From Reyranella sp. (lineage in GTDB: Bacteria; Pseudomonadota; Alphaproteobacteria; Reyranellales; Reyranellaceae), in the NCBI RefSeq assembly GCF_017305915.1, contig NZ_JAFKJN010000012.1, positions 124,001 through 188,000 of the forward strand: a stretch of 64,000 bases of DNA. Direction: 5' to 3'. Each line of letters opens with the position of its first letter. Positions within the stretch are counted from its first letter, which is position 1. Positions 1 through 64,000 of the stretch are shown here, piece after piece. Both the position numbers and the translations under genes were made by a program. The notes under the pieces are model-generated. The model saw nothing but the letters and a program-made list of their open reading frames with translations, was not told the origin of the DNA and searched no databases.

Positions 1-1
1 G

Positions 2-1141
2 CGCTGCATCGTCGAGGTGCTGAAACAGGTCGAGCTGGACGAGGATATCTACTCTCTCGGCCTGCGCGGCACGGTCGACGCCGACAAGCGGCCCGATCTC
101 GCCGAGAAGATCCTCAAGGCCCGCCATGCCCTGCACGGCCGGCTGCAGGACGCGGCCTATGCCGGCCTGGTCGAGCCGTTCAATGCCGAGCGCTACAACC
201 GGAACCTGTCGGTCGCCGAGAACCTGCTGTTCGGCACGCCGGTCGGCCCCGACTTCGACGGCGACAACCTTGCGGCCGATCCGTACATGCAGACCGTGCT
301 GCACGAGCTCAGGCTCGACGAGGAGCTGCTGCGCATGGGCCTCAGCATCGCCGAGACCATGGTCGAGCTGTTCTCCGGCCTGTCGCCCGACAACCCGTTG
401 TTCGAGCAGTACAGCTTCATCTCGGCCGACGAGCTGCCCAACGTCCGCTTGCTGCTGCAGCGGCTGGGCGGCAAGGGCGTCGAGGCGGTGCCGGAGGCCG
501 ACCGGGTGCGGCTGATGACCCTGCCGCTGTGCTACGTCGAGGCGCGCCATCGCCTGGGACTGATCGATGCCGAGATGGAGGACCGACTGCTGGCGGCGCG
601 GCGGGCCTTCGCGGCCGGCCTGCCCGGGCCGCTGCGCGGAGCGGTCAGGTTCTACGACTTCGAGCAGTACAACGGCGCAGCCACCCTGCAGGACAACATC
701 CTGTTCGGCCGCCTGGTCTACGGCCAAGCCCAGGCCGACCAGCGCATCGGTACCCTGACCCGCGAGGTGCTGGACGAGCTCGAGCTGCACGACTCGGTGA
801 TCGAGGTCGGCCTGGAGTTCAATGTCGGCGTCGGCGGCAAGCGGCTTGGGGCCACCCAGCGGCAGAAACTCGGCATCGCCCGGGCGCTGATCAAGCGGCC
901 GCAATTCCTGGTGGTGAACGAGGCGGTGGCGGCCTTCGACGGCCGCACACAAGACAGAATCCGCGACCACATTCTTGCCGCGGCCGAGGGCCGGGGCGTG
1001 GTGTGGATCGCCAACCGGCCGAGCCAGGCCGAACCCTTCGACCGGGTGATCGTCATGCAGGGCGGCCGCGTGGCCACCTTCGGCGAGAAGGCCCAGGTGG
1101 AGGGCAATGGGCTCTATGCCGAGCTGATGGCTTCGGCGTAA
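2..1141 (+). CDS. ABC transporter ATP-binding protein, C-terminal part (5' end outside window)
   Basis: The frame runs in from before the window, so the N-terminus is missing and the GTG at 17 is only internal. About 380 residues are visible. Two segments resemble the loop after the Q-loop of ABC exporters (ENLLFG near residue 70, DNILFG near 230), separated by about 150 residues without clear ABC motifs, which suggests a duplicated or interrupted nucleotide-binding region. The C-terminal part has a weak signature (RLGATQRQ where LSGGQRQ is usual) and a Walker B with Asn for Asp (FLVVNEA) but with the catalytic Glu kept. It probably belongs to a large exporter-type protein; substrate unknown. 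It is followed after 19 bp by a cyclic-nucleotide-binding protein on the same strand, and the two are probably co-transcribed. Confidence 0.75.
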   Translation, partial: RCIVEVLKQVELDEDIYSLGLRGTVDADKRPDLAEKILKARHALHGRLQDAAYAGLVEPFNAERYNRNLSVAENLLFGTPVGPDFDGDNLAADPYMQTVLHELRLDEELLRMGLSIAETMVELFSGLSPDNPLFEQYSFISADELPNVRLLLQRLGGKGVEAVPEADRVRLMTLPLCYVEARHRLGLIDAEMEDRLLAARRAFAAGLPGPLRGAVRFYDFEQYNGAATLQDNILFGRLVYGQAQADQRIGTLTREVLDELELHDSVIEVGLEFNVGVGGKRLGATQRQKLGIARALIKRPQFLVVNEAVAAFDGRTQDRIRDHILAAAEGRGVVWIANRPSQAEPFDRVIVMQGGRVATFGEKAQVEGNGLYAELMASA

Positions 1142-1160
1142 GCTATCGAAGGAGGAGGCG

Positions 1161-1616
1161 ATGAACCTCAACGAGGAAGTCGAGATTCTCAAGGGTGTGC
1201 CGCTTTTCGCCAAGATGGAACCGGCCAAGCTCAAGCTGCTGGCGTTCACCGGCGAACGGATGACGTTCAACAGCGACCAGGAGGTCTGCCACCAGGGCGA
1301 TCCGGGCGATGCCATGTACGTCATCCTGGGCGGCATCGCCGACGTGCTGATCGACACCCCGACCGGCCAGTTGCGCGTCGCCCAGCTCAAGAAGAACGGC
1401 TTCTTCGGCGAGACCGCGATCCTGTGCGATGCGCCGCGCAACGCCACCATCAAGGCGAGCGAGTCGCTGCTGACGCTCAGGATCAACAAGGACATGTTCT
1501 ATCGCCTGGTCAGCGAGTTCCCGAGCATGGCGATCGAGATGATGCGCGAGCTGGCGCATCGCGTGGAGGACACCAATCAGAAGCTGCGCGAGGCGACAGC
1601 CAACAAAGCCGCCTAG
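1161..1616 (+). CDS. cyclic nucleotide-binding domain protein (CRP-like sensor domain without HTH)
   Basis: A 151-residue protein made almost entirely of one cNMP-binding beta-roll. The phosphate-binding cassette region is visible as FFGETAILCDAPRNATIKA (about residues 77-95), and the N-terminus LKGVPLFAKMEPAKLKLLA is the usual start of this fold. The typical cassette Arg is present in the APRNATI motif. There is no DNA-binding helix-turn-helix after the C-helix, so it is a sensor or partner subunit rather than a CRP-type transcription factor. The start ATG at 1161 has a good Shine-Dalgarno (GGAGGAGG just upstream). Its position between the ABC protein and a methyltransferase suggests it regulates or docks on the ABC protein; that is inference. 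Confidence 0.88.
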   Translation: MNLNEEVEILKGVPLFAKMEPAKLKLLAFTGERMTFNSDQEVCHQGDPGDAMYVILGGIADVLIDTPTGQLRVAQLKKNGFFGETAILCDAPRNATIKASESLLTLRINKDMFYRLVSEFPSMAIEMMRELAHRVEDTNQKLREATANKAA

Positions 1617-1622
1617 AGTCCC

Positions 1623-2111
1623 TTGAGCCGTCTCGACAGCTTCATCGCGCGCATGCAGGCGCAGCGCGACTGCCTCAACTTCCTCAAGGCTGCGATCGAT
1701 CCCCTGCCCGGCCCCATCCTCGAAGTCGGCCTGGGCAACGGCCGTACCTACGACCACCTGCGCGATCTCTTTCCCGGCCGCGACATCTACGTGTTCGAGC
1801 GCAAGGTGGCGGCCCATCCCGACTGCATCCCGCCCGACGACCGGCTGTTCCTCGGCGAGGCGCGCGACGCGATCCCGCGCGCGGCCAAGCAGCTCGGCGC
1901 CGTCGCGGCGCTGATCCATACCGACCTCGGCACCGGCGATCACGCGGCCAACACCGCGATGGGCAAATGGCTCGGCCCGGCGCTCGACACGCTGGCGGCC
2001 ACGGGCGGCTGGATCCTCGCCAACCAGCCGCTCGACGTCGCGCGCTGGCAACGCCAGCCCGAGCCGCCCGGCGTCCCGCAGGACCGGTATTTTCTCTACA
2101 AGGTGCTCTGA
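1623..2111 (+). CDS. class I SAM-dependent methyltransferase family protein
   Basis: A 162-residue protein starting with TTG at 1623, only 6 bp after the preceding stop. The motif ILEVGLGNGRTYDHL (about residues 31-45) is methyltransferase motif I, binding S-adenosylmethionine; AALIHTDLGTGD follows where motif IV is expected. It is shorter than most small-molecule methyltransferases, so it carries just the Rossmann core. The substrate cannot be told from sequence. It forms a three-gene unit with the ABC protein and the cNMP-binding protein. The TTG start is the only one consistent with the position of motif I near the N-terminus. Confidence 0.8.
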   Translation: MSRLDSFIARMQAQRDCLNFLKAAIDPLPGPILEVGLGNGRTYDHLRDLFPGRDIYVFERKVAAHPDCIPPDDRLFLGEARDAIPRAAKQLGAVAALIHTDLGTGDHAANTAMGKWLGPALDTLAATGGWILANQPLDVARWQRQPEPPGVPQDRYFLYKVL

Positions 2112-2113
2112 TT

Positions 2114-2260
2114 CCTCTCCCCCTAGAGCGATTTCCGGGCAGATGGAACCGCTCGCGGTTCCATCTGCCCGGAAATGCGCGCACGGACGTTGTTGTTGCA
2201 GCAGGCATGTTCCGTTCAGCTGATTCCAGCCGAACGGAATATGCTCTAGCGGGGGAGAGG
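2114..2260. repeat. composite palindromic element (MITE/REP-like) between convergent genes
   Basis: Three nested or adjacent inverted repeats occupy the whole gap. The outer arms are 2114-2129 (cctctccccctagagc) and 2243-2260 (gctctagcgggggagagg). Inside lies a perfect 19-bp inverted repeat, 2132-2150 against 2157-2175, with a 6-bp loop that can itself pair. A second 8-bp repeat lies at 2210-2217 (ttccgttc) and 2232-2239 (gaacggaa). No coding capacity. The layout is that of a small non-autonomous palindromic element; it may also act as a bidirectional transcription stop. Confidence 0.7.
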
Positions 2261-2268
2261 CGAAAGAG

Positions 2269-2517
2269 TCAGCGGCCGCTGAACAGCCGCGCCAGCACGA
2301 TCAGCACGATCGCGCCGAACACCGAGCCGATGAAGCCCGCGGCCTCGCCGGCGCGATAGATGCCGAGCGCCTGGCCGCCGTAGGTCGCGAGCACCGAGCC
2401 GGCGATGCCGATCACGATGGTGACCAGGATGCCGCGCGGCGTCGGCCCCGGCGTCAGGAAGCGCGCCAGCAGGCCGACGATCAGGCCGATCAGCAGAATG
2501 CCGAGAAACGTCAGCAT
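2269..2517 (-). CDS. GlsB/YeaQ/YmgE family stress-response membrane protein
   Basis: An 82-residue inner-membrane protein with three hydrophobic segments (about residues 2-20, 29-49 and 57-79) and the glycine-rich family pattern, including GLLARFLTPGPTPRG between the first two helices and GFIGSVFGAIVLIVLARL at the end. The family is also annotated as transglycosylase-associated protein and is often stress-induced, but its biochemical role is unknown. It lies 29 bp downstream of the exonuclease III gene on the same strand and may be read through from it. Confidence 0.9.
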   Translation of the reverse strand: MLTFLGILLIGLIVGLLARFLTPGPTPRGILVTIVIGIAGSVLATYGGQALGIYRAGEAAGFIGSVFGAIVLIVLARLFSGR

Positions 2518-2546
2518 GGTGTCTCTCCCCTCTCAGACGTCGCCCT

Positions 2547-3377
2547 TCAGACGTCGAACGTCGCCAGCACCGGCACATGGTCCGATGCGAGCTTCCAGTC
2601 GCGCAAATCCACATCGATGTGATGGCTGCGGAGGCCGCCGCCCAGCGCCGGGCTGGCCAGGATGTGGTCGAGCCGGCGGCCGCGGTTGGACTTGCGCCAG
2701 TCGTTGTTGCGGTAGCTCCACCACGAATAGAGTTTCTCCTCGTTGGGCACGAAGCGGCGCGGCACGTCGATCCAGTCGATCGCCGCCATCATCTTGCCGA
2801 ACAGCTCGACCTCGATCGGGGTGTGCGACACGATCTTGAGGAGCTGCTTGTGGCTCCACACGTCATGCTCGAGCGGCGCGACGTTCAGGTCGCCGACGGC
2901 GATGCGGCGCAGGCCCTTCTTCTGGCGCGCCGCCGGTCTGCGCTCGGCGAACCAGCCGGCCATCTCGCGGTAGAAGTCGAGCTTGTGCGCGAACTTGGCG
3001 TTGGCCTCGGGATCGGGGATGTCGCCGCCGGCCGGGATGTAGAGGTTGTCGAGCAGGATCGGATCGCCCCCGACGTCGAGCGCGGCCTCGATGTGCCGGC
3101 AGTCCTCCTTGCCGCAGCGGTGGTGGACGTTCATCGCCTTGAAAGGGACCTTCGACAGGATGGCGACGCCGTTATAGGACTTCATGCCCTGCACCAGCCG
3201 GTGGCTGTAGCCCAGCCTCTCGAACGGCTCGTGCGGGAAGAACTCGTCGGGACACTTGGTTTCCTGGAGGCAGAGCACGTCCGGCTTTCGCAACTTCAGG
3301 AATCGCTCGACGTTGGCGATGCGCAGACGGACCGAGTTGATATTCCAGGTGGCGACGGTGAGGCTCATCGTCCCCAT
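2547..3377 (-). CDS. xth: exodeoxyribonuclease III (AP endonuclease family)
   Basis: A Mg-dependent nuclease of the EEP fold acting in base-excision repair on abasic sites and 3' ends. Visible motifs: ATWNINSVRLR at the N-terminus (metal-ligand Asn), CLQETKC (catalytic Glu), GDLNVAP (Asp/Asn), RRLDHILAS and SDHVPVLA with the catalytic His at the C-terminus. About 276 residues, normal for the family. ATG at 3377 or an in-frame ATG at 3368 could start it; the second begins directly with SLTVATWN. The frame stays open far upstream, but only as a shadow of the divergent peptidase gene. The divergent intergenic gap is just 27 bp. Confidence 0.95.
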   Translation of the reverse strand: MGTMSLTVATWNINSVRLRIANVERFLKLRKPDVLCLQETKCPDEFFPHEPFERLGYSHRLVQGMKSYNGVAILSKVPFKAMNVHHRCGKEDCRHIEAALDVGGDPILLDNLYIPAGGDIPDPEANAKFAHKLDFYREMAGWFAERRPAARQKKGLRRIAVGDLNVAPLEHDVWSHKQLLKIVSHTPIEVELFGKMMAAIDWIDVPRRFVPNEEKLYSWWSYRNNDWRKSNRGRRLDHILASPALGGGLRSHHIDVDLRDWKLASDHVPVLATFDV

Positions 3378-3404
3378 ATATAGTCGGCGCACGGAGGCGC
3401 TGCC

Positions 3405-4373
3405 ATGGAACTGGACAACGAGCAGAGCAGCAACATCGAGGATCGCCGCGGCGAAGGCGGCGGATTCGGCGGTGGGGGCTTTGGCGGTGGCGGATTCGGC
3501 TACGGCGGAGGCGGTGGCGGCTTCGGGGGGCCGGGCATCCCGATCCCGCTGGGCGGCGGGCTGTTCAAGGGCGGCTTCGGGCTGATCGCCATCGTCGTCA
3601 TCGCCCTGATCCTGGGCGTCAATCCGCTGTCCCTGCTGGGCGGCATGGTCGGCGGGGGCGAGGGCAGCTACGTGGCGCCGCAGACCCAGACCCGCAGCGC
3701 CTCGCGCCCCGGCACCGGGGCCGACGCCGAAACCCAGTTCGTTGCGCGCGTGCTGAAAAGCACCGAGACCGTCTGGGGCCAGCAGTTCCAGGCGTTCAAC
3801 CGGCCCTACCGCGAGCCGCGGCTGGTGCTCTATCGCGATTCCACGCCGACGGCGTGCGGCTCGGGCCAGGCGGCGATGGGGCCGTTCTACTGCCCGGGCG
3901 ACCAGCGCATCTATCTCGACCTGTCGTTCTTCGACGAGATGGCCAGTCGCTTCCGCGCGCCCGGCCAGTTCCCGCAGGCCTATGTGATCGCCCACGAGGT
4001 CGGCCATCACGTGCAGAAGCTGCTCGGCATCTCCGACAAGGTCCAGCAGATGCGCCAGAACATGAGCAAGCGCGACGGCAACGCGATGTCGGTGCGGGTC
4101 GAGCTGCAGGCCGACTGCCTGGCCGGCGTCTGGGCCTATCACGCCAGCAAGGAGCATGGCGGCACCGGCTCCTTCAGCGACAAGGACGTCGAGCAGGCCG
4201 TGGCGGCGGCGACCGCGATCGGCGACGACCGCCTGCAGCGCCAGGCGCAAGGCCGGGTGGTGCCCGACAGCTTCACCCACGGCTCGAGCGCGCAGCGCGT
4301 GCGTTGGCTGAAGACCGGGATGGAATCGGGAGACATAAGGAGCTGCGACACCTTCCGGGCATCGCAGCTCTGA
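3405..4373 (+). CDS. neutral zinc metallopeptidase (YpfJ-type)
   Basis: A 322-residue membrane-anchored putative zinc protease. Residues about 18-50 are an extreme Gly/Phe-rich low-complexity stretch, followed by one transmembrane helix (GLIAIVVIALILGV, about 58-71). The catalytic zinc motif HEVGHH lies near residue 197 in AYVIAHEVGHHVQKLLG, and a downstream Glu (RVELQADCLAGVWA) is the probable third ligand. FYCPGDQRIYLDLSFF before it is typical of the family, whose substrates are unknown. One membrane pass places the peptidase domain outside the cytoplasm, by inference. Transcribed divergently from xth. Confidence 0.93.
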   Translation: MELDNEQSSNIEDRRGEGGGFGGGGFGGGGFGYGGGGGGFGGPGIPIPLGGGLFKGGFGLIAIVVIALILGVNPLSLLGGMVGGGEGSYVAPQTQTRSASRPGTGADAETQFVARVLKSTETVWGQQFQAFNRPYREPRLVLYRDSTPTACGSGQAAMGPFYCPGDQRIYLDLSFFDEMASRFRAPGQFPQAYVIAHEVGHHVQKLLGISDKVQQMRQNMSKRDGNAMSVRVELQADCLAGVWAYHASKEHGGTGSFSDKDVEQAVAAATAIGDDRLQRQAQGRVVPDSFTHGSSAQRVRWLKTGMESGDIRSCDTFRASQL

Positions 4374-4455
4374 TGGACCGCGCGGATAAGGCGCGGAGGT
4401 TACTCCGCGCTACGCGCGCTCATGAGCGGGCTGGAAGCCCGCGGTCCAGTGAGTC

Positions 4456-5157
4456 TCAGACGTATGTAACGCTGACCGTCCCGGCCTTGTCGACGAAGCC
4501 CTGCAGGGTGTCGCCCCTGCCGACCGCCGCGACGCCTTCCGGCGTGCCGCTGTAGATCAGGTCGCCGGCGGCGAGCGTCACCAGGCCCGAGAGATAGGAG
4601 ATCGTCTCGGGAATGCTCCAGATCAGCGCGTTGAGGTCGGACTTCTGGCGGGTCTTGCCGTTGACGTCGAGCTGGATGGTGCCCTTGTCGATGTGGCCGA
4701 CCTCGCTCACCGGATAGATGATGCCGATCGGGGCGGAGTTGTCGAAGCCCTTGCCCATGTCCCACGGGCGGCCCATGTCCTTGGCCTGGTTCTGCAGGTC
4801 GCGGCGGGTCATGTCGAGGCCGACGGCGTAGCCGAAGACATGGTCGAGCGCCTTGTCGACCGGGATGTCGGCGCCGCCCGACTTCAGGCAGACCACCAGC
4901 TCCATCTCGTGGTGCAGGTTCTTGGTCGCCGGCGGATAGGGGATCCTGGCGGGGTTCTTGGGATCGGCGGCGAGCACGATGGCGTCGGCCGGCTTGCTGA
5001 AGAAGAAGGGCGGCTCGCGGTCCGGATCGTGGCCCATCTCGCGGGCATGGGCGGCGTAGTTGCGGCCGACGCAGAAGATGCGGCGGACCGGGAACAGGTC
5101 GGAGCTTCCATGGACCGGGACGCCGACGATGGCCGGCGCCTTGACGACATAACCCAT
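4456..5157 (-). CDS. fumarylacetoacetate hydrolase (FAH) family protein
   Basis: A 233-residue protein of the short FAH family, metal-dependent C-C bond hydrolases, decarboxylases or tautomerases. FCVGRNYAAHAREMG near residue 30, PFFFSKPADAIV, the metal ligand motif HHEMELVV and GLDMTRRDLQ are all present, as is DLIYSGTPEGVAAV near the C-terminus. Members act on acylpyruvates, oxaloacetate or aromatic-ring cleavage products; the substrate here cannot be assigned. The start is ATG at 5157 with GGGAGAAAG upstream. It is single, convergent with the zinc peptidase and divergent from the next gene. Confidence 0.92.
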   Translation of the reverse strand: MGYVVKAPAIVGVPVHGSSDLFPVRRIFCVGRNYAAHAREMGHDPDREPPFFFSKPADAIVLAADPKNPARIPYPPATKNLHHEMELVVCLKSGGADIPVDKALDHVFGYAVGLDMTRRDLQNQAKDMGRPWDMGKGFDNSAPIGIIYPVSEVGHIDKGTIQLDVNGKTRQKSDLNALIWSIPETISYLSGLVTLAAGDLIYSGTPEGVAAVGRGDTLQGFVDKAGTVSVTYV

Positions 5158-5209
5158 CACTTTCTCCCTTTGGCGCCGGCCTTTATGAAGGCGGCAGGAG
5201 CCTGATTCA

Positions 5210-5827
5210 ATGTCCGACGTGCTGCCCTCTGCCCTGATCGTCCAAGTCGATTCGGCCGATTCCAGCCTCGCCTGGGCCACCCTGGGCGAGCGGCGCTGGC
5301 GTTGTGTCGTCGGTGCAGGCGGCGTGCGCGAGGACAAGGTCGAGGGCGACGGCGCCACGCCTGCAGGCGCCTACCCGCTGCGCCACGTCTATTTCCGCAA
5401 CGACCGGCTGGTGCTGCCCAAGATCCGCCTGCCGGCCCGGCCGATCGGCGAGCATGACGGCTGGTGCGACGACCCGCGCTCGCCCGCCTACAACCGGCTG
5501 GTCCGCATCCCGAACGAATGGAGCCACGAGACGATGTGGCGCGAGGACGGGCTGTACGACCTGCTGGTCGTGGTCGGCTACAACGACGACCCGCCCGAGG
5601 GCGAATGGGGCAGCGCGATCTTCCTGCACATCGCCCGGGACGACATGGGCCCGACCTGGGGCTGCGTCGCCTTCGCCCGCGCCGACCTGCTCGAGCTGGT
5701 CACGCTGATCGGACCGGAGACCAGGGTGAACGTCCACGCGCTGTCAGCCGCGGAGGAAAAGCCGCGCGCCGGCGACGAGGACGACGACATGAAGCCGTTC
5801 GAGGATTTCGACGAACAGGATTGGTGA
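5210..5827 (+). CDS. L,D-transpeptidase (YkuD) catalytic-domain protein without signal peptide
   Basis: A 205-residue protein of the short L,D-transpeptidase type. The family signature is seen as SAIFLHIARDDMGPTWGCVAF (about residues 140-160): an early His and the catalytic Cys in the WGC motif. DGATPAGAYPLRHVYFR near residue 50 is the usual strand region (GxTPxGxY). The tail (EDDDMKPFEDFDEQDW) is strongly acidic. No signal peptide or membrane anchor is visible at the start MSDVLPSALIVQ, which is unexpected for a cell-wall enzyme; an upstream start is unlikely because the gap is filled by the divergent gene's leader. Confidence 0.88.
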   Translation: MSDVLPSALIVQVDSADSSLAWATLGERRWRCVVGAGGVREDKVEGDGATPAGAYPLRHVYFRNDRLVLPKIRLPARPIGEHDGWCDDPRSPAYNRLVRIPNEWSHETMWREDGLYDLLVVVGYNDDPPEGEWGSAIFLHIARDDMGPTWGCVAFARADLLELVTLIGPETRVNVHALSAAEEKPRAGDEDDDMKPFEDFDEQDW

Positions 5828-5830
5828 CTC

Positions 5831-5907
5831 TGTCATCCTGAGCGTAGCGAAGGATCTCATGCCGGTTGCAAGCGGCGATGAGGTCCTTCGCTTCGCTCAG
5901 GACGACA
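5831..5907. repeat. 77-bp dispersed palindromic repeat, copy 1
   Basis: Near-perfect palindrome between convergent 3' ends, with outer arms starting TGTCATCCTGAGCG and ending CGCTCAGGACGACA. The core atgccggttgcaagcggc reappears as its reverse complement in the copy at 53188-53264; by eye the two full elements agree at 72 of 77 positions in opposite orientation. It probably folds into a hairpin in RNA and may end transcription from both sides. Confidence 0.85.
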
Positions 5908-5908
5908 A

Positions 5909-7009
5909 TCAACCGACCATCCGCCCGATCGTGCGCGCGGTGTAGTCGACCAGCGGGATGATGCGGGCGTAGTTGAGCCGCGTCGGGCCGATCACGCCTA
6001 TTGCGCCCAGGATACGTTCCTGTGAATCGCGGAACGGCGCCACCACCATCGAGCAGTTGGTGTTGGCGAACAACGGATTATCGGCTCCGATGAAGATCTG
6101 CACGCCGCTCGCCACGTTGGCGAGTTCGAGCAGCCGCGCGAAGCTCTCGCCGCGCTCCAGCGCATCGAACAACTGGCGCACCCTTTCGAGATCGGCGATC
6201 GCCGTGATGTCCTCGAGGAGCCGCGCCTGGCCGCGCACGATCAGGGCGCTGCCCGGCTCGCCGGCCCAGGTCGCCAGCCCGGATTCGATCACGCGCGCCG
6301 TGATATCGTTCAGCTCGGCGCGCTTCAGCTTGAGGTCTTCGAGGATCACCCGGCGGGTGTCGTCGAAGGTGCGGCCCGACAACCGCGCGTTCAGGTAGTT
6401 GCTCGCCTCGACTAGGACCGAGGCCGGCATGCCGACCGGCGTGTCGATCAGCCGATTCTCGACCTGACCCGACTGGGTGACGGTGACGACCAGCGCCCGG
6501 CCGGGGCCGAGGTTCACGAACTCGATGTGCTTCAGCGGCTGCTCGGTCTTGGGCGCCATGACCACGCTGGCGCAGCGCGACAGGCCGGACAGCAGGCTGG
6601 TCGCCTGCTCCAGCGCTTCATTCATGCTGCGGCCGGCGGCGGCACAGCGCGCCTCGATGCTCTCGCGCTCCTGCTCGGAGATGTTGCCGACTTCAAGCAG
6701 GCCGTTAACGAACAGCCGTAACCCCGCTTCCGTCGGCAATCGTCCGGCCGAGGTATGCGGCGCGTAGAGCAGGCCGAGGTCCTGCAGGTCGGCCATGATG
6801 TTGCGGATCGTGGCCGGCGACAGCGTCTCGGTGATCTTGCGGGTCAGCGAGCGCGAGCCGACGGGTTCGCCGGTTTCGACGTAGCTTTCGACGACCAGTC
6901 GCAGGACCTCGCGCGCCCGCTCGTTGAGCTCGGCGACCGTGGCTTGGCGCTGGACCGGCGAGCCGTCGGGGACGGTGCCGGCCGGTATCCCAAGGCGATG
7001 AAGTGCCAT
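5909..7009 (-). CDS. hrcA: heat-inducible transcription repressor HrcA
   Basis: A 366-residue repressor that binds CIRCE operators upstream of chaperone genes and is itself folded by GroEL. The N-terminal winged helix is seen in LNERAREVLRLVVESYVETG and GSRSLTRKITETLSPATIRN; GLLYAPHTSAGRLPTEAGLR is a near-invariant HrcA stretch. The C-terminus IGVIGPTRLNYARIIPLVDY is equally characteristic. The likely start is ATG at 7009, giving a slightly extended N-terminus; a later start is possible. It is divergent from the small membrane protein and rph, a common alphaproteobacterial arrangement. No CIRCE-like inverted repeat was seen nearby, so its targets are elsewhere. Confidence 0.97.
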   Translation of the reverse strand: MALHRLGIPAGTVPDGSPVQRQATVAELNERAREVLRLVVESYVETGEPVGSRSLTRKITETLSPATIRNIMADLQDLGLLYAPHTSAGRLPTEAGLRLFVNGLLEVGNISEQERESIEARCAAAGRSMNEALEQATSLLSGLSRCASVVMAPKTEQPLKHIEFVNLGPGRALVVTVTQSGQVENRLIDTPVGMPASVLVEASNYLNARLSGRTFDDTRRVILEDLKLKRAELNDITARVIESGLATWAGEPGSALIVRGQARLLEDITAIADLERVRQLFDALERGESFARLLELANVASGVQIFIGADNPLFANTNCSMVVAPFRDSQERILGAIGVIGPTRLNYARIIPLVDYTARTIGRMVG

Positions 7010-7088
7010 GGCAAAAATCTAGGAACTGCAGGCGGCAGGGTCAACGCATCGCTGGCCCGTCTTGTGCACGCCGTAGTATGATTTTCGC

Positions 7089-7430
7089 GTGTTTGGGGGC
7101 TATCGTTTCGAACATCCGAGGACTGAGGCCACCGTCGATATCGGCGGCTGGTCGTACTTGTGGGCGGGTCTGTTCGGCGCCTTCTATGTCTGGCGCAAGG
7201 GCTTCCCGCAGCTCTTCTGGAAAGCCCTCGCCTACAACATCGTCTACGCCGTCGTCTTCTTCGGCTTCGGATTCGTGAGCTCGATGCCGCAGGTCCCGAT
7301 CCCGACCAAGATCTGGGCCCTAGTCATGGTGGCCATGATGCCGACCCTGATCCTGGTCCAGGCCAACACCATGATCCGCATGATCCGGGACGGCTACCGG
7401 CGCAAAGGCTGGATGATTCGGCCCGGTTGA
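7089..7430 (+). CDS. small hypothetical membrane protein
   Basis: A 113-residue protein starting with GTG at 7089. Two or three hydrophobic segments are visible (about residues 20-33, 46-63 and 73-92), with a basic C-terminus (MIRDGYRRKGWMIRPG) likely on the cytoplasmic side. I recognise no functional motif. It lies between hrcA (divergent) and rph (same strand, 63 bp downstream). Codon use matches its neighbours, so it looks like a genuine resident gene. Confidence 0.7.
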   Translation: MFGGYRFEHPRTEATVDIGGWSYLWAGLFGAFYVWRKGFPQLFWKALAYNIVYAVVFFGFGFVSSMPQVPIPTKIWALVMVAMMPTLILVQANTMIRMIRDGYRRKGWMIRPG

Positions 7431-7493
7431 CCGGCTTGCTCCCTGCCTGTCGGGGGCCCATAAGCCCCTGTCCCGATGTTCAGGAGTGAGTAA

Positions 7494-8213
7494 ATGCGTC
7501 CCTCCGGCCGCGCCGCCGATCAGCTTCGCAAGGTTTCGCTCGAGCCCGGATTCTCGCGGCACGCCGAGGGCTCGTGCCTGGTCAAGTTCGGCGACACCCA
7601 TGTGCTGTGCACCGCCTCGGTCGACGAGCGCGTGCCGCCGTGGATGCGCAACACCGCGCGCGGCTGGGTGACTGCCGAGTACGGCATGCTGCCGCGCTCG
7701 ACCCATACCCGTACCGACCGCGAGGCGGCGCGCGGCAAGCAGTCGGGCCGCACCCAGGAGATCCAGCGCCTGATCGGCCGCTCGCTGCGCGCGGTGGTCA
7801 ACCTCACGGCGATGGGCGAGCGGCAGATCAACATCGACTGCGACGTCCTGCAGGCCGACGGCGGCACGCGCACCGCCAGCATCACCGGCTCGTGGGTCGC
7901 CCTGCACTTCGCCTTCGAGAAGCTGATCAAGGACGGCAAGCTCGCGGGCAACCCGATCACCGGCCAGGTCGCCGCGGTGTCGTGCGGCCTGTGGGAAGGC
8001 GCCGCCGTGCTCGACCTCGACTACGACGAGGATTCCAAGGCCGAGGCCGACGCCAACTTCGTGCTGACCGGCAACGGCGGCATCGTCGAGGTCCAGGGCA
8101 CGGCCGAGAAGGATCCGTTCAGCGAGGCTCAGTTCGTCGAGCTGATGGAGCTCGCCAAGAAGGGCGTCGTCGAGCTCACGCGTTTGCAGCGGCTGGCGAT
8201 CGGCAAAAGCTGA
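7494..8213 (+). CDS. rph: ribonuclease PH
   Basis: A 239-residue phosphorolytic 3'-5' exoribonuclease that trims tRNA 3' ends with inorganic phosphate. The N-terminus [20 protein letters not shown], the [13 protein letters not shown] segment, [18 protein letters not shown] (phosphate and RNA-binding Arg residues) and [17 protein letters not shown] are all classical. Full length, with no lost catalytic region (unlike the frameshifted E. coli K-12 gene). Its stop overlaps the rdgB start (TGATG), so translation is coupled. First gene of a compact rph-rdgB-hemW unit. Confidence 0.98.
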
Positions 8214-8827
8214 TGGCCCGCCGCTTCGCCTCGCCGAAGCTGGTGGTCGCCACGCACAACCACGGCAAGGCTGAGGAATTCCGCACCATGCTGTCGGGCT
8301 TCGGCGTCGAGATCGTCTCGATGGCCGATCTCGGCCTGCCCGCGCCGGCCGAGACCGGCACGACCTTCGAGACCAACGCCGCCATCAAGGCGCTGGCCGC
8401 GACCCGCGCCTCCAAGCTGCCGGCGCTGGCCGACGATTCGGGGCTCAGCGTGCATGCGCTGGGCGGGGAGCCCGGCGTCTACACCGCCGACTGGGAAGGG
8501 CCGCAGCGCTCGGCCATGGTCGGCATGCAGCGCATCCAGGACGAGTTCAAGAAGCGCGGCGTGCCCGACACCGACGCCGAGCGGCGCGCCACCTTCCATT
8601 GCGTGCTGGCGCTGGCCTGGCCGGACGAGCATGTCGAGCTGGTGCACGGCACGCTCGACGGCCGCATCGTGTGGCCGCCGCGCGGCCGCGGAGGCCATGG
8701 CTACGATCCCTGCTTCCAGCCGTTCGGCGATGGGCGCACCAACGCCGAGATGTCGACGGCGGAGAAGAACGCGATCAGCCATCGCGGCCGCGCTTTCGCC
8801 AAGCTGGTCGAGGCCTGTTTCCGATGA
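8213..8827 (+). CDS. rdgB: XTP/dITP diphosphatase (RdgB/HAM1)
   Basis: A 204-residue nucleotide-pool sanitising enzyme that converts non-canonical dITP and XTP to the monophosphate and pyrophosphate. KLVVATHNHGKAEEF at the start, ALADDSGLSVHALGGEPGVY (metal-binding acidic residues and substrate loop), GHGYDPCFQPFGDGRT and AEKNAISHRGRAF are the family signatures. The ATG at 8213 overlaps the rph stop, and its own stop overlaps hemW by 4 bp, which indicates one operon. Confidence 0.97.
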   Translation: MARRFASPKLVVATHNHGKAEEFRTMLSGFGVEIVSMADLGLPAPAETGTTFETNAAIKALAATRASKLPALADDSGLSVHALGGEPGVYTADWEGPQRSAMVGMQRIQDEFKKRGVPDTDAERRATFHCVLALAWPDEHVELVHGTLDGRIVWPPRGRGGHGYDPCFQPFGDGRTNAEMSTAEKNAISHRGRAFAKLVEACFR

Positions 8828-9987
8828 CGCCGCGCCCAGCTCCGTTGGGCATCTACATCCACTGGCCCTTCTGCAAGTCGAAGTGTCCCTATTGCGACTT
8901 CAACAGCCACGTGCGCGAGGGCATCGACCAGGGACGCTGGCAACGGGCGCTCGTCGCCGAGCTCGAGCACGCCGCGCGTGAGGCGCCGCCCGATCGCCGG
9001 GTCGAGACGATGTTCTTCGGCGGCGGCACGCCGTCGCTGATGGAGCCCGAGACGGTGGGCGCGCTGATCGCCCGCACGAAGCAGCTCTGGGACACCGCCC
9101 CCGACGTCGAGATCACGCTGGAGGCCAACCCCACCTCGGTCGAGGCCGCGAAGTTCGCAGCACTTGCCGAGGCCGGCGTCAACCGCGTGTCGCTGGGCGT
9201 CCAGGCGCTCGATCCGGCGGCGCTGAGGTTCCTCGGCCGCGAGCACTCGGCCGACGACGCGCTGGCGGCGATCGACACCGCGCGCCGGCATTTCGCGCGC
9301 CATTCGTTCGACCTGATCTATGCCCGGCCGGGGCAGACGACCGAAGCGTGGCTGGCCGAGCTGGAGCGGGCGCTGGCGTTGGCCGGCGAGCATCTGTCGC
9401 TCTACCAGCTCACCATCGAGCGCGGCACGCGCTTTTTCGCCGAGCACCAGCGCGGCGGCTTCGTGCTGCCGGGCGAGGAAGAAGCGGCGCGGATGTTCGA
9501 GGAAACCCAGGCGCGACTCGAAGCCGCCGGCCTGCCCGCCTACGAGATTTCCAATCACGCGCGGGAAGGCGCAGCATGCCGCCATAATTTGATCTACTGG
9601 CGCTATCAGGATTACGTCGGCGTCGGGCCGGGCGCGCACGGCCGCTTCGCCGAAGCCGACACCAAGCGCGCGACGCGACGGACGAGCGGGCCGGAGAACT
9701 GGCTGGCCGAGGTCGAGGCGAAAGGTCATGCCACGGTCGAGAGCTCGGTCGTGGCGGGGCACGATCGGGTGGAGGAAGCGTTGATGATGGGCTTGCGGCT
9801 CCGCGACGGCATCGACCGCGGGCTGTTCGCGGCGGTCGCCGGCACCGATCCGGTCGAGGCGCTGGGCATGGCGAAGCTCGCGCCGCTGGTCGAGGCGGGC
9901 TTCCTCGAGATCGACCCGACCCATCTCAAGGCCACCGCCGCCGGACGGCAGCGTCTGAACGCCCTGTTGGAGCGCCTGATCGCATGA
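8824..9987 (+). CDS. hemW: radical SAM heme chaperone HemW
   Basis: A 387-residue radical-SAM protein, formerly annotated as coproporphyrinogen III oxidase-like, now regarded as a heme-trafficking protein. The [4Fe-4S] motif is CKSKCPYC (about residues 17-24) after IYIHWPFC. FGGGTPSLM, the SAM-binding glycine motif, EANPTSVEA and VNRVSLGVQALD follow. The C-terminal HemN-like domain includes EISNHAREGAACRHNLIYW. The ATG at 8824 overlaps the rdgB stop, and its stop overlaps the next start (ATGA at 9984). Confidence 0.96.
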   Translation: MTPRPAPLGIYIHWPFCKSKCPYCDFNSHVREGIDQGRWQRALVAELEHAAREAPPDRRVETMFFGGGTPSLMEPETVGALIARTKQLWDTAPDVEITLEANPTSVEAAKFAALAEAGVNRVSLGVQALDPAALRFLGREHSADDALAAIDTARRHFARHSFDLIYARPGQTTEAWLAELERALALAGEHLSLYQLTIERGTRFFAEHQRGGFVLPGEEEAARMFEETQARLEAAGLPAYEISNHAREGAACRHNLIYWRYQDYVGVGPGAHGRFAEADTKRATRRTSGPENWLAEVEAKGHATVESSVVAGHDRVEEALMMGLRLRDGIDRGLFAAVAGTDPVEALGMAKLAPLVEAGFLEIDPTHLKATAAGRQRLNALLERLIA

Positions 9988-10826
9988 GGCTGCTGGCGTT
10001 GGCCCTGGCGGTGCTGGCGCTGGCGGCGGCCGCGTCCGCGCAGCAGCCGCAGCATCCGAAGCCGGCACCGAAGGCGGCCCCGCAGCCCGCCAAGCCGCCG
10101 GCGCCCAAGTCGCCGTTCGCGCCGCCCACCTTCAAGATCACCATCGCGACCGAGGGCGGCTATCCGCCGTTCAACTATCTCGACCGCAAGGGCCTGCCGG
10201 CGGGCTTCGAGATGGACATCGCACAGGAGTCCTGCATGCGCATGAAGGCCGAGTGCGAGTTCGTCGCCGTCAAGTGGGACGACCTGGTGCCGGGCCTGCT
10301 CGAGAAGAAGTTCGACATCGTCATGTCGTCGCTCGAGGTCAACAGCGAGCGGCGGCGGCGGCTCGGCATGTCGCGCCGCTACTATCTCTCGCCCGGCGCC
10401 TTCATCGCCGCCAAGGGCCAGCCGTTCGACGGGCCGCCGGCGCTGCTGCGCAACCGCAAGATCGGCGTGCAGAAGGACTCGACGCACGCCGACTGGGTCG
10501 ACAAGAGCTTCCGCCGCTCCGCCCAGATCAAGCGCTACGCCACGGTGAAGGACGCGCTCGCGGCACTCGAGAAGGACGAGGTCGACGCGGTGTTCGGCGA
10601 CAAGGTGCAGCTCTGGCTGTGGGCGCAGAAGCCCGAGGGCAAATGCTGCGAGATCATGGGCCAGGACATCAAGGACACCCAGACGCTGGGCGTCGGCGTC
10701 TCCGCCGGCATCCGCCGCGAGGACATCAAGCTGCGCGACGCCTTCAACAAGGCGCTCGGCGAGATGATCAGCGACGGCACCTACAAGCAGCTCAACGCCA
10801 AGTACTTCCCGTTCCCGCTGAACTGA
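9984..10826 (+). CDS. transporter substrate-binding domain protein (amino-acid-type, SBP family 3)
   Basis: A 280-residue periplasmic binding protein. A signal peptide is clear (MRLLALALAVLALAAAASA, cleavage about residue 20), followed by a proline- and alanine-rich linker to residue 45. The binding domain begins FKITIATEGGYPPFNYLD and continues GFEMDIAQESCMRMKAECEF, which matches polar amino-acid binding proteins. It lies alone at the end of the rph-rdgB-hemW unit with no permease or ATPase in sight, so its partner is encoded elsewhere or it is an orphan. The ligand cannot be assigned. Confidence 0.9.
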   Translation: MRLLALALAVLALAAAASAQQPQHPKPAPKAAPQPAKPPAPKSPFAPPTFKITIATEGGYPPFNYLDRKGLPAGFEMDIAQESCMRMKAECEFVAVKWDDLVPGLLEKKFDIVMSSLEVNSERRRRLGMSRRYYLSPGAFIAAKGQPFDGPPALLRNRKIGVQKDSTHADWVDKSFRRSAQIKRYATVKDALAALEKDEVDAVFGDKVQLWLWAQKPEGKCCEIMGQDIKDTQTLGVGVSAGIRREDIKLRDAFNKALGEMISDGTYKQLNAKYFPFPLN

Positions 10827-10832
10827 GGGTCA

Positions 10833-10900
10833 TGTCATCCCGAGCGCAGCGAGGGATCCTTGCGGGTCAGGAAAGATCCCTCGCTACGCTCGGGATGACA
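10833..10900. repeat. palindromic repeat, variant of the 77-bp family
   Basis: Arms TGTCATCCCGAGCGCAGCGA and its near-complement ending CGCTCGGGATGACA, with a different short core (tccttgcgggtcaggaaaga). It lies between convergent genes and covers the stop codon and last residues (LSSRA) of the GntR-family gene on the minus strand. It probably forms a hairpin and may stop transcription both ways. Confidence 0.8.
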
Positions 10901-11552
10901 GGCTGAACGCCTCATACGCGTCCTCGACCAGGCTCACGTGGTGCAGCATCGCGGCATGCGCGCCCGGCGCGTCGCCGGCGAGGATGGCGCACACCACGGC
11001 GCCGTGCTCCTCGTTGGAGCGCAGGAGCCGGCCCTGCATCCTGAACTGCGCGCGGCGGAACGGTCCGACGCGGCGGCGCAGGCTCATCGCATAGTCGGCA
11101 AGCGGCGCGTTGTGCGCGCCGGCGTAGATCGTGGAATGGAAGGCGACGTTGGCATCGGAATAGGCATCGGGGTCGCCGGCCTCGGCCAGCTCGAGCATCT
11201 GCTCCTGCCGCGCCTGCAGGCGGCGGCGCTCGATCGGCGTCATGCTGAGCGCGCACAGCCGCGCGCAAGTCGCCTCCATTTCGGCCATGGCCACGAACAG
11301 GCTCTCGATCTGCTCCGGCGTCGCCTTCGACACCACCGCCCCCTTGCGCGGCCGCATGTCGATCAGGCCGCTGGCCGTGAGCTGGCGCAGCGCCTCGCGT
11401 ACCGGCGTGCGCGACACGCCGTGAAACTGGGCGAGCCCCGCTTCGTCGAGCCGCTCGCCGGGCTTCAGCCGGCCGTCGAGGATGCCGTCGGCGATCGCCG
11501 CGGCGAGTTTGTCGGCGAGGGTCGGGTTGTCTGCCTGCATGCCGGTTTGCAT
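10884..11552 (-). CDS. GntR family transcriptional regulator (FCD subfamily)
   Basis: About 222 residues. The N-terminal winged helix is seen in LADKLAAAIADGILDGRLKP, GVSRTPVREALRQLTASGLI and RPRKGAVVSKAT. The C-terminal all-helical FCD ligand domain carries the usual metal-ligand positions: Asp/Asn in YSDANVAFHSTIY and His in SNEEHGAVVCAILAGDAPGA. Starts at 11552 (MQTGMQADN) or 11540 are both possible. It is divergent from the BMP importer/amidohydrolase operon, so it is the likely regulator of that operon and itself; its inducer may be the imported ureide (inference). Its last codons are provided by a palindromic repeat. Confidence 0.93.
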   Translation of the reverse strand: MQTGMQADNPTLADKLAAAIADGILDGRLKPGERLDEAGLAQFHGVSRTPVREALRQLTASGLIDMRPRKGAVVSKATPEQIESLFVAMAEMEATCARLCALSMTPIERRRLQARQEQMLELAEAGDPDAYSDANVAFHSTIYAGAHNAPLADYAMSLRRRVGPFRRAQFRMQGRLLRSNEEHGAVVCAILAGDAPGAHAAMLHHVSLVEDAYEAFSLSSRA

Positions 11553-11616
11553 ACAAATCGGGTGCCAAAAGGCTGTTGATGCCCAAAAAGAATGCAATGC
11601 AACAGGATTGCATACA
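11547..11616. promoter_or_regulatory. candidate GntR operator sites
   Basis: The divergent gap holds a perfect inverted repeat ATGCAAT-N8-ATTGCAT at 11592-11613. The nonamer TTGCATACA occurs twice in direct orientation, at 11547-11555 (overlapping the regulator's first codons) and at 11608-11616. TTGCATACAA resembles the TTGTATACAA-like half-palindromes bound by several FCD-type GntR regulators. Position and symmetry suggest shared control of both promoters; binding is inferred. Confidence 0.5.
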
Positions 11617-11715
11617 CCAAGGCCCGAAAACCCCGTCCCAATCGCTGGCACACCCCTTGCTGACCGCCTTGTAAGCCGCCGACCGGCGGCTGGGGCATCG
11701 CGGAGGGGGAGAGCA

Positions 11716-12828
11716 ATGATCGACAGGTTCACAATCGGCCGCCGTGCGCTGCTGGGCGGTGCGGCGGGGGCCGCGGCGCTCGGGCTGACCGGCGGGGCCG
11801 ACGCGCAGAAGCCGCTGGTGATCGGCTTCATCTATGTCGGGCCGCGCGACGACTACGGCTACAACCAGGCCCACGCCGAGGCCGCCGCGATCCTGAAGAA
11901 GATGCCGGGTCTGAAGGTCCAGGAAGAAGAGAAGGTGCCCGAGACGGTCGCCGTCGAGAAGACCATGGAGAGCATGATCAACCTCGACGGCGCGACGCTC
12001 GTGTTCCCGACGTCGTTCGGCTACTTCGACCCCTACATGCTGAAGGTCGCGGGCAAGTACCCGAAGATCCAGTTCCGCCACTGCGGCGGCCTGTGGACCG
12101 AGGGCAAGCACCCGATGAACACCGGCAGCTACTTCGGCTACATCGACGAGGCGCAGTACATCTCCGGCATCGTCGCCGGCATGACCACCAAGTCGGGCAA
12201 GCTGGGCTTCGTCGCCGCCAAGCCGATCCCCCAGGTGCTGCGCAACATCAACGCCTTCACGCTGGGCGCGCAGTCGGTCAATCCGAAGATCACGACCCAG
12301 GTCATCTTCACCGGCGACTGGGCGCTCCCCGTGAAGGAGGCCGAGGCCACCAACTCGATGATCGCCCAGGGCGTCGACGCCGTGGCCTGCCATGTCGATT
12401 CGCCGAAGGTGGTGATCGAGACGGCCGAGCGCGCCGGCATCTTCACCTGCGGCTATCACTGCAACCAGGCCAAGCTCGCGCCCAAGGGCTACCTGACCGG
12501 CGCCGAGTGGAACTGGGAGCGCGTCTATGTCGGCTTCGTCGAATCGCTGAAGGCGAACAAGCCGCTGGAGAACTTCGTGCGCGGCGGCCTCAAGGAAGGC
12601 TATGTCCGCACCTCGGCCTACGGGCCGGCGGTGTCGGCGGCGGCCAAGGAGAAGGCCGACGCAGCCAAGACCGCGATCCTCAACGGCAGCCTGGCGATCT
12701 ACAAGGGCGCGCTCAAGGACAACAAGGGCAACACGGTCATCCCGGCCGGCACGTCCTATGTCATCACCGAGCCCAAGCTCGAAAGCATGAACTACCTGGT
12801 CGAGGGCGTGGTCGGCTCGACGTCGTAA
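11716..12828 (+). CDS. BMP family ABC transporter substrate-binding protein
   Basis: A 370-residue periplasmic binding protein of the PnrA/BMP family, whose known members bind nucleosides, purines or related compounds. The signal peptide has a twin-Arg-like start (RFTIGRRALLGGAAGAAALGL) and probable cleavage after ADA near residue 30. The mature protein begins KPLVIGFIYVGPRDDYGYNQAH, the classical BMP opening; GYFDPYMLKVAGKYPKIQF and YIDEAQYISGIVAGMTTKSG also fit. ATG at 11716 with GGAGGGGGAGAG upstream. First gene of the seven-gene ureide operon. Confidence 0.93.
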   Translation: MIDRFTIGRRALLGGAAGAAALGLTGGADAQKPLVIGFIYVGPRDDYGYNQAHAEAAAILKKMPGLKVQEEEKVPETVAVEKTMESMINLDGATLVFPTSFGYFDPYMLKVAGKYPKIQFRHCGGLWTEGKHPMNTGSYFGYIDEAQYISGIVAGMTTKSGKLGFVAAKPIPQVLRNINAFTLGAQSVNPKITTQVIFTGDWALPVKEAEATNSMIAQGVDAVACHVDSPKVVIETAERAGIFTCGYHCNQAKLAPKGYLTGAEWNWERVYVGFVESLKANKPLENFVRGGLKEGYVRTSAYGPAVSAAAKEKADAAKTAILNGSLAIYKGALKDNKGNTVIPAGTSYVITEPKLESMNYLVEGVVGSTS

Positions 12829-12855
12829 GGAGCCCTCGGCGATGACGCGTATCTC

Positions 12856-12981
12856 CCTCCCCCGTCATACGGGGGAGGTGTCGGCGTCTTACGCCGACGG
12901 AGGGGGAAGGCCACAGACGTGGTGTAGCTTTCCCCCTCCGTCGCGGATTACCGCGCCACCTCCCCCGTATGACGGGGGAGG
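12856..12981. repeat. 126-bp compound palindromic repeat carrying the next gene's Shine-Dalgarno
   Basis: Symmetric element: terminal hairpins CCTCCCCCGTCATACGGGGG (12856-12878) and its inverted copy (12959-12981) enclose further hairpins at about 12880-12898 (TCGGCGT...ACGCCGA), 12899-12939 and 12942-12954 (CGCGGattaCCGCG). The right end GGGGGAGG lies 6-7 bp before the permease ATG at 12988 and so serves as its ribosome-binding site. Related half-elements lie at 35324-35345 and 62196-62218. Confidence 0.85.
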
Positions 12982-12987
12982 ACAGCT

Positions 12988-14025
12988 ATGACTGCCGTCG
13001 TCGAACGTATCGCCGTCCCGACGCTGGCTCTGCTGGCGTCGGCGGTGCTTTTCGGCCTGCTGCTGGCGATCTACGCGCGCGTCGATCCGCTGGAAGCCTT
13101 CGCGCTGATGTACCAGGGCGCCTTCGGCACCTGGTTCTCGTGGCAGAACACGCTGACGCGCGCTGCGCCCTTGATCCTGACCGCGCTCTGCACCGCGCTG
13201 CCGGCACGGATGGGGCTGATCATCATCGGCAACGAGGGGGCGCTGGTGATGGGCGGCGTCGCCGCGGCGGCGGCGGGCGTTGCCGTGATCGATGCGCCGG
13301 CGCCGGTGGTGCAGCTCGCGATGGCGGTCGCCGCCATGATCGTGGGCGGGCTCTGGATCGCGCTGGCCGGTGCCCTGCGCCAATGGCGCGGCGTCAACGA
13401 GACGATCTCGAGCCTGCTGCTGACCTACATCGCCATCGCCCTGATGAACCATTTCGTCGAGGGCCCGCTGCGCGACCCGTCGAGCCTCAACAAGCCGTCG
13501 ACCTGGCCGATCGGCGACCAGAACATGATCGGCACCATCACCGGCACCGACGTGCACTGGGGTCTGGTGCTCGGCATCGTCGCCTGCCTGATCGTCTATG
13601 TCTGGATGCGCTTCACCACCTGGGGCTTCGCCCTGCAGGTGATCGGCGGCAACCCCAAGACCGCGCGCATGATGGGCCTCGATGTCGGCCGCTACGTGCT
13701 GCTGGCCTGCGGCGCCGGCGGCGCGATGGCGGGGCTCGCCGGCATGGTCGAGGTCGCGGCGATCCACGGCCGCGCCAACGCTTCGCTCGCAGTCGGCTAC
13801 GGCTATTCCGGCATCCTGGTGTCGTTCCTGGCGCGCCATCATCCGCTGGCGATCGTCCCGGTTTCGATCCTGCTGGGCGGCATCGGCGCCTCGGGCGGCC
13901 TGCTGCAGCGGCGGCTCGACCTGCCCGACGCGGCGGTCGTCGTTCTGCAGGGCATCCTCTTCGTCGCCATCCTGGCCAGCGAGACGCTGTACGGCCGCCT
14001 CTGGAAACCGAAGGAGGCCGCCTGA
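12988..14025 (+). CDS. ABC transporter permease, nucleoside/BMP-type importer subunit 1
   Basis: A 345-residue integral membrane protein of the branched-chain amino acid/nucleoside permease family (YufP-like). It has about nine hydrophobic segments, starting LALLASAVLFGLLLAIYARV. The conserved early stretch GLIIIGNEGALVMGGVAAA and the cytoplasmic coupling motif VIGGNPKTARMMGLDVGRYV (EAA-like loop) are visible. It pairs with the next permease, the double ATPase at 15652 and the BMP binding protein. Its stop overlaps the next start (TGATG at 14023-14027). Confidence 0.93.
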   Translation: MTAVVERIAVPTLALLASAVLFGLLLAIYARVDPLEAFALMYQGAFGTWFSWQNTLTRAAPLILTALCTALPARMGLIIIGNEGALVMGGVAAAAAGVAVIDAPAPVVQLAMAVAAMIVGGLWIALAGALRQWRGVNETISSLLLTYIAIALMNHFVEGPLRDPSSLNKPSTWPIGDQNMIGTITGTDVHWGLVLGIVACLIVYVWMRFTTWGFALQVIGGNPKTARMMGLDVGRYVLLACGAGGAMAGLAGMVEVAAIHGRANASLAVGYGYSGILVSFLARHHPLAIVPVSILLGGIGASGGLLQRRLDLPDAAVVVLQGILFVAILASETLYGRLWKPKEAA

Positions 14026-14951
14026 TGGAGAATGGCGGGCTCGGCCTGTGGGGCGTGCCGCTCGCCATGCTGGCGGGCGCCATCCGTGTCTCGACGCCGT
14101 TCATCTTCGTCAGCGTCGGCGAATGCCTGACCGAGCGCTCGGGCCGCATCAATCTCGGCCTCGAGGGCACGCTGGTGATGGGCGCGATGAGCGCCTACGC
14201 GATCGCCCTGACGACCGGCTCGCCCTGGCTGGGCGTGCTCGTCGCGGCGTGTGTCGGCCTGCTGCTCGGAGCGCTGCATGCCGGCATCTGCCAGCTCCCG
14301 CGGGTCAACGACATCGCCACCGGCATCGGCCTGATGCTGCTCGCGACCGGCCTGGCCTTCTTCCTGGGCAAGCCGTACATCCAACCCAAGGCGCCCAATC
14401 TCGGCGCCATCGAGCTCGGCTGGTGGAGCGGCATCCCGCAGGTCCGCCAGGCACTGCAGGTCAACTATCTCTTCGTCGTCGGCATCGTCTCGGCCTTCGC
14501 GCTGGCCTGGGCGCTCAAGAACACGCGCTGGGGCCTGATCGTGCGGCTCGCGGGCGAAAGCGTCGATGCCGCCCTGGCGATGGGCGTGCCGGTCGGCCGC
14601 GTGCGTCTGATCGCGACCGCGATCGGCGGCGCCTTCGCCGGTGTCGGCGGCGCCTTCCTGTCGCTCTATTACCCGGGGAGCTGGAACGAGGGCCTGTCGA
14701 GCGGCCAGGGCCTGATGGCCGTGGCGCTGGTGATCTTCGCGCGCTGGGACCCGATCCGCTGCCTGTGGGCGTCGCTGCTGTTCGGCGCCGCCGGCGCGAT
14801 CAGCCCGGCGCTGCAATCGGTCGGCATCACCGAGGGCTACTATCTGTTCAGCGCCGCGCCCTACGTGCTCACGCTCGGCCTGATGATCGCGACCTGCTCG
14901 CCCGAACGCGCGCTGCGCGGCGCGCCCGGCGAGCTGGGCGCGGTGCGATGA
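14025..14951 (+). CDS. ABC transporter permease, nucleoside/BMP-type importer subunit 2
   Basis: A 308-residue permease (YufQ-like), shorter than its partner, with about eight hydrophobic segments. ERSGRINLGLEGTLVMGAMS near residue 37 is the hallmark of the second permease of these importers; RLAGESVDAALAMGVPVGRV is the coupling loop. Its start overlaps the stop of the first permease, so translation is coupled. Together they should form the heterodimeric channel of an importer for a nucleobase-, nucleoside- or ureide-like solute. Confidence 0.93.
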   Translation: MENGGLGLWGVPLAMLAGAIRVSTPFIFVSVGECLTERSGRINLGLEGTLVMGAMSAYAIALTTGSPWLGVLVAACVGLLLGALHAGICQLPRVNDIATGIGLMLLATGLAFFLGKPYIQPKAPNLGAIELGWWSGIPQVRQALQVNYLFVVGIVSAFALAWALKNTRWGLIVRLAGESVDAALAMGVPVGRVRLIATAIGGAFAGVGGAFLSLYYPGSWNEGLSSGQGLMAVALVIFARWDPIRCLWASLLFGAAGAISPALQSVGITEGYYLFSAAPYVLTLGLMIATCSPERALRGAPGELGAVR

Positions 14952-14966
14952 GGAGTTGAGGGGACC

Positions 14967-15641
14967 ATGCACGTCAAATCCCATCCCTACCCGTGGCCGT
15001 GGAACGGCGACCTGCGGCCCGAGAACACCGCGCTGATCATCATCGATATGCAGACCGACTTCTGCGGGGTCGGCGGCTATGTCGACAAGATGGGCTACGA
15101 CCTGTCGCTCACGCGCGCGCCGATCGAGCCCCTGAAGAAGCTGCTGGCCGCCGCGCGCAAGGCGGGCTGGCACGTCATCCATACCCGCGAGGGCCATCGT
15201 CCCGACCTCTCCGACCTGCCGGCCAACAAGCGCTGGCGCAGCCGGCAGATCGGAGCCGGCATCGGCGATCCCGGTCCGTGCGGCCGCATCCTGGTGCGCG
15301 GCGAGCCGGGCTGGGAGATCATTCCCGAGCTCGCGCCCGCAGCCGGCGAGCCGGTGATCGACAAGCCCGGCAAGGGCTCGTTCTGCGCCACCGATCTCGA
15401 GCTGATGCTGCGCACCCGCGGCATCGCCAATCTCGTGCTGACCGGCATCACCACCGACGTCTGCGTCCACACCACCATGCGCGAGGCCAACGACCGCGGC
15501 TTCGAATGCCTGATCCTGGAGGACTGCACCGGCGCCACCGACGCCGGCAATCATGCCGCCGCGCTGAAGATGGTCGAGATGCAGGGCGGTGTGTTCGGCG
15601 CCGTCGCCAACTCCACCGCCGTCATCGAGGCGCTATCATGA
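14967..15641 (+). CDS. biuH: cysteine amidohydrolase, probable biuret hydrolase
   Basis: A 224-residue isochorismatase-fold hydrolase. The catalytic triad is visible: Asp27 (IIIDMQTDF), Lys133 (DKPGKGSF) and Cys166 ([15 protein letters not shown]). It closely matches my recollection of Rhizobium biuret amidohydrolase over its whole length with a 9-residue offset (Asp36, Lys142, Cys175 there), including [20 protein letters not shown] and the substrate-site Gln in [11 protein letters not shown]. Biuret hydrolase cleaves biuret to allophanate and ammonia. It sits inside the importer operon between permease and ATPase, so the solute taken up is probably a ureide. Alternative: another ureide amidase of the RutB-like group. 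Confidence 0.72.
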
Positions 15642-15651
15642 GGAGGGGCGG

Positions 15652-17160
15652 ATGAACGCGCCCTCCCTCGAGCTGATCGGTTTCTCCAAGCGTTTCGGCG
15701 GGTTGGCGGCGCTCGACGAGGTGTCGGTGAAGATCGTGCCGGGCGCCTTCCATGCGCTGCTGGGCGAGAACGGCGCGGGCAAGAGCACGCTCGTGAAATG
15801 CGCCATGGGCTATTACGCCGCCGACGCAGGCGAGATCCTGCTGAACGGCCGGCAGGTCGTCATCAACCATCCGAAACAGGCGCACGAGCTGGGGCTGGGC
15901 ATGGTCTACCAGCACTTCACCCTGGTGCCGAACATGACGGTGCTGGAGAACTTCGTGCTCTCCCGCAAGCACCTGCCGTCGGTGATCGACTGGACCGTCG
16001 AGCGCCAGCGGCTGAAGGACTTCTTCGACACCACACCCTTCACCGTGCCGCTCGACCTGCCGGTCGCCGACCTCGCGGCCGGCCAGAAGCAGAAGGCCGA
16101 GATCCTGCGGCAGCTCTATCTCAAGCGCACCCTGCTGATCCTCGACGAGCCGACCTCGGTGCTGACGCCCGACGAGGCCGACGAGGTGCTGTCGACGCTG
16201 AAGCAGATGACGCGCGAGCTGGTGCTGACCATCGTCACCATCACCCACAAGTTCCGGGAGGTGAATGCCTTCTGCGACACCGTCACCGTGCTGCGCCGCG
16301 GCAAGCTGGTCGGCACGCGGCCGGTGTCGGAGCTCGACAACGACACCATGGCCGAGATGATGGTCGGCCGCCGCGAGACCCGCGCGACCGTCGAGCGCGA
16401 GCAGCGTGCGGCCGGCAAGACCGTGCTGCAGATCGAGGGCCTGTCGGTCGCCAATACGGTCGGCCAGCTCGCGGTCGACGTGCTGTCGCTCGACATCCAT
16501 GCCGGCGAGATCGTCGGCGTCGCGGGCGTCAGCGGCAACGGCCAGCGCGAGCTGGTCGAGACCCTGGCCGGCCAGCGTCACGCCGAGGCCGGCGTCATGA
16601 AGGTCCATGGCGAGCGCTACACCGCGACACGGCCGGAGATGATCCGCCACAGGATCGCCTGCCTGCCCGAGGAGCCGCTGCGCAACGCCTGCGTCGCCGA
16701 GATGTCGGTGGCCGAGAACATGGCGCTGCGCTCGTTCGACCAGGCGCCGGCTTCGCCCGACGGCGTGCGCCTCAGGCGGGCGCCGATGCGCGACGTGGCG
16801 CGCCGGCTGATCGAGGCCTATCGCGTGAAGACGCCCGGCCCCGATGCGCCGATCAAGGCGCTATCCGGCGGCAACGTGCAGCGCGCGGTGCTGGCGCGCG
16901 AGCTCTCCAGCGAAGGCGACCTGCTGATCGTCGCCAATCCCTGCTTCGGGCTCGACTTCGCGGCGGTGGCCGAGATCCGCGCCCGCATCGTGCAAGCGCG
17001 CAATCGCGGCGCGGCCGTCCTGCTGGTCAGCGAGGACCTCGACGAGATCCTGCAGCTCTCCGACCGCATCGTGGTGATGTTCGACGGCAAGCTGGCGCTG
17101 CAGACGCAGGCCGCTCAAGCCGATGTCGGCGCGATTGGCCGCGCCATGGCAGGTCATTGA
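15652..17160 (+). CDS. ABC transporter ATP-binding protein with two nucleotide-binding domains
   Basis: A 502-residue tandem ATPase of the sugar/nucleoside importer type (YufO-like). Domain 1 (about 1-240): Walker [10 protein letters not shown], signature region [15 protein letters not shown] and Walker [12 protein letters not shown]. Domain 2 (about 265-500): degenerate Walker [11 protein letters not shown], signature [15 protein letters not shown] and Walker [13 protein letters not shown] with Asn in place of the catalytic Asp/Glu pair, typical of the inactive second half in this family. ATG at 15652 with AGGAGG at 15641; its stop overlaps the next start. It energises the importer of this operon. 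Confidence 0.95.
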
Positions 17161-17855
17161 TGAAGACCATTGCCGCACAGCCGTTCGCTTTCCCCTTCGA
17201 TCCGGCGCACACCGCGCTGATCGTAATCGACATGCAGCGCGACTTCATCGAACCGGGCGGCTTTGGCGCGGCGCTGGGCAACGACGTCACGCTCCTGAAG
17301 AAGATCGTGCCCACGGTGGCACGGCTGATCGAGACCTTCCGCACCGCCGGCCTGCCGATCATCCATACCCGCGAGTGCCACAAGCCCGACCTGTCGGACC
17401 TGCCCGCGGCCAAGCACCGGCGCGGCAAGCCGTCTATGCGCATCGGCGATCCGGGCCCGATGGGCCGCATCCTGATCTCGGGCGAGCCGGGCGCCGACAC
17501 CGTGCCCGAGCTGGCGGCGGCGCCGGGCGAGATCGTGCTCGACAAGCCGGGCAAGGGCGCCTTCCACGCCACGCCGCTGGGCGAGATCCTCGCCGAAAAG
17601 AAGATCACGCATCTCGTCTTCGCCGGCGTCACCACCGAGGTCTGCGTGCAGACCACGATGCGCGAGGCCAACGACCGCGGCTTCGACTGCCTGCTGGCCG
17701 AGGACGGGACCGAAAGCTATTTCCCGGAATTCAAGAAAGCGGCGCTCGACATGATCCGCGCCCAGGGCGCGATCGTCGGCTGGACCGCGACCGTCGATCA
17801 GATCGCTCAAGCTCTTCTGGACCGCGACCCTCCGGCTCGCGGTCGAGAAGACTAG
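17160..17855 (+). CDS. cysteine amidohydrolase of isochorismatase fold, candidate triuret or ureide hydrolase
   Basis: A 231-residue second hydrolase, clearly homologous to the one at 14967. The triad is Asp24 (VIDMQRDF), Lys129 (DKPGKGAF) and Cys162 ([15 protein letters not shown]). It differs around the active site ([14 protein letters not shown] after the catalytic Asp, and no ANKRWRS segment), so it likely takes a different or longer substrate. Triuret hydrolase is a paralogue of biuret hydrolase that co-occurs with it in known triuret pathways, which makes triuret a reasonable guess; ureidoacrylate-type substrates are an alternative. ATG at 17160 overlaps the ATPase stop. Last gene of the operon, ending in a 4-bp convergent overlap with hspQ. 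Confidence 0.7.
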
Positions 17856-18223
17856 TGAAGGGCCCGGTCGCGGCTGACGTAGTGGCCGCGCTTCAGTTCC
17901 TTGAAGAAATGTGGGACCTGCGGGTGTGACACCGGCTTGCCGGTCTCGTCCGCCAGCAAGTTTTGTTCAGAAACGTACGCCACATAGGTGGTCTGCGCGT
18001 TCTCGGCCAGCAGGTGGTAGAACGGCTGGTCGCGGCGCGGCCGGACCTCTTCGGGAATCGACGCCAACCACTCCTCGGTGTTCGAGAACACCGGATCGAC
18101 GTCGAAGATCACCCCACGAAATGGATAAACCCGGTGCTTCACCACCTGGCCGATGGCGAACTTGGCCGTGCGCGGCGGTTGCTGCGCGAGGCCGGGCCCG
18201 TTGCCTTGATTGGCGATTTCCAT
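17852..18223 (-). CDS. hspQ: heat shock protein HspQ
   Basis: A 123-residue protein of the YccV/HspQ family, which binds hemimethylated DNA in E. coli and acts as a Lon protease specificity factor. The family core [25 protein letters not shown]... is recognisable from [10 protein letters not shown] (about residue 22) through [15 protein letters not shown] and [10 protein letters not shown] to the end. About 15 N-terminal residues are extra and unstructured. ATG at 18223. It is convergent with the ureide operon, overlapping its last gene by 4 bp. Confidence 0.95.
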
Positions 18224-18467
18224 GGCGAAAGTATTACCCCCTTTGACTGCACCTGCAACGCCATCCGCTGGGGAACGAATTGTGTCAGATGCTGCAGGAA
18301 TACTGCTTTCCCCGGCCCCCTCCGGCCTGCTCCACTCGCCATATGACGCAAGATCTTGGCCAAAGGAACGCGGCCAAACGGTCATCAACCATCGTTGACG
18401 CGCGGCGTTCGCTGTGGCCTGTGACGAGGGGAATGTTCGAGGAAAGCGATCTGTCCGAGGAAAGCGA

Positions 18468-19316
18468 GTGGCCGAGGGTCTGAAAGTCCGATTCTGGGGT
18501 GTGCGAGGCTCTATTTCCTGTTCCGGTGCGGAATACGCCCGCTACGGCGGCAACACGTCGTGCCTGGAAGTCAGTGCCGGCAGCCGCCGCCTGATCTTCG
18601 ATGCCGGGACTGGCATCCGTGCCCTTGGACTGGAGCTCGCCCGGCTGGCGCCGCTCGACATCGACATCTACTTTACGCACACGCATCTCGACCATCTCGC
18701 CGGCCTCACCTTCTTCGCGCCGCTGTTCGATGAGCGCAATTCGGTGCGGATGTGGGCCGGCCATCTCGAGGCGCCGTACACGCTGAAGAAGGTCGTGAGC
18801 AACCTGATGCAGGCCCCGATCTATCCGGTGACCCTCGAGATCTTCAAGGCGAAGGTGGGCTTCATCGAGTTCAAGTCGGGCGATCACCTGATGTGCGGGC
18901 CGGTGCAGCTCAGCACCGCGCCGCTCAACCATCCCAACGGCGCCACTGGCTACCGCATCGAGCACGGCGGCAAGTCGATCTGCTACATCACCGACACCGA
19001 GCATCGGCCGGGCGAGATCGACATGACCATCGTCGAGCTGTGCCGCGGCGCCGACGTCATGATCTACGATTCGAGCTACACCGACGCGGAGTACGACCGC
19101 TACAAGGGCTGGGGCCATTCAACCTGGCAGCAGGGCGTGCGTGTCGCCGACGCCGCCGGCGTCGGCACGCTCGCGATCTTCCATCACGATCCCAGCCATG
19201 GCGACGCCTTCATGGACGATGTCGCGCGCGAGGCGGCGGCGATGCGTCCCGGCACCGTGCCGGGCGGCTTGCCGCGCGTGCTGGTGGCGCACGAAGGCCT
19301 GACCCTGGCGCCATGA
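18468..19316 (+). CDS. MBL-fold metallo-hydrolase
   Basis: A 282-residue metallo-beta-lactamase-fold protein. It begins LKVRFWGVRGSI, then NTSCLEV, the metal motif THTHLDHLAG (about residues 77-86) and later LNHPNGATGYRIE, CYITDTEH and DSSYTD, giving the full set of His/Asp ligands. This subgroup is often adjacent to or fused with signalling domains, or annotated as phosphodiesterase-like; the substrate is unknown. GTG at 18468 with GAGGA 8 bp upstream is preferred; an in-frame GTG at 18414 would add 18 residues encoded by a tandem 18-bp repeat. Confidence 0.9.
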   Translation: MAEGLKVRFWGVRGSISCSGAEYARYGGNTSCLEVSAGSRRLIFDAGTGIRALGLELARLAPLDIDIYFTHTHLDHLAGLTFFAPLFDERNSVRMWAGHLEAPYTLKKVVSNLMQAPIYPVTLEIFKAKVGFIEFKSGDHLMCGPVQLSTAPLNHPNGATGYRIEHGGKSICYITDTEHRPGEIDMTIVELCRGADVMIYDSSYTDAEYDRYKGWGHSTWQQGVRVADAAGVGTLAIFHHDPSHGDAFMDDVAREAAAMRPGTVPGGLPRVLVAHEGLTLAP

Positions 19317-19341
19317 TCCGCCCCTCCATGAAAGGGGCGTC

Positions 19342-20178
19342 GTGAAGCGGTCGCTCAGCTTGCGGGGACGCTGGCGCCGGCTGGTGCTCGGCCTGCCGAC
19401 CGTGCTCAGCCTGACGCCGCGCGGCTGGTTCATCCCCCACCGCTATGCGCCGTTGCTGCCGCCGCCCGGCGCGCAGCCGCCCTATCCGGCGATCGAAGCC
19501 CTGTTCGACGGCAAGGCGGCGGCGTTCGACGCGGTGGTCGCGCTGATCGACAGCCATGCCGCGACGCTCGAGGCCATGCACGGCCTGCTCAACCAGGCCT
19601 GGTTCCCCTCGCTCGACGCGGCGGCGGCGTACGCCCTGATGCGCGATCGCAAGCCGCAGCACCTGATCGAGGTGGGCTCGGGCCATTCGACCCGCGTGCT
19701 GGCCAAGGCGCTGGGCGGCATGGGCGAGATCCTGGCGATCGATCCGGCGCCGCGGGCCGACATCGCCGGCCTGCCGGGCGTGCAGGTCGTGCCGTCGACG
19801 GTGCAGGCGGCGCCGCTCGAGCTGTTCGACCGGCTCGGCCGCGGCGACGTGCTGTTCATCGATTCCAGCCACATCCTGATGCCGGGCAGCGACGTCGACC
19901 TGCTGCTCAATCGCGTGCTGCCGCGGCTGCCGGCCGGCGTGATCGTTCACATCCACGATATTTTCCTGCCGTTCGACTATCCGCCGGTCTGGGGCTGGCG
20001 TGCCTACAACGAGCAGCAGGGCGTGCTGCCGCTGATGACCACCGGCGCCTACACGCCGCTGTTCTCCAGCGTGTGGGCGCGCCAGCGGCTAGCTGCGCGA
20101 CTGGCGCAGTCGGCGGTCGCGCGCCTGCCGATGCCGCAGGAGGCGATGTCGACCAGCCTGTGGCTCGAGAAGCAGTAA
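19342..20178 (+). CDS. class I SAM-dependent methyltransferase
   Basis: A 278-residue protein starting with GTG at 19342. Motif I is LIEVGSGHSTRVLAKAL (about residues 108-124), followed by EILAIDPAPRADI and the motif IV-like GDVLFIDSSHIL. VIVHIHDIFLPFDYPPVW near residue 200 is typical of the Methyltransf_24-like group often found with cell-surface sugar genes. The N-terminus is basic (RSLSLRGRWRRL), with no real membrane helix. The substrate is unknown. It follows the MBL gene by 25 bp and may be co-transcribed. Confidence 0.85.
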   Translation: MKRSLSLRGRWRRLVLGLPTVLSLTPRGWFIPHRYAPLLPPPGAQPPYPAIEALFDGKAAAFDAVVALIDSHAATLEAMHGLLNQAWFPSLDAAAAYALMRDRKPQHLIEVGSGHSTRVLAKALGGMGEILAIDPAPRADIAGLPGVQVVPSTVQAAPLELFDRLGRGDVLFIDSSHILMPGSDVDLLLNRVLPRLPAGVIVHIHDIFLPFDYPPVWGWRAYNEQQGVLPLMTTGAYTPLFSSVWARQRLAARLAQSAVARLPMPQEAMSTSLWLEKQ

Positions 20179-20320
20179 AATGCGGGCTTGAGCGGTTGAC
20201 GGTCGGTCCAACAGGGCACATTGCCTGCGGGAATGTGCTTTCGGTGGTTGCCTTGCCCTTTCCCCATTCGGGGCCTATGTAACTTGGCAAGTTAGAGCGG
20301 CGGGTTGCCGGAGCGCCATC

Positions 20321-21046
20321 GTGGGTAATAACTACGACATCATCCTGATCGGCCTGGTCGCGATCTTCTTGATCCTGCGGCTGCGTTCGGTGCTGGGGAA
20401 GCGAACCGGCAATGAGCGTCCGCCGGCGCGCGATCCGTTCACGCCGCCAGCGCCGCCACCGACTCCGAGCGGCCAGCCGCGCCTCGGCGATGCGCCGTCG
20501 GGCAACGACAACGTCATTCCGCTGCCCAAGGACATGTCGCGGTCGTCGCAGGCGGTCAATGCGCCGGGCGGCATCCGCTCGACGGTGATGCCGAATGCGG
20601 CCGCCGGCGTCGCCGCGATCCGCGGCGTCGACCCGAGCTTCGAGCCGATCGGCTTCGCGGCAGGCGCGCGCTCGGCCTTCACCGCCATCGTCGAGGCCTT
20701 CGCCAAGGGCGACACCGGCCCGCTGCGCCAGCTGCTCGACCCGCAGACCTTCTCGAGCTTCGAAGCGGCGATCCGCGGCCGCGCCGAGCGGCGCGAGAAG
20801 GCCGAGACGACCCTGATCGGCTTCGAGGCGTCCGACATCGCCAACGCCGAGATGCAGGGCAGCTACGCCGAGGTCACCGTCCGGTTCGTCAGCGAGCAGA
20901 TCAACGTCGTGCGCAACGCCGAAGGCCAGATCGCCGACGGCAATCCCAACGAAGTGCAGAAGGTGGTCGATCTCTGGACCTTCCGTCGCGACACCAAGTC
21001 CAGTGATCCCAACTGGCTGCTGATCAAGACCGAAAGCGAAGGCTAG
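20321..21046 (+). CDS. timA: Tim44/TimA family membrane-associated protein
   Basis: A 241-residue alphaproteobacterial homologue of mitochondrial Tim44. N-terminal membrane helix (IILIGLVAIFLILRLRSVLG, residues 7-26), a proline-rich linker to about residue 75, then the Tim44/MRP-L45 domain (FLKGARSAF-type region seen as AAGARSAFTAIVEAFAKGD, then LLDPQTFSSFEAAI, and DLWTFRRDTKSSDPNWLLIK at the C-terminus). GTG start at 20321. It lies 17 bp upstream of mltA, the usual order; the secB gene often found divergently upstream is not here. Between 20179 and 20320 I see only small hairpins (20216-20238, 20261-20272). Confidence 0.92.
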   Translation: MGNNYDIILIGLVAIFLILRLRSVLGKRTGNERPPARDPFTPPAPPPTPSGQPRLGDAPSGNDNVIPLPKDMSRSSQAVNAPGGIRSTVMPNAAAGVAAIRGVDPSFEPIGFAAGARSAFTAIVEAFAKGDTGPLRQLLDPQTFSSFEAAIRGRAERREKAETTLIGFEASDIANAEMQGSYAEVTVRFVSEQINVVRNAEGQIADGNPNEVQKVVDLWTFRRDTKSSDPNWLLIKTESEG

Positions 21047-21063
21047 GGGAGGCTGTAATCAGG

Positions 21064-22164
21064 ATGCGCTGGAGCGTTCTGGCCAGTGGCGTGCTGATTG
21101 CTGCCGCCGGCCTGCTGTCGGCTTGTGCCGGCACCAGCGGCAGCGCCGTGGACAACAAGGTCCGCATGGCGCCGATCTCGTTCAACGAGATCCCGGGCTG
21201 GAACGAGGATCGCCAGGGCGAGGCGCTGGTTGCCTTTCGCAAGTCGTGCCCCAGGCTGACCGCAGGACCGGAGACGAAGATCGTCACCGACGGCGGCGAG
21301 AAGATCGTCACTGCGGCCGAGTGGAAGACGATCTGCACCGCGGCGTCAGGCATCAAGGACGGCGACAGCCCCGCCGCGCGCCGCTTCTTCGAGGAGAATT
21401 TCCGGCCGCTGGTGGTGCAGGCGCCGGGCAAGTTCACCGGCTACTTCGAGCCCGAGATGCGCGGCAGCCGCGTGCCATCACGCATCTTCACCGTGCCGGT
21501 CTATCGCCGGCCATCCGATCTCGGCGACGGCCCGTACTACACGCGCGCCGAGATCGAGCAGGGCGCGCTCAAGGGCAAGGGACTGGAGATCGCCTACGTG
21601 CAGGATCCGGTCGCGCTGTTCGAGGTCCAGGTGCAGGGCAGCGGCCGCATCCATCTCGCCGAGGGCGGCGTGCTGTCGATCGGCTTCGACGGGTCGAACA
21701 ACCGGCCCTACACCGCGATCGGCGGGGTGCTGGCCGACATGGGCGTGATGCGGCGCGACGAGGTCAATTGGCCGGCGATCCGCGACTGGCTGAAGCGCAA
21801 CCCGCAGGATGGGCGCGAGGTGATGCGCAAGAACGAGCGCTACATCTTCTTCAAGGACACCCGCACCGCGGCCGCCGCCGGCTCGCAGGGCGTGGCGCTC
21901 ACCGCGCAACGCAGCCTCGCCGTCGACACCGCCTTCACGCCCTACGGCACGCCGATCTGGATCGACACCCAGCGGCCGGTCGCCGGCAAGCCGGGCCAGC
22001 TCGAAATCTTCCGCCGGCTGATGATCGCCCAGGATTCCGGCGCCGCGATCAAGGGCCCGGCGCGCGGCGACGTGTTCTTCGGCGGCGGTGCCCGGGCGGC
22101 CGATTGGGCCGGCCGCATGGTGGGCTCCGGCCAGGCCATCGTACTGGTACCCAACCGCGGCTAG
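21064..22164 (+). CDS. mltA: membrane-bound lytic murein transglycosylase A (lipoprotein)
   Basis: A 366-residue murein hydrolase cleaving beta-1,4 bonds to give 1,6-anhydromuropeptides. Lipoprotein signal with lipobox LLSAC (Cys about residue 21). GKFTGYFEPEMRGSR and FEVQVQGSGRIHLAEGG belong to the MltA domain, and the 3D domain at the C-terminus has LAVDTAFTPYGTPIWIDT, LMIAQDSGAAIKGPARGDVF and GRMVGSGQAIVLVP, including the catalytic Asp of the QDSG motif. Downstream of timA as usual. Confidence 0.96.
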   Translation: MRWSVLASGVLIAAAGLLSACAGTSGSAVDNKVRMAPISFNEIPGWNEDRQGEALVAFRKSCPRLTAGPETKIVTDGGEKIVTAAEWKTICTAASGIKDGDSPAARRFFEENFRPLVVQAPGKFTGYFEPEMRGSRVPSRIFTVPVYRRPSDLGDGPYYTRAEIEQGALKGKGLEIAYVQDPVALFEVQVQGSGRIHLAEGGVLSIGFDGSNNRPYTAIGGVLADMGVMRRDEVNWPAIRDWLKRNPQDGREVMRKNERYIFFKDTRTAAAAGSQGVALTAQRSLAVDTAFTPYGTPIWIDTQRPVAGKPGQLEIFRRLMIAQDSGAAIKGPARGDVFFGGGARAADWAGRMVGSGQAIVLVPNRG

Positions 22165-22171
22165 TGCCATT

Positions 22172-22951
22172 GTGGCTGGCGTGTCCAGTTCGCCTCCCCG
22201 CCGCGTCGCGCTGTTCGTCACCTGCCTTGTCGACCTGTTCCGGCCCTCCGTCGGCTTCGCCGCGGTGAAGCTGCTCGAGGATGCCGGCTGCATCGTCGAG
22301 GTGCCGCCGCTACAGGTATGTTGCGGGCAGCCCGCCTACAATTCCGGCGACCGCGCCAGCACCAAGGCGATCGCCGCGCAGGTGATCGCCGCCTTCGAAG
22401 GCTACGAATACGTGGTGGCGCCCTCGGGCTCGTGCGCCGGCATGCTGTCGCATCACTATCCCGGCCTGTTCGACGACGATCCGAAGATGAAGGCGCGCGC
22501 CGAGACCTTCGCCGGCCGTTGCCATGAGCTGATGGCGTTCCTGGTCGACGTGCTGGGCGTCACCAGGGTCGCGGCGCGCTACGACGGCACGGTGACCTAT
22601 CACGATTCCTGCTCCGGCCTGCGCGAACTGGGCGTCAAGCAGCAGCCGCGCACGCTGCTCGGCTCGGTCGAGGGCTTGAGGTTGCGCGAGATGAGGACGC
22701 CGGAAGTATGCTGCGGCTTCGGCGGCACTTTCTGCGTCAAGTATCCCGAAATCTCCAATGCGATGGTCGGCGAGAAGACCGGCGACGTCGCGGCATCCGG
22801 CGCCGGCACGCTGCTGGCGGGCGACCTCGGCTGCCTGATGAACATGGCCGGCAAGCTGCAGCGCGAAGGCCGTCCGATCAAAGTCCGCCACGTCGCCGAA
22901 GTGCTGGCCGGCATGGGCGATCGGCATGCGATCGGAGAAGGCGAGCGCTGA
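22172..22951 (+). CDS. lutA: lactate utilisation protein A, Fe-S oxidoreductase subunit
   Basis: About 259 residues (GTG at 22172, or 256 from GTG at 22181). Two CCG domains mark the LutA/GlcF-like subunit: LQVCCGQPAYNSG near residue 50 and EVCCGFGGTFCVKYPE near 185, with SGSCAGML and HDSCSGLRELGV between. With LutB and LutC it forms a cytoplasmic L-lactate dehydrogenase feeding electrons to the respiratory chain. The stop overlaps the lutB start (CTGATG). There is no dedicated regulator next to it; it may be transcribed from the timA-mltA side. Confidence 0.93.
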   Translation: MAGVSSSPPRRVALFVTCLVDLFRPSVGFAAVKLLEDAGCIVEVPPLQVCCGQPAYNSGDRASTKAIAAQVIAAFEGYEYVVAPSGSCAGMLSHHYPGLFDDDPKMKARAETFAGRCHELMAFLVDVLGVTRVAARYDGTVTYHDSCSGLRELGVKQQPRTLLGSVEGLRLREMRTPEVCCGFGGTFCVKYPEISNAMVGEKTGDVAASGAGTLLAGDLGCLMNMAGKLQREGRPIKVRHVAEVLAGMGDRHAIGEGER

Positions 22952-24381
22952 TGCAATCGACGGCGCGCGACTTCAAGCACAACGCCCATGAGGCGCTGGT
23001 CGATCCCAACCTGCAGGACTCGCTCAGCAAGCTGAAGGTCGGCTTCTCCGAGCGGCGGCGGCAGGCGGCCGAGCGGCTGCCCGAGTTCGAGGCGCTGCGC
23101 GATCGCGCGCGCGACATCAAGAACCACACGCTGGCCAACCTCGACTTCTACCTCGAGGAGTTCGAGCGCAAGGTGATTGCGCTGGGCGGGCACGTGCACT
23201 GGGCGCCGACCGCCGAGGACGCACAGCGCATCATCGCCGACCTGTGCAAGAGCGTCGACGCGAAGACGATCGCCAAGTCGAAGTCGATGGTGTCGGAGGA
23301 GATCGGCCTCAACGACCATCTCGAAGCGCTCGGCATCGCGCCGATCGAGACCGATCTCGGCGAATACATCATCCAGCTGCGGCACGAGCCGCCGAGCCAC
23401 ATCATCGCGCCGGCGGTGCATCTCACCAAGGACCAGGTCGCCGACACCTTCTACGAGCATCACAAGGCGCTCGGCTTCACCAAGCGGCTGACCGAGCGCA
23501 ACGATCTCGTCGCCGAGGCGCGCTACGTGCTGCGGCAGAAGTTCCTCGAGGCCGATGTCGGATTGAACGGCGCGAATTTCCTGGTCGCCGAGACCGGCTC
23601 GTCGATGCTGGTGACCAACGAGGGCAACGCCGATCTTTCCAACACGCTGCCCAGGATGCAGATCGTGCTGGCCAGCATCGAGAAGGTGATCCCGACGCTG
23701 GAGGATGCCGCGGTGCTGCTGCGCGTGCTGGCGCGCTCGGCGACCGGGCAGGAATCGTCGGCCTACACGACGCTCAACACCGGGCCCAAGCGCGACGGCG
23801 ATCTCGACGGGCCGTCGCAGTATCACGTGGTCATCCTCGACAACGGACGCTCCTCGGTGCTCGGCACCAAGATGCAGGACATGCTGCGCTGCATCCGCTG
23901 CGGCGCCTGCATGAACCACTGCCCGGTCTATGGCGCGATCGGCGGCCACGCCTATGGCTGGGTCTATCCCGGGCCGATCGGCGCGGTGCTGACCCCGCAG
24001 CTGATCGGCGTCGAGGAGGCCGGCAACCTGCCCAACGCCTCGACCTTCTGCGGCCGCTGCGAGAGCGTGTGCCCGGTGCGCATCCCGCTCCCCGGCCTGA
24101 TGCGGCACTGGCGCGAGCGCGAGTTCGAGCAGCACCTGACGCCCAGGGCGGTGCGCCAGGGCTTGGCGCTATGGTCCTTCCTGGCGCGGCGGCCCAAGCT
24201 CTATCGCCGGCTGACGCAGCTTGCCAATCGCATGCTGGCGACCTTCGGCAAGGTCGAAGGTCGCTACCGCAGCCTGCCGCTTGCTTCGGGCTGGACGCGG
24301 TTCCGCGACTTGCCGGCGCCGCAGCCCGGCGGCACCTTCCATAGCCAATGGGCCCGCCAGCGCAGCAGGACCCGGGCATGA
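22951..24381 (+). CDS. lutB: lactate utilisation protein B, iron-sulfur subunit
   Basis: A 476-residue protein. The N-terminal LUD domain holds LGGHVHWAPTAEDAQRI, AKSKSMVSEEIGLNDHLEA and NFLVAETGSSMLVTNEGNA. The ferredoxin-like part has MLRCIRCGACMNHCPVYG and TFCGRCESVCPVRIPLP, binding two [4Fe-4S] clusters. Full length for the family. It overlaps lutA by one base and lutC by four, so the three subunits are made from one message. Confidence 0.96.
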   Translation: MQSTARDFKHNAHEALVDPNLQDSLSKLKVGFSERRRQAAERLPEFEALRDRARDIKNHTLANLDFYLEEFERKVIALGGHVHWAPTAEDAQRIIADLCKSVDAKTIAKSKSMVSEEIGLNDHLEALGIAPIETDLGEYIIQLRHEPPSHIIAPAVHLTKDQVADTFYEHHKALGFTKRLTERNDLVAEARYVLRQKFLEADVGLNGANFLVAETGSSMLVTNEGNADLSNTLPRMQIVLASIEKVIPTLEDAAVLLRVLARSATGQESSAYTTLNTGPKRDGDLDGPSQYHVVILDNGRSSVLGTKMQDMLRCIRCGACMNHCPVYGAIGGHAYGWVYPGPIGAVLTPQLIGVEEAGNLPNASTFCGRCESVCPVRIPLPGLMRHWREREFEQHLTPRAVRQGLALWSFLARRPKLYRRLTQLANRMLATFGKVEGRYRSLPLASGWTRFRDLPAPQPGGTFHSQWARQRSRTRA

Positions 24382-25052
24382 GCGACGCCCGCTCGCAGAT
24401 CCTGAACGGCATCCGCCGCTCGCTGCATCGCGGCGAGCTCAGCGGCGCAGCCCGCACCGCCGTCGACCAGCGCCTGGCCGACCCGCCGCACGGGCCCGTG
24501 GTCGCGCGGGCGCAGCTGCCCCAGCCCGAAAAGGTCGCGCTGTTCTGCCAATGGGCCGAAGCCAACAACGCGACCGTCGCCCGCGTCGCGGCGCCCGAGG
24601 TGCCGGCCGAAGTGTCGAGCTACCTTGCCCGCAACAACTTGCCGGCCGCCGCGGCGATGGCGCCCTCGCCGCTGCTCGACGGCTACGACTGGGCGAGCCA
24701 GAAGATGCTCAGCCTGCGCCGCGGCCGCGCCGAGGCGAGCGACCAGGTGTCGATCACCGGCGCCTTCGCCGCGATCGCCGAGACCGGCACCCTGGTGATG
24801 ACCTCGGGGCCCGACCATCCGGTGTCGCTCAACCTGCTGCCCGACACCCATGTCGTGGTGCTGCGCGAGGCCGACATCGTGTCCGGCTACGAGGACGTCT
24901 GGGCGCTCCTGCGCGCCCGCTACGGCAAGAACACCATGCCGCGCACGGTGAACACCATCACCGGCCCGTCGCGCACCGGCGACATCGAGCAGGCGATGGA
25001 GCTCGGCGCCCACGGCCCTCGGCGCATGCACATCGTCGTGGTGCGCGAATGA
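24378..25052 (+). CDS. lutC: lactate utilisation protein C
   Basis: A 224-residue LUD-domain protein completing the LutABC L-lactate oxidation complex. VSITGAFAAIAETGTLVMTS followed by NLLPDTHVVVLREADIV and GPSRTGDIEQAMELGAHGPR are classical for LutC. The start ATG at 24378 overlaps the lutB stop (ATGA), and its stop overlaps the methyltransferase start, extending the coupled chain. Confidence 0.95.
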   Translation: MSDARSQILNGIRRSLHRGELSGAARTAVDQRLADPPHGPVVARAQLPQPEKVALFCQWAEANNATVARVAAPEVPAEVSSYLARNNLPAAAAMAPSPLLDGYDWASQKMLSLRRGRAEASDQVSITGAFAAIAETGTLVMTSGPDHPVSLNLLPDTHVVVLREADIVSGYEDVWALLRARYGKNTMPRTVNTITGPSRTGDIEQAMELGAHGPRRMHIVVVRE

Positions 25053-25816
25053 CCGCTGCCGGCGACGCGCCGCCGCCCCCGCGCAAGGGGGAGCTGCGCA
25101 TCGTCGGCACGACCGTCGGGCGCGAGGTCGAGCGCCTCCTGGACCTGGTCGCCGAAACCGCCGGCCGCCGCGCGCCGCGGGTGCTGCAGGTGGGATCGCG
25201 CGCATCGGTGGCGGATCGCAATGAACTGAACTGGCGCAGCGTGATCGGCCGCCGCTTCGGCCCGCGCGCCCGCTTCGTCGGCATCGACCTCGCCGAGGGC
25301 AGCAACGTCGACCATCGGCTCGACATCTGCGCCGCGCCGCGCACCATCGCGACGGCACTGGGCGGCGAGGCGTTCGACCTGGTGGTGTGCTGCCATGTCT
25401 TGGAGCACACGCCCGAGCCGCAGCGGGCGGCGCGCAACATCGAGGCGCTGCTGCGCGACGGCGGGCTGGCCTATGTCGCGACCCCGTGGTCGCAGGCCTT
25501 CCACGCAGCGCCCGACGACTACTGGCGGTTCTCCCTGCGCGGCCTGGGGCTGCTGTTCGGGCAGCTCGAGATCCTGAGCGCGTTCTACAGCGGCGGCGAT
25601 GTCGGCCTCGACGTCGCCTATCGGTTGGAGCGCGAGGGCCGGCTGGCGCTCGAGGCCGAGGCCGGCGCGGTCGAGCGCGGCCTGTTCCAGCTGGTGCTCG
25701 ACCACGAGGACAACCGCGCCCTGCTCGCCCGCCAGGCGACCGAGCGGCTGCCGGTGTCGCGCACCTACCTGCCGACCCTGTTCGTCAATCTCGTCGGCCG
25801 CAAAAGGCCCAAATGA
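25049..25816 (+). CDS. class I SAM-dependent methyltransferase
   Basis: A 255-residue protein. A Methyltransf_11-like core is visible: PRVLQVGSRASVADRNE (motif I, weakly conserved), RFVGIDLAEGSNVDHRLDIC and FDLVVCCHVLEHTPEPQRAA (motif IV and following helix), then LLRDGGLAYVATPW. DDYWRFSLRGLGLLF is common in methyltransferases of surface-polysaccharide loci. It is translationally coupled to lutC, but no functional link to lactate oxidation is evident. It ends in a strong terminator. Confidence 0.88.
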   Translation: MTAAGDAPPPPRKGELRIVGTTVGREVERLLDLVAETAGRRAPRVLQVGSRASVADRNELNWRSVIGRRFGPRARFVGIDLAEGSNVDHRLDICAAPRTIATALGGEAFDLVVCCHVLEHTPEPQRAARNIEALLRDGGLAYVATPWSQAFHAAPDDYWRFSLRGLGLLFGQLEILSAFYSGGDVGLDVAYRLEREGRLALEAEAGAVERGLFQLVLDHEDNRALLARQATERLPVSRTYLPTLFVNLVGRKRPK

Positions 25817-25842
25817 AAAGAGCGGGCTTTCGCCCGCTCTTT
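25817..25842. terminator. bidirectional intrinsic terminator
   Basis: Perfect 11-bp inverted repeat AAAGAGCGGGC-TTTC-GCCCGCTCTTT directly after the methyltransferase stop. The A/T ends give a T-run on either strand, so it can end both the lut-methyltransferase message and the convergent porin message. Confidence 0.9.
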
Positions 25843-25865
25843 CCGAAGGTTCGCGTGTCCTGCGA

Positions 25866-27266
25866 CTAGAAGCGCAGGTCCATGCCCAGCATGGCCGCCC
25901 AGGACTGACCCGAGGTGCCGTTGACCGGGCCGGTCACGTTCCAGTAGATGCCGCCGCCGACCAGCTTGATGCCGGGTCCGAGAGCGTAGTTCACGCCGAG
26001 CTCGAACTTGTCCGCAACGTAGCCGCCGAACGTGGCCGCACCAGCGGCAGGGTTCGTGCCGAAATAGACGCTCGTGCTGGGCACGCCCGCCGCCGGTCCG
26101 AAAGCCAGACCGGAGGTGCCGCCCATGCCGACCGTCCGCAGCGACTGCGCGCCGTTGCCGTTGTCGGTGTTGACATGGCCCCAACCGAACGAGGCCTGCC
26201 ACGGGCCGGTCTCGTACATCGCCGCGACCGCGACCTTGCGGCTGTCGCTGTCGGCGCCGGTGTAGTAGTTGCCGCCGAGGCCGTTGTTGTCCCAGCCGTA
26301 CGACGCGCCGATGGTGAAGCCGGCGAAGCCGAACTGGGCACCGATCACCCACTGCTTCCAGTTGGTGAAGTTCGAACCGGAGATCAGGTTGGCGTTGGAG
26401 GTCGCCACCTGGTTGAACGACGGCACGAAGCTCGCGTACATCCAGGAACCGAACAGGGCGACGGTGACGTCACCGAACTTGTTCAGGTAGTTGGCGCCGA
26501 CGTCGAACACGTCCTGCCACGAGTTGTCGTTGGTCGGGCAGTTGCTCGCCGTCGTCGCGTCGTTGAAGCCGCACACGCCGGCCGCCGCCGTGGTCGGGCC
26601 AGGGCCAATGAGGCCGGCAGCCAGCAGCCCGTTCGGCGCGATGTTGATCTTCGGCGCGTAGCCGACACCGACCTGCAGGCCGTAGAAGCGCGGCGTGAAG
26701 TAGTTCACGCGGTTCACGTCCTGGAACTGACCGCCGATGGTGAAGAAGGTCGCCGCACCCAGCGCCGGGTTGGCCTGCATGGCGCCCGAAGTCCAGCTGA
26801 AGTTCGTGTTGTGCTGGAAGAAGCCCCAGCCCAGCAGCGCCGACGGCGCGCCGTAGTACATGCGGTAGGACGCCTGGTCGCGCGAACCGACTTCGAGGCG
26901 GCCCCAGTCGCCGAAGGCGAACAGGAACGCTTCGTCGATCTGCCGGACCGAGCCCGGCGGACTGGACGAGGTCTGGGACGACGCGGTGTTCCAGCCTTCC
27001 AGCTCGACGGTCAGACCGACCGTGGTGCCGTTATCCAGCTTCGACTGGCCGATGAAATGGATTTCACCTTCCTGGATGAGCTGAAGACCCTTGTATTGCA
27101 GGGACGATCCATCGGGAGCGTAGACGCCCTCGACGGAACCGGCCAGCGCGAAGAACTGGTAGTAGCCGCCGACGCCGATCTTGATCGGGTCAGCTGCCAT
27201 GGCCGGGGCGGCCATCAGTCCACCGGCGACCAGAGCGGTCGATCCCAGTAGAAGCTTTTTCATCAT
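25866..27266 (-). CDS. outer-membrane porin (Gram-negative general porin type)
   Basis: A 466-residue protein with signal peptide MMKKLLLGSTALVAGGLMAAP and AMA cleavage near residue 24. The mature protein begins ADPIKIGVGGYYQFFALAG and consists of alternating amphipathic strands, including GRLEVGSRDQASYRMYYGAP and ending in WAAMLGMDLRF with the C-terminal Phe required for Bam recognition. This is the Rhodospirillales-type porin group. The start has a good Shine-Dalgarno (GAGAGAGGGAG, read on the minus strand). Monocistronic; convergent terminator at 25817. Confidence 0.94.
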   Translation of the reverse strand: MMKKLLLGSTALVAGGLMAAPAMAADPIKIGVGGYYQFFALAGSVEGVYAPDGSSLQYKGLQLIQEGEIHFIGQSKLDNGTTVGLTVELEGWNTASSQTSSSPPGSVRQIDEAFLFAFGDWGRLEVGSRDQASYRMYYGAPSALLGWGFFQHNTNFSWTSGAMQANPALGAATFFTIGGQFQDVNRVNYFTPRFYGLQVGVGYAPKINIAPNGLLAAGLIGPGPTTAAAGVCGFNDATTASNCPTNDNSWQDVFDVGANYLNKFGDVTVALFGSWMYASFVPSFNQVATSNANLISGSNFTNWKQWVIGAQFGFAGFTIGASYGWDNNGLGGNYYTGADSDSRKVAVAAMYETGPWQASFGWGHVNTDNGNGAQSLRTVGMGGTSGLAFGPAAGVPSTSVYFGTNPAAGAATFGGYVADKFELGVNYALGPGIKLVGGGIYWNVTGPVNGTSGQSWAAMLGMDLRF

Positions 27267-27666
27267 TCTCCCTCTCTCGTTGATCAGAAACTGGTACGTA
27301 CCAAAGGCCTGTCCCGACGGCGGAAGGCGGGAGGCTCGAAACGCAGCCCCACACGACCCCTGCCAAGCGGTACCGGTATAGAAACACGGGGCGGGAAAAG
27401 GGGTCAAGAAATCGACGCCCGGTTGAACGATTCTCCCCACACCTGTGGCGCGTTTGTCACATTTGAGGGCCGCTTTATCGCGATTTTTTATTAGTTTTAT
27501 GTTAAGACTATATAGTTCATCGAAGAGACCAAACGCCCCGCGCCAAGCCGTCGCTTGAAGTCCCCAAGACAGCCGCCTATCGTCCGCCGCGCCAAATTTG
27601 CCCCGAAAATGCCGGGGCGAGACGATATCGCAGGGATATCGGCGGCCAAAGGGCGGGATAGTGAGA
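27267..27666. other. 400-bp divergent intergenic region, porin and DUF3576 promoters
   Basis: No coding region is supported. An AT-rich tract at about 27478-27522 (ttttttattagttttatg, then actatatag) stands out in otherwise GC-rich DNA and probably contains promoter elements of one or both divergent genes. On the minus strand TTGACC and TATACC near 27380-27412 could be porin promoter elements, but their spacing is too long to be convincing. The remaining about 120 bp before the porin would be its 5' leader. Confidence 0.5.
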
Positions 27667-28248
27667 ATGGCAGGCTTTTTTGACACGATGCGGCGCCCGA
27701 CAGCGGGGCGGCTCCTGATGGCCGGCCTTTTGGCGGTCGCCGTGGCCGGCTGCGGCGGCGACCCCGAGTCGGTGAAGGAGAAGCGGTCCGGCCCCTCGGG
27801 CGACCGCACCAAGCGCGACGTCACCAGCGGCCTCGGCGGCCGCTACCAGGAAGAGGGCAGCCTGTTCGGCCCCGGCGGCCTGTTCGGCTCCAAGGCGGAG
27901 AAGAAGGACACCGGAGGCACCGGCGTGGCGGTCAACGCCTTCCTGTGGCGCGCCTCGCTCGACACCATCAATTTCATCCCGCTGGTCTCGGCCGACCCGT
28001 TCGGCGGGGTCATCATCACCGACTGGTACACTCCGGCCGAGCAGCCGACCGAGCGCATGAAGGTCCAGGTCACCATCCTCGACCGCGAGCTGCGCGCCGA
28101 CGGCGTGCGCGTCTCGGTCTTCAAGCAGACCCAGAACGGCAAGAGCGGCAGCTGGGTCGATGCCCAGGTCGACCAGCGCACCAACACCGAGATCGAGAAC
28201 GCGATTCTCACCCGCGCCCGGCAGCTTCGCATCCAGCAAGGCGGCTAG
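27667..28248 (+). CDS. DUF3576 lipoprotein
   Basis: A 193-residue protein with a lipoprotein signal (LLMAGLLAVAVAGC, lipid Cys near residue 28). After a low-complexity linker, the DUF3576 domain begins VAVNAFLWRASLDTINFIPL and includes DPFGGVIITDWYTPAEQP, ending in ENAILTRARQLR. ATG at 27667 is preferred; an in-frame GTG at 27661 is possible. The family is regularly found just upstream of leuS in alphaproteobacteria, as here, suggesting a link with envelope assembly. Function unknown. Confidence 0.9.
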   Translation: MAGFFDTMRRPTAGRLLMAGLLAVAVAGCGGDPESVKEKRSGPSGDRTKRDVTSGLGGRYQEEGSLFGPGGLFGSKAEKKDTGGTGVAVNAFLWRASLDTINFIPLVSADPFGGVIITDWYTPAEQPTERMKVQVTILDRELRADGVRVSVFKQTQNGKSGSWVDAQVDQRTNTEIENAILTRARQLRIQQGG

Positions 28249-28270
28249 CGCGTCCCTGAACGCTTGACTT

Positions 28271-28310
28271 GAGGGGCCGCAGCTTGCATCCGCTGCGGCC
28301 TCAGTTTTTT
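28271..28310 (+). terminator. intrinsic terminator between DUF3576 gene and leuS
   Basis: Hairpin gaggggccgcagc / gctgcggcctca around a short loop, followed by TTTTTT at 28305-28310. It is only 14 bp before the leuS start, so it could also act as an attenuator or read-through point for leuS. Confidence 0.8.
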
Positions 28311-28323
28311 CGGGAGTCCCACC

Positions 28324-30927
<2,604 letters not shown>

Positions 30928-31214
30928 CGCGCGCGCATAATCGGCGCGTCGGACAAAAACGGCAAAAACGGCAAAAACCGTCGCGCGTGGCGGCCGCTGA
31001 CGAACGGCGATGAGGTCGAGCTTCTGCATGCGTTCGTGCAGATGATCACAACCGCGGCGGCAAACCTAATATGGGCAATGGCCGCGAGAAAAAGCCAAGA
31101 GTCATCGGCTTCGATTCGCGTTCCATTGCCCAGAATGACTTCGCCGCGCGGGAGTTATCCCCCGAGCACGATCTACCGGACGTAGCGCACGCCGACGTTG
31201 AGCCCGTGGCGCAG
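30928..31214. other. 287-bp intergenic region with a 9-bp tandem repeat
   Basis: No convincing gene. It contains three tandem copies of a 9-bp unit (ggcaaaaac type) at about 30953-30980. I looked here for lptE, which is normally next to leuS, and found no lipoprotein signal or LptE-like frame on the plus strand. Confidence 0.6.
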
Positions 31215-32999
31215 CTAGCCGATCGGGGGCACGTCGAAGCTGGCCGGCGGCTCGCCGCGCCGCAACCGCTCCATCATCTGCAGATAGGCCTGCTCGACAT
31301 GCCGGCGATAGCGCTCGCTGTCGAACAAGGGCGCGGTCGGACGCTGGCGCGCGAGCTTCTGGCGCAGCGTGTCGAGCTGCCCGGGATCTCGCGCCAACTC
31401 GAGCGCGCGGGCTTCGTATGCCTCGAGCGATTCGGTGACCAGTTCCGGCAGTCCGACCGCCTGCAGGATGCTGGCGCTCACACGGGACACGAAGGGTTCG
31501 CCGCGCAGGGTAAGCAGCGGCAGGCCCGCCCACAGCGCATGGCTCGCCGTCGTGTGGGCGCCGTAAGGGTACGTGTCGATGAACAGGTCGGCGAGACGCA
31601 GGCGCGCCAGATGTTCGGCAAGGCCGATGCGGCGCGCGAAGACCAGGCGAGCGGGCGCCACGCCTCTCTGCTCCGCCGACTTCCTGAGGTTTCGGCAGGC
31701 GTCTTCGTGTTCGTAGCGCAACCACAGCACGCTACCCGGCACGGCGGCGAGAAGGCGCATCCAGGCGTCGAAGACCGGCGGGTTGATCTTGTAGGGAGAG
31801 CTGAACGAGCAGAAGACGAAGCCCTGTTCCGGCAAGCCTTCGTCCGCACGGCGCGGCGTCGTGTCGGCAATCGGCTGCGCGGTGTCGGTCGCCACCCACG
31901 TATCGGGCAGACGCACGACCTTCTCGCCATAGGTCGCCTCAAGCAGCCTGTCCGGAGTCGTCTCGGCGTCGGAGAAGACGTAATCCATCAACGATGCGCC
32001 CAGACCGAAGCCCTGGAAGTTGGCCTGGATCGGCGCGGGGCGGTAGGTCAGGATCTGCGCGCGGTTGCCGCCCGTGTACCCGACCAGGTCGACGAGGATG
32101 TCGATGCCCTCGCGCCGGATGAGCTGGGCAATCTCGAGGTCGGTCAGTTTCCGGACGTCGATGAAGCGATCGAACGCCGTTTCGAGGCGCCGCCTGATGT
32201 TGCTTCCGTCATCCTCGCCGTAGGACAGGGCGACCACCTCGAAGCGCGCCCGGTCGTGGCGTTCGAACAGGTGCACGAACATGTACGAGATCGGATGCTC
32301 GCGGAAATCGGACGACAGGTAGGCGACACGGATGCGCTCGTGCTCCGTCCGGGCGCCCCGCGGCAGCGGCCGAAGCGGGAATTTGCGCGCGGCATAGTCT
32401 TGCGTGCACCGCAGCTGCAGCGCCGGCGACAGCGAATGCCAAGTGAAGGTCACCGGGTCGTTCGGGCACTCGCCGCGGGCGGTGCGGGCAACGATCTCGG
32501 CGGACGTCTTGTCGTAGTCGGTCCAATCGCAGGCGTTCATGCGCGATTGAAGCAGGCTTCCGAGGGCCTGCGACTGATCGGGAGCCAGGGCCCACAGCCG
32601 GGCATAGGTCTCGGCCGCCGCGCTGAAGCGCCGCAGCGCATCGAGCAGGCCGGCGCGGTTGTTCAACGCCTCGCGATAGTCCGGCCTGAGCGCGAGCGCC
32701 CTGTCCAGGCTGGCCAGCGCCTCGTCCCGCCGGCCGATGTCGTAGAGCGCCATCGCCTGGTTGTTGAGGACGTCGGGACTGTCCGGTTGCAGCTTTAGGA
32801 GGCGGCCGAAAGCCTCGACCGCCGCCGCCGGATCGCGCTTGCGCAGGCAGATCACGCCCAACAGGTGCAGGGCCGGGACATGTTTGGGGTCCGTCCTCAG
32901 CGTCTTGCGGCAGAGGGCCTCGGCCTCGCCCAACCGTCCCTGACGGTAGACCGCGACCGCCTGTTGGAAGGTCGCCGTCGATTTGCTCGGAGCAGCCAT
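31215..32999 (-). CDS. TPR-repeat glycosyltransferase, O-GlcNAc transferase-like (SPINDLY type)
   Basis: A 594-residue cytoplasmic protein. The N-terminal half (about 10-170) holds four or five tetratricopeptide repeats, such as AEALCRKTLRTDPKHVPALH and ALASLDRALALRPDYREALN. The C-terminal half is the GT41 domain: RIRVAYLSSDFREHPISYMF, DILVDLVGYTGGNRAQIL, QGFGLGASLMDYVFSD (where SPINDLY enzymes have GxxxTTG), GFVFCSFSSPYKINPPVFDA, then DTYPYGAHTTASHALWAGLP for UDP-sugar binding. It probably glycosylates a protein or surface component. Its start (32999) follows the SGNH gene's stop by 2 bp. Confidence 0.92.
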   Translation of the reverse strand: MAAPSKSTATFQQAVAVYRQGRLGEAEALCRKTLRTDPKHVPALHLLGVICLRKRDPAAAVEAFGRLLKLQPDSPDVLNNQAMALYDIGRRDEALASLDRALALRPDYREALNNRAGLLDALRRFSAAAETYARLWALAPDQSQALGSLLQSRMNACDWTDYDKTSAEIVARTARGECPNDPVTFTWHSLSPALQLRCTQDYAARKFPLRPLPRGARTEHERIRVAYLSSDFREHPISYMFVHLFERHDRARFEVVALSYGEDDGSNIRRRLETAFDRFIDVRKLTDLEIAQLIRREGIDILVDLVGYTGGNRAQILTYRPAPIQANFQGFGLGASLMDYVFSDAETTPDRLLEATYGEKVVRLPDTWVATDTAQPIADTTPRRADEGLPEQGFVFCSFSSPYKINPPVFDAWMRLLAAVPGSVLWLRYEHEDACRNLRKSAEQRGVAPARLVFARRIGLAEHLARLRLADLFIDTYPYGAHTTASHALWAGLPLLTLRGEPFVSRVSASILQAVGLPELVTESLEAYEARALELARDPGQLDTLRQKLARQRPTAPLFDSERYRRHVEQAYLQMMERLRRGEPPASFDVPPIG

Positions 33000-33001
33000 G
33001 G

Positions 33002-34243
33002 TCAGGGCGACCCGCACTCGCGCGCCACGACCGGCGCGACGTAGCCCGCGAACCTGGCGGCGCCGGTGACGGAGAAGTGGCCTTCGTCGGAGAAGTCGGC
33101 GGTGCCGAAGGCCTCGATCGGCGCCGCGATCAGCGGATCGCCGAGCGATTGGGCGGTGCGCCCCAGGATCTCGTTGAAGCGCGCCTGCAATGGCCACACG
33201 TCCCGGTCGAGCACGTAGGGCAGCCAGCCATACTGCCCGGCGCCGCGCAGCCGGGCGCGGTTGAGCAGCTGGCCGACCCACAGGGTGCGCACGCCGCGCT
33301 CGCGGTTGATCGCCGAGATCGTCCGCACGTTGCGCTCGAAGTCGGCTTCGACGGCGGGATCGGAGCCGGGCTTGATGGTCCCGCTGAAGGTCGGCGCGTA
33401 TTGCACCGTATCGACCAGCGCACTGACCAGGCGCGCCAGCACCGTGAGCAGCGGCGAGAAGGTGACCTTCGCGCCGCCGAAGCGGCGCACCTGCAGCGTG
33501 TCGATCTGCGACGGCAGATGGAAGTCGGCGTAGCCGGGATCGAGATGGTCGATGTGGGCGTTGCGGATGTCGTTCCAGCCGACGTAGTAGATCGCGCAGC
33601 GCGGCTGCTTGCCGAACTTGTCCTGGTAGAACGCGGTCTGCACCACGTGCTCCACGGTCGAGTACCCGGGCACGCCGTGATTGATCACCAGGAAGCGGTC
33701 GCCCAGCGCCTGCTGCAGTCGGTCGGCCCAGGTCTGGCCGTCGTTCACCGCCACGTCGTAGGTGCTGGAGCCGCCGACTGCCGCGACGATCGTGCGCTCG
33801 GCCAGCTCGCGCTCGGTCGGCTCGCGCCCGCGCGTGCCCTGCGAGGTGTGGTGCAGCTTCACGCCGCCGGCGGTCGTCAGGTCGAGCGAGGGGATCGGGA
33901 CGACCTGCAGCAGCGGATGCCAGGCAAAGCGCACCGGATCGCTGACGTTCTGCGGCAACAAGGGCGTGGCGATGCCGAGGCCGAGATCGATCGTGGCCCA
34001 TGCCAGCAGCACCATCGCCACCTTCGGCCAGCGCAGCAGCGCCAGCGCGACCAGCACCAGCCCGAGCAGATACCAGAAGTAGGTCGCGCGCTGGGTGCCG
34101 GGGAAGAGCCCGCCGATCTTCCACAGCATCCAGGCGGCGATCGCCATCGCCAGCAGCACGGCGAAGGCCAGCACGGCCAATAGCGTGCGCTCGAAACGGT
34201 AGGGCCGTGCCAGGCCGAAATGATCCAGAAGCAAGCGCCGCAT
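33002..34243 (-). CDS. membrane-anchored SGNH/GDSL-type hydrolase family protein
   Basis: A 413-residue protein. Two hydrophobic segments near the N-terminus (about residues 22-46 and 56-90), then an extracytoplasmic SGNH domain: AAVGGSSTYDVAVNDG (block I, GxSST form), YYVGWNDIRNAHI (block III Gly-x-Asn-Asp) and FSDEGHFSVTGAARF (block V Asp-x-x-His). This group often acetylates, deacetylates or otherwise modifies exported polysaccharide. ATG at 34243. It is co-transcribed with the TPR glycosyltransferase, pointing to a joint surface-sugar or protein-glycan modification task (inference). Confidence 0.82.
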   Translation of the reverse strand: MRRLLLDHFGLARPYRFERTLLAVLAFAVLLAMAIAAWMLWKIGGLFPGTQRATYFWYLLGLVLVALALLRWPKVAMVLLAWATIDLGLGIATPLLPQNVSDPVRFAWHPLLQVVPIPSLDLTTAGGVKLHHTSQGTRGREPTERELAERTIVAAVGGSSTYDVAVNDGQTWADRLQQALGDRFLVINHGVPGYSTVEHVVQTAFYQDKFGKQPRCAIYYVGWNDIRNAHIDHLDPGYADFHLPSQIDTLQVRRFGGAKVTFSPLLTVLARLVSALVDTVQYAPTFSGTIKPGSDPAVEADFERNVRTISAINRERGVRTLWVGQLLNRARLRGAGQYGWLPYVLDRDVWPLQARFNEILGRTAQSLGDPLIAAPIEAFGTADFSDEGHFSVTGAARFAGYVAPVVARECGSP

Positions 34244-34289
34244 CTGGTTCGTCTTAGAGCGATTTCGCCGAGGATGGTATAGAGCGGCG

Positions 34290-35315
34290 GTGAAAATCGA
34301 GCCCCGCCAGGTCGACGCCTTCCTGAAGAAGCCGGATCCGAAGATCCGCGGCGTGGTGATCCATGGCAATGACGACGGCCTGATCGCCGAGCGGGCGGCC
34401 CAGCTGGCGAAGACCGTGTGCGAGGACCTCAAGGACCCGTTCCGCGTGGTCGACATCGCCGGCGACGCGCTGAAGGGCGACCCGGCCAGGCTGGCCGACG
34501 AATTCGGCGCGATGTCGCTGATCGGCGGGCGGCGGGTGATCCGGGTGCGGCCGGCCGGCGAGGAATCGGCGGCGGCGCTGGAGAACCTGGCGCAGGCGGG
34601 TGCCGGCGATGCGCTGATCATCCTCGAAGGCGGCAACCTGACGCCGCGCTCGGGCCTGCGCAGCCTGGCCGAGACCGAGCCCAATCTGGCGGCGCTGCCG
34701 TGCTACGCCGACACGACGGAGGATCTCGAACGGCTGGTCGAGGGTGCCGCGCGCGCCGAGGGCTTCGTCGTGGAGGAGGATGCCCTCGCCTGGATGATCG
34801 ATCGGCTGGGCGGCGACCGCGGCCAGAGCCGCAGCGAGATCGACAAGCTGCTGCTCTACAAGGCCGACGACGCGAGCAAGACCATCAGCCTCGGCGACGC
34901 CGCTGCGGTGCTGGGCGACACCTCGGCGATGGATATCGACGACGTGGTCGGCGCGACCTTCGACGGCGATCTCGTGACGCTCGACCGCGCGCTCGACCGG
35001 GTGTTCGCCGAAGGCGGCAACGCGGTGCAGCTGGTGCGCGCCCTGCAGCGCCATGCCGACCAGTTGCACCTCGTCTCCGGCCACGCCAGGGGCGGCAACA
35101 TGGAAGCGGCGATGTTCAAGGCCCGCGGCCTGCCGCGCGGCGGCCCGGTGCGCCGGCGCTTCGAAGGCCATCTGCGCCGCTGGCCGCTGACGCGGCTCGG
35201 CCTGGCGCTGACGCGCATCCTCGACGCCGAGCTCGAGTGCAAGACGACCGGCCTCCCCGACCAGGCGATCGCGCGCCGGCTCTGCCTGTCGTTGGCTCGC
35301 GCGGCCGGGCGGTAA
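34290..35315 (+). CDS. holA: DNA polymerase III subunit delta
   Basis: A 341-residue clamp-loader subunit that opens the sliding clamp. VDAFLKKPDPKIRGVVIHGN at the start, GDALIILEGGNLTPRSGLRS, ALAWMIDRLGGDRGQSRSEI (helical linker typical of delta) and DDVVGATFDGDLVTLDRAL are characteristic. GTG start at 34290. The usual neighbour lptE is missing; two minus-strand genes separate it from leuS. It ends 39 bp from the convergent response regulator. Confidence 0.95.
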   Translation: MKIEPRQVDAFLKKPDPKIRGVVIHGNDDGLIAERAAQLAKTVCEDLKDPFRVVDIAGDALKGDPARLADEFGAMSLIGGRRVIRVRPAGEESAAALENLAQAGAGDALIILEGGNLTPRSGLRSLAETEPNLAALPCYADTTEDLERLVEGAARAEGFVVEEDALAWMIDRLGGDRGQSRSEIDKLLLYKADDASKTISLGDAAAVLGDTSAMDIDDVVGATFDGDLVTLDRALDRVFAEGGNAVQLVRALQRHADQLHLVSGHARGGNMEAAMFKARGLPRGGPVRRRFEGHLRRWPLTRLGLALTRILDAELECKTTGLPDQAIARRLCLSLARAAGR

Positions 35316-35323
35316 AGACTATC

Positions 35324-35345
35324 CCTCCCCATTCATAGGGGGAGG
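35324..35345. repeat. short hairpin, half-element of the CCTCCCC repeat family
   Basis: CCTCCCC-attcata-GGGGGAGG between the convergent holA and response-regulator genes. Same arm sequence as the ends of the 126-bp element at 12856-12981. Confidence 0.6.
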
Positions 35346-35354
35346 ATGCCTTCT

Positions 35355-36080
35355 CTAATCGTCGGGCGGCACGAACATGTAGCCCGCGCCGCGGACGGTG
35401 CGGATCGATGTCGGCCGCGCCGGATCGACCTCGATCTTGCGACGGATTCGCAGGATGCGGATGTCGATCGCGCGGTCGAACGCCTCCATCTCGCGATGGC
35501 TGGTGGTCTCGAGCAGCCAATCGCGGCTGAGCGGCCGGTTGGGATTCTCGGCGAACAGCTTCAGCAATTCGAACTCGCCGGCACGCAGCGGAACTTCCTC
35601 GCCGCCGAGCGATGTCATGCGCCGGCCGACCAGGTCGAGCAGGCACCTGCCCATGCGGATGCGCTCGCCCGGCGTCGCCGCCTGCGCGCCGCCGGCGCGA
35701 CGCAGCACCGCCTTGATGCGGGCGAGCAGCGCGCGCGCCTCGTAGGGCTTGGCGATGTAGTCGTCGGCGCCGGTCTCGAGGCCGACCACCTGGTCGACGG
35801 TGTCGTCGCTCGCCGTCACCATGATGATGCCCATGCGCTTGCTGCGCTCGCGCAGGTAACGCGCCAGGGAGAATCCGTCCTCGCCGCCGGGCAGTCGCAG
35901 GTCGAGCAGCACCAGAGCGGGCGGATCCTTCTCAACCAGCTTGCGCAACGCCGCGCCTGATTCGACTCCGGACGCGCGATAACCCTTGTCGTCCAGGAAA
36001 TCCACCAGGGTTTCCCGTTGAAACTGTTCGTCCTCGACCACGATGACGTGCGGGCGGGGATCTTTCGGCTTGGCGGCCAT
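35355..36080 (-). CDS. OmpR-family response regulator
   Basis: A 241-residue two-component regulator. The receiver domain (about 10-125) has acidic residues Glu16-Asp17, phospho-acceptor Asp60 (LVLLDLRLPGG), Thr in IMVTASDD and Lys in DDYIAKPYE. The C-terminal winged helix includes LRAGEFELLKLFAENPNRPL, DIRILRIRRKIEVDP and TIRTVRGAGYMFV. ATG at 36080. The large hybrid kinase on the other side of a 312-bp gap is its likely partner (TorR/TorS-like pairing by architecture only). A minus-strand terminator 58 bp upstream separates it from the small-RNA candidate. Confidence 0.94.
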   Translation of the reverse strand: MAAKPKDPRPHVIVVEDEQFQRETLVDFLDDKGYRASGVESGAALRKLVEKDPPALVLLDLRLPGGEDGFSLARYLRERSKRMGIIMVTASDDTVDQVVGLETGADDYIAKPYEARALLARIKAVLRRAGGAQAATPGERIRMGRCLLDLVGRRMTSLGGEEVPLRAGEFELLKLFAENPNRPLSRDWLLETTSHREMEAFDRAIDIRILRIRRKIEVDPARPTSIRTVRGAGYMFVPPDD

Positions 36081-36137
36081 GGCTCATCCTGCCGGGGCCG
36101 AGCGACAACCTCAAGAATACGCTCTAAGCCCCTGCAC

Positions 36138-36241
36138 AAAAAAGACGGCGCCCGAAGGCGCCGTCTGTACGGCCGGAGGTGTTGGGAGGTCCGGGCCGTG
36201 AGCGTTGGTGGTGTGAGGCCAACGCTTGGGGAGGAATGACG
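36138..36241 (-). ncRNA. candidate trans-acting small RNA with anti-Shine-Dalgarno loops
   Basis: About 104 nt on the minus strand. In RNA order: a single-stranded CAUUCCUCCCC; hairpin 1 (36226-36201, AGCGUUGG / CCAACGCU); hairpin 2 (36199-36169, stem ACGGCCCGGA / UCCGGCCGU) whose loop shows CCUCCCAACACC; and a perfect intrinsic terminator GACGGCGCC-UUCG-GGCGCCGUC-UUUUUU (36165-36138). A possible promoter lies upstream: TAAAAC at 36253-36248 and TTGGCG 16 bp before it. The CCUCC loops resemble alphaproteobacterial small RNAs carrying CCUCC-rich anti-SD motifs. No start-stop frame is supported. The family assignment is inference. Confidence 0.72.
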
Positions 36242-36297
36242 GGAAGCGTTTTAGCGCCGGCCGGTTTCTCGCCAATTGCGCCGATCGAGCAAATTGG

Positions 36298-36361
36298 TTT
36301 CGTCGGTAATGTTGATACCGCCGACGTTACCAACGAAACAATTCAGGTGCCCCACGTTACC
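36298..36361. promoter_or_regulatory. candidate operator cluster upstream of the hybrid kinase
   Basis: Inverted repeat TTTCGTCGGTAATGT (36298-36312) against ACGTTACCAACGAAA (36324-36338), 13 of 15 pairs with an 11-bp spacer. A further direct copy of ACGTTACC lies at 36354-36361, exactly 30 bp (about three helical turns) from the one at 36324. It lies 32-95 bp before the kinase start and just upstream of the small-RNA promoter, so it could control both. The binding protein is unknown; the neighbouring response regulator is the obvious candidate. Confidence 0.5.
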
Positions 36362-36392
36362 TCTGGGAATCCGGGTTGTGGGACGATAGGCG

Positions 36393-39300
36393 ATGGACGC
36401 CAGTCTCCAGATTTCGCCGCCCGATCCGGCGCGAGTCGACCGGGTGCTGACGGCGCGGCTGCTCGGCGGCCACACGCCGCTACGGCTGTTTTCCCTCACC
36501 GTCTGGGTGGTGTTCAGCATCGCCTATTGGGGCCTCGCCCCGTGGTGGATGATCGCCGGCCCCGCCGCGCTGCATATCCTGGCGATCGTGGGCTTCGTCT
36601 GGCTGAGCTGGGCCTATCCGCGCAATCCGGACGCTCGTTCGAACGAGGCCTGGCGCTGGCTGTACATCTCGTGCGCGGCGATGACCGGCATCGCCTACGG
36701 CGGCGGCGGCGCGCTCTTGTTCCTTCTGCCCTATCCCGATCCGCGGGTGCTGATCGCTGCCTGCCTGGCGCTGACCGCGGCGCTGGCGCCGGGCCGCGTC
36801 TACGAGCCGCGCAGCTATCTCGCCTTCGCCGGCTTCGACTTGAGCCTGCTGGCGGTGGCGGCGTTCCTGTCGGACGACCCGCTGTCGCTGGCGATCGGCG
36901 CCGGAGCGCTGATCTACCTGACGGCGCTCCTGATGCAGAACGCCTTCCACGTCCGCAACCAGCGCGCCCAGGTGGCGCTGGTCATGGCCAACGAGAATCT
37001 CGCCCGCCTCAACGCCCTGGCCGAGGCCAAGGCGCGGCTGGCGCACGATGCCCTGAACGACGCGATCGAGAGCCTGCCGATCGCGATCTCGCTGTGGACC
37101 GACGATCGGCTGATCCTGTGCAACGAGGCCTATGCCGGCTACATGCAGCACGTGCCGGAGGCGATCACGCCCGGCGTCACCTTCCGCACCGCCGCCCATG
37201 CCGCGGCCTACAAGCTGCCCCATCCGATCGCGCCGCGCGGCCGCGAGGAGGAGTTCATCGCCCGCGCCATCGAGCTGCACCAGAGCAACGGCGAGGTGGC
37301 GGAATACAAGCTCGGCCCCGACCGCTGGATGCGCGGCCAGGCGCGACGCACCAAGGCGGGCAGCATCGTGGTCAGCCTGGTCGACATCTCCGAGGTCAAG
37401 CGCCGCGAGAAGGAGGCGACCGACACCCGCGCGGTGCTGCAGTCGGTGTTCGACAATCTCAGCGACGGCGTGCTGCTCTACGAGGCCGACGGCCGATGGG
37501 TCTACCAGAACCCGGCGATGGCCAAGCTGCACAACATGTCGAACGACCTGCTGGCGACGCTGCCGACCTTCGCCGACATCGTCCATTACCGCGCCATGCG
37601 CGGCGATTACGGGCCGGCCGACCAGCTGCCGGGCGGGCTGAACGGCTGGATCCAGAGCCGGGTCCGGCGCTTCTCCGAGGCGATCGACCAGCCGCCGGAG
37701 CGGCGGCGCACCACCACCGGCCGCACCGTCGAGGTGACCTACCGGCGGCTCAGCGACGGCCGCGTGCTCACCATCCACCGCGACATCACCGAAATCGTCG
37801 AGCAGGAGGCGCGGCTCGAGGCCGCCCGCGCCGAATCGGAGCAGACGCGCCAGACCCTGCAGCGGGTGCTCGACAACATGATCGACGGCGTGCTGCTGCT
37901 CGACAAGGACCTCCGCTCGGTCTTCGTCAACCGCCAGGTCGACGAGTTCCTGCGCCTGCCGCCCGAGGTCTCGGGCGCCGGCAAGTCGGGGGTCGACGTC
38001 ATCCGCTTCCAGGCCCGGCGCGGCGACTTCGGCCCGGTCACCAACGAGCTCGAGATCGAGGCCAAGGTCGCCGAACGGATGGCGATCATGCGCAATCCCG
38101 GCGGCGCGCGCTACGAGCGGCGCACGATCTCGGGCCAGATCGTCGAGTTCAACTTCCGGCCGATCCCCGACGGCGGCATGCTGGCGATCTACCGCGACAT
38201 CACCCAGCTCAAGGAGCAGCAGGAGGCGATCGAAGCGGCGCGCGCCCGTACCGAGGCGGCGCAGACCCTGCTCGACGACGCGATGTCGAGCCTCGACGGC
38301 GGCGTCGGCATCTGGGACGCCGACGAGCGGCTGATCCAGTGCAACGCGGCCTACCGCTTCGTCTGCCGCGACATCCCCGAGATCGTCGAGCCCGGCACCA
38401 CGCTCGAGGTCGCGGCGCGCGCGGCGATGCGGGCGCAGTTCGAGCTGCTCGGCAAGCCGGTCGAGGAGCAGGAGGCCGATCGGCTGACCCAGCAGATCCT
38501 GGAGATCCATCGCCGCGGCGAGGGCGCGCTCGAGCTGCCCTACATGGAGCAGTCGTGGACCCGCATGACCTCGCGGCGCACCCGCTCGGGCGGCTTCGTG
38601 ACCCTATTCTCAGACATCAGCGAGTTGCGCCATCGCCAGCGCGACCTCAGGCGCGAGCGCGACCTCGCCAAGGCGGCGCAGGACGAGGCCGAGGCCGCCA
38701 ACCAGGCCAAATCGACCTTCCTCGCCACCATGAGCCACGAGATCAGGACGCCGATGAACGGCGTGATCGGCACCGCCGAGCTGCTCGAGCGCGAGCCGCT
38801 GATCGAGCGGCAGAAGCGCATGGTCGGCACCATCCGGAGCTCGGCGGCGGCGCTGATGCGCATCATCGACGACGTCCTCGACTTCTCCAAGATCGAGGCC
38901 GGCCGCATGGAGCTCGAGGAGGCGCCGTGCTCGCTGCGCGCGCTGATCCAGGGCGCCGCCGAGATGCTGACGGCGCAGGTCGAGAAGAAGGGGCTGAGGC
39001 TCACCACCGAGGTCGAGGCCGGCACGCCCGACTCCCTGTTGGCCGATGCGACGCGGCTGCATCAGGTCCTGTTCAACCTGATCGGCAATGCGGTGAAGTT
39101 CACCGAGGTCGGCAGCATCGCCGTGCGCGCCCGCGCGGTGGCGCAGGACGACGACACCGTCACCCTGGCGCTGAGCGTGCGCGACACCGGCATCGGCATG
39201 ACGCCCGAGCAGCAGTCGCGGCTGTTCAAGCCGTTCTCGCAGGCCGACAGCTCGACGACGCGGCGCTACGGCGGCACCGGCCTCGGCCTGTCGATCGTGC

Positions 39301-40130
39301 GGCGGCTGGCCGAGCTGATGGACGGCGATGCCACGCTCGAGAGCGCGCCGGGCGAGGGCTCGACCTTCACCGTCACGGTCACCGTGCGGCGCGGCAGCGC
39401 CGGCGCCATCGCGGCCGACAAGGCGGAGACGCTCAGCCTGACCGCCGACGGCATCCGCGTGCTGGCGGTCGACGATTCGGAGATCAATCTCGAGGTGCTG
39501 GTCGGCCAGTTCGAGGTGCTGGGGCTGGCGCTCGACACGGCGACCAACGGCATCGAGGCGCTGACCCTGTGGCGCGAGCGCAGCCACGCGCTGGTGCTGA
39601 CCGACATCCACATGCCCGACATGGACGGCTTCGAGCTGACCCGCCAGATGCGGGCCGACGAAAGCGCGCTCAACCGGCCGCGCACGCCGATCGTGGCGCT
39701 CACCGCCAATGCCCTGAAGGGCGAGGCCGAGCGCTGCCTCGACGCGGGCATGGACGACTACCTGACCAAGCCGCTGACCCTGGATCGCCTGCGCGAGGCG
39801 GTGGCGCGCTGGGCGATCGGCGACGCGACGCCTGCGATCGACCGCTCGGTGGTCGAGGGCATGTTCGGCGGCAATGCCGTGACGGTCGCCCGCGTGCTCG
39901 GCCGCTTCCGCGACGCCGGCGCCCGGCTGGTCGCCGAGATCGCGGCCGCCCGCCAGGACCGCGAGCAGCTCACCGAGCTCGCTCACAAGCTCAAGGGCGC
40001 CGCCCGCTCGGCCGGCGCCACGACCCTGGGCGATCTCGCGGCGACCGTCGAGAAGTCCGGCCGCGGCGACGACATCGAGGCCCTGCAGGCCGAATGGCGC
40101 CGGGTGGCCGCCGCCCTCAGCGCCGGGTGA
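36393..40130 (+). CDS. multi-PAS hybrid sensor histidine kinase with receiver and Hpt domains
   Basis: A 1245-residue kinase. Residues about 25-200 hold six or so membrane segments (MASE-like sensor). Then come about four PAS-type modules (around 225-330, 345-470, 475-600 and 615-745), each starting with a short helix and patterns such as [20 protein letters not shown]. The HisKA domain has [20 protein letters not shown] (His about 783); the ATPase domain has [19 protein letters not shown] and [10 protein letters not shown]. The receiver has [14 protein letters not shown] (Asp about 1071), and the C-terminal Hpt has [14 protein letters not shown] (His about 1198). It can run a full His-Asp-His relay to the regulator at 35355. 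Its 3' end overlaps the MATE gene by 14 bp. Confidence 0.95.
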
Positions 40131-41472
40131 GGGCATCGAAGCGGCGGCGGGTGATCACCAGCAGGCCGATCGCGAAGGCCACGAAGGCCACGGCGCTGGC
40201 GGCGAACAGGCCGAGCGGGCCGTCGCCGATCGACAGTGCCAGCCAGCCGCCGGCGACGGCGACGACGAGGCGCAGCAGCGCGAGCAGGAACGGGCCCACG
40301 ACGGTGCCGAGACCGACCGTCGCGAAGTAGCAGGCGAGCGCGGCGCCGGTGAACGGGAACACCACCGCCTGGCAATGGAGATAGAGCACACCCAGCTCGC
40401 GCACCGCCGGATCGGTGGTGAACAGGCCCATCCAGCGCCCCGCGGCCAGGGCGATCGAGGTGAAGATCAGGCCGATCGCCGCCGCCACGGCCGCGCCGAT
40501 CCAGGCGGCGCGCCGGGCGCGCTCGAACTCGCGCGCGCCGACCGCGGTCGCCACCATGGTGATCACCGCCGAGCCGAAGGCGAAGGTGATCGGGTACTGC
40601 AGCAGCTCCAGCCGTACCGCGGCGCCATAGCCCGCGACCGCCGCGCTGCCGAGGCTCGCGACCAGGCCCGCGACGAAGAACGTCGTGATCTGGAACATCA
40701 GCGCGCTCATCGCCGACAGCCCGCCGACGCGTAGGATCGCGACCGCTTCGTCGCGGCGCAGCCGCAGCGCCGCGGCCCGCAGACGCACCAGCGCCTGGCG
40801 CGACACCAGATGCAGCACCAGCACGATCGTGCCGACGGCATAGGCCGACAACGCGGCCAGCGCGGCGCCGAGGATGCCGAGCTGCGGGAAGGGACCCCAG
40901 CCGGTGATCAGCGCCGGCGACAGCGCGAGGTGGAACGCTTCGCCGATTGCAATAGAGAAAGCCGGCACAACCATGTTGCCGGCGCCGCGCGAGACGTTGG
41001 CCAGGACGTTCTGCAACCACACGAAGGCCGAGCCGCCGAACAGCACCGCGCCGTAGGCGATCGCCATCTCGAGCGCGCGTTCTTTCAGGCCCATCGCCGC
41101 GTAGAGCGCCGGCCCGAACGCCAGCAGCAGCGCCGTCGTCAGCACCGCGCCGACCAGCGCGATCGCGAGGCCGACGCCGGCCAGCGACTGCGCCCGGGCA
41201 GGGTCGCCGGCGCCGAGCGCGCGGCCGATCGCCGACGACACGCCCGAGCCGATGCCCGAAGCAGTCGCGGTCTGCAGCACCAGGAACAGCGGGAAGACGA
41301 CCGCGACGCCGGCCAGCGCGTCGCTGCCCAGCCACGACACGAAGAGCGCATCGGCGGTCAGGAAGGTGATGCGCGCCGCCGCCTCGCCGATGTTGGGCGC
41401 GGCGAGCGTCAGCAGCAGCGGCAGGACCGGCGCTTCGAGGAGGCGTTGGGTACGCGCGGACAGGACGGACAT
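40117..41472 (-). CDS. MATE family efflux transporter
   Basis: A 451-residue, 12-helix multidrug and toxin extrusion protein. Each half starts with the family pattern: [20 protein letters not shown] (residues about 17-36) and [20 protein letters not shown] (about 240-260). [20 protein letters not shown] and [20 protein letters not shown] are typical cytoplasmic loops. It exports cationic or toxic compounds using an ion gradient. ATG at 41472 with GGGGAGAG upstream. Convergent and overlapping with the hybrid kinase 3' end. Confidence 0.95.
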
Positions 41473-41667
41473 GGCACTCTCCCCGACTGATGCGGAGAGA
41501 GTTGCGCCGGCGGACGCGCCGAGGCGATTACGCGGTCGGTAATCAATGAAATCGCCAGAGCGTGTGGCGCCCTTCAATGTCATTCCAAAAAACTCCCGGC
41601 CGCGGGCGCCAAGAGGCCGGTCAAGAAGACTGCAAATTCTTTCGTGGTTTGCAGCGACCGGGAGTCG

Positions 41668-42288
41668 ATGAGTAACGTCGATGACTCGTTGTGGGCAGAG
41701 CAAGAAGGCATCATATGCACTCGACGATCAGCCGAGACTACGCTACGATTCGGTGGCGTCACAGAGAGATACATGGGCGACTCGCCAACGAAAAGCACAC
41801 GGGAATTAGTCACGCTTCCAGCGGAATTGGCCAAGCGCATCGAGGCCTTTCGCGCGCGCGTGGGCCACATGTCGAAAAGCGACTCGCTCAAGCTGCTGAT
41901 CGAGGGTGGTCTACGCAGGTATGACACTTGGGACGACCTGTTCGCGCGATGTCAGGAAGCAAGCCGTAGTGGTCAATCCCTCGGCGACATCATTATGCAG
42001 ATTCTTGTCGACCATCCGCTTATCGCCAGCACAACTTTGGATTCGTCCTCCCTTTGCGCCTACCTCGTGAAGGACGATCCAGAGGAAACCGAGTTCCGAT
42101 TTCGCTTCAGCCGTTCGTCAAACAGCTGGGCATGGGAATACCTAGCGGATGACTACAATCAGCGAGAATGGAGAGAGCGTGAGCGCCCTAAAGCGCCGCC
42201 ATCTGACGATGACTTTAGTCCGCCGCCTGGTCCCCGCCGACCGGCGACGCGCAGTAAGGCTGAGCTGGATGACGACATTCCGTTTTGA
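41668..42288 (+). CDS. ribbon-helix-helix protein with SSB-like C-terminal tip (unknown function)
   Basis: Up to 206 residues from ATG 41668 (CGGGAG upstream); an ATG at 41773 would give 171 residues starting right at the RHH domain. The RHH fold reads STRELVTLPAELAKRIEAF then HMSKSDSLKLLIEGGLRRYD. A middle part (about 95-165) includes FRFRFSRSSNSWAWEYLADD. A charged, proline-rich linker (KAPPSDDDFSPPPGPRRP) leads to the final residues AELDDDIPF, identical at the tip to SSB (DDDIPF), which SSB uses to recruit RecQ, PriA, ExoI, RecO and others. The DNA is richer in A/T than its neighbours, so recent acquisition is likely. No homologue is recognised. Confidence 0.75.
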   Translation: MSNVDDSLWAEQEGIICTRRSAETTLRFGGVTERYMGDSPTKSTRELVTLPAELAKRIEAFRARVGHMSKSDSLKLLIEGGLRRYDTWDDLFARCQEASRSGQSLGDIIMQILVDHPLIASTTLDSSSLCAYLVKDDPEETEFRFRFSRSSNSWAWEYLADDYNQREWRERERPKAPPSDDDFSPPPGPRRPATRSKAELDDDIPF

Positions 42289-42523
42289 GCACCCCACACA
42301 GACGACCCTAGAGAGGTGGTTGCCCGAAGTTTATTGAACCGCATTCAGAAGTTCCGGTCAGCGAATCGGACCTCCGGATACTCCAACTTGCCCGCGCTCT
42401 TCTGAGGCGGAGCGTAGAGCGCGCTCGCTCGCGGCCTTGCTACTGCCAGATACACCACCAAATGGGACACGACCCTGAATCCCGCCCTTGGTCTGGAGCA
42501 TTCCATGTTCGATGACCGGCAAG

Positions 42524-42695
42524 GAGCCTTTCCCTGGGGCGGGCCCGTACACGTGCGGGCCTACCACAGGGTAAGGTTCGGCAAGGACGAGTGGGTGAGA
42601 GCCCATACTCGTTCTTGGCCCTGCCGTTAGCGCGGCGGGAAAGCAGCGTAGTACTAGCGTAGGCCCCTCGTCCTCGTGGCGAGGGGCTCTTTTTT
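42524..42695 (+). ncRNA. candidate structured RNA or structured 3' UTR
   Basis: In a 500-bp gap (42289-42789) without a supported gene, the last 170 bases fold strongly: helix GAGCCTTTCCCTG / CAGGGTAAGGTTC (42524-42536 with 42567-42579, 12 of 13 pairs) enclosing GGCCCG / CGGGCC (42542-42547 with 42556-42561); helix CAAGGACGAGTGGG / CCCATACTCGTTCTTG (42582-42595 with 42602-42617) with loop TGAGAG; then a terminator with T6. A weaker pairing, AAGTTCCGG with a later CCGG...AACTT, lies near 42348-42396. It could be an independent RNA or the 3' UTR of the RHH gene. It matches no RNA family I know (not RNase P, tmRNA, SRP or 6S). Confidence 0.5.
42663..42695 (+). terminator. intrinsic terminator, plus strand
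   Basis: Stem GCCCCTCG (42663-42670) / CGAGGGGC (42680-42687) followed by TTTTTT at 42690-42695. The T-run is on the plus strand only, so it ends a transcript coming from the RHH gene or the structured RNA, not the convergent parB message. Confidence 0.9.
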
Positions 42696-42789
42696 GTTTG
42701 CTTGATTAGACTCCTACGACGACTCGCGGTCAACAGAACCGATACACCATGTCACGCCGCGAACGGCGTTCGCCTCCAAAGAGGGACGC

Positions 42790-43704
42790 CTAACGCCGCG
42801 TCAGGCGCTCCACCACGGTGTCGAGCTGGTCGTAGTTGTCGATCTGCAGGGTCAGCACGGTCTTCTCGCCGCTGCCCTCGTGGAGCGAGGCCTTGAGGCC
42901 CAGCGCCTCCTCGATGCGCTTCTCGAGCGCCTTGGTGTCGGCGCTCTTGGAGGCGCTCGGCGCCGGCGACCTCTTGTTGCCGCCGCCGGACGCCTTCTTC
43001 AGCCGCTCGCCGGCGGCGAGCTTCTCGAGGTCGCGGACCGAGAGCTTCTCGGCCACCACCCGCGCCGCGACAGCCTCGGGATCGGGGAAGGTCAGGAGCT
43101 GGCGGCCGTGGCCGGCCGAGATCTCGTCGCGGCGGATCATCTCGCGGATCCCCTCGGGCAGATCCAGCAGCCGCAGCGTGTTGGCGATATGCGGCCGGCT
43201 CTTGCCCATGGTGTGGGCGATCTCGTCCTGGGTCTGGTTGAAGTCGGTCATCAGCCGGCGATAGCCCTGCGCCTCGTCGACCGCCGACAGATCCGAACGC
43301 TGCAGGTTCTCGACCAGCGCGAGCTGCAGGGCATCGAGGTCGTCGAGGGTGCGGATGACGACCGGCACCTCGTGCAATTGCGCCTTCTGCGCCGCCCGCC
43401 AGCGCCGCTCGCCGGCGACGATCTCGTAGCCGTCCGGCACACCAGGGATCGGCCGCACAAGTATGGGTTGCAAAAGTCCGTACTGCTTGACCGATTCGAC
43501 CAGCGCGTCGATGTGCTCGAAGGTGGTGCGCGGCTGGTATTTTCCGGCGTGCAGATGCGCCGTCGGCAAGGTCGTCGGCGCGCGGTTGGCCGGCCGCGGC
43601 GGCATGGCGGCGATCGGCGGGGCGACGGTGGCGGCAACGTCTTCGTCGCCGAGCAGAGCGCTGAGACCGCGGCCGAGGCCGCGCGGCTTGAGGGGCTGGC
43701 TCAT
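42790..43704 (-). CDS. parB: chromosome partitioning protein ParB
   Basis: A 304-residue CTPase and parS-binding clamp. N-terminal ParA-interacting stretch RGLGRGLSALLGDED. CTP-binding motifs: ILVRPIPGVPDGYEIVAGER (C-motif 1, with GERRWRAA) and LALVENLQRSDL (C-motif 2). The helix-turn-helix region reads QTQDEIAHTMGKSRPHIANT. The C-terminal dimerisation domain ends VLTLQIDNYDQLDTVVERL. ATG at 43704 overlaps the parA stop by 4 bp. Two parS sites lie 1.4 and 2.0 kb away in rsmG and mnmG. Confidence 0.98.
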   Translation of the reverse strand: MSQPLKPRGLGRGLSALLGDEDVAATVAPPIAAMPPRPANRAPTTLPTAHLHAGKYQPRTTFEHIDALVESVKQYGLLQPILVRPIPGVPDGYEIVAGERRWRAAQKAQLHEVPVVIRTLDDLDALQLALVENLQRSDLSAVDEAQGYRRLMTDFNQTQDEIAHTMGKSRPHIANTLRLLDLPEGIREMIRRDEISAGHGRQLLTFPDPEAVAARVVAEKLSVRDLEKLAAGERLKKASGGGNKRSPAPSASKSADTKALEKRIEEALGLKASLHEGSGEKTVLTLQIDNYDQLDTVVERLTRR

Positions 43705-44561
43705 GACGGTTCCGGAAGGGGCACGGGAGGTTGAAGCGCCGCATCGGCTGCGGTTCGACGGCGTCGGATGAATTCGCTGGCGAGCAGGATGTAGGCCTGG
43801 GCGCCGGCGCAGGCATTGTCGTAGATGATCACCGGCAGGCCGTGGCTGGGCGCCTCGGCGATGCGCACGTTGCGCGGGATGGTGGTGCCGAACACCAGCT
43901 CGCCGAAATGCCCGCGCACATCGGCTTCGACCTGCTGGCTCAAAGTCATGCGGCGATCGACCATGGTGAGGACCACGCCGGTGATGTGCAACTGAGGGTT
44001 GAGCGCCTTCCTGACCCGATCGACCGTGTTGCGCAGCGCGCCGATGCCTTCGAGCGCCAGGAACTCGGCCTGCAGAGGCACCAGCACGGCATCGACCGCG
44101 ACCAGGGCGTTCAACGTGACCAGGCCGAGCGAGGGCGGGCAGTCGACCAGGATGGTGTCCCAGCGTTCCCGCGCGTTGTTGCCCTCGGCATGGAGCGCGT
44201 CGGTCAGCCGATGCTCGCGCCGCTCCAGATCGATCAATTCGATCTCGGCGCCGGCGAGCTGGACGTTGGCCGGCATGATCGACAGGCCCGGGATCTGGGT
44301 TTCGCGGATCGCCTGGTCGAGCGCGGTGAGGCCGACCAGGAATTCGTAGGCGCCGGGCGTACGATCGTTGCGGGGGACGCCCAGACCGGTCGAGGCATTC
44401 CCCTGAGGATCCAAGTCTATTAACAAAACCTTCTCGCCGACGGCCGCCAGGGCGGTCGCGAGATTGATAGCGGTCGTGGTCTTCCCGACGCCGCCCTTTT
44501 GGTTAGCGATCGCGAAGACTCTTGGCGCTGAACTGGCTGATCCGGAGGAGGACGGATTCAC
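43701..44561 (-). CDS. parA: chromosome partitioning ATPase ParA
   Basis: A 286-residue deviant Walker-type ATPase that moves ParB-parS complexes over the nucleoid. Walker A ANQKGGVGKTTTAINLATAL (about residues 18-37), VLLIDLDPQGNASTGLG (Walker A'), TILVDCPPSLGLVTLNAL (Walker B) and the DNA-binding Arg region of IPRNVRIAEAPSHGLPVIIY. GTG start at 44561, placed 58 bp inside the rsmG coding region; no other start precedes the Walker A motif. Coupled to parB. Confidence 0.98.
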   Translation of the reverse strand: MNPSSSGSASSAPRVFAIANQKGGVGKTTTAINLATALAAVGEKVLLIDLDPQGNASTGLGVPRNDRTPGAYEFLVGLTALDQAIRETQIPGLSIMPANVQLAGAEIELIDLERREHRLTDALHAEGNNARERWDTILVDCPPSLGLVTLNALVAVDAVLVPLQAEFLALEGIGALRNTVDRVRKALNPQLHITGVVLTMVDRRMTLSQQVEADVRGHFGELVFGTTIPRNVRIAEAPSHGLPVIIYDNACAGAQAYILLASEFIRRRRTAADAALQPPVPLPEPS

Positions 44562-45162
44562 GGTCGGTCACGCTGGAGAACGGCTGGGCTTCGAAGTCCC
44601 AGTCCTTTTTGGCGCTAGTGACCTCAGCCTGCCACCCTTTCCCTTTGTGGAAAAGGCAAATAGCGGTATCGGCGCGATGCGGCGCAGCCCAAACGAGCAA
44701 CTGGCCGAGCGGCGCCAGCGCCCGGGCGGTCACGACATCGGCTTGGGCCGGCGGCGCCGCCTCGATCCGGGAGATCACCACTTTCGGCAGCTTCTTCAAG
44801 GATATCCGGCGTCCGGCCTCGGCCAGGAACGCGCCCTTGCGGGCATCCGATTCGATCAGGGTCACGTCGAGGTCCGGCCGCAGGGCCGCCAGGACCAGCC
44901 CGGGAAAGCCGCCGCCGCTGCCCAGGTCGGTCAGGGTCTGGGCGCTTTTCGGGATCAGGGGAATAAGCTGGGCCGAATCGAGGATATGGCGGACCCAGAT
45001 GTCCTCCAGAGTGGCCTTGCCGACCAGGTTGATGGCCTTCTGCCAGCGGCCCAGGGTATGGACCATCGCCTCGAGCTGGTCGCGTGTTTCACGTGAAACG
45101 TCGACCCGGAGTTCCTGCATTTCCTCCAGGAACAGCTCCCGGCCGGCATGAATATGGCTCAC
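44503..45162 (-). CDS. rsmG: 16S rRNA (guanine-527-N7)-methyltransferase RsmG
   Basis: A 219-residue enzyme methylating G527 of 16S rRNA (formerly GidB). HTLGRWQKAINLVGKATLED, WVRHILDSAQL, TLTDLGSGGGFPGLVLAA (SAM motif I), VTLIESDARKGAFLAEA and VTARALAPLGQLLVWAAPH are all characteristic. ATG at 45162 just upstream of VSRETRDQ, which is encoded by a parS site. Its 3' end overlaps parA by 59 bp, unusually long. Confidence 0.97.
   Translation of the reverse strand: MSHIHAGRELFLEEMQELRVDVSRETRDQLEAMVHTLGRWQKAINLVGKATLEDIWVRHILDSAQLIPLIPKSAQTLTDLGSGGGFPGLVLAALRPDLDVTLIESDARKGAFLAEAGRRISLKKLPKVVISRIEAAPPAQADVVTARALAPLGQLLVWAAPHRADTAICLFHKGKGWQAEVTSAKKDWDFEAQPFSSVTDRESVLLRISQFSAKSLRDR
45085..45100. 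promoter_or_regulatory. parS: parS centromere site inside rsmG
   Basis: tgtttcacgtgaaacg, 15 of 16 bases of the parS consensus TGTTTCACGTGAAACA. It lies in the 5' part of rsmG, where it encodes the peptide around VSRETR. ParB should load here. Confidence 0.93.
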
Positions 45163-45172
45163 GTCTTGCCCC

Positions 45173-45285
45173 CACCTCCATCCTGAGGAGCGGGCCGCAG
45201 GCCCGCGTCTCGAAGGATGGCAACCCGTACCACGTTCGTTGCCACCCTTCGAGACGCGGCCTTGCGGCCGCTTCTCAGGGTGAGG
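45173..45285. repeat. long imperfect palindrome of the CATCCTGAG family between mnmG and rsmG
   Basis: Left part catcctgaggagcgggccgc and its counterpart gcggccgcttctcagggtga; the inner arms gtctcgaaggatggcaac and gttgccacccttcgagac form an almost perfect inverted repeat. It fills the 130-bp gap between mnmG and rsmG, both on the minus strand, so the message must read through it. Confidence 0.75.
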
Positions 45286-45292
45286 CGGTCGG

Positions 45293-47206
45293 CTAAGCCG
45301 CCTGGCGGCGGACGTAGCGCAGCAGGGCGATCAAGGCTGCCGGGGTGACGCCGGAAATCCGCGCCGCTTGGCCCAGGGTGGCCGGCCGATGGGCCTGGAG
45401 CTTCTGGCGGATCTCGTTGCTCAGGCTGCCGACGGCGCCGTAATCGAGATCGTCCGGCAGGGCCAGGGCCTCGTCCCGGCGGTAGGCGGCAATGTCCTGC
45501 CGCTGGCGGGCCAGGTAGCCCTCGTAGCGGCCGTCGATCGCCATCTGCTCGGCAATCGCCGCCGGAATGGCGCCGAGTTCCGGCCACAGGCCGCACAGCC
45601 GGTCCCAGCCGATCTCCGGATAGGCCAGTAGGTCCTTGGCCGACCGGACGACGCCATCCTGGTTGATGGCGATCCCCTGCCTGGCCAGGGCCGACGGGCT
45701 GGCCTTCAGGCTTTCGAGCTTGGCCTGGCCCTCGGCCAGCGCCCGGTGTTTCACGTGAAACACCCCGGCGCGCTCGGGCCCGACGCAGCCGATCGCCAGC
45801 CCTTTGGGCGTCAGGCGCTGGTCCGCATTGTCGGCCCGCAGCCACAGCCGGTACTCGGCCCGCGAGGTGAACATGCGGTAGGGCTCGGTTACGCCCAGGG
45901 TCACCAGATCGTCGATCAGGACACCGAGATAGCCATCGGCCCGGTCGACCGAGAAGGCCGGCGACCCGGCGGCGGCGAGCGCGGCGTTCAGGCCAGCAAT
46001 CAGCCCCTGGGCCGCGGCTTCCTCGTAGCCGGTGGTGCCGTTGATCTGGCCGGCCATGTACAGGCCGAGCATCCGCCGCGTCTCCAGGGTCGGATGGAGC
46101 TCGCACGGATCGATGTGGTCGTACTCGATGGCATAGCCCGGCCGCAGCATGACCGCCCGCTCCAGGCCAGGAATGGTCCGCAGCATGGCGAGCTGGACCT
46201 CGCGCGGCAGCGAGGTTGAGATCCCGTTGGGATAGACCGTCGGATCGTCGAGGCCCTCGGGCTCCAGGAAGATCTGGTGGCGCTCGCGCTGGGCGAAGCG
46301 CACGACCTTGTCCTCGATCGACGGGCAATAGCGCGGGCCGACGCTCTCGATCTGGCCGGAGTACATCGGCGCGCGATGGAGATTGGCGCGGATGATCGCG
46401 TGGGTCGCGGCCGTCGTCTCCGTGATGTGGCAGGCGATCTGGGGCGTGGCGATCGCACCGGTCAGGTACGAGAAGGGCTGCGGGGGCTGGTCGCCGTCCT
46501 GCCGCTCGAGCGCGCCATAGTCGATCGTGCGGCCGTCGAGCCGCGCCGGCGTGCCGGTCTTCAGGCGACCCAGGCGGAAGCCGGCCATCTGCAACTTCTG
46601 CGCGAGTGCCGTCGATGGCGGCTCGACCGCATCGGCCGCGAGATCGGCCGGCATGCCCTCGTGCTGGCCGCGCGCCCGTCCCGCGGGCATCGTGATCTCA
46701 CCGATATGAATCAGGCCTCGGAGGAAGGTGCCGGTGGTCAGCACCACGCGCCCCGCCGCAATCTCGCGTCCCGCTTCGGTGACGACACCGACACACGTCC
46801 CGCGTGTATCGACAAGAATATCCGCAACGGTCTCGGCGCGAATCTCGAGGTTCGCCTGCTCGGCGAGCAGCGCCTGCATGGCCTGGCGATAGAGCTTGCG
46901 GTCGGCCTGGGCGCGGGGGCCGCGCACCGCCGGACCTTTGCTCTGGTTCAGCATGCGAAACTGGATGCCGGCGCGGTCGATGGCCCGGCCCATGACGCCG
47001 TCGAGGGCATCGATCTCGCGCACCAGATGGCCCTTGCCCAACCCGCCGATCGCGGGGTTGCAGGACATCTCGCCGATCGTGTCGAGCCGATGCGTCAGCA
47101 GGAGCGTGCGCGCGCCCAGCCGCGCCGAGGCCGCCGCCGCCTCGCAGCCGGCATGGCCGCCGCCCACCACGATCACATCGTAGGGCACATCATTCGAACC
47201 CGACAT
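45293..47206 (-). CDS. mnmG: tRNA uridine-5-carboxymethylaminomethyl modification enzyme MnmG
   Basis: A 637-residue FAD enzyme (GidA) that with MnmE modifies U34 of several tRNAs. Dinucleotide-binding [21 protein letters not shown] at the N-terminus, [20 protein letters not shown], the [12 protein letters not shown] motif, [20 protein letters not shown], and [18 protein letters not shown] in the insertion domain. The C-terminal helical domain ends [15 protein letters not shown]. It carries a perfect parS site in its 3' third. Upstream, where mnmE usually sits, there are six other genes. Confidence 0.98.
45747..45762. promoter_or_regulatory. parS: parS centromere site inside mnmG
   Basis: TGTTTCACGTGAAACA, a perfect 16/16 match to the parS consensus, within codons for VFHVKH of mnmG. 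With the site at 45085 it forms a two-site cluster 662 bp apart, next to parAB. Confidence 0.97.
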
Positions 47207-47259
47207 GCGCGGCTAAGTCGTGGATTGCCGCGGCGCGGTCAAGTCCTCAGCAGGCCGGA

Positions 47260-47673
47260 TCAGGTGCGGAAAGGATTGACGATCCGAACCGAACCGATCT
47301 GCTGCCCGTGGCTCATGTCTTCCGACAGCAGTTCATTGCAGCCAAGTGCCTGCGCCGCAGCGATGATCGCAGCATCCCAGTAAGACAGGCCATATCGTCC
47401 GCGAATCTCCAGAGCTGTGCTCACCAGATCGACCGAGATCGCCTGTACTGGGAAGCGGCCCCATGCCTTGATCAAGGCGACTGCAGCCTCGTGGCGTATC
47501 CGGGGCGACCTAGCCGTGCGTGTCGACTGCCAGTAAAACTCCTGCAGCACTTGAGCCGACAATGCCAAATCGCGCTCTTTCAGCAATTCGAGCGCCTTCT
47601 CGCACTTTTCGCGTTCGGCTGGATCTCGGCTGATCGAATACAGCAGGATGTTCGTGTCAACGAATCTCGGCAC
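47260..47673 (-). CDS. PIN-domain ribonuclease toxin (VapC-like)
   Basis: A 137-residue PIN nuclease. Acidic active-site residues: Asp7 in FVDTNILLYS, Glu in VLQEFYWQS (about 45), Asp in YWDAAIIAAA (about 99) and Glu/Asp in ELLSEDMSHGQ. This is the standard set for metal-dependent RNA cleavage, usually of tRNA in VapC toxins. It lies 5 bp downstream of a ribbon-helix-helix antitoxin gene, forming a type II toxin-antitoxin pair inserted between mnmG and mnmE. Confidence 0.92.
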   Translation of the reverse strand: MPRFVDTNILLYSISRDPAEREKCEKALELLKERDLALSAQVLQEFYWQSTRTARSPRIRHEAAVALIKAWGRFPVQAISVDLVSTALEIRGRYGLSYWDAAIIAAAQALGCNELLSEDMSHGQQIGSVRIVNPFRT

Positions 47674-47678
47674 GCCCG

Positions 47679-47915
47679 CTATCGCCGTCGATCGTAGAGT
47701 TCGTCCCGACTCAACCTGTCCGACGCGCTGAAATCAGTGATCTGCTCCCGCACAGCCTGCTCGAGACGCTCGAGGCGTTCGAACTCATCGGCCCCGGCCG
47801 CCAAATCGACCAGGAACTGGCGCACAAGCGCGGAGACAGACGTGTCCTGCTCGGCTGCCTTCACCCGGGCCCGCCGATAAACTTCATCGTCCACGGTTAC
47901 TGTGATGTTTCTCAC
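47679..47915 (-). CDS. VapB-like ribbon-helix-helix antitoxin
   Basis: A 78-residue protein starting with GTG at 47915. The RHH DNA-binding fold is seen in NITVTVDDEVYRRARVKAAE and TSVSALVRQFLVDLA. The charged C-terminal tail (ASDRLSRDELYDRRR) is the likely toxin-wrapping segment. First gene of the pair. A palindrome over its start codon is a probable autorepression operator. Confidence 0.9.
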   Translation of the reverse strand: MRNITVTVDDEVYRRARVKAAEQDTSVSALVRQFLVDLAAGADEFERLERLEQAVREQITDFSASDRLSRDELYDRRR

Positions 47916-47917
47916 AG
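47900..47917. promoter_or_regulatory. candidate antitoxin operator
   Basis: Inverted repeat CTGTGA-N6-TCACAG overlapping the GTG start of the antitoxin gene. Type II antitoxins of the RHH type bind such sites to repress their own operon; binding is inferred from position. Confidence 0.4.
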
Positions 47918-47942
47918 AATCACGGTACCACAGTAGCGACGC

Positions 47943-48551
47943 TCACGAAAGGTGGCTTGTGTCGTTGACCCGCAGGATCTGGACCTTGTCGCCCTCGATC
48001 AGGACCTCGTTCAGGCAGCAGGGGTCCTGGGCTAGCTTCCAGTAGGCAGCCAGCGGCTGGTCGAGGAGTTGCAGCAGCAGGGCGCGGTTAACGCTGTCGT
48101 GGCCGACCATGACCACCGGATCGGCGGGATGGCGGGCGAGCACCGTCCGCAGGCCGTCTGCGGTGCGGGCCAGCAGGTCCTGCAACGATTCGCCCTGCGG
48201 GAAGCGCATCAGGTGCGGGGCGACGTGCCAGAGCTTGAAGGCGTCGGGCGCCTCGGCCCGCACCTCGTCATGGGTGCGCATCTGCCAGCCGCCGTAGTCG
48301 AGGTCCATCAGCCCGTCCATCGCCGAGGCCGGCGCCCCGGTCGCGCCGGCAATCCTGGCCCCGGTGACGACGCAGCGCTGCAGACCACTCGTGTAAATCG
48401 CCACCGGCTTCCATTGCCGGGCAATGCGCTGGGCCAGCGCCTCGGCCTGGGCGAGGCCGGTCGACGTCAGCGCCAGCTCGGCGCGGCCGCGGAAGCCGGC
48501 AGGCTTGATGCCGTCGACATGGCCGTGTCGGGTGAGGAGGAGGCGGGTCAT
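47943..48551 (-). CDS. histidine phosphatase family protein
   Basis: A 202-residue phosphoglycerate-mutase-like phosphatase. Catalytic motif LLTRHGHVDG (RHG, His9) at the start, Arg in YTSGLQRCVVTG, Glu/Gly region MDLDYGGWQMRTHDEV and the second His in MVGHDSVNRALLL. Alpha-ribazole phosphatase (CobC) and other small phosphatases share this layout; the substrate is not assigned. It starts 14 bp after the stop of the ku remnant, so the junction that removed ku may lie just upstream. Confidence 0.9.
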   Translation of the reverse strand: MTRLLLTRHGHVDGIKPAGFRGRAELALTSTGLAQAEALAQRIARQWKPVAIYTSGLQRCVVTGARIAGATGAPASAMDGLMDLDYGGWQMRTHDEVRAEAPDAFKLWHVAPHLMRFPQGESLQDLLARTADGLRTVLARHPADPVVMVGHDSVNRALLLQLLDQPLAAYWKLAQDPCCLNEVLIEGDKVQILRVNDTSHLS

Positions 48552-48565
48552 CCGCCGCCATCCTA

Positions 48566-48676
48566 TCAGGCAGCGCGCTTGCGGGCCGTCGCGGTGTAGA
48601 ACGCCACCGGGCAGGTCACGAGCGAGAGCCGCAGATGGCCTTCCCAGGCCGGCCGATGCGCCTTGCCTTTCGCCAT
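48566..48676 (-). pseudogene. ku: ku remnant: first 36 codons of the NHEJ end-binding protein
   Basis: Directly after ligD (4 bp from its stop) an ATG opens MAKGKAHRPAWEGHLRLSLV, continues TCPVAFYTATARKRAA and stops at TGA. WxGxLRLSLVTCPVA(L/F)Y is the invariant start of bacterial Ku (normally about 260-300 residues), so only the first strand region remains. The lost part is replaced by the histidine phosphatase gene. Bacterial Ku recruits LigD to DNA ends, so this copy cannot do so; another ku may exist elsewhere. Confidence 0.87.
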
Positions 48677-48680
48677 GGGT

Positions 48681-51404
48681 CTATTCCTTGGCATCGATCA
48701 GCGCCTGGATCGCCTTGCGCAGCGGCACCGCCGCCTTGTCGTAGCCGCGCCACGCCTTCGACTTGCTCAGCAACGCCGGCGCCGTCCGCACGGTGAAGCG
48801 CTTGGGATCGAGCCCCGCCTTCACCTGGCTCCACTCCAGCGGCATCGACACGGTGGCGCCGTCGCGGGCGCGCGGCGACAGCGGCGCAACGGCCGTCGAG
48901 GTGCGATCGTTGCGCAGATAGTCGAGGAAGATGCGGCCGGTGCGCTCCTTCTTCGCCATGCTCAGCAGGAAGCGGTCGGGCTCGGCGTCGGCCAGCCGCC
49001 GGCAGATCTCCTTGGCGAACATCTTGGCCGCGTCCCAACCGGGGCTCTTCTCGTCCGCGGTGAGCGGCGTCACGACATGCAGGCCCTTGCCGCCGGTGGT
49101 CTTGCAGAAGGTCGCGAGCCCCAGCTTCTCCAGCCGCTTGCGCAGCGCCAGCGCGCCCTTGACCACCTCGTTGAAGCCGACATCCGGCGCCGGATCGAGG
49201 TCGAACACCAGCCGGCCGGGCAATTCCGGCTCGCCGGGCTGGCCGTTCCAGGGATGCAGCTCGGTGGCGCCGATCTGCGCCGCCGCGGCCAGCGCCTCGA
49301 CCCGGTCGAGCTGGACATAGGGCTTCTTCTCGCCGCTCACCTTCGCCTCGGTGATCAGCTCGGAGCTGCCGGGCATGACGTGGCGCTGGAAGAACTGCTG
49401 GCCGCCGATGCCGTCGGGCGTGCGCACCAGCGAGCATGGGCGGCCCTGGATGTGCGGCAGCATCCAGTCGCCGACCGCCTCGTAGTAGCGCGCCAGCTCG
49501 ATCTTGGTGAGCGGCGGCTTCTCGTCGGGCCACAGCGGCTTGTCGGGATGGGAGATGGTGACGCCCATCACCGCGGATGGACCGGAGGGGGCGGAGCCGG
49601 ATGTCTTCGTCATCCCGAGCGAAGTCGAGGGATCTTTTCTTCGGGTTGCCATGGGAAGGTCCCTCCGCTCCGCCAAAGCGCGGGGATTACCCCGCGCTGA
49701 TCGGGCTCCGGTCGGGACGACGGAGACCGTCTTCTCCGGCTTGGCCGGTTTCTCGGCCTCGATCTCCTTGGCCGGCTTGTCGATGCGCAGGCCCTTGAAG
49801 GCGGCCTGGCGCACGTTGCCGTCGCCGGTCCAGCCGGCGAACTCGATCTCGGCAACGAGCTCGGGCCGCGCCCAATGCATGTTGGCTTCCTTGCGCGGGC
49901 TGGTGTCGGCGGCGAAGGCGCTGGTCTTGCTCTCGACCTTCTTGAGCTCGGGCAGCACCCGGCGCGTCACCGCACCGCTGAAGCCGGTGCCGACGCGGCC
50001 GACGGGAACGAGCTCGGTCTTTTTCCCTTGGCCGCGATGAACGCCCACGATCAGCGAGCGCAGCTTGGCACCTTCCTGCGTCCAGCCGCCGATGATCACT
50101 TCCTGGCCGGCGCGGCACTTGGCCTTGAGCCAGGTGTTGGCGCGGGTCGATCGGTAGGGCGCATCGGCGCGCTTGGAGATGATGCCTTCGAGCCCCATCT
50201 TGCGGGCCGAGGCGAGGACGGCATCGCCTGCCGTCTCGAGATGCTCGACGTAGCGGATCAGCCGCTTCCTGTCCTTCAGGCCCGACAGCAGCGCCTGCAA
50301 CCGCTCCTTGCGCTCGATCAGCGGCAGGTCGCGCAGATCCTCGCCCTCGGCGAACATCGCGTCGAAGGCGAAGAACACCATGTCTTGCGATCGGCCTTCC
50401 GACAGCGCGACCTGCAGGGCGGAGAAGTTCGGCACGCCGTCCTTGTCCAGCGCGCAGGCTTCGCCGTCGATCATACAGTCGGGCAGGTCCGTTGCGACGT
50501 CGGCGATCGCCTGGAACCTGGCCGTCCAGTCGAGGCCCTTGCGGGTCTTGAGTGTGGCCTTGCCGTCAACGACGCGCAGCTGCAAACGATAACCGTCGAA
50601 CTTGACCTCGTGCACCCAGCCCGGCTCCGACGTCGGCTGCTCGACCAGCTTGGCGAGCTGCGGCTCGACAAAGGCGGGGATCGACCGCACCTTCTTGGGC
50701 TTGGCCGTCGACTCGGGCGCCACGGCGGTCTTGCCGCCGCCCTTCTTGTTGCTCTGCCAGACCGCGCCGGCGGTGCGCTTCTTCGCCGTCATAAATGGCG
50801 TCGGCGCCTTGCCGGCGCCGATCGCGATCTCCTTCAGGGTGCGGCCGGACGCGACCGAGGTGTCGTTGTCTTCGAGCAGCTTGTCGTTGTCGCCTTCGTG
50901 CGCGGCATCATCGCGATGCTTGATCAGGAGCCAGTTGGTGCGCTTGCTGTCTCCCTTCTCGCGGCCCCATTTCATGCGGACCAGCACCCAGCTCCCCTCG
51001 AGCCGGTGGCCGACCAGGGTGAACTTGAGATCGCCTTTCTTGAGGCCTTCGTGCGGATCGCCTTCGGGGATCCAGTAGCCGCGGTCCCAGAGCTGCACCG
51101 TGCCGCCGCCATACTGGTCCTCGGGAATCGTGCCTTCGAAGTCGCCGTAGTCGAGCGGATGATCCTCGGTCTGGACCGCGAGACGCTTCACCGTCGGATC
51201 GAGCGACGGCCCCTTGGTGACCGCCCATGACAGGAACACGCCATCGAGCTCGAGCCGGAAGTCGTAGTGCAGGCGCGTCGCGTCATGCCGCTGGACGACG
51301 AAGCGGAGCTGCTCCGCGGCCGGGACGGCTTCCTTGCCCGAGGGCTCGGCGGTCTGGCGGAAATCGCGCTTGGCACGGTAGGTCGCAAGGCTGTCGCGGC
51401 GCAT
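48681..51404 (-). CDS. ligD: multifunctional DNA ligase D
   Basis: A 907-residue end-joining enzyme in the order phosphoesterase, ligase, polymerase. The 3'-phosphoesterase (about 30-195) has FVVQRHDATRLHYDFRLELD and YGDFEGTIPEDQYGGG. The ligase has the adenylated Lys268 in HEVKFDGYRLQ, then DGEACALDKDG and EGIISKRADAPYRS. The polymerase/primase has LVFDLDPAPDVGF (metal Asp pair near 735), FCKTTGGKGLHVV and RIFLDYLRNDR. ATG at 51404, 37 bp downstream of mnmE. The linker at about 569-600 is translated from a palindromic repeat (see 49604). The ku partner that follows is truncated. Confidence 0.96.
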   Translation of the reverse strand: MRRDSLATYRAKRDFRQTAEPSGKEAVPAAEQLRFVVQRHDATRLHYDFRLELDGVFLSWAVTKGPSLDPTVKRLAVQTEDHPLDYGDFEGTIPEDQYGGGTVQLWDRGYWIPEGDPHEGLKKGDLKFTLVGHRLEGSWVLVRMKWGREKGDSKRTNWLLIKHRDDAAHEGDNDKLLEDNDTSVASGRTLKEIAIGAGKAPTPFMTAKKRTAGAVWQSNKKGGGKTAVAPESTAKPKKVRSIPAFVEPQLAKLVEQPTSEPGWVHEVKFDGYRLQLRVVDGKATLKTRKGLDWTARFQAIADVATDLPDCMIDGEACALDKDGVPNFSALQVALSEGRSQDMVFFAFDAMFAEGEDLRDLPLIERKERLQALLSGLKDRKRLIRYVEHLETAGDAVLASARKMGLEGIISKRADAPYRSTRANTWLKAKCRAGQEVIIGGWTQEGAKLRSLIVGVHRGQGKKTELVPVGRVGTGFSGAVTRRVLPELKKVESKTSAFAADTSPRKEANMHWARPELVAEIEFAGWTGDGNVRQAAFKGLRIDKPAKEIEAEKPAKPEKTVSVVPTGARSARGNPRALAERRDLPMATRRKDPSTSLGMTKTSGSAPSGPSAVMGVTISHPDKPLWPDEKPPLTKIELARYYEAVGDWMLPHIQGRPCSLVRTPDGIGGQQFFQRHVMPGSSELITEAKVSGEKKPYVQLDRVEALAAAAQIGATELHPWNGQPGEPELPGRLVFDLDPAPDVGFNEVVKGALALRKRLEKLGLATFCKTTGGKGLHVVTPLTADEKSPGWDAAKMFAKEICRRLADAEPDRFLLSMAKKERTGRIFLDYLRNDRTSTAVAPLSPRARDGATVSMPLEWSQVKAGLDPKRFTVRTAPALLSKSKAWRGYDKAAVPLRKAIQALIDAKE
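49604..49700. repeat. palindromic repeat inserted in frame within ligD
   Basis: gtcatcccgagcgaagtcga (family arm) at about 49610 and a perfect hairpin AGCGCGGGG-ATTA-CCCCGCGCT at 49677-49698. On the coding strand it yields the low-complexity peptide around RKDPSTSLGMTKT and ARGNPRALAER, the typical translation of this repeat family. It sits in the ligase-polymerase linker, about 32 codons. Confidence 0.8.
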
Positions 51405-51441
51405 CGTTCCGTAACGGGCCGGGAAATGGCCCGGTTGCACT

Positions 51442-52824
51442 CTACTTCCCGATACAGAAGTCGCGGAAGATGACGTCGAGCAATTCGTCGATCCGTACGG
51501 TACCGGTGATGCGGCCGATCGCCCGCAGGGCCAAGCGCAGATCCTCGGCCGCCAGGGCAACCTCGGGTGCTGCGAGGGCGCGGCCCAGCGCCTGCTCGGC
51601 CTCGACCAGCGCCTCGCGATGGCGGGCGCGGGTGAGCGGCGGCGCGCCGGCGCCCTGCTCCATCAGGTGAGCGACCGAGCGGGTGATGCGCTCCAGCACG
51701 TCCGGCAGGCCGGCGCCCGAGACGGCCGACAGCGGCATCACGCCGACGGCATCGACCAGCTTCAGGTCGACTTTGTTGACCACCACGATGTCGAGCGCCG
51801 GGTTCCAGTGGGCGCTCGGGCCGGTCAGCACCTGCATGGTCGCCTGCCATTCGGTCTCGGCATCGAGCACCAGTAAGCGCAGGTCGGCGGCCTCGGCGCG
51901 CGCCAGGGCGCGGCGCACGCCCTCCTGCTCGATGGCGTCGCCCGAGGAGCGCAAGCCCGCGGTGTCGGCCAGCACCACCGGCCAGCCACCGAGATCGAGA
52001 TGGACCTCGATCACATCGCGGGTAGTGCCAGCAAACTCCGATACAATAGCCGCCTCGCGCCGGGCGATCAGGTTGAGCAGCGACGACTTGCCGGCGTTGG
52101 GCGGGCCGATGATGGCGATGGCGAGCCCCTCGCGCAGCCGCTCGCCGCGGCGGTCGCCGAGATGGGCCGCGATCTCGGCCCTGAGCTTGGCGATGCCGGC
52201 GCGCACCTCGTCGGCGACGCCCTGGGGCAGGTCCTCGTCGGGAAAATCGATCGCCGCCTCGAGATGGGCGAGCCCATTGAGGCCGAGCGTCCGCCAGTCC
52301 TCGTAGAGGCGGTGCAGGGCGCCGCTCATCTGCTCGATCGCGAGCTTGCGCTGCTCGGCAGTCTCCGACGCCACGAGATCGGCGATCGCCTCGGCCTGGG
52401 TGAGGTCGAGCTTGTGATGCTCGAAGGCGCGGCGGGTGAACTCGCCGGGCTCGGCCATGCGGCAGAAGCCGAGATTCTGAATCGCCTCGAGCACGCCGTT
52501 GACCACGGCGCGGCCGCCATGCAGGTGCAGCTCGGCCATCGTCTCGCCGGTCTCGCTGTTGGGCGCCTCGAACCACACCGCCAGGCCGCGGTCGATGACC
52601 TCGCCCGACAGAGGGTCGAACACGCTGCGCACCACCATGCGCCGCGGATCGGGCAGCGCCGGATCGCGCGCCGAGTGGCCGCGCACGAACGCCTTGCGCT
52701 CGGTCAGGAAGATCAGCGCATCGGTGGCGCGCGGGCCGCTGAGCCGGACCACCGACAGCGCGCCGGGCCGCGCCGCCGTCGGCGCCGGCGTGCCCAGCGC
52801 GTAGATCGTCGCGACGTCGTCCAT
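51442..52824 (-). CDS. mnmE: tRNA modification GTPase MnmE
   Basis: A 460-residue GTPase partner of MnmG for U34 modification. The N-terminal folate-binding domain starts DDVATIYALGTPAPTAARPG and includes ELHLHGGRAVVNGVLEAI and EPGEFTRRAFEHHKLDLTQA. The G domain has IIGPPNAGKSSLLN (P-loop), EFAGTTRDVIE (switch I) and VLADTAGLRSS (G3). It ends in the invariant FCIGK, whose Cys is functional. ATG at 52824, 2 bp after the helix-hairpin-helix gene. Separated from mnmG by a vapBC/ligD insertion. Confidence 0.98.
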   Translation of the reverse strand: MDDVATIYALGTPAPTAARPGALSVVRLSGPRATDALIFLTERKAFVRGHSARDPALPDPRRMVVRSVFDPLSGEVIDRGLAVWFEAPNSETGETMAELHLHGGRAVVNGVLEAIQNLGFCRMAEPGEFTRRAFEHHKLDLTQAEAIADLVASETAEQRKLAIEQMSGALHRLYEDWRTLGLNGLAHLEAAIDFPDEDLPQGVADEVRAGIAKLRAEIAAHLGDRRGERLREGLAIAIIGPPNAGKSSLLNLIARREAAIVSEFAGTTRDVIEVHLDLGGWPVVLADTAGLRSSGDAIEQEGVRRALARAEAADLRLLVLDAETEWQATMQVLTGPSAHWNPALDIVVVNKVDLKLVDAVGVMPLSAVSGAGLPDVLERITRSVAHLMEQGAGAPPLTRARHREALVEAEQALGRALAAPEVALAAEDLRLALRAIGRITGTVRIDELLDVIFRDFCIGK

Positions 52825-52826
52825 GG

Positions 52827-53168
52827 CTAGCCGCGCTTGGTTGGTCCGGCCGGAGCGGGCGCCGCGGGCTTGGCCGGTGCGGGCGCCGGCGGCGGCGCGC
52901 GGGCGAACACCTTGTCGGCGATCCTGTCGTACAGCGCCTCGGGGATGATCCGCCGCTCGACCAGCTCGGTCTTCGCCCGGAACGGCCGCGAGCGGATGAT
53001 GGCGTCGGCCTTCACCTCGCCGATGCCGTCGAGCGACATCAGCACGTCGCGGCTGGCGCTGTTGAGGTCGATCGGGTTGGCGGCAGAGGTGGCCGGACGG
53101 TTCTGCGCCGAGGCGAAAGAGCCGCCGAGCACTAGCGCCAATGCCGAAATCACCAGAACGAAACGCAT
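52827..53168 (-). CDS. exported helix-hairpin-helix (ComEA-like) protein
   Basis: A 113-residue protein with signal peptide MRFVLVISALALVLGGSFAS (cleavage about residue 22). One HhH DNA-binding unit is clear: PIDLNSASRDVLMSLDGIGE followed by VKADAIIRSRPFRAKTEL. The C-terminus is alanine/proline-rich. ComEA-type proteins bind incoming DNA in the periplasm during transformation, but short members without other competence genes are common and may do something else. It lies just upstream of mnmE on the same strand. Confidence 0.88.
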   Translation of the reverse strand: MRFVLVISALALVLGGSFASAQNRPATSAANPIDLNSASRDVLMSLDGIGEVKADAIIRSRPFRAKTELVERRIIPEALYDRIADKVFARAPPPAPAPAKPAAPAPAGPTKRG

Positions 53169-53187
53169 GGTCGATTATCGCACATTC

Positions 53188-53264
53188 TGTCGTCCTGAGC
53201 GTAGCGAAGGACCTCATCGCCGCTCGCAACCGGCATGAGGTCCTTCGCTTCGCTCAGGACGACA
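53188..53264. repeat. 77-bp dispersed palindromic repeat, copy 2 (inverted relative to copy 1)
   Basis: Same element as 5831-5907 in the opposite orientation (72 of 77 positions by eye, core atcgccgctcgcaaccggca). It spans the gap downstream of the solute-binding gene and supplies the final residues (PLSS) and stop codon of that gene on the minus strand. Confidence 0.85.
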
Positions 53265-54165
53265 AGGGAACGATCTCTTCCCACGTCGGACAGGGGCGAT
53301 CGATCATCGGGACTTTCCATCGGCCGATGGTGGCGCGGTCGATCAGCGCGGCCGGGACCAGGATCTCCTTGGGCACCGGCTGGCCGGCGAGACGGCGCAG
53401 CACGGCGCGGGTGGCGATGGCGGCGATGTTGAGGGCGCTGAAGTCGGCCGAGGCCAGCATCGCGCCGCTTTCGATGTTGGCGACCGCCTCCGGCAGGCCG
53501 TTGATGCCGACGACCGCGGCCTTGCGTCCGGCGGCGGCCAGGGCGTCGACGGCACCGAAAGCCATCATGTCGTTGGCGGTCCAGACGCCGTCGATCCGCT
53601 CGTGCTTGGCCAGCAACTCGTCCATCGCGGCCCTGGCCGGCGCACGCTGCAGGTAGCCGATCCGGGCGTCGACCAGCTCGATGCCGGGATGCTCGGCCAC
53701 GGCGCGACGCAGGCCCTGGGCGCGGTCGCGGGCGGTGCGGGCCGACGGCGTGCCGTCCAGGGCGACGATCCGGCCTCGGCCGCCCCCGTTGCTCATGAGC
53801 TCCGCGATCAGGGCCTTGGCCACGGCATGGCCGATCGCGGTGTCGTCGGCGCCGACGAACGTGAGCTGCGGCCCGTCCATGCGGTTGATGAAGATCGCGA
53901 CCGGGAGGCCGGCGGCGGCGAGGCGGTCGAGATCCTCGCGCATGGCTTTATCGTCGGTCGGGTTGAACACCACGCCGGTCACCCCGGCAGCCAGGGCCTC
54001 GGCGACCAGCGCCTTCTGCTCGCCGACATCGTCGGGGGTCTGCGGCACGTAGTGCAGGGTCCGGGCGCCGGCTTCGGCGGCCACCCGGTCGGCGGCGGCA
54101 CGGGCGGCGTCATAGGCGGGATTGAGCCGATTCTTGGTGAAAACGGCGATTGTCGGCGGGGCCAT
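53254..54165 (-). CDS. sugar-binding/LacI-type periplasmic-binding-fold protein without signal peptide
   Basis: A 303-residue type I periplasmic-binding fold (Peripla_BP_4-like). TIAVFTKNRLNPAYDAARAA, GVTGVVFNPTDDKAMREDL, FVGADDTAIGHAVAKALI, GRIVALDGTPSARTARDRAQ and VWTANDMMAFGAVDALAAAG are the ribose-binding-protein-like signatures. Unusually, the start MAPPTIAVF leaves no signal peptide, and the in-frame upstream start at 54216 does not add one. It may be a cytoplasmic sensor, or its export signal was lost. No transporter genes are adjacent. Confidence 0.82.
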   Translation of the reverse strand: MAPPTIAVFTKNRLNPAYDAARAAADRVAAEAGARTLHYVPQTPDDVGEQKALVAEALAAGVTGVVFNPTDDKAMREDLDRLAAAGLPVAIFINRMDGPQLTFVGADDTAIGHAVAKALIAELMSNGGGRGRIVALDGTPSARTARDRAQGLRRAVAEHPGIELVDARIGYLQRAPARAAMDELLAKHERIDGVWTANDMMAFGAVDALAAAGRKAAVVGINGLPEAVANIESGAMLASADFSALNIAAIATRAVLRRLAGQPVPKEILVPAALIDRATIGRWKVPMIDRPCPTWEEIVPLSS

Positions 54166-54208
54166 GGTCCCTGTTTTAGCCCGGCCCGGCCGGCTAGTAT
54201 CCGTTGCA

Positions 54209-57001
54209 ATGGCCACTCCCTACGACCGCATCCCGGACCGCCGCGCGATCGTCCGCCGCCGCGCGCTCGAGGACGCCCTTGCCCACCTGGTCGAGGACGT
54301 GTCGCCGGGCGCCGATCTGCCGCGGCCCCAGGTGCTGGCGCTGCTGCGCGAGGCGCTGGCCACCGGCCGCACCGAGATCCGCCGCCGCTTCGAGGAGCCG
54401 GGACCGCTCAAGAACGACGGCCCGGCGGTGCTGATGGCCACCTCGTTCCTGATGGACCAGTTGATCCGGGTGATCTTCGACTTCGCCGAGGCGAAGGCCT
54501 ATCCGGCCGCCAATCCCAGCGCCGCCGAGCGCCTGAGCGTGGTCGCGACCGGCGGCTTCGGCCGCGGCGAGATGGCGCCGCTCAGCGACATCGATCTGCT
54601 GTTCCTGCGTCCCTACAAGCAGACGCCGCGCGGTGAGCAGATCGTCGAGTTCATGCTCTACCTGCTGTGGGACCTCGGCCTGAAGGTCGGCCACGCCACC
54701 CGCACGGTCGAGGAGAGCCTGCGCTACGCCGAGCGCGACCACACCATCCGCACCGCGCTGCTCGAGTCGCGCTACATCTGGGGCGACCGTGAGCTGTTCG
54801 ACGAGCTGATGAAGGGCTACACGGCGAAGATCTCCGCCGGCGACGGCCGCGACTTCGTCGAGGCCAAGCTCGGCGAGCGCGACCAGCGCCACACCCGCAT
54901 GGGCGATTCGCGCTACGTCGTCGAGCCCAACGTCAAGGAGGGCAAGGGCGGGCTGCGCGACCTGCACACGCTCTACTGGATCGCCAAGTATCTCTATCGC
55001 GTGAACGAGCCCGCGGAGCTGGTCGCCAAGGGCGTGCTGACCAGGGACGAGGCCCGCCACTTCTCGCGCGCCGAGCGCTTCCTCACCACCGTGCGCTGCC
55101 ACATCCATTACCTGAGCGGCCGTGCCGACGATCGTCTGTCGTTCGATCTCCAGCGCGAGATCGCGACGCGCCTCGGCTACCAGGACCGGCCGGGCAGCCG
55201 CGGCGTCGAGCGCTTCATGAAGCACTACTACCTTCACGCCAAGACGGTCGGCGACCTGACGCGCATCTTCGTCGCCGCGCTCGAGGACAGCCGCCGGCGC
55301 AAGCCCCGGCTCGCCGCGCTGTGGCAGACCTTGCGGCCGCGCCAGCTCGACGGCTTCCGGCTCGACGGCGAGCGCCTGGCAGCGGCGTCGAACGACCAGT
55401 TCGAGAAGGACCCGGTCGCGATCCTGCGGCTGTTCCATGTCGCGCAGGAGAACGGGCTCGACATCCATCCGGCGAGCCTGCGGCTGATCACCCAGAACAT
55501 CCGGCTGGTCGACCGGCTGCGCAACGATGCCGAGGCCAATCGCCTGTTCATGGCGATGCTGACCTCGCGCCACGATCCCGAGACGACCCTGCGGCGTCTC
55601 AACGAGGCCGGCGTGTTCGGCCGCTTCGTGCCCGACTTCGGCCGGGTCGTCGCGCAGACGCAGCACGACATGTATCACACCTATACGGTCGACGAGCACA
55701 CGATCCGCGCCATCGGCTTCCTGGCGCGCATCGAGAACGGCACGCTCAAGGAAGACCATCCGCTGTCGGCCGAGGTGGTCCACAAAATCCTGTCGCGGCC
55801 CGTCCTCTATCTCGCGGTGCTGCTGCACGACATCGCCAAGGGCCGCGGCGGCGATCATTCGATGCTCGGCGCCGACGTCGCGATGGCGCTCGGGCCCCGG
55901 CTGGGCTTGAGCGACTCCGAGACCGAGACCGTGGCGTGGCTGGTCCGCTACCACCTCGCCATGTCGGGCACGGCGTTCCAGCGCGACCTGATGGATCCCA
56001 AGACCATCGACACCTTCGCCGCCCTGGTGCAATCGCCCGAGCGCCTGCGCCTCTTGCTGGTCCTGACGGTGTGCGACATCCGCGCCGTCGGCCCCGCCGT
56101 GTGGAACGGCTGGAAGGCGGCGCTCCTGCGCCAGCTCTACAACGCGGCCGAGCGGGTGATGTCGGGCGGCACGCTCTCGGGCGGCCGGGTCGAGCGCATG
56201 AAGGCGGTGCAGGCCGAGGTGGCGCAGCATCTGTCCGGCTGGACCGACGCCGAGAAGGAGGAGCATTTTGCGCGCGGCTATGCGCCGTACTGGCTGAGCT
56301 TCCCGATCGACACGCTGGCGCGCCACGCCGAGCTGGTGCGCCGGGCCGAGCGCGACAGGCAGCCGCTCGCGATCGAGCACCGCATCCAGCCCGACCGCTC
56401 GGTGACCGAGATCACGATCTACACGCTCGACACCCACGGCCTGTTCGCCCGGCTCGCCGGCGCGATGGCGATCAGCGGCGCCAACATCGTCGACGCCAAG
56501 ATCTTCACGCTGGCCAACGGCATGGCGCTCGACACCTTCTGGATCCAGGACCTCGAGGGCAAGCCGTTCGACGGGCCGCAGCGCCTGGCGCGGCTGGCGG
56601 CGCGGGTCGAGATCTCGCTCTCCAACCGGCTCGACATCAACCGCGAGCTCGAAGCGCAGAAGAGCTCGTGGCCCAAGCGCGACCGCGTCTTCACCGTGCA
56701 GCCCAGGGTGCTGATCGACAACGGCGCGTCCGACACCTTCACCGTGATCGAGGTCAACGGCCGCGACCGGCCGGGCTTCCTGCATGTCGTGACGCGCGCG
56801 CTGACGCGGCTCAACCTGCAGATCCAGTCGGCGCACATCACCACCTACGGCGAGCGCGCGGTCGACGTGTTCTACGTCAAGGACCTGTTCGGCCTGAAGG
56901 TGGTCAACGCCGACAAGCTCAAGCAGGTCGCCGCCGAGGTCGAGAAATCGATCCGCGCCTTCGACGCCCGCTTCGAGCCGGCGATGAAGGCGGCGGAGTG
57001 A
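54209..57001 (+). CDS. glnD: [protein-PII] uridylyltransferase / uridylyl-removing enzyme
   Basis: A 930-residue nitrogen sensor that uridylylates PII proteins when glutamine is low and removes UMP when it is high. Nucleotidyltransferase motif VVATGGFGRGEMAPLSDIDLLFL region (GGFGRGE then DIDL, about residue 115). The HD domain has TVDEHTIRAIGFL and VLLHDIAKGRGGDHSMLGAD. Two ACT domains at the C-terminus read ITIYTLDTHGLFARLAGAMA and IEVNGRDRPGFLHVVTRALT. ATG at 54209, 44 bp from the divergent gene. Followed by a terminator-like hairpin. Confidence 0.98.
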   Translation: MATPYDRIPDRRAIVRRRALEDALAHLVEDVSPGADLPRPQVLALLREALATGRTEIRRRFEEPGPLKNDGPAVLMATSFLMDQLIRVIFDFAEAKAYPAANPSAAERLSVVATGGFGRGEMAPLSDIDLLFLRPYKQTPRGEQIVEFMLYLLWDLGLKVGHATRTVEESLRYAERDHTIRTALLESRYIWGDRELFDELMKGYTAKISAGDGRDFVEAKLGERDQRHTRMGDSRYVVEPNVKEGKGGLRDLHTLYWIAKYLYRVNEPAELVAKGVLTRDEARHFSRAERFLTTVRCHIHYLSGRADDRLSFDLQREIATRLGYQDRPGSRGVERFMKHYYLHAKTVGDLTRIFVAALEDSRRRKPRLAALWQTLRPRQLDGFRLDGERLAAASNDQFEKDPVAILRLFHVAQENGLDIHPASLRLITQNIRLVDRLRNDAEANRLFMAMLTSRHDPETTLRRLNEAGVFGRFVPDFGRVVAQTQHDMYHTYTVDEHTIRAIGFLARIENGTLKEDHPLSAEVVHKILSRPVLYLAVLLHDIAKGRGGDHSMLGADVAMALGPRLGLSDSETETVAWLVRYHLAMSGTAFQRDLMDPKTIDTFAALVQSPERLRLLLVLTVCDIRAVGPAVWNGWKAALLRQLYNAAERVMSGGTLSGGRVERMKAVQAEVAQHLSGWTDAEKEEHFARGYAPYWLSFPIDTLARHAELVRRAERDRQPLAIEHRIQPDRSVTEITIYTLDTHGLFARLAGAMAISGANIVDAKIFTLANGMALDTFWIQDLEGKPFDGPQRLARLAARVEISLSNRLDINRELEAQKSSWPKRDRVFTVQPRVLIDNGASDTFTVIEVNGRDRPGFLHVVTRALTRLNLQIQSAHITTYGERAVDVFYVKDLFGLKVVNADKLKQVAAEVEKSIRAFDARFEPAMKAAE

Positions 57002-57027
57002 CGGCCCGTGGCCGTCATCCCGAGTGG

Positions 57028-57050
57028 CGCGGAGCAGTCTCCGCGTTTTT
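57028..57050 (+). terminator. terminator-like hairpin after glnD, within a repeat remnant
   Basis: CGCGGAG-CAGT-CTCCGCG followed by TTTTT (57046-57050), 27 bp after the glnD stop. The bases just before it (gccgtcatcccgag) are the start of the CATCC(C/T)GAG repeat family, so the terminator seems derived from a repeat copy. Confidence 0.65.
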
Positions 57051-57069
57051 GCGAGCGATCTGATCCCGG

Positions 57070-57279
57070 ATGACCAGCGCCGAGTTCGCCATCCTGGCGC
57101 TGGTCGGCACCGGCGCGATCGCCGGCCTGGTGCTGTACATGCTGTGGCCCGACAAGCCGCCGCTGCCGCCCGAGGAGGCGATCAACGACTCGATTGTCGC
57201 CCAGCAATGGGCCGGCGGAATCGACCACGCCGGTCCTCCGGCGCTGCCGAGCCATCACGCGGGTATCGACGGCGGGTAG
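57070..57279 (+). CDS. small hypothetical membrane protein
   Basis: A 69-residue protein. One transmembrane helix (FAILALVGTGAIAGLVLYML, about residues 6-25) then a proline-rich and polar tail. ATG at 57070. No family recognised. It lies in the 294-bp gap between glnD and a convergent gene; codon use is like the neighbours, but evidence is limited to the reading frame and the helix. Confidence 0.5.
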   Translation: MTSAEFAILALVGTGAIAGLVLYMLWPDKPPLPPEEAINDSIVAQQWAGGIDHAGPPALPSHHAGIDGG

Positions 57280-57295
57280 CGACCACTAGCGGAAA

Positions 57296-57796
57296 TCAGC
57301 GCGGCGCGAACTTGTAGCGGAAGGTGCAGCTAGCGCCGCCCTGCATGATGGTCTGCTCTCGGGTCAGCGTGACCGTGCCCTCGCTGGTCGCGGCGATGTC
57401 GAAGTCGGTCGAGCACATCAGCAGCGCCCCCAGCTCGGGCTCGTTGAGCTCCTTGAAGAACTCGGCGTAGCGGCAGCGCGTGACGTCGAACTCGAGCTTG
57501 TCGGTATCCCTTACCGGCTCGGTCGAATCGACGCCGGCCTTGGAGATCTCGTTCAGCGCGCCCTGCATCTTGGCCCAGCGGCGGCGGCCGCCGCCCTCGA
57601 TGTCCTGGCCGATCTCGGCGAAGAGCTGCCGCGACCAGCCGCTCAGCGCCTGCTTCACCAGCACGTCGGCCTTGTCCTTGCCGAGCGCCTCGCGTAGCGC
57701 GCGCATCACCGGCACCAGCACCTGCGCCTGGATCTTCGCCTTGTCGAGGAACGAGACCTCGGAATCCACCATGTAGGGATCGAGCACGTTGGCCAT
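57296..57796 (-). CDS. L-2-amino-thiazoline-4-carboxylic acid hydrolase family protein
   Basis: A 166-residue protein of the ATC hydrolase family, named after an enzyme of bacterial L-cysteine synthesis from aminothiazoline carboxylate; most members are uncharacterised. Family features: FDVTRCRYAEFFKELNEPEL, LLMCSTDFDIAA and the C-terminal GGASCTFRYKFAPR, with conserved Cys residues in each. ATG at 57796 with GGAGG 6 bp upstream is preferred over an in-frame GTG at 57802. A single gene; function here is not inferred beyond the family. Confidence 0.85.
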   Translation of the reverse strand: MANVLDPYMVDSEVSFLDKAKIQAQVLVPVMRALREALGKDKADVLVKQALSGWSRQLFAEIGQDIEGGGRRRWAKMQGALNEISKAGVDSTEPVRDTDKLEFDVTRCRYAEFFKELNEPELGALLMCSTDFDIAATSEGTVTLTREQTIMQGGASCTFRYKFAPR

Positions 57797-57869
57797 CTTC
57801 ACCTCCGCTCAGGGTGGCTGTCTCCCGGCACGCACTCTTTTTCGCAACTCCCGCTTCAAGAGGGAAGCC

Positions 57870-58487
57870 CTAGTGGGAATTGGGGGCGCGGCCGTCGCCG
57901 AAATGATCGGCATAGAGGGCCTGGACTCGCTCGACCTCTGGCGCCGTCAGCTTCCTGAATTCCAGCTCTCTGGCTCTCTTTGAAAGGATGCCGTCGTTCT
58001 GGCGGAGGAATTGGAACAACAGGCTGACCGTCCGCTCCGGCATGTCGACGATCTGGGAGATGCCCCGTCGAAAATCGTCGTACGATCTCAGGAAACCCGT
58101 CTCCGTCGGTAGATCGACCTCCACCGTCCGCTCGACGCATTCGTAGAGGAATTGTGCGTGCGGCGTTGCGTCGGAGAAACGGTAGAAGTCCACCGTTTCG
58201 TTCAAGACGCGCACGTTATGAGAGGCAGTCGGCTCCCATTGGATCAGGGGCAGCAGCCGGGACGAGTAGCTTTCGAGCGTGGCGCGATAGTCGCCGATAC
58301 GGTCGAGAATGGCGGCCGACACCGGAAAAACGATTCCTGGCCGATTGAAACCACGCTCCGCCAGCACATGGCGGATCAGATAGCGGTGAAGCCGCCCATT
58401 CCCGTCCTCGAACGGATGAACGTAGGCAAACCCGAACGCGAGCGCGGCGGCCGCAATGACGGGATCGGGCGCTAGTGCTTGCCGCCC
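57870..58487 (-). pseudogene. fic family gene, 5'-truncated
   Basis: The frame opens immediately after the TctC gene's stop codon, in the same frame, with QALAPDPVIAAAALAFGFAY and no plausible start, then shows the intact Fic motif HPFEDGNGRLHRY (58380-58418) and the rest of a normal Fic C-terminal half (LIRHVLAERGFNRPGIVFPV to the end). Fic proteins of this group are about 370 residues; the first 150 or more, including the Fic fold's N-terminal helices, are missing. A GTG at 58367 lies downstream of the catalytic motif, so no active AMP transferase can be made. Confidence 0.85.
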
Positions 58488-59453
58488 TCACTCCGGCTTG
58501 TACCCCGCGTCCTGCAGCAGCTTGGTGTTGGTCTCGACCTCCTGCTTGATGAAGGCCGCGAACTCCGCCGGCCCTCTTGCCGTCGGCACGACGCCCAGCG
58601 AGCCGGTCTTGGCGATGAACCCCTTGTCCTTGCTGACCTCGGCCATCGCCACGGCCAGGCGGTCGACCACCGCGTCGGGCGTGCCCTTGGGCGCCCACAC
58701 GCCGTACCAAGAGGAGATGTTGAAGCCGTCCAGCCCGACCTCGTTGGTGGTCGGGATGTCGGGCGCCAGCCCCGTGCGCTCCTTCGAGGTCACGAACATC
58801 GCCCGCGCCTTGCCCGACCGCGCGAGCGGCAGCAGCGCCGTCCAGGGATCCATGAAGAGCTGCACACTGCCGCCCAGCAGGTCGGCATTGGCCGGCGCCG
58901 TGCCCTTGTAAAGCACCGTGTCGAGCGGCAGCCTGGTGCGCCGCAGGAACTCCAAGGTCGCGACATGGCCCGCCGAGCCGCCCGAGCTGAGCGCGAAGAA
59001 GTACTTCTTCGGCTCCTTGCCGATCGCCTCCATCGTCGTCTTGTAGTCGGTGCCCGGCACGTTGAGGTTGACCAGCAGCACCAGCGGCGCCTCGCCCGCC
59101 TGGGCGATCGGCCGGAAGTCGGTCTGCGGATCGTAAGGGCACGACGCCACCACGTTCTTGCCGAGCACGAACAGGCTGGCATTGAACAGGAGCGTGTAGC
59201 CGTCGGCATCGGCGCGCCGCACCGTGTCGGAGCCGGTGACGCTCGAGGCGCCGCCGATGTTGCGAATGATGATCTGCTGGCCGAGCTTCTCCGACAGCAC
59301 GTCGGCGGTGAGGCGTCCCAGCCCGTCCGTGCCGCCGCCCGGCGGATAGGGCACCACCATCTGGATATTCTTGCTCGGATAGCTCTGCGCGATCGCCGGT
59401 GCCGTAAGAACACTGCCGGCCGCGGTGAGAAGTATGCGTCGTCTGATGATCAT
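58488..59453 (-). CDS. tripartite tricarboxylate transporter-type substrate-binding protein (TctC family)
   Basis: A 321-residue periplasmic protein. Signal peptide MIIRRRILLTAAGSVLTAPA with cleavage after IAQ; mature start SYPSKNIQMVVPYPPGGGTD is the TctC/Bug hallmark. GQQIIIRNIGGASSVTGSD, DGYTLLFNASLFV and PDIPTTNEVGLDGFNISSWY also fit. Such proteins are often orphans, as here: no tctA or tctB genes are near. ATG at 59453. The downstream boundary abuts a broken fic gene, suggesting a deletion or insertion joint at the stop codon. Confidence 0.93.
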   Translation of the reverse strand: MIIRRRILLTAAGSVLTAPAIAQSYPSKNIQMVVPYPPGGGTDGLGRLTADVLSEKLGQQIIIRNIGGASSVTGSDTVRRADADGYTLLFNASLFVLGKNVVASCPYDPQTDFRPIAQAGEAPLVLLVNLNVPGTDYKTTMEAIGKEPKKYFFALSSGGSAGHVATLEFLRRTRLPLDTVLYKGTAPANADLLGGSVQLFMDPWTALLPLARSGKARAMFVTSKERTGLAPDIPTTNEVGLDGFNISSWYGVWAPKGTPDAVVDRLAVAMAEVSKDKGFIAKTGSLGVVPTARGPAEFAAFIKQEVETNTKLLQDAGYKPE

Positions 59454-59547
59454 GCGTCTCCCCCCTCGCAAGAAGCACACCAATATTGCGTGCCCTCTGC
59501 AAGTCCGCTTATCGCGGGGAGGCCGGTATCGTCTTGGGCGCTTGGGC

Positions 59548-59964
59548 TTAGGGCTGGACGGTCACTGACGAAGCGCAGGTCTTGCCGCCCGCTTCGCAGA
59601 TCGTGCGCGCCACGCTGCGGCTCTTGACCTCGCCGCAAGCCACGCCCAGCGACCGCGACAGGTCGAGCGGCTGCTTGAGGATGGCCTTGCCGCCCGGCGC
59701 GATCGGATAGAGCACGCCCTCGCGATAGGCCGACTGCAAGGGCACCGTGCGCTGCTGGCCGTCGGTCAGCACCACGGTCAGGTCGATTTGAAGGAAGTCG
59801 ATCGTCTCGGCCGACCTGTTCTCGACCACCAGGCTCGGCACGCAGCTTCCGAACACCGTCGTATCGTCGCCGCGACGCACGTCGATGCCGTTGGCAGCCC
59901 ATACCGCAAGGGGTGCCGCCACTACGATGAAGACCAGAGCCAAACCCAGGAAACGCCCACGCAT
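59548..59964 (-). CDS. exported hypothetical protein
   Basis: A 138-residue protein with signal peptide (FLGLALVFIVVAAPLAVWAA, cleavage about residue 24). The mature part has four Cys residues (GSCVPS, VACGEV, RTICEAGGKTC) and beta-strand-like segments such as ETIDFLQIDLTVVLTD, suggesting a small disulfide-bonded periplasmic domain. I recognise no family. It lies alone between the TctC gene and the PPDK regulator, all on the minus strand. Confidence 0.7.
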   Translation of the reverse strand: MRGRFLGLALVFIVVAAPLAVWAANGIDVRRGDDTTVFGSCVPSLVVENRSAETIDFLQIDLTVVLTDGQQRTVPLQSAYREGVLYPIAPGGKAILKQPLDLSRSLGVACGEVKSRSVARTICEAGGKTCASSVTVQP

Positions 59965-60000
59965 GACCGCCTCCCCTATTCTTCTCCAGGGTTGATCGCC

Positions 60001-60834
60001 TCAGCTCGCCGCCAGCCTCTGCTCGCGGCGCTGCGACAGCATGGCGAGGATCGCCACCGCTGTCTCCTCGATCGAGCGGCGGGTGACGTCGATGGTCGCC
60101 CATTTCTTGCGGGCATAGAGCCGGCGCGCGTCGTGGATCTCGCGCTGCACGCGCTCCATGTCGGTGTATTCGGTCTCGGTGTCGCGCTGCAGCAGGCGCA
60201 GGCGATTGACCCGGATCTGCACCAGCCGCTCGGGATCGGTGATCAGGCCGACGATCAGCGGCCGCTGCGCGTTCTCGAGCTCGGCCGGCGGCGACACCGC
60301 CGGCACCAGCGGCACGTTGGCCGCGCGCACGCCTCGGTTGGCGAGATAGACGCAGGTCGGCGTCTTCGACGTGCGCGAGGGGCCGACCAGGATGACGTCG
60401 GCATCCTCGAGATCGTGCGTCGACTGGCCGTCGTCGTGCGCCAGCGTGTAGTGCATGGCGTCGATGCGGTCGAAATAGCCTTCGTCGAGCTGGTGCTGGC
60501 GACCCGGCCACTGCTCGCTCTTGGAATGGAAGTGCACCGCCAGCACGCTCATCGCCTGGTCGAGCACGCCGACGCAGGGAAGCTGGAGCTGGCGGCAATG
60601 GTCGCGTACGACATCGCGCAGCTCGGGATCGACCAGGGTGTAGAGCACGGGGCCGCGGTTGCGCTCGACCTCCTGCATCACCTTTTCCATCTGGCCCTTG
60701 GTGCGCACCAGCGACCAGACATGTTCCTGCACGAAGATGCCCTCGTACTGCACGAGACAGGCGCGCGCGACGCTGGACACGGTCTCGCCGGTCGAGTCGG
60801 AGACCAGATGGACGTGGAAATTGCGGTTGGCCAC
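60001..60834 (-). CDS. pyruvate, phosphate dikinase regulatory protein (bifunctional kinase/pyrophosphorylase)
   Basis: A 277-residue DUF299-family protein that inactivates PPDK by ADP-dependent phosphorylation and reactivates it by Pi-dependent dephosphorylation (PEP synthase in the PpsR relatives). HVHLVSDSTGETVSSVARAC at the start, P-loop-like VGPSRTSKTPTCVYLANRGV, and GLITDPERLVQIRVNRL are family signatures. GTG at 60834 is preferred; an ATG at 60888 would add 18 residues. Divergent from hemE, a common alphaproteobacterial arrangement. Confidence 0.95.
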   Translation of the reverse strand: MANRNFHVHLVSDSTGETVSSVARACLVQYEGIFVQEHVWSLVRTKGQMEKVMQEVERNRGPVLYTLVDPELRDVVRDHCRQLQLPCVGVLDQAMSVLAVHFHSKSEQWPGRQHQLDEGYFDRIDAMHYTLAHDDGQSTHDLEDADVILVGPSRTSKTPTCVYLANRGVRAANVPLVPAVSPPAELENAQRPLIVGLITDPERLVQIRVNRLRLLQRDTETEYTDMERVQREIHDARRLYARKKWATIDVTRRSIEETAVAILAMLSQRREQRLAAS

Positions 60835-61157
60835 GAACCAACTTACCCCACAGGCCCCCCGGGAGAAATCCGGGATTGGCACGGGCAAAGCGGGGGCAAC
60901 CCGGGCCGCCTTCCCGAGGCGGCCGATTCGAGGCTCGACTCGCTTTTCCCGTCCCGAGCTTCGTTCGCTCTGGATGGTTCGGGACGGATTGCCTGCGAAT
61001 CGGGAATCCGTCGCAGAGAGGCCGATTCGACGGGCTTTGCCGATCCACAGCCGGCTGGGGACGGGAGTCTAATCAGGCCCATCCCCGCTATCCGCGCCCT
61101 CTACTACTGCTACTACCTAATATGAATAGAGTAGAAGGGAGGCATGAGGGAAAGACG
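60835..61157. other. 323-bp divergent intergenic region upstream of hemE
   Basis: No gene supported. The hemE-proximal end has a pyrimidine-rich run with a CTACTACTGCTACTAC repeat near 61100 and an AT-richer segment (ctaatatgaatagagtag, 61117-61134) that could hold the promoter. Earlier bases (60860-61040) are GC-rich with no clear hairpin. Confidence 0.4.
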
Positions 61158-62195
61158 ATGACGGGAGGAAAGTTCCTGCAGACCCTGGCAGGGACGCGGT
61201 TTGCGACGCCGCCGATCTGGCTGATGCGCCAGGCCGGGCGCTACCTGCCGGAGTACCGGGCCGTGCGGGCCACCACGCGCTCCTTTCTCGAATTCTGCTA
61301 CACGCCGGAAAAGGCCGTCGAGGTCACGCTGCAGCCGATCCGACGTTTCGGGCTCGATGCGGGGATCATCTTCTCCGACATCCTGGTGGTGCCGGACGCG
61401 CTGGGCCAGAAGGTCTGGTTCGAGGAAGGCGAGGGCCCGAAGCTCGAGCCGCTGACCGATCCGGCGCAGTTCGGTCAGCTCTCGCGGGCCCGGCTCGCCG
61501 CGCACCTGGCGCCGGTCTATGCCGCGATCTCCTTCGCCCGCCGCGCGCTGCCGGCCGAGGTGGCGCTGCTGGGCTTCGCCGGCGCGCCGTTCACGCTGGC
61601 CTGCTACATGATCGAGGGCGGCAGCAGCCGGGACTTCGCCAAGGTGAAGGGCTGGGCCTATCGCCATCCCGATTCTTTCGGGCTGCTGATCGATCTGCTG
61701 GTCGAGGCGGTGGTCGACCATCTCGCCTACCAGGTCGATGCCGGCGCCGATGCGGTGCAGCTCTTCGATAGCTGGGCCGGCGTGCTGCCGGAGGAGCAAC
61801 TGTTCGGCTGGTCGCTCGAGCCGATGATCCGCATCGCCCATGGACTCAGGGCACGTCATCCCAAGGTGCCGATCATCGCCTTCCCGCGCGCCGTCGGGCC
61901 GGCGGCGCTGATGTATCGCCGGCCGGAGGCGTTCTCGGCCCTGTCGATCGACACCGGCATCGGCGCGCACTGGGCGGCGAAGGAGCTGCAGCCCAGCCTC
62001 TGCCTCCAGGGCAACCTGGATCCGATCATGCTGGTCGCCGGCGGCCCGGCGATGAAGCGCGAGGCGACCCGCATCCTCGACAAGCTCGGCCACGGCTCGT
62101 TCATCTTCAACCTCGGCCACGGCGTGGTGCCGCAGACTCCGCCCGAGCACGTCGCCGAGCTGGTCGAGACCGTGCGGACGTGGAAGCCGTCATGA
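61158..62195 (+). CDS. hemE: uroporphyrinogen decarboxylase
   Basis: A 345-residue heme-pathway enzyme converting uroporphyrinogen III to coproporphyrinogen III by four decarboxylations. PPIWLMRQAGRYLPEYRAVR (substrate-binding Arg residues) near residue 18, GIIFSDILVVPDALG (catalytic Asp), GFAGAPFTLACYMIEGGSS and FNLGHGVVPQTPPEHV are classic. ATG at 61158 after a GAGGGAAAG. First gene of hemE-hemH-hemJ. Confidence 0.98.
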   Translation: MTGGKFLQTLAGTRFATPPIWLMRQAGRYLPEYRAVRATTRSFLEFCYTPEKAVEVTLQPIRRFGLDAGIIFSDILVVPDALGQKVWFEEGEGPKLEPLTDPAQFGQLSRARLAAHLAPVYAAISFARRALPAEVALLGFAGAPFTLACYMIEGGSSRDFAKVKGWAYRHPDSFGLLIDLLVEAVVDHLAYQVDAGADAVQLFDSWAGVLPEEQLFGWSLEPMIRIAHGLRARHPKVPIIAFPRAVGPAALMYRRPEAFSALSIDTGIGAHWAAKELQPSLCLQGNLDPIMLVAGGPAMKREATRILDKLGHGSFIFNLGHGVVPQTPPEHVAELVETVRTWKPS

Positions 62196-62218
62196 CCTCC
62201 CCCGTGTGACGGAGGAGG
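62196..62218. repeat. short CCTCCCCCGT-type hairpin providing the hemH Shine-Dalgarno
   Basis: CCTCCCCCGTGTGACGGAGG plus GAGG, adjoining the hemE stop, is a half-element of the 126-bp repeat family at 12856. Its GGAGGAGGAGG end lies 7-8 bp before the hemH ATG at 62228. Confidence 0.65.
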
Positions 62219-62227
62219 AGGCATGAG

Positions 62228-63187
62228 ATGAAAATCGCGATCGTCCTGTTCAATCTCGGCGGCCCCGATTCGCTGGAGGCCGTGCAGCCGTTCCTGCGCA
62301 ACCTGTTCAGCGATCCGGCGATCATCGGCCTGCCGGCGTGGCTGCGTCTGCCGCTGGCGCGCTTCATCGCGTCCCGGCGCACGCCCAAGGCGCTCGGGAT
62401 CTACCGGCAGATCGGCGGCAGCTCGCCGATCCTGGGCCAGACCGAAGCGCAGGCCAGAGCCCTGGAGGGCGCGCTCGAGGAGACGCTGGGCGGCGAGCAC
62501 GAATGGCGCGGCTATGTCTGCATGCGCTACTGGCATCCGATGACCGAGCGGGTGGTGCAGTCGGTCAAGCGCTTCGCACCCGACCGCATCGTGCTGCTGC
62601 CGCTCTATCCGCAATTCTCGACGACCACGACGGCCTCGTCCTTCGACGCCTGGAAGAAGGCCGCGAGCTTCACCGCGCCGACCGTCGAGATCGAAAGCTA
62701 TCCGACCGAGCCCGGCTTCATCCGCGCCTCGATCGAGCTGGTGAAGCAGGGCCTTGCCGAAGCGGGCGACGGCCCAAAGCGCGTGCTGTTCTCCGCCCAC
62801 GGCCTGCCGGAGAAGGTGATCAAGCGCGGCGATCCCTATCAACGCCAGGTCGAGGAAACCGCCGCGGCGATCGCCGAGCATCTGGACGGCGTCGACTGGT
62901 CTGTCTGCTACCAGAGCAGGGTCGGCCCGCTGAAATGGATTGGGCCGTCGACCGAATCAGAAATTAATCGTGCCGCTTTAGATGGCAGAAACGTAGTGCT
63001 TTACCCCCTGAGCTTCGTGTCGGAGCATTCCGAGACCCTGGTCGAGCTCGACATCGAATACCGGCGTCTGGCTGAAAAAGCTGGCGTGCCCAAATACGTG
63101 CGCGTGCCGACCGTGGGCACGCATCCTCAGTTCATTCACGGGCTGGCGAATCTGGTCCGGGCGGCATTATGGTCTACGACGTCCTGA
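62228..63187 (+). CDS. hemH: ferrochelatase
   Basis: A 319-residue enzyme inserting Fe2+ into protoporphyrin IX. AIVLFNLGGPDSLEAVQPFL at the N-terminus, ILLPLYPQFSTTTT-type stretch (VLLPLYPQFSTTTTASS), the catalytic His in VLFSAHGLPEKVIKRGDPY, and SFVSEHSETLVELDIEY with the metal-path His/Glu residues. An earlier ATG at 62223 runs into a stop after one codon. It overlaps hemJ by 19 bp. Confidence 0.98.
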   Translation: MKIAIVLFNLGGPDSLEAVQPFLRNLFSDPAIIGLPAWLRLPLARFIASRRTPKALGIYRQIGGSSPILGQTEAQARALEGALEETLGGEHEWRGYVCMRYWHPMTERVVQSVKRFAPDRIVLLPLYPQFSTTTTASSFDAWKKAASFTAPTVEIESYPTEPGFIRASIELVKQGLAEAGDGPKRVLFSAHGLPEKVIKRGDPYQRQVEETAAAIAEHLDGVDWSVCYQSRVGPLKWIGPSTESEINRAALDGRNVVLYPLSFVSEHSETLVELDIEYRRLAEKAGVPKYVRVPTVGTHPQFIHGLANLVRAALWSTTS

Positions 63188-63594
63188 AAGCCCTGCACAT
63201 CGTCGCGGCGATCGCGTGGATGGCGGGTCTGCTCTACCTGCCGCGCCTCTACGTCTATCACGCCGATGCGCCGGCCGGCTCGCCGCAGAGCGAGACCTTC
63301 AAGGTCATGGAGCGCCGCCTGCTGCGCGGCATCATGACCCCGGCGATGGTCGCGGTCTGGGTGTTCGGCCTCGCTCTCGCCTGGCGGGGCGACTGGTGGC
63401 ATGCCGGCTGGTGGCAGATGAAATTCTCGCTCGTGGTCGGGCTGACCCTGGTCCATCACCTCTACGCCCGCTGGCGCAAGGACTTTGCCGCGGACCGGAA
63501 TACGCGGCCGGCGCGCTATTATCGCTGGTGGAACGAAGTGCCGACCCTGCTGATGATTGCTATCGTGTTCCTGGCCGTCCTGAAGCCGTTTTGA
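63169..63594 (+). CDS. hemJ: protoporphyrinogen oxidase HemJ
   Basis: A 141-residue membrane enzyme with four helices oxidising protoporphyrinogen IX to protoporphyrin IX, the penultimate step of heme synthesis. Conserved His in KALHIVAAIAWMAGLLYLPR (helix 1) and VVGLTLVHHLYARW (helix 3), and Lys in WWQMKFSLV, match the residues known to be essential in HemJ. It ends MLIAIVFLAVLKPF-like. ATG at 63169 inside the hemH end, so translation is coupled. Confidence 0.95.
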   Translation: MVYDVLKALHIVAAIAWMAGLLYLPRLYVYHADAPAGSPQSETFKVMERRLLRGIMTPAMVAVWVFGLALAWRGDWWHAGWWQMKFSLVVGLTLVHHLYARWRKDFAADRNTRPARYYRWWNEVPTLLMIAIVFLAVLKPF

Positions 63595-63605
63595 GCGGGA
63601 GCGTT

Positions 63606-64000
63606 ATGAGCGATTGGCGTGACGACATTTTCGAGGTCTTCCAGGACCACGACATCAAGCAGGTCTATCACGTGCCGGATGCCGGGCATTCCCGGCTGAT
63701 CGAAGCCTGCCAGCGGTCGAACGCGATCCGCACCCTGGCGCTGACGACCGAAGAGGAAGGCGTCGCCGTCGCCGCCGGTGCGTGGCTCGGCGGCCAGCGC
63801 TCGGCGATGCTGATGCAGAGCTCGGGTGTCGGCAACACCGTCAACATGATGGGCCTCACCAAGACGCTGCGCTTTCCCTTCCTGACGCTGATCACCATGC
63901 GCGGCGAGTACGGCGAGTTCAATTCCTGGCAGTACCCGATGGGACGCGCCACGCCCGCGGTGCTCGAGGCGATGGGCGTGATGCTCTACCCGGTCGACGA
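63606..64000 (+). CDS. thiamine-diphosphate-dependent decarboxylase, N-terminal (PYR-type) part, 3' end outside window
   Basis: About 131 residues visible from ATG 63606. The cofactor-activating Glu region is seen as ALTTEEEGVAVAAGAWLGGQ, then LMQSSGVGNTVNMMGLT and TLITMRGEYGEFNSWQYPMG. This is the pattern of phosphonopyruvate/sulfopyruvate decarboxylase alpha subunits and their relatives. Whether the beta (PP) domain is fused or separate lies beyond the window. It starts 11 bp after hemJ, but a role in heme synthesis is not implied. Confidence 0.85.
   Translation, partial: MSDWRDDIFEVFQDHDIKQVYHVPDAGHSRLIEACQRSNAIRTLALTTEEEGVAVAAGAWLGGQRSAMLMQSSGVGNTVNMMGLTKTLRFPFLTLITMRGEYGEFNSWQYPMGRATPAVLEAMGVMLYPVD

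Follow-up and report, generated by a model that had tools for sequence, protein, structure and literature searches.

The origin of new bacterial small RNA (sRNA) genes is an open question, and release from the 3' ends of mRNAs is one proposed route. OmrA/B and MicF are sRNAs controlled by regulators of the OmpR/PhoB type, and repeats that end about 10 bases before the -10 element and take the place of the -35 element are the classic layout for activators of this class. Among alphaproteobacterial sRNAs, the alpha-r14 RNAs consist of three hairpins, each with an ultraconserved CCUCCUCCC, and the alpha-r14 RNA NfeR1 forms a feedback loop with the two-component system NtrBC (PMC10746234). The CcsR RNAs arise by processing of a transcript that also encodes a small DUF1127 protein (PMC10253847). 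We found no published account of sRNAs of Reyranella in the literature searched. In this study, we analyzed a 64,000-nucleotide stretch of DNA from Reyranella sp. (the window), in which a conserved, structured minus-strand RNA with C-rich loops lies beside an OmpR-family response regulator (RR) gene (Table 1). We infer its transcription from the sequence. The nearest NCBIfam models were OmpR/TorR for the RR and TorS/BarA for the hybrid sensor kinase (HK), both below their curated cut-offs. RR orthologues with 80-95% identity were present in Reyranella and Enhydrobacter genomes and MAGs. A terminator-like inverted repeat was also seen at 35323-35346, between the RR gene and a convergent ORF (34290-35315) that we take, by eye, to be HolA-like.

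Table 1. Features of the RNA locus in the window.
Feature	Position	Strand	Basis or remark
Small RNA, about 100 nt (predicted transcript)	36138..36240	-	ends estimated by the -10 element (5') and the terminator (3')
Unpaired 5' pyrimidine tract CAUUCCUCCCC	36228..36238	-	UUCCC-type tract partly conserved
Hairpin 1, loop CCUCACACCA, invariant CACACC core	36201..36226	-	
Hairpin 2, loop CCUCCCAACACC (36178-36189), conserved CUCCCA core	36169..36199	-	
Intrinsic terminator: hairpin 3 and its U run	36138..36166	-	pairing retained at 100% in 14 homologues
RNA promoter, -10 element TAAAAC	36248..36253	-	promoter alignment
Promoter-proximal box CGCAATTGGCGAGAAACC, a second candidate site for the regulator, where a -35 would be	36263..36280	-	
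Distal box ATTACCGACGAAACCAAT, candidate RR site facing the RNA	about 36293..36310	-	
Box GTTACCAACGAAAC facing the kinase gene, related to the RNA-promoter boxes	36326..36339	+	
OmpR-family response regulator (RR) gene	35355..36080	-	
Hybrid sensor kinase (HK) gene, divergent: PAS_7 repeats, HisKA, HATPase, REC, Hpt	36393..40130	+	
RR's own promoter-like element TTGAGG-N17-CAGGAT	36085..36114	-	between RNA terminator and RR ATG

An earlier note on this DNA had described a minus-strand terminator located upstream of the RR gene. This terminator was borne out (36166-36138, minus strand; stem AGACGGCGCC-UUCG-GGCGCCGUCU, then a U run), and since it lies 58 nt upstream of the RR ATG, it does not end the RR gene. 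Two stable hairpins, one with an exposed loop, had been claimed to precede it together with a single-stranded CCUCCCC; both hairpins are present, the exposed loop being that of hairpin 2, and the CCUCCCC is unpaired within 36228-36236. The proposed extent of the RNA, 36138-36253, was right in its 3' part and wrong in its 5' part, because 36253-36248 is the -10 element, which puts the RNA start near 36240. The fold of 36138-36238 has a free energy of -45.2 kcal/mol, compared with -24.2 +/- 2.9 kcal/mol for shuffled sequences (z -7.2), and none of 200 shuffles reached the native stability. The interval of the earlier note gave a z of -6.5.

We next consider how far the RNA is conserved. A covariance model (R1) was built, and then a second one (R2) from 14 sequences. 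The covariance-model search found the RNA in 18 of the 65 Reyranella genomes. It adjoins the RR in 16 of these, lying between the RR and the HK, which is divergent from the RR at 16/16 of these loci, and the three-hairpin element stands upstream of RR orthologues in about a dozen distinct species. The expectation that relatives with the kinase/regulator pair would keep the hairpins thus held in 16 genomes and failed in the outgroup loci L041, L042, and L050, where the divergent pair is kept and the RNA is absent. Several R1 matches (L121, L127, L129, L132-L134, and others) were rejected as unrelated terminators. A sample of 289 genomes of the class, searched with strict filters and few candidates scored per genome, gave no convincing match outside the genus; the loops of its sole weak extra-genus match (G226, E 0.009) do not match. 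A plasmid collection search gave no match.

Covariation was assessed in a model-guided alignment of 14 homologues; MAFFT had misplaced hairpin arms in the divergent ones. Of the 27 pairs, 12 change on both sides, with 43 cells carrying double changes, in an alignment that is fitted to the model and so favours the structure somewhat. Pairing was found in 94.4% of alignment cells, against 28-57% when the structure was slid by 1-3 columns. By eye, AU is replaced by GC at three outer pairs of hairpin 3 and CG by UA in hairpin 1. Most stems covary, whereas the loop cores are near-invariant: CACACC in hairpin 1 and CUCCCA in hairpin 2 are 92-100% identical in 12 main-clade sequences. Thus, the CCUCC loop motif named in the earlier note is replaced by CACACC and CUCCC(A) as the conserved cores, and the 5' CCUCC is kept only in the nearest relatives. 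As in known C-rich-loop sRNAs, conserved unpaired C-rich motifs are held within stable covarying stems. There were 14 GU pairs and 4 AC mismatches, which favours the minus strand as the RNA strand. These counts also oppose a plus-strand reading as a kinase leader, which was rejected since the kinase box points away and a kinase transcript would begin beyond 36339; a plus-strand ATG after GGGGAGG is an arrangement not kept in L008 and L009. In one sub-clade (L011, L012, L015, L021, and L044), the hairpin-1 loop is an identical UUCACAUACCCC, CUCCC is gone from loop 2, and a long third hairpin without a U run abuts the RR promoter. Termination and anti-Shine-Dalgarno pairing are therefore not universal, and the function may have shifted in this sub-clade.

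To place the RNA among known families, Rfam was searched at gathering and relaxed thresholds, and only sub-threshold matches to sbrA, Atu_C3, and CcsR1 were worth naming. The alpha-r and cuckoo-type families proposed for comparison in the earlier note did not account for the RNA, as both the alpha-r14 and CcsR models stayed below threshold. For alpha-r14 (RF02344), there was no window match at gathering, and the best match in the same genome was elsewhere, with 22.7 bits against a cut-off of 58.8. The Reyranella RNA shares with alpha-r14/NfeR1 (Smr14C) of Rhizobiales the three hairpins, the C-rich loop sequences resembling anti-Shine-Dalgarno motifs, and a promoter of its own, and the wiring of NfeR1 into NtrBC (PMC10746234) would be a further likeness. 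It differs in its locus and promoter and was found only in Reyranella here; CCUCCUCCC, by which all three alpha-r14 hairpins are defined (PMC10746234), is absent, and the loops are CACACC, CUCCCA, and of the UUCG type. The best homologue scored 25.7 bits with the CcsR1 model (cut-off 65.3), and the best match in the window's own genome, 21 bits, was at another place. The transcript of CcsR1-4/cuckoo and CcaF1 (CIN1 locus) likewise joins a small-protein gene to one or more C-rich hairpin RNAs and to a terminator (PMC10253847). Unlike CcsR, the Reyranella RNA lacks CCUCCUCCC, its promoter looks response-regulator-like rather than RpoH-dependent, and the linked ORF is absent in one clade; where ORFs are linked, they have no Pfam family above cut-off, and DUF1127, the family of the CcsR and CIN1 proteins, was not found. 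A further hallmark of CcsR RNAs is their release from the small-protein mRNA by RNase E. In the sbrA RNA of Listeria (RF01489), too, a single C-rich hairpin precedes a UUCG terminator, but the match of 27-31 bits is below the 45-bit cut-off and rests largely on the terminator. With no standout match outside the genus and no Rfam family at threshold, this is a new structured RNA restricted to the genus Reyranella. Because it resembles alpha-r14 and CcsR in organization but fails their defining tests, we report it as a new family that would work in a similar way and belong to neither. Weak R2 matches (38-42 bits) were also seen in the recA 3' UTR at L164 (G000:C50:97800-97890) and L163 (G067:C43), where CACACC or CACGCC is followed by a CUCCCC-loop hairpin and then by a strong terminator; these may be chance matches or may mark another RNA built in this style.

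The earlier note had proposed a plausible promoter for the RNA and possible control by the adjacent two-component system. A generic sigma-70 scan of the region upstream of the RNA detected no promoter, whereas comparison of the homologues revealed a conserved promoter of the activator type. Its layout is constant: GTAACC-N2-3-CGAAACC(AA), 21-22 nt, CGCAAT...GAAACC, and then the -10 element, the TA of which lies 27-28 nt after CGCAAT in 14/14 aligned promoters, including those that drive the small ORF described below and its paralogues. Applied to the window, this layout puts the boxes at 36296-36310 and 36263-36280. In L007, L009, and L148, the distance from the box to CGCAAT is 21-22 nt when counted from the downstream half-site and 30-31 nt from the upstream one. 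The direct-repeat half-sites end about 10 nt upstream of the -10 element and there is no good -35, as in OmpR/PhoB-class activation; in this promoter layout and in the link to an OmpR-family regulator, the locus resembles OmrA/B and MicF. The combination of distal box and CGCAAT occurs once in the genome. The box alone is found at 5 sites and looks promoter-like only at the present locus and perhaps at L167 (G000:C26:157086-157099), where a second GTAACCGACGAAAC box and, later, GGCGCAATTG stand upstream of an ORF containing MSNTLMRRWFDEVW; L167 is a possible regulon member. In the outgroups L042 and L050, similar half-sites (CGAAACAC-ACGCAACAATTC) lie between kinase and regulator. In G076, which has no RR orthologue, the half-sites upstream of the small ORF (L148) read GATACC in place of GAAACC, a coordinated change that suggests a switch of the controlling regulator. 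Taken together, the repeated half-sites at fixed distances from the -10 element make the proposed control plausible, and the adjacent pair of kinase and regulator appears to activate the RNA promoter.

Since 16 genomes have the RNA directly upstream of the RR and in the same orientation, the RNA could instead be a cis-acting leader in which termination at 36143 governs read-through into the RR by attenuation or autoregulation. We regard this as improbable, because the RR has its own promoter-like element between the terminator and the ATG, which is kept in orthologues without the RNA as well as in those with it, no alternative antiterminator fold was among the predicted structures, and copies of the RNA exist without the RR (G027:C290, G036, and G076). 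With just about 7 nt between the -10-like part of this RR element and the ATG, the mRNA of the RR may have little or no leader.

The earlier note had correctly set the RNA between regulator and kinase; it had missed that in most relatives the RNA is part of a small-protein mRNA. At 10 of the 16 RR-adjacent loci, a small ORF lies on the RNA strand between the HK and the RNA, and in an eleventh (L044) it is truncated. The ORF ends 11-34 nt upstream of the RNA. The ORF also immediately precedes the three RNA copies that do not lie near an RR orthologue (G027:C290, G036:C565, and G076:C113), which indicates that the RNA travels with the ORF and not with the RR. The product, about 85 aa long (55-92 aa), has a single hydrophobic segment at its N-terminal end, and its Pfam matches were all below cut-off. 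The ORF is an uncharacterized small membrane-protein gene, and the RNA is its 3' UTR in most RR-adjacent genomes. The window's own genome has no copy of it. In the five nearest relatives, window included, the ORF is absent and the RNA follows directly after the same conserved promoter. These ORF-less genomes form one clade inside the RNA-bearing lineages of the RR gene tree (100/99 support), and a single ORF loss is the simplest reading, the deep branches of that tree being weak. On this reading, the RNA probably originated as the tail of an mRNA for a small membrane protein. Eleven small-ORF matches were also observed in one genome (L205-L210, G088), several of them in tandem beside dnaJ; the copies examined in L205 share the promoter layout, and their 3' end is mostly reduced to the terminator and the C-rich tract.

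These arrangements raise the possibility that the RNA is only a stabilizing 3' UTR or terminator of the small-protein mRNA and that the copy in the window clade is a decaying remnant with no role in trans. The position of the RNA directly after the ORF at the 10 RR-adjacent loci and in the three copies elsewhere is in line with this, as is the retention of only a terminator with a C-rich tract by most ORF-array copies in G088. However, the five ORF-less species keep the promoter, both hairpins, and the loop cores, with compensatory changes in the stems, and one would not expect the loops to persist in a decaying remnant. We therefore consider this explanation unlikely for the window clade, although in the other lineages the RNA might have no role beyond that of a 3' UTR.

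We favour, with moderate confidence, a free-standing, RR-activated sRNA gene of about 100 nt that acts in trans via its C-rich loops and is a released 3' UTR. In this mechanism, the phosphorylated RR, or a close paralogue, would bind the tandem GTAACC/CGAAACC boxes and activate the minus-strand promoter, and the transcript would run from near 36240 to the end of the terminator at 36138. In sister lineages, this promoter would drive the small membrane-protein mRNA that ends in the RNA. The unpaired C-rich tracts UUCCUCCCC, CUCACACC, and CCUCCCAACACC could then base-pair with mRNAs at G-rich ribosome-binding regions, and this pairing, probably with Hfq, would block translation. Hfq is present in the genome, and the RNA is probably Hfq-dependent. 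As pairing partners, the start regions of the RR and HK were no better than the background of other ORF starts. The short motifs CACACC and CUCCCA are conserved in the way that protein-binding sites are, and the repeated C-rich loops might instead act as a decoy that titrates an RNA-binding protein rather than pairing with mRNAs. We know of no RNA-binding protein in this group that matches these motifs, and we judge a decoy improbable.

For the kinase/regulator pair, an uncharacterized two-component system in a poorly studied family, the trans-acting sRNA would provide a candidate output together with a candidate DNA-binding motif. The chances appear even that ORF loss turned the 3' UTR RNA of an RR-controlled gene into an independent sRNA, the effector of the divergent TorS/TorR-like system. 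Sister species hold both the intermediate (promoter, ORF, and RNA) and the product (promoter and RNA), with promoter and RNA alignable between them, so that the step of release from an mRNA 3' end is directly testable in Reyranella.

Follow-up and report, generated by a model that had tools for sequence, protein, structure and literature searches.

What would a protein do that joins a ribbon-helix-helix (RHH) domain to the C-terminal tip of SSB? The question is raised by a gene in the stretch of 64,000 nucleotides that we analysed (the window), which is part of contig C49 in an alphaproteobacterial genome of 6.47 Mb. The stop at 42288 closes an ORF whose product terminates KAELDDDIPF, with acidic residues followed by I-P-F at the extreme C-terminus, as in SSB-Ct tip proteins. 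The initial annotation placed the start of this ORF at 41668. The true start is probably ATG 41773, because the closest homologue, encoded by another Reyranella (G006), is alignable only from there and the preceding 35 residues have no counterpart. In the 171-aa protein, the N-terminal RHH domain is followed by a middle domain of helical/beta type, from which a short linker leads to the SSB tip:

41773..42288, + strand: gene of the RHH-SSB-tip protein, 171 aa, with ATG 41773 as the most likely start.
41794..41910, + strand: RHH domain, residues ~8-46, from profile matches and a 54-residue model.
41929..42147, + strand: middle domain, residues ~53-125, from the homologue alignment, a low-confidence model and a phrog_16979 match.
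42205..42285, + strand: SSB-derived tail DDDFSPPPGPRRPATRSKAELDDDIPF, residues 145-171, alignable to the host SSB end DDDLSPPPSSGGGGGRPATRSKAELDDDIPF.
42268..42285, + strand: SSB-Ct tip DDDIPF, from the ORF end, a pattern scan and phrog_16979 scoring.

Searches of Pfam, NCBIfam and PADLOC with the window protein gave zero matches, and its full-length structure model had a pLDDT of 48. The G006 homologue is 49% identical and ends RPATKDLDDDIPF, including LDDDIPF. Across 148 aligned codons the two genes differ at 58, 51 and 86 first, second and third codon positions, respectively. This spread matches the expectation for a gene under selection, indicating that the ORF is coding.

The host genome has a single ssb gene (C3:24011-24496), the product of which ends DDDLSPPPSSGGGGGRPATRSKAELDDDIPF. 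The final 16 residues of the window protein, RPATRSKAELDDDIPF, are identical to the tail of this SSB, which is the closest of 43 distinct Reyranella SSB tails (16 terminal identities vs. at most 12 elsewhere; tail alignment score 117 vs. 105 for the best other Reyranella SSB). Of the 48 bases compared with the 3' end of host ssb, 40 are identical, and independent codon choice would give 39.7 on average (P 0.51), ruling out recent copying of the ssb 3' end. Since synonymous sites are no closer than under independent codon choice, the tail has been kept as protein; we conclude from these comparisons that its capture is old, or that it has been readjusted several times, with retention at the protein level. 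A back-translated [DE][DE][DE]IPF-stop pattern matched 63 times in 61 Reyranella genomes, mostly in ssb, and its reversed control not once; across the class, the DDDIPF pattern was present in 109 of 372 genomes and the reversed control in 0 of 372. Given zero reversed matches against 63 for the true pattern, the DDDIPF ending is judged to be beyond chance, and the initial identification of the terminal ELDDDIPF as an SSB tip holds. The window protein thus has in common with bacterial SSB (PF00436) the tip, the last 16 residues (of host SSB) and a DDD-x-SPPP linker motif, but it lacks the OB fold and is predicted to bind double-stranded DNA through its RHH domain. Membership of the SSB family itself was rejected, as the protein has no Pfam match and the ssb of its own genome is a separate locus.

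Assignment of the N-terminal region to the RHH (CopG-like) fold, also made initially, is supported by profiles and modelling. Searched against the PDB, a profile of nine RHH domains matched chains of MazE9, MazE6, VapB26, NikR and CopG at E 0.02-0.8. Of the nine aligned members, six matched Pfam RHH_1 (best 1.8e-8); the window protein's own domain scored 0.032, below the curated cut-off. The 54-residue model (pLDDT 71) consists of an extended segment followed by two helices (17-31 and 35-51). The fold is common to regulators of the CopG/MetJ/Arc type, to which the window protein adds the middle domain and the SSB tip. As a dimer, the domain is predicted to bind a specific double-stranded site.

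For the middle domain, two helices followed by four strands are predicted by the low-confidence model, and its conserved core reads LFxRCxxA...GxSxGxII...DHPL. It matched nothing in Pfam or NCBIfam, and the sole known family found was PHROG 16979, a phage protein family of annotated function unknown. The phrog_16979 profile matched residues 42-128 of the 206-aa reading of the window protein (E 7.6e-9, 36.5 bits), taking in both the RHH and the middle domain. With the G006 homologue, profile positions 5-155 of 155 were aligned, tip included, at 48.1 bits. The score fell to 41.8 when the last six residues were removed, to 41.7 when the tip was reordered to FPIDDD and to 43.1 when it was changed to DDDAPA, so that the tip is worth ~6 bits in this homologue and the gain is gone on reordering. 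A chimera of the window core and the G006 tail aligned to positions 9-155 of 155. Because the scores of the G006 homologue drop without the tip or with a reordered one, and because the chimera reaches position 155, an SSB-like tip appears to be built into the end of the PHROG 16979 profile. The linker of the window protein is longer than in PHROG 16979 and resembles that of host SSB, and for this reason its own alignment reaches the tip only once the linker has been shortened; the RHH and middle domains are shared directly, the tip via the G006 homologue. The initial annotation knew of no described family with this layout. No RHH regulator or other RHH protein with an SSB tip is described in the open-access literature that we searched, but PHROG 16979 appears to cover the layout, tip included. 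Genome matches of phrog_16979 in G693 and G550 were rejected as family members, being a bare short RHH protein and a response regulator.

The RHH-plus-middle-domain gene was found in two of 65 Reyranella species, that of the window and G006, and we conclude from this distribution that it is accessory. These two are the full-length members found to carry the tip. It is absent from a 116-aa relative in G094, from a relative in a phage-like region of G393, whose neighbour we read by eye as a YqaJ-type recombination nuclease, and from a more distant relative, the RHH protein of Azospirillum phage Cd. The tip is therefore not essential to the family, and homologues are divided in whether they keep the combination of RHH domain and tip on which the initial proposal was built: the closest does, but these three do not. 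tblastn searches of viral and of plasmid/phage sequences with the window protein gave no match; with the G006 protein, the same searches gave nothing beyond a short RHH match to Azospirillum phage Cd and to related copies on plasmids. When further IMG/VR tip proteins were compared with the family profile, none of the matches listed was a viral protein combining RHH and tip. Two Enhydrobacter matches (L013, L014) were rejected as homologues, since the similarity is confined to the tail and L013 is an SSB gene. For a comparison of tails, ssb was sought in the G006 assembly (82% complete) and not found. Taken together, these data lead us to conclude that the RHH protein encoded in the window is real, rare and phage-related, and that its SSB tip is genuine.

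The gene lies between a histidine kinase gene and parB. As noted initially, its DNA is AT-richer than the surroundings (56-57% GC vs. ~70%). Throughout the genus, insertions at the histidine kinase-parB junction (window 40117-42760) are variable: in G005, whose ssb and parB are the most similar, the histidine kinase directly adjoins parB; on the corresponding side of parB, G022 and G037 have a MATE transporter plus a response regulator, and the window has a MATE transporter plus the RHH-SSB-tip gene. The 3' flank of parB in 12 relatives examined contained no RHH-tip homologue. The initial proposal of a transferred module is supported in that the gene is accessory; the place beside parAB looks incidental because the site is a variable insertion point. 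A centromere-binding RHH protein of the ParG/Omega type, a conserved partner of parA, was rejected on the grounds of these flanks and of the ParB already encoded at the locus. A stretch on the + strand (42511-42692), between parB and the RHH gene, is strongly structured (-103.5 kcal/mol, z -6.6) and ends near an intrinsic terminator; it gave no convincing Rfam match and is a candidate small RNA.

The surroundings of the G006 copy comprise what we take, by eye, to be an ISXO2-like transposase, a DUF5681-like gene and an ImmA-like protease. This copy is divergent from a short RHH gene (pair at L087:7742-8360), and two RHH genes are similarly divergent in an Azospirillum phage Cd prophage (L019:2472-3180). 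The ten-base word GTACCTGTGT occurs in the spacer of both pairs and is a possible phage operator, although suggestive only. Upstream of the window gene, no operator was identified, and a sigma-70-like promoter was sought and not found.

On this evidence we favour, with about even confidence, a phage-derived accessory adaptor that docks SSB-partner enzymes at its own DNA sites. An RHH dimer would bind a specific double-stranded site and offer at least two free acidic tips, which would occupy the SSB-Ct pockets of enzymes of the host such as Pol III chi, PriA, RecO and DnaG. The docked enzymes would thereby be delivered to the RHH-bound site with no need for single-stranded DNA; in the phage from which the gene descends, the effect would be to aid the initiation or restart of replication, or recombination, at a phage locus. 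In the usual picture, it is SSB bound to single-stranded DNA that assembles the SSB partners. If the proposal is true, a sequence-specific duplex binder with the host SSB tip would bypass this rule, could bring or divert repair and replication enzymes to chosen DNA sites, and would show phages or islands borrowing the host's replication-repair hub.

We prefer this function because the tail equals that of host SSB over 16 residues and was kept as protein, and because LDDDIPF persists at 49% identity. It is also favoured by the tip-dependent scoring of phrog_16979, by the presumed YqaJ-like nuclease beside the G393 relative and by the host's own Pol III chi, an SSB-Ct partner encoded in its genome. 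A precedent exists in that fusion of the SSB tail to PriB yields a chimera (PriB-SSBc) that gains stimulation of PriA (PMC8509808). This chimera is likewise a DNA-binding protein with an SSB tail, but it is artificial, has an OB fold and binds single-stranded DNA. Similarly, the SSB of phage HK620 engages Sak4 through its tip (PMC5928155); such phage single-strand binders resemble the window protein in being phage proteins whose SSB-like tip engages a partner, whereas they bind single-stranded DNA through OB-type folds.

We consider it unlikely that the protein is instead a decoy, whose tip competes with SSB for partner enzymes and dampens host or rival-phage replication and repair, with the RHH domain serving mainly autoregulation and multivalency. 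A tail that copies the host's own SSB tail suits competition for the host's partners, RHH proteins are frequently autorepressors, and the divergent short RHH gene beside the G006 copy resembles a phage regulatory pair. However, SSB is abundant, so a decoy would require high expression, and the window gene has no promoter signal that we could find; the middle domain would also be left without a role.

Acidic C-terminal tails of other proteins act as intramolecular DNA mimics, as proposed for SSB and Hfq (for work on Hfq, see PMC5606850), and the tip might in the same way lower or tune DNA binding by the RHH domain. This seems quite improbable to us, as generic acidity would do for such self-inhibition, yet IPF and the exact residue order are kept, the signature of docking into a partner pocket. 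There is still less to recommend an antitoxin or a plain RHH repressor that came by its tail incidentally, through gene fusion: antitoxins commonly carry RHH domains and dominate the best PDB matches of the RHH profile, but there is no adjacent toxin-like ORF and no PADLOC match, and the tip is kept in the 49%-identical homologue and in the phage profile. A type II antitoxin in particular was rejected because, from 41773 to parB, the gene has no coding neighbour on its own strand. That the DDDIPF ending arose by chance or is a decaying, functionless relic, as the rarity of the gene and its tipless distant relatives might suggest, is highly improbable in view of the empty reversed controls in 61 and 372 genomes, the 16-residue identity to host SSB and the third-position bias of codon differences.

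SSB tips are also present on other proteins of mobile elements. Scans of IMG/VR yielded at least 269 tip proteins, at least 90 of which matched an SSB profile derived from these scans; those outside the profile include helicase-like proteins (579-586 aa), contig-end fragments and small proteins resembling phage single-strand binders. Tips on proteins other than SSB were found at the following loci:

L082:3888-4589, L085:4037-4729, L089:3354-4133 and L241: members of a helical tip family.
L264:3010-3690 and L265:1965-2726: plasmid members of the helical tip family.
L086:2230-4440 (G003): HerA ATPase with an added C-terminal ELDDDIPF, matching PADLOC HerA (PDLC04106).
L130, L145, L150 and L163 (IMG/VR): helicase-like proteins of phages, 579-586 aa long, with ELDDDIPF at the C-terminus.
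L083 (G057), ending DEDIPF, and L084:4604-5233 (G035), ending ADDDIPF: phage-region proteins unrelated to SSB.

In the HerA ATPase, the tip lies beyond the end of the PADLOC HerA profile. We tentatively suggest, at somewhat less than even confidence, that mobile elements repeatedly give unrelated proteins the host SSB tip, forming a class of plug-in adaptors in which the RHH version places SSB-partner enzymes at chosen double-stranded sites without single-stranded DNA. The tip on such unrelated proteins suggests an overlooked, searchable signature of proteins that plug into the hub.

The helical tip family is a second accessory family with the tip. Its proteins are ~230-260 aa long and mostly helical, with no strong match to a known family, and occur in Reyranella, in other alphaproteobacteria and on Methylobacterium and Methylosinus plasmids. 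Four aligned members show 21-31% identity to the first sequence; LDDDIPF is invariant among them, whereas the disordered linker varies between members. One plasmid member ends SDDIPF, and the member in G022 adjoins an integrase.
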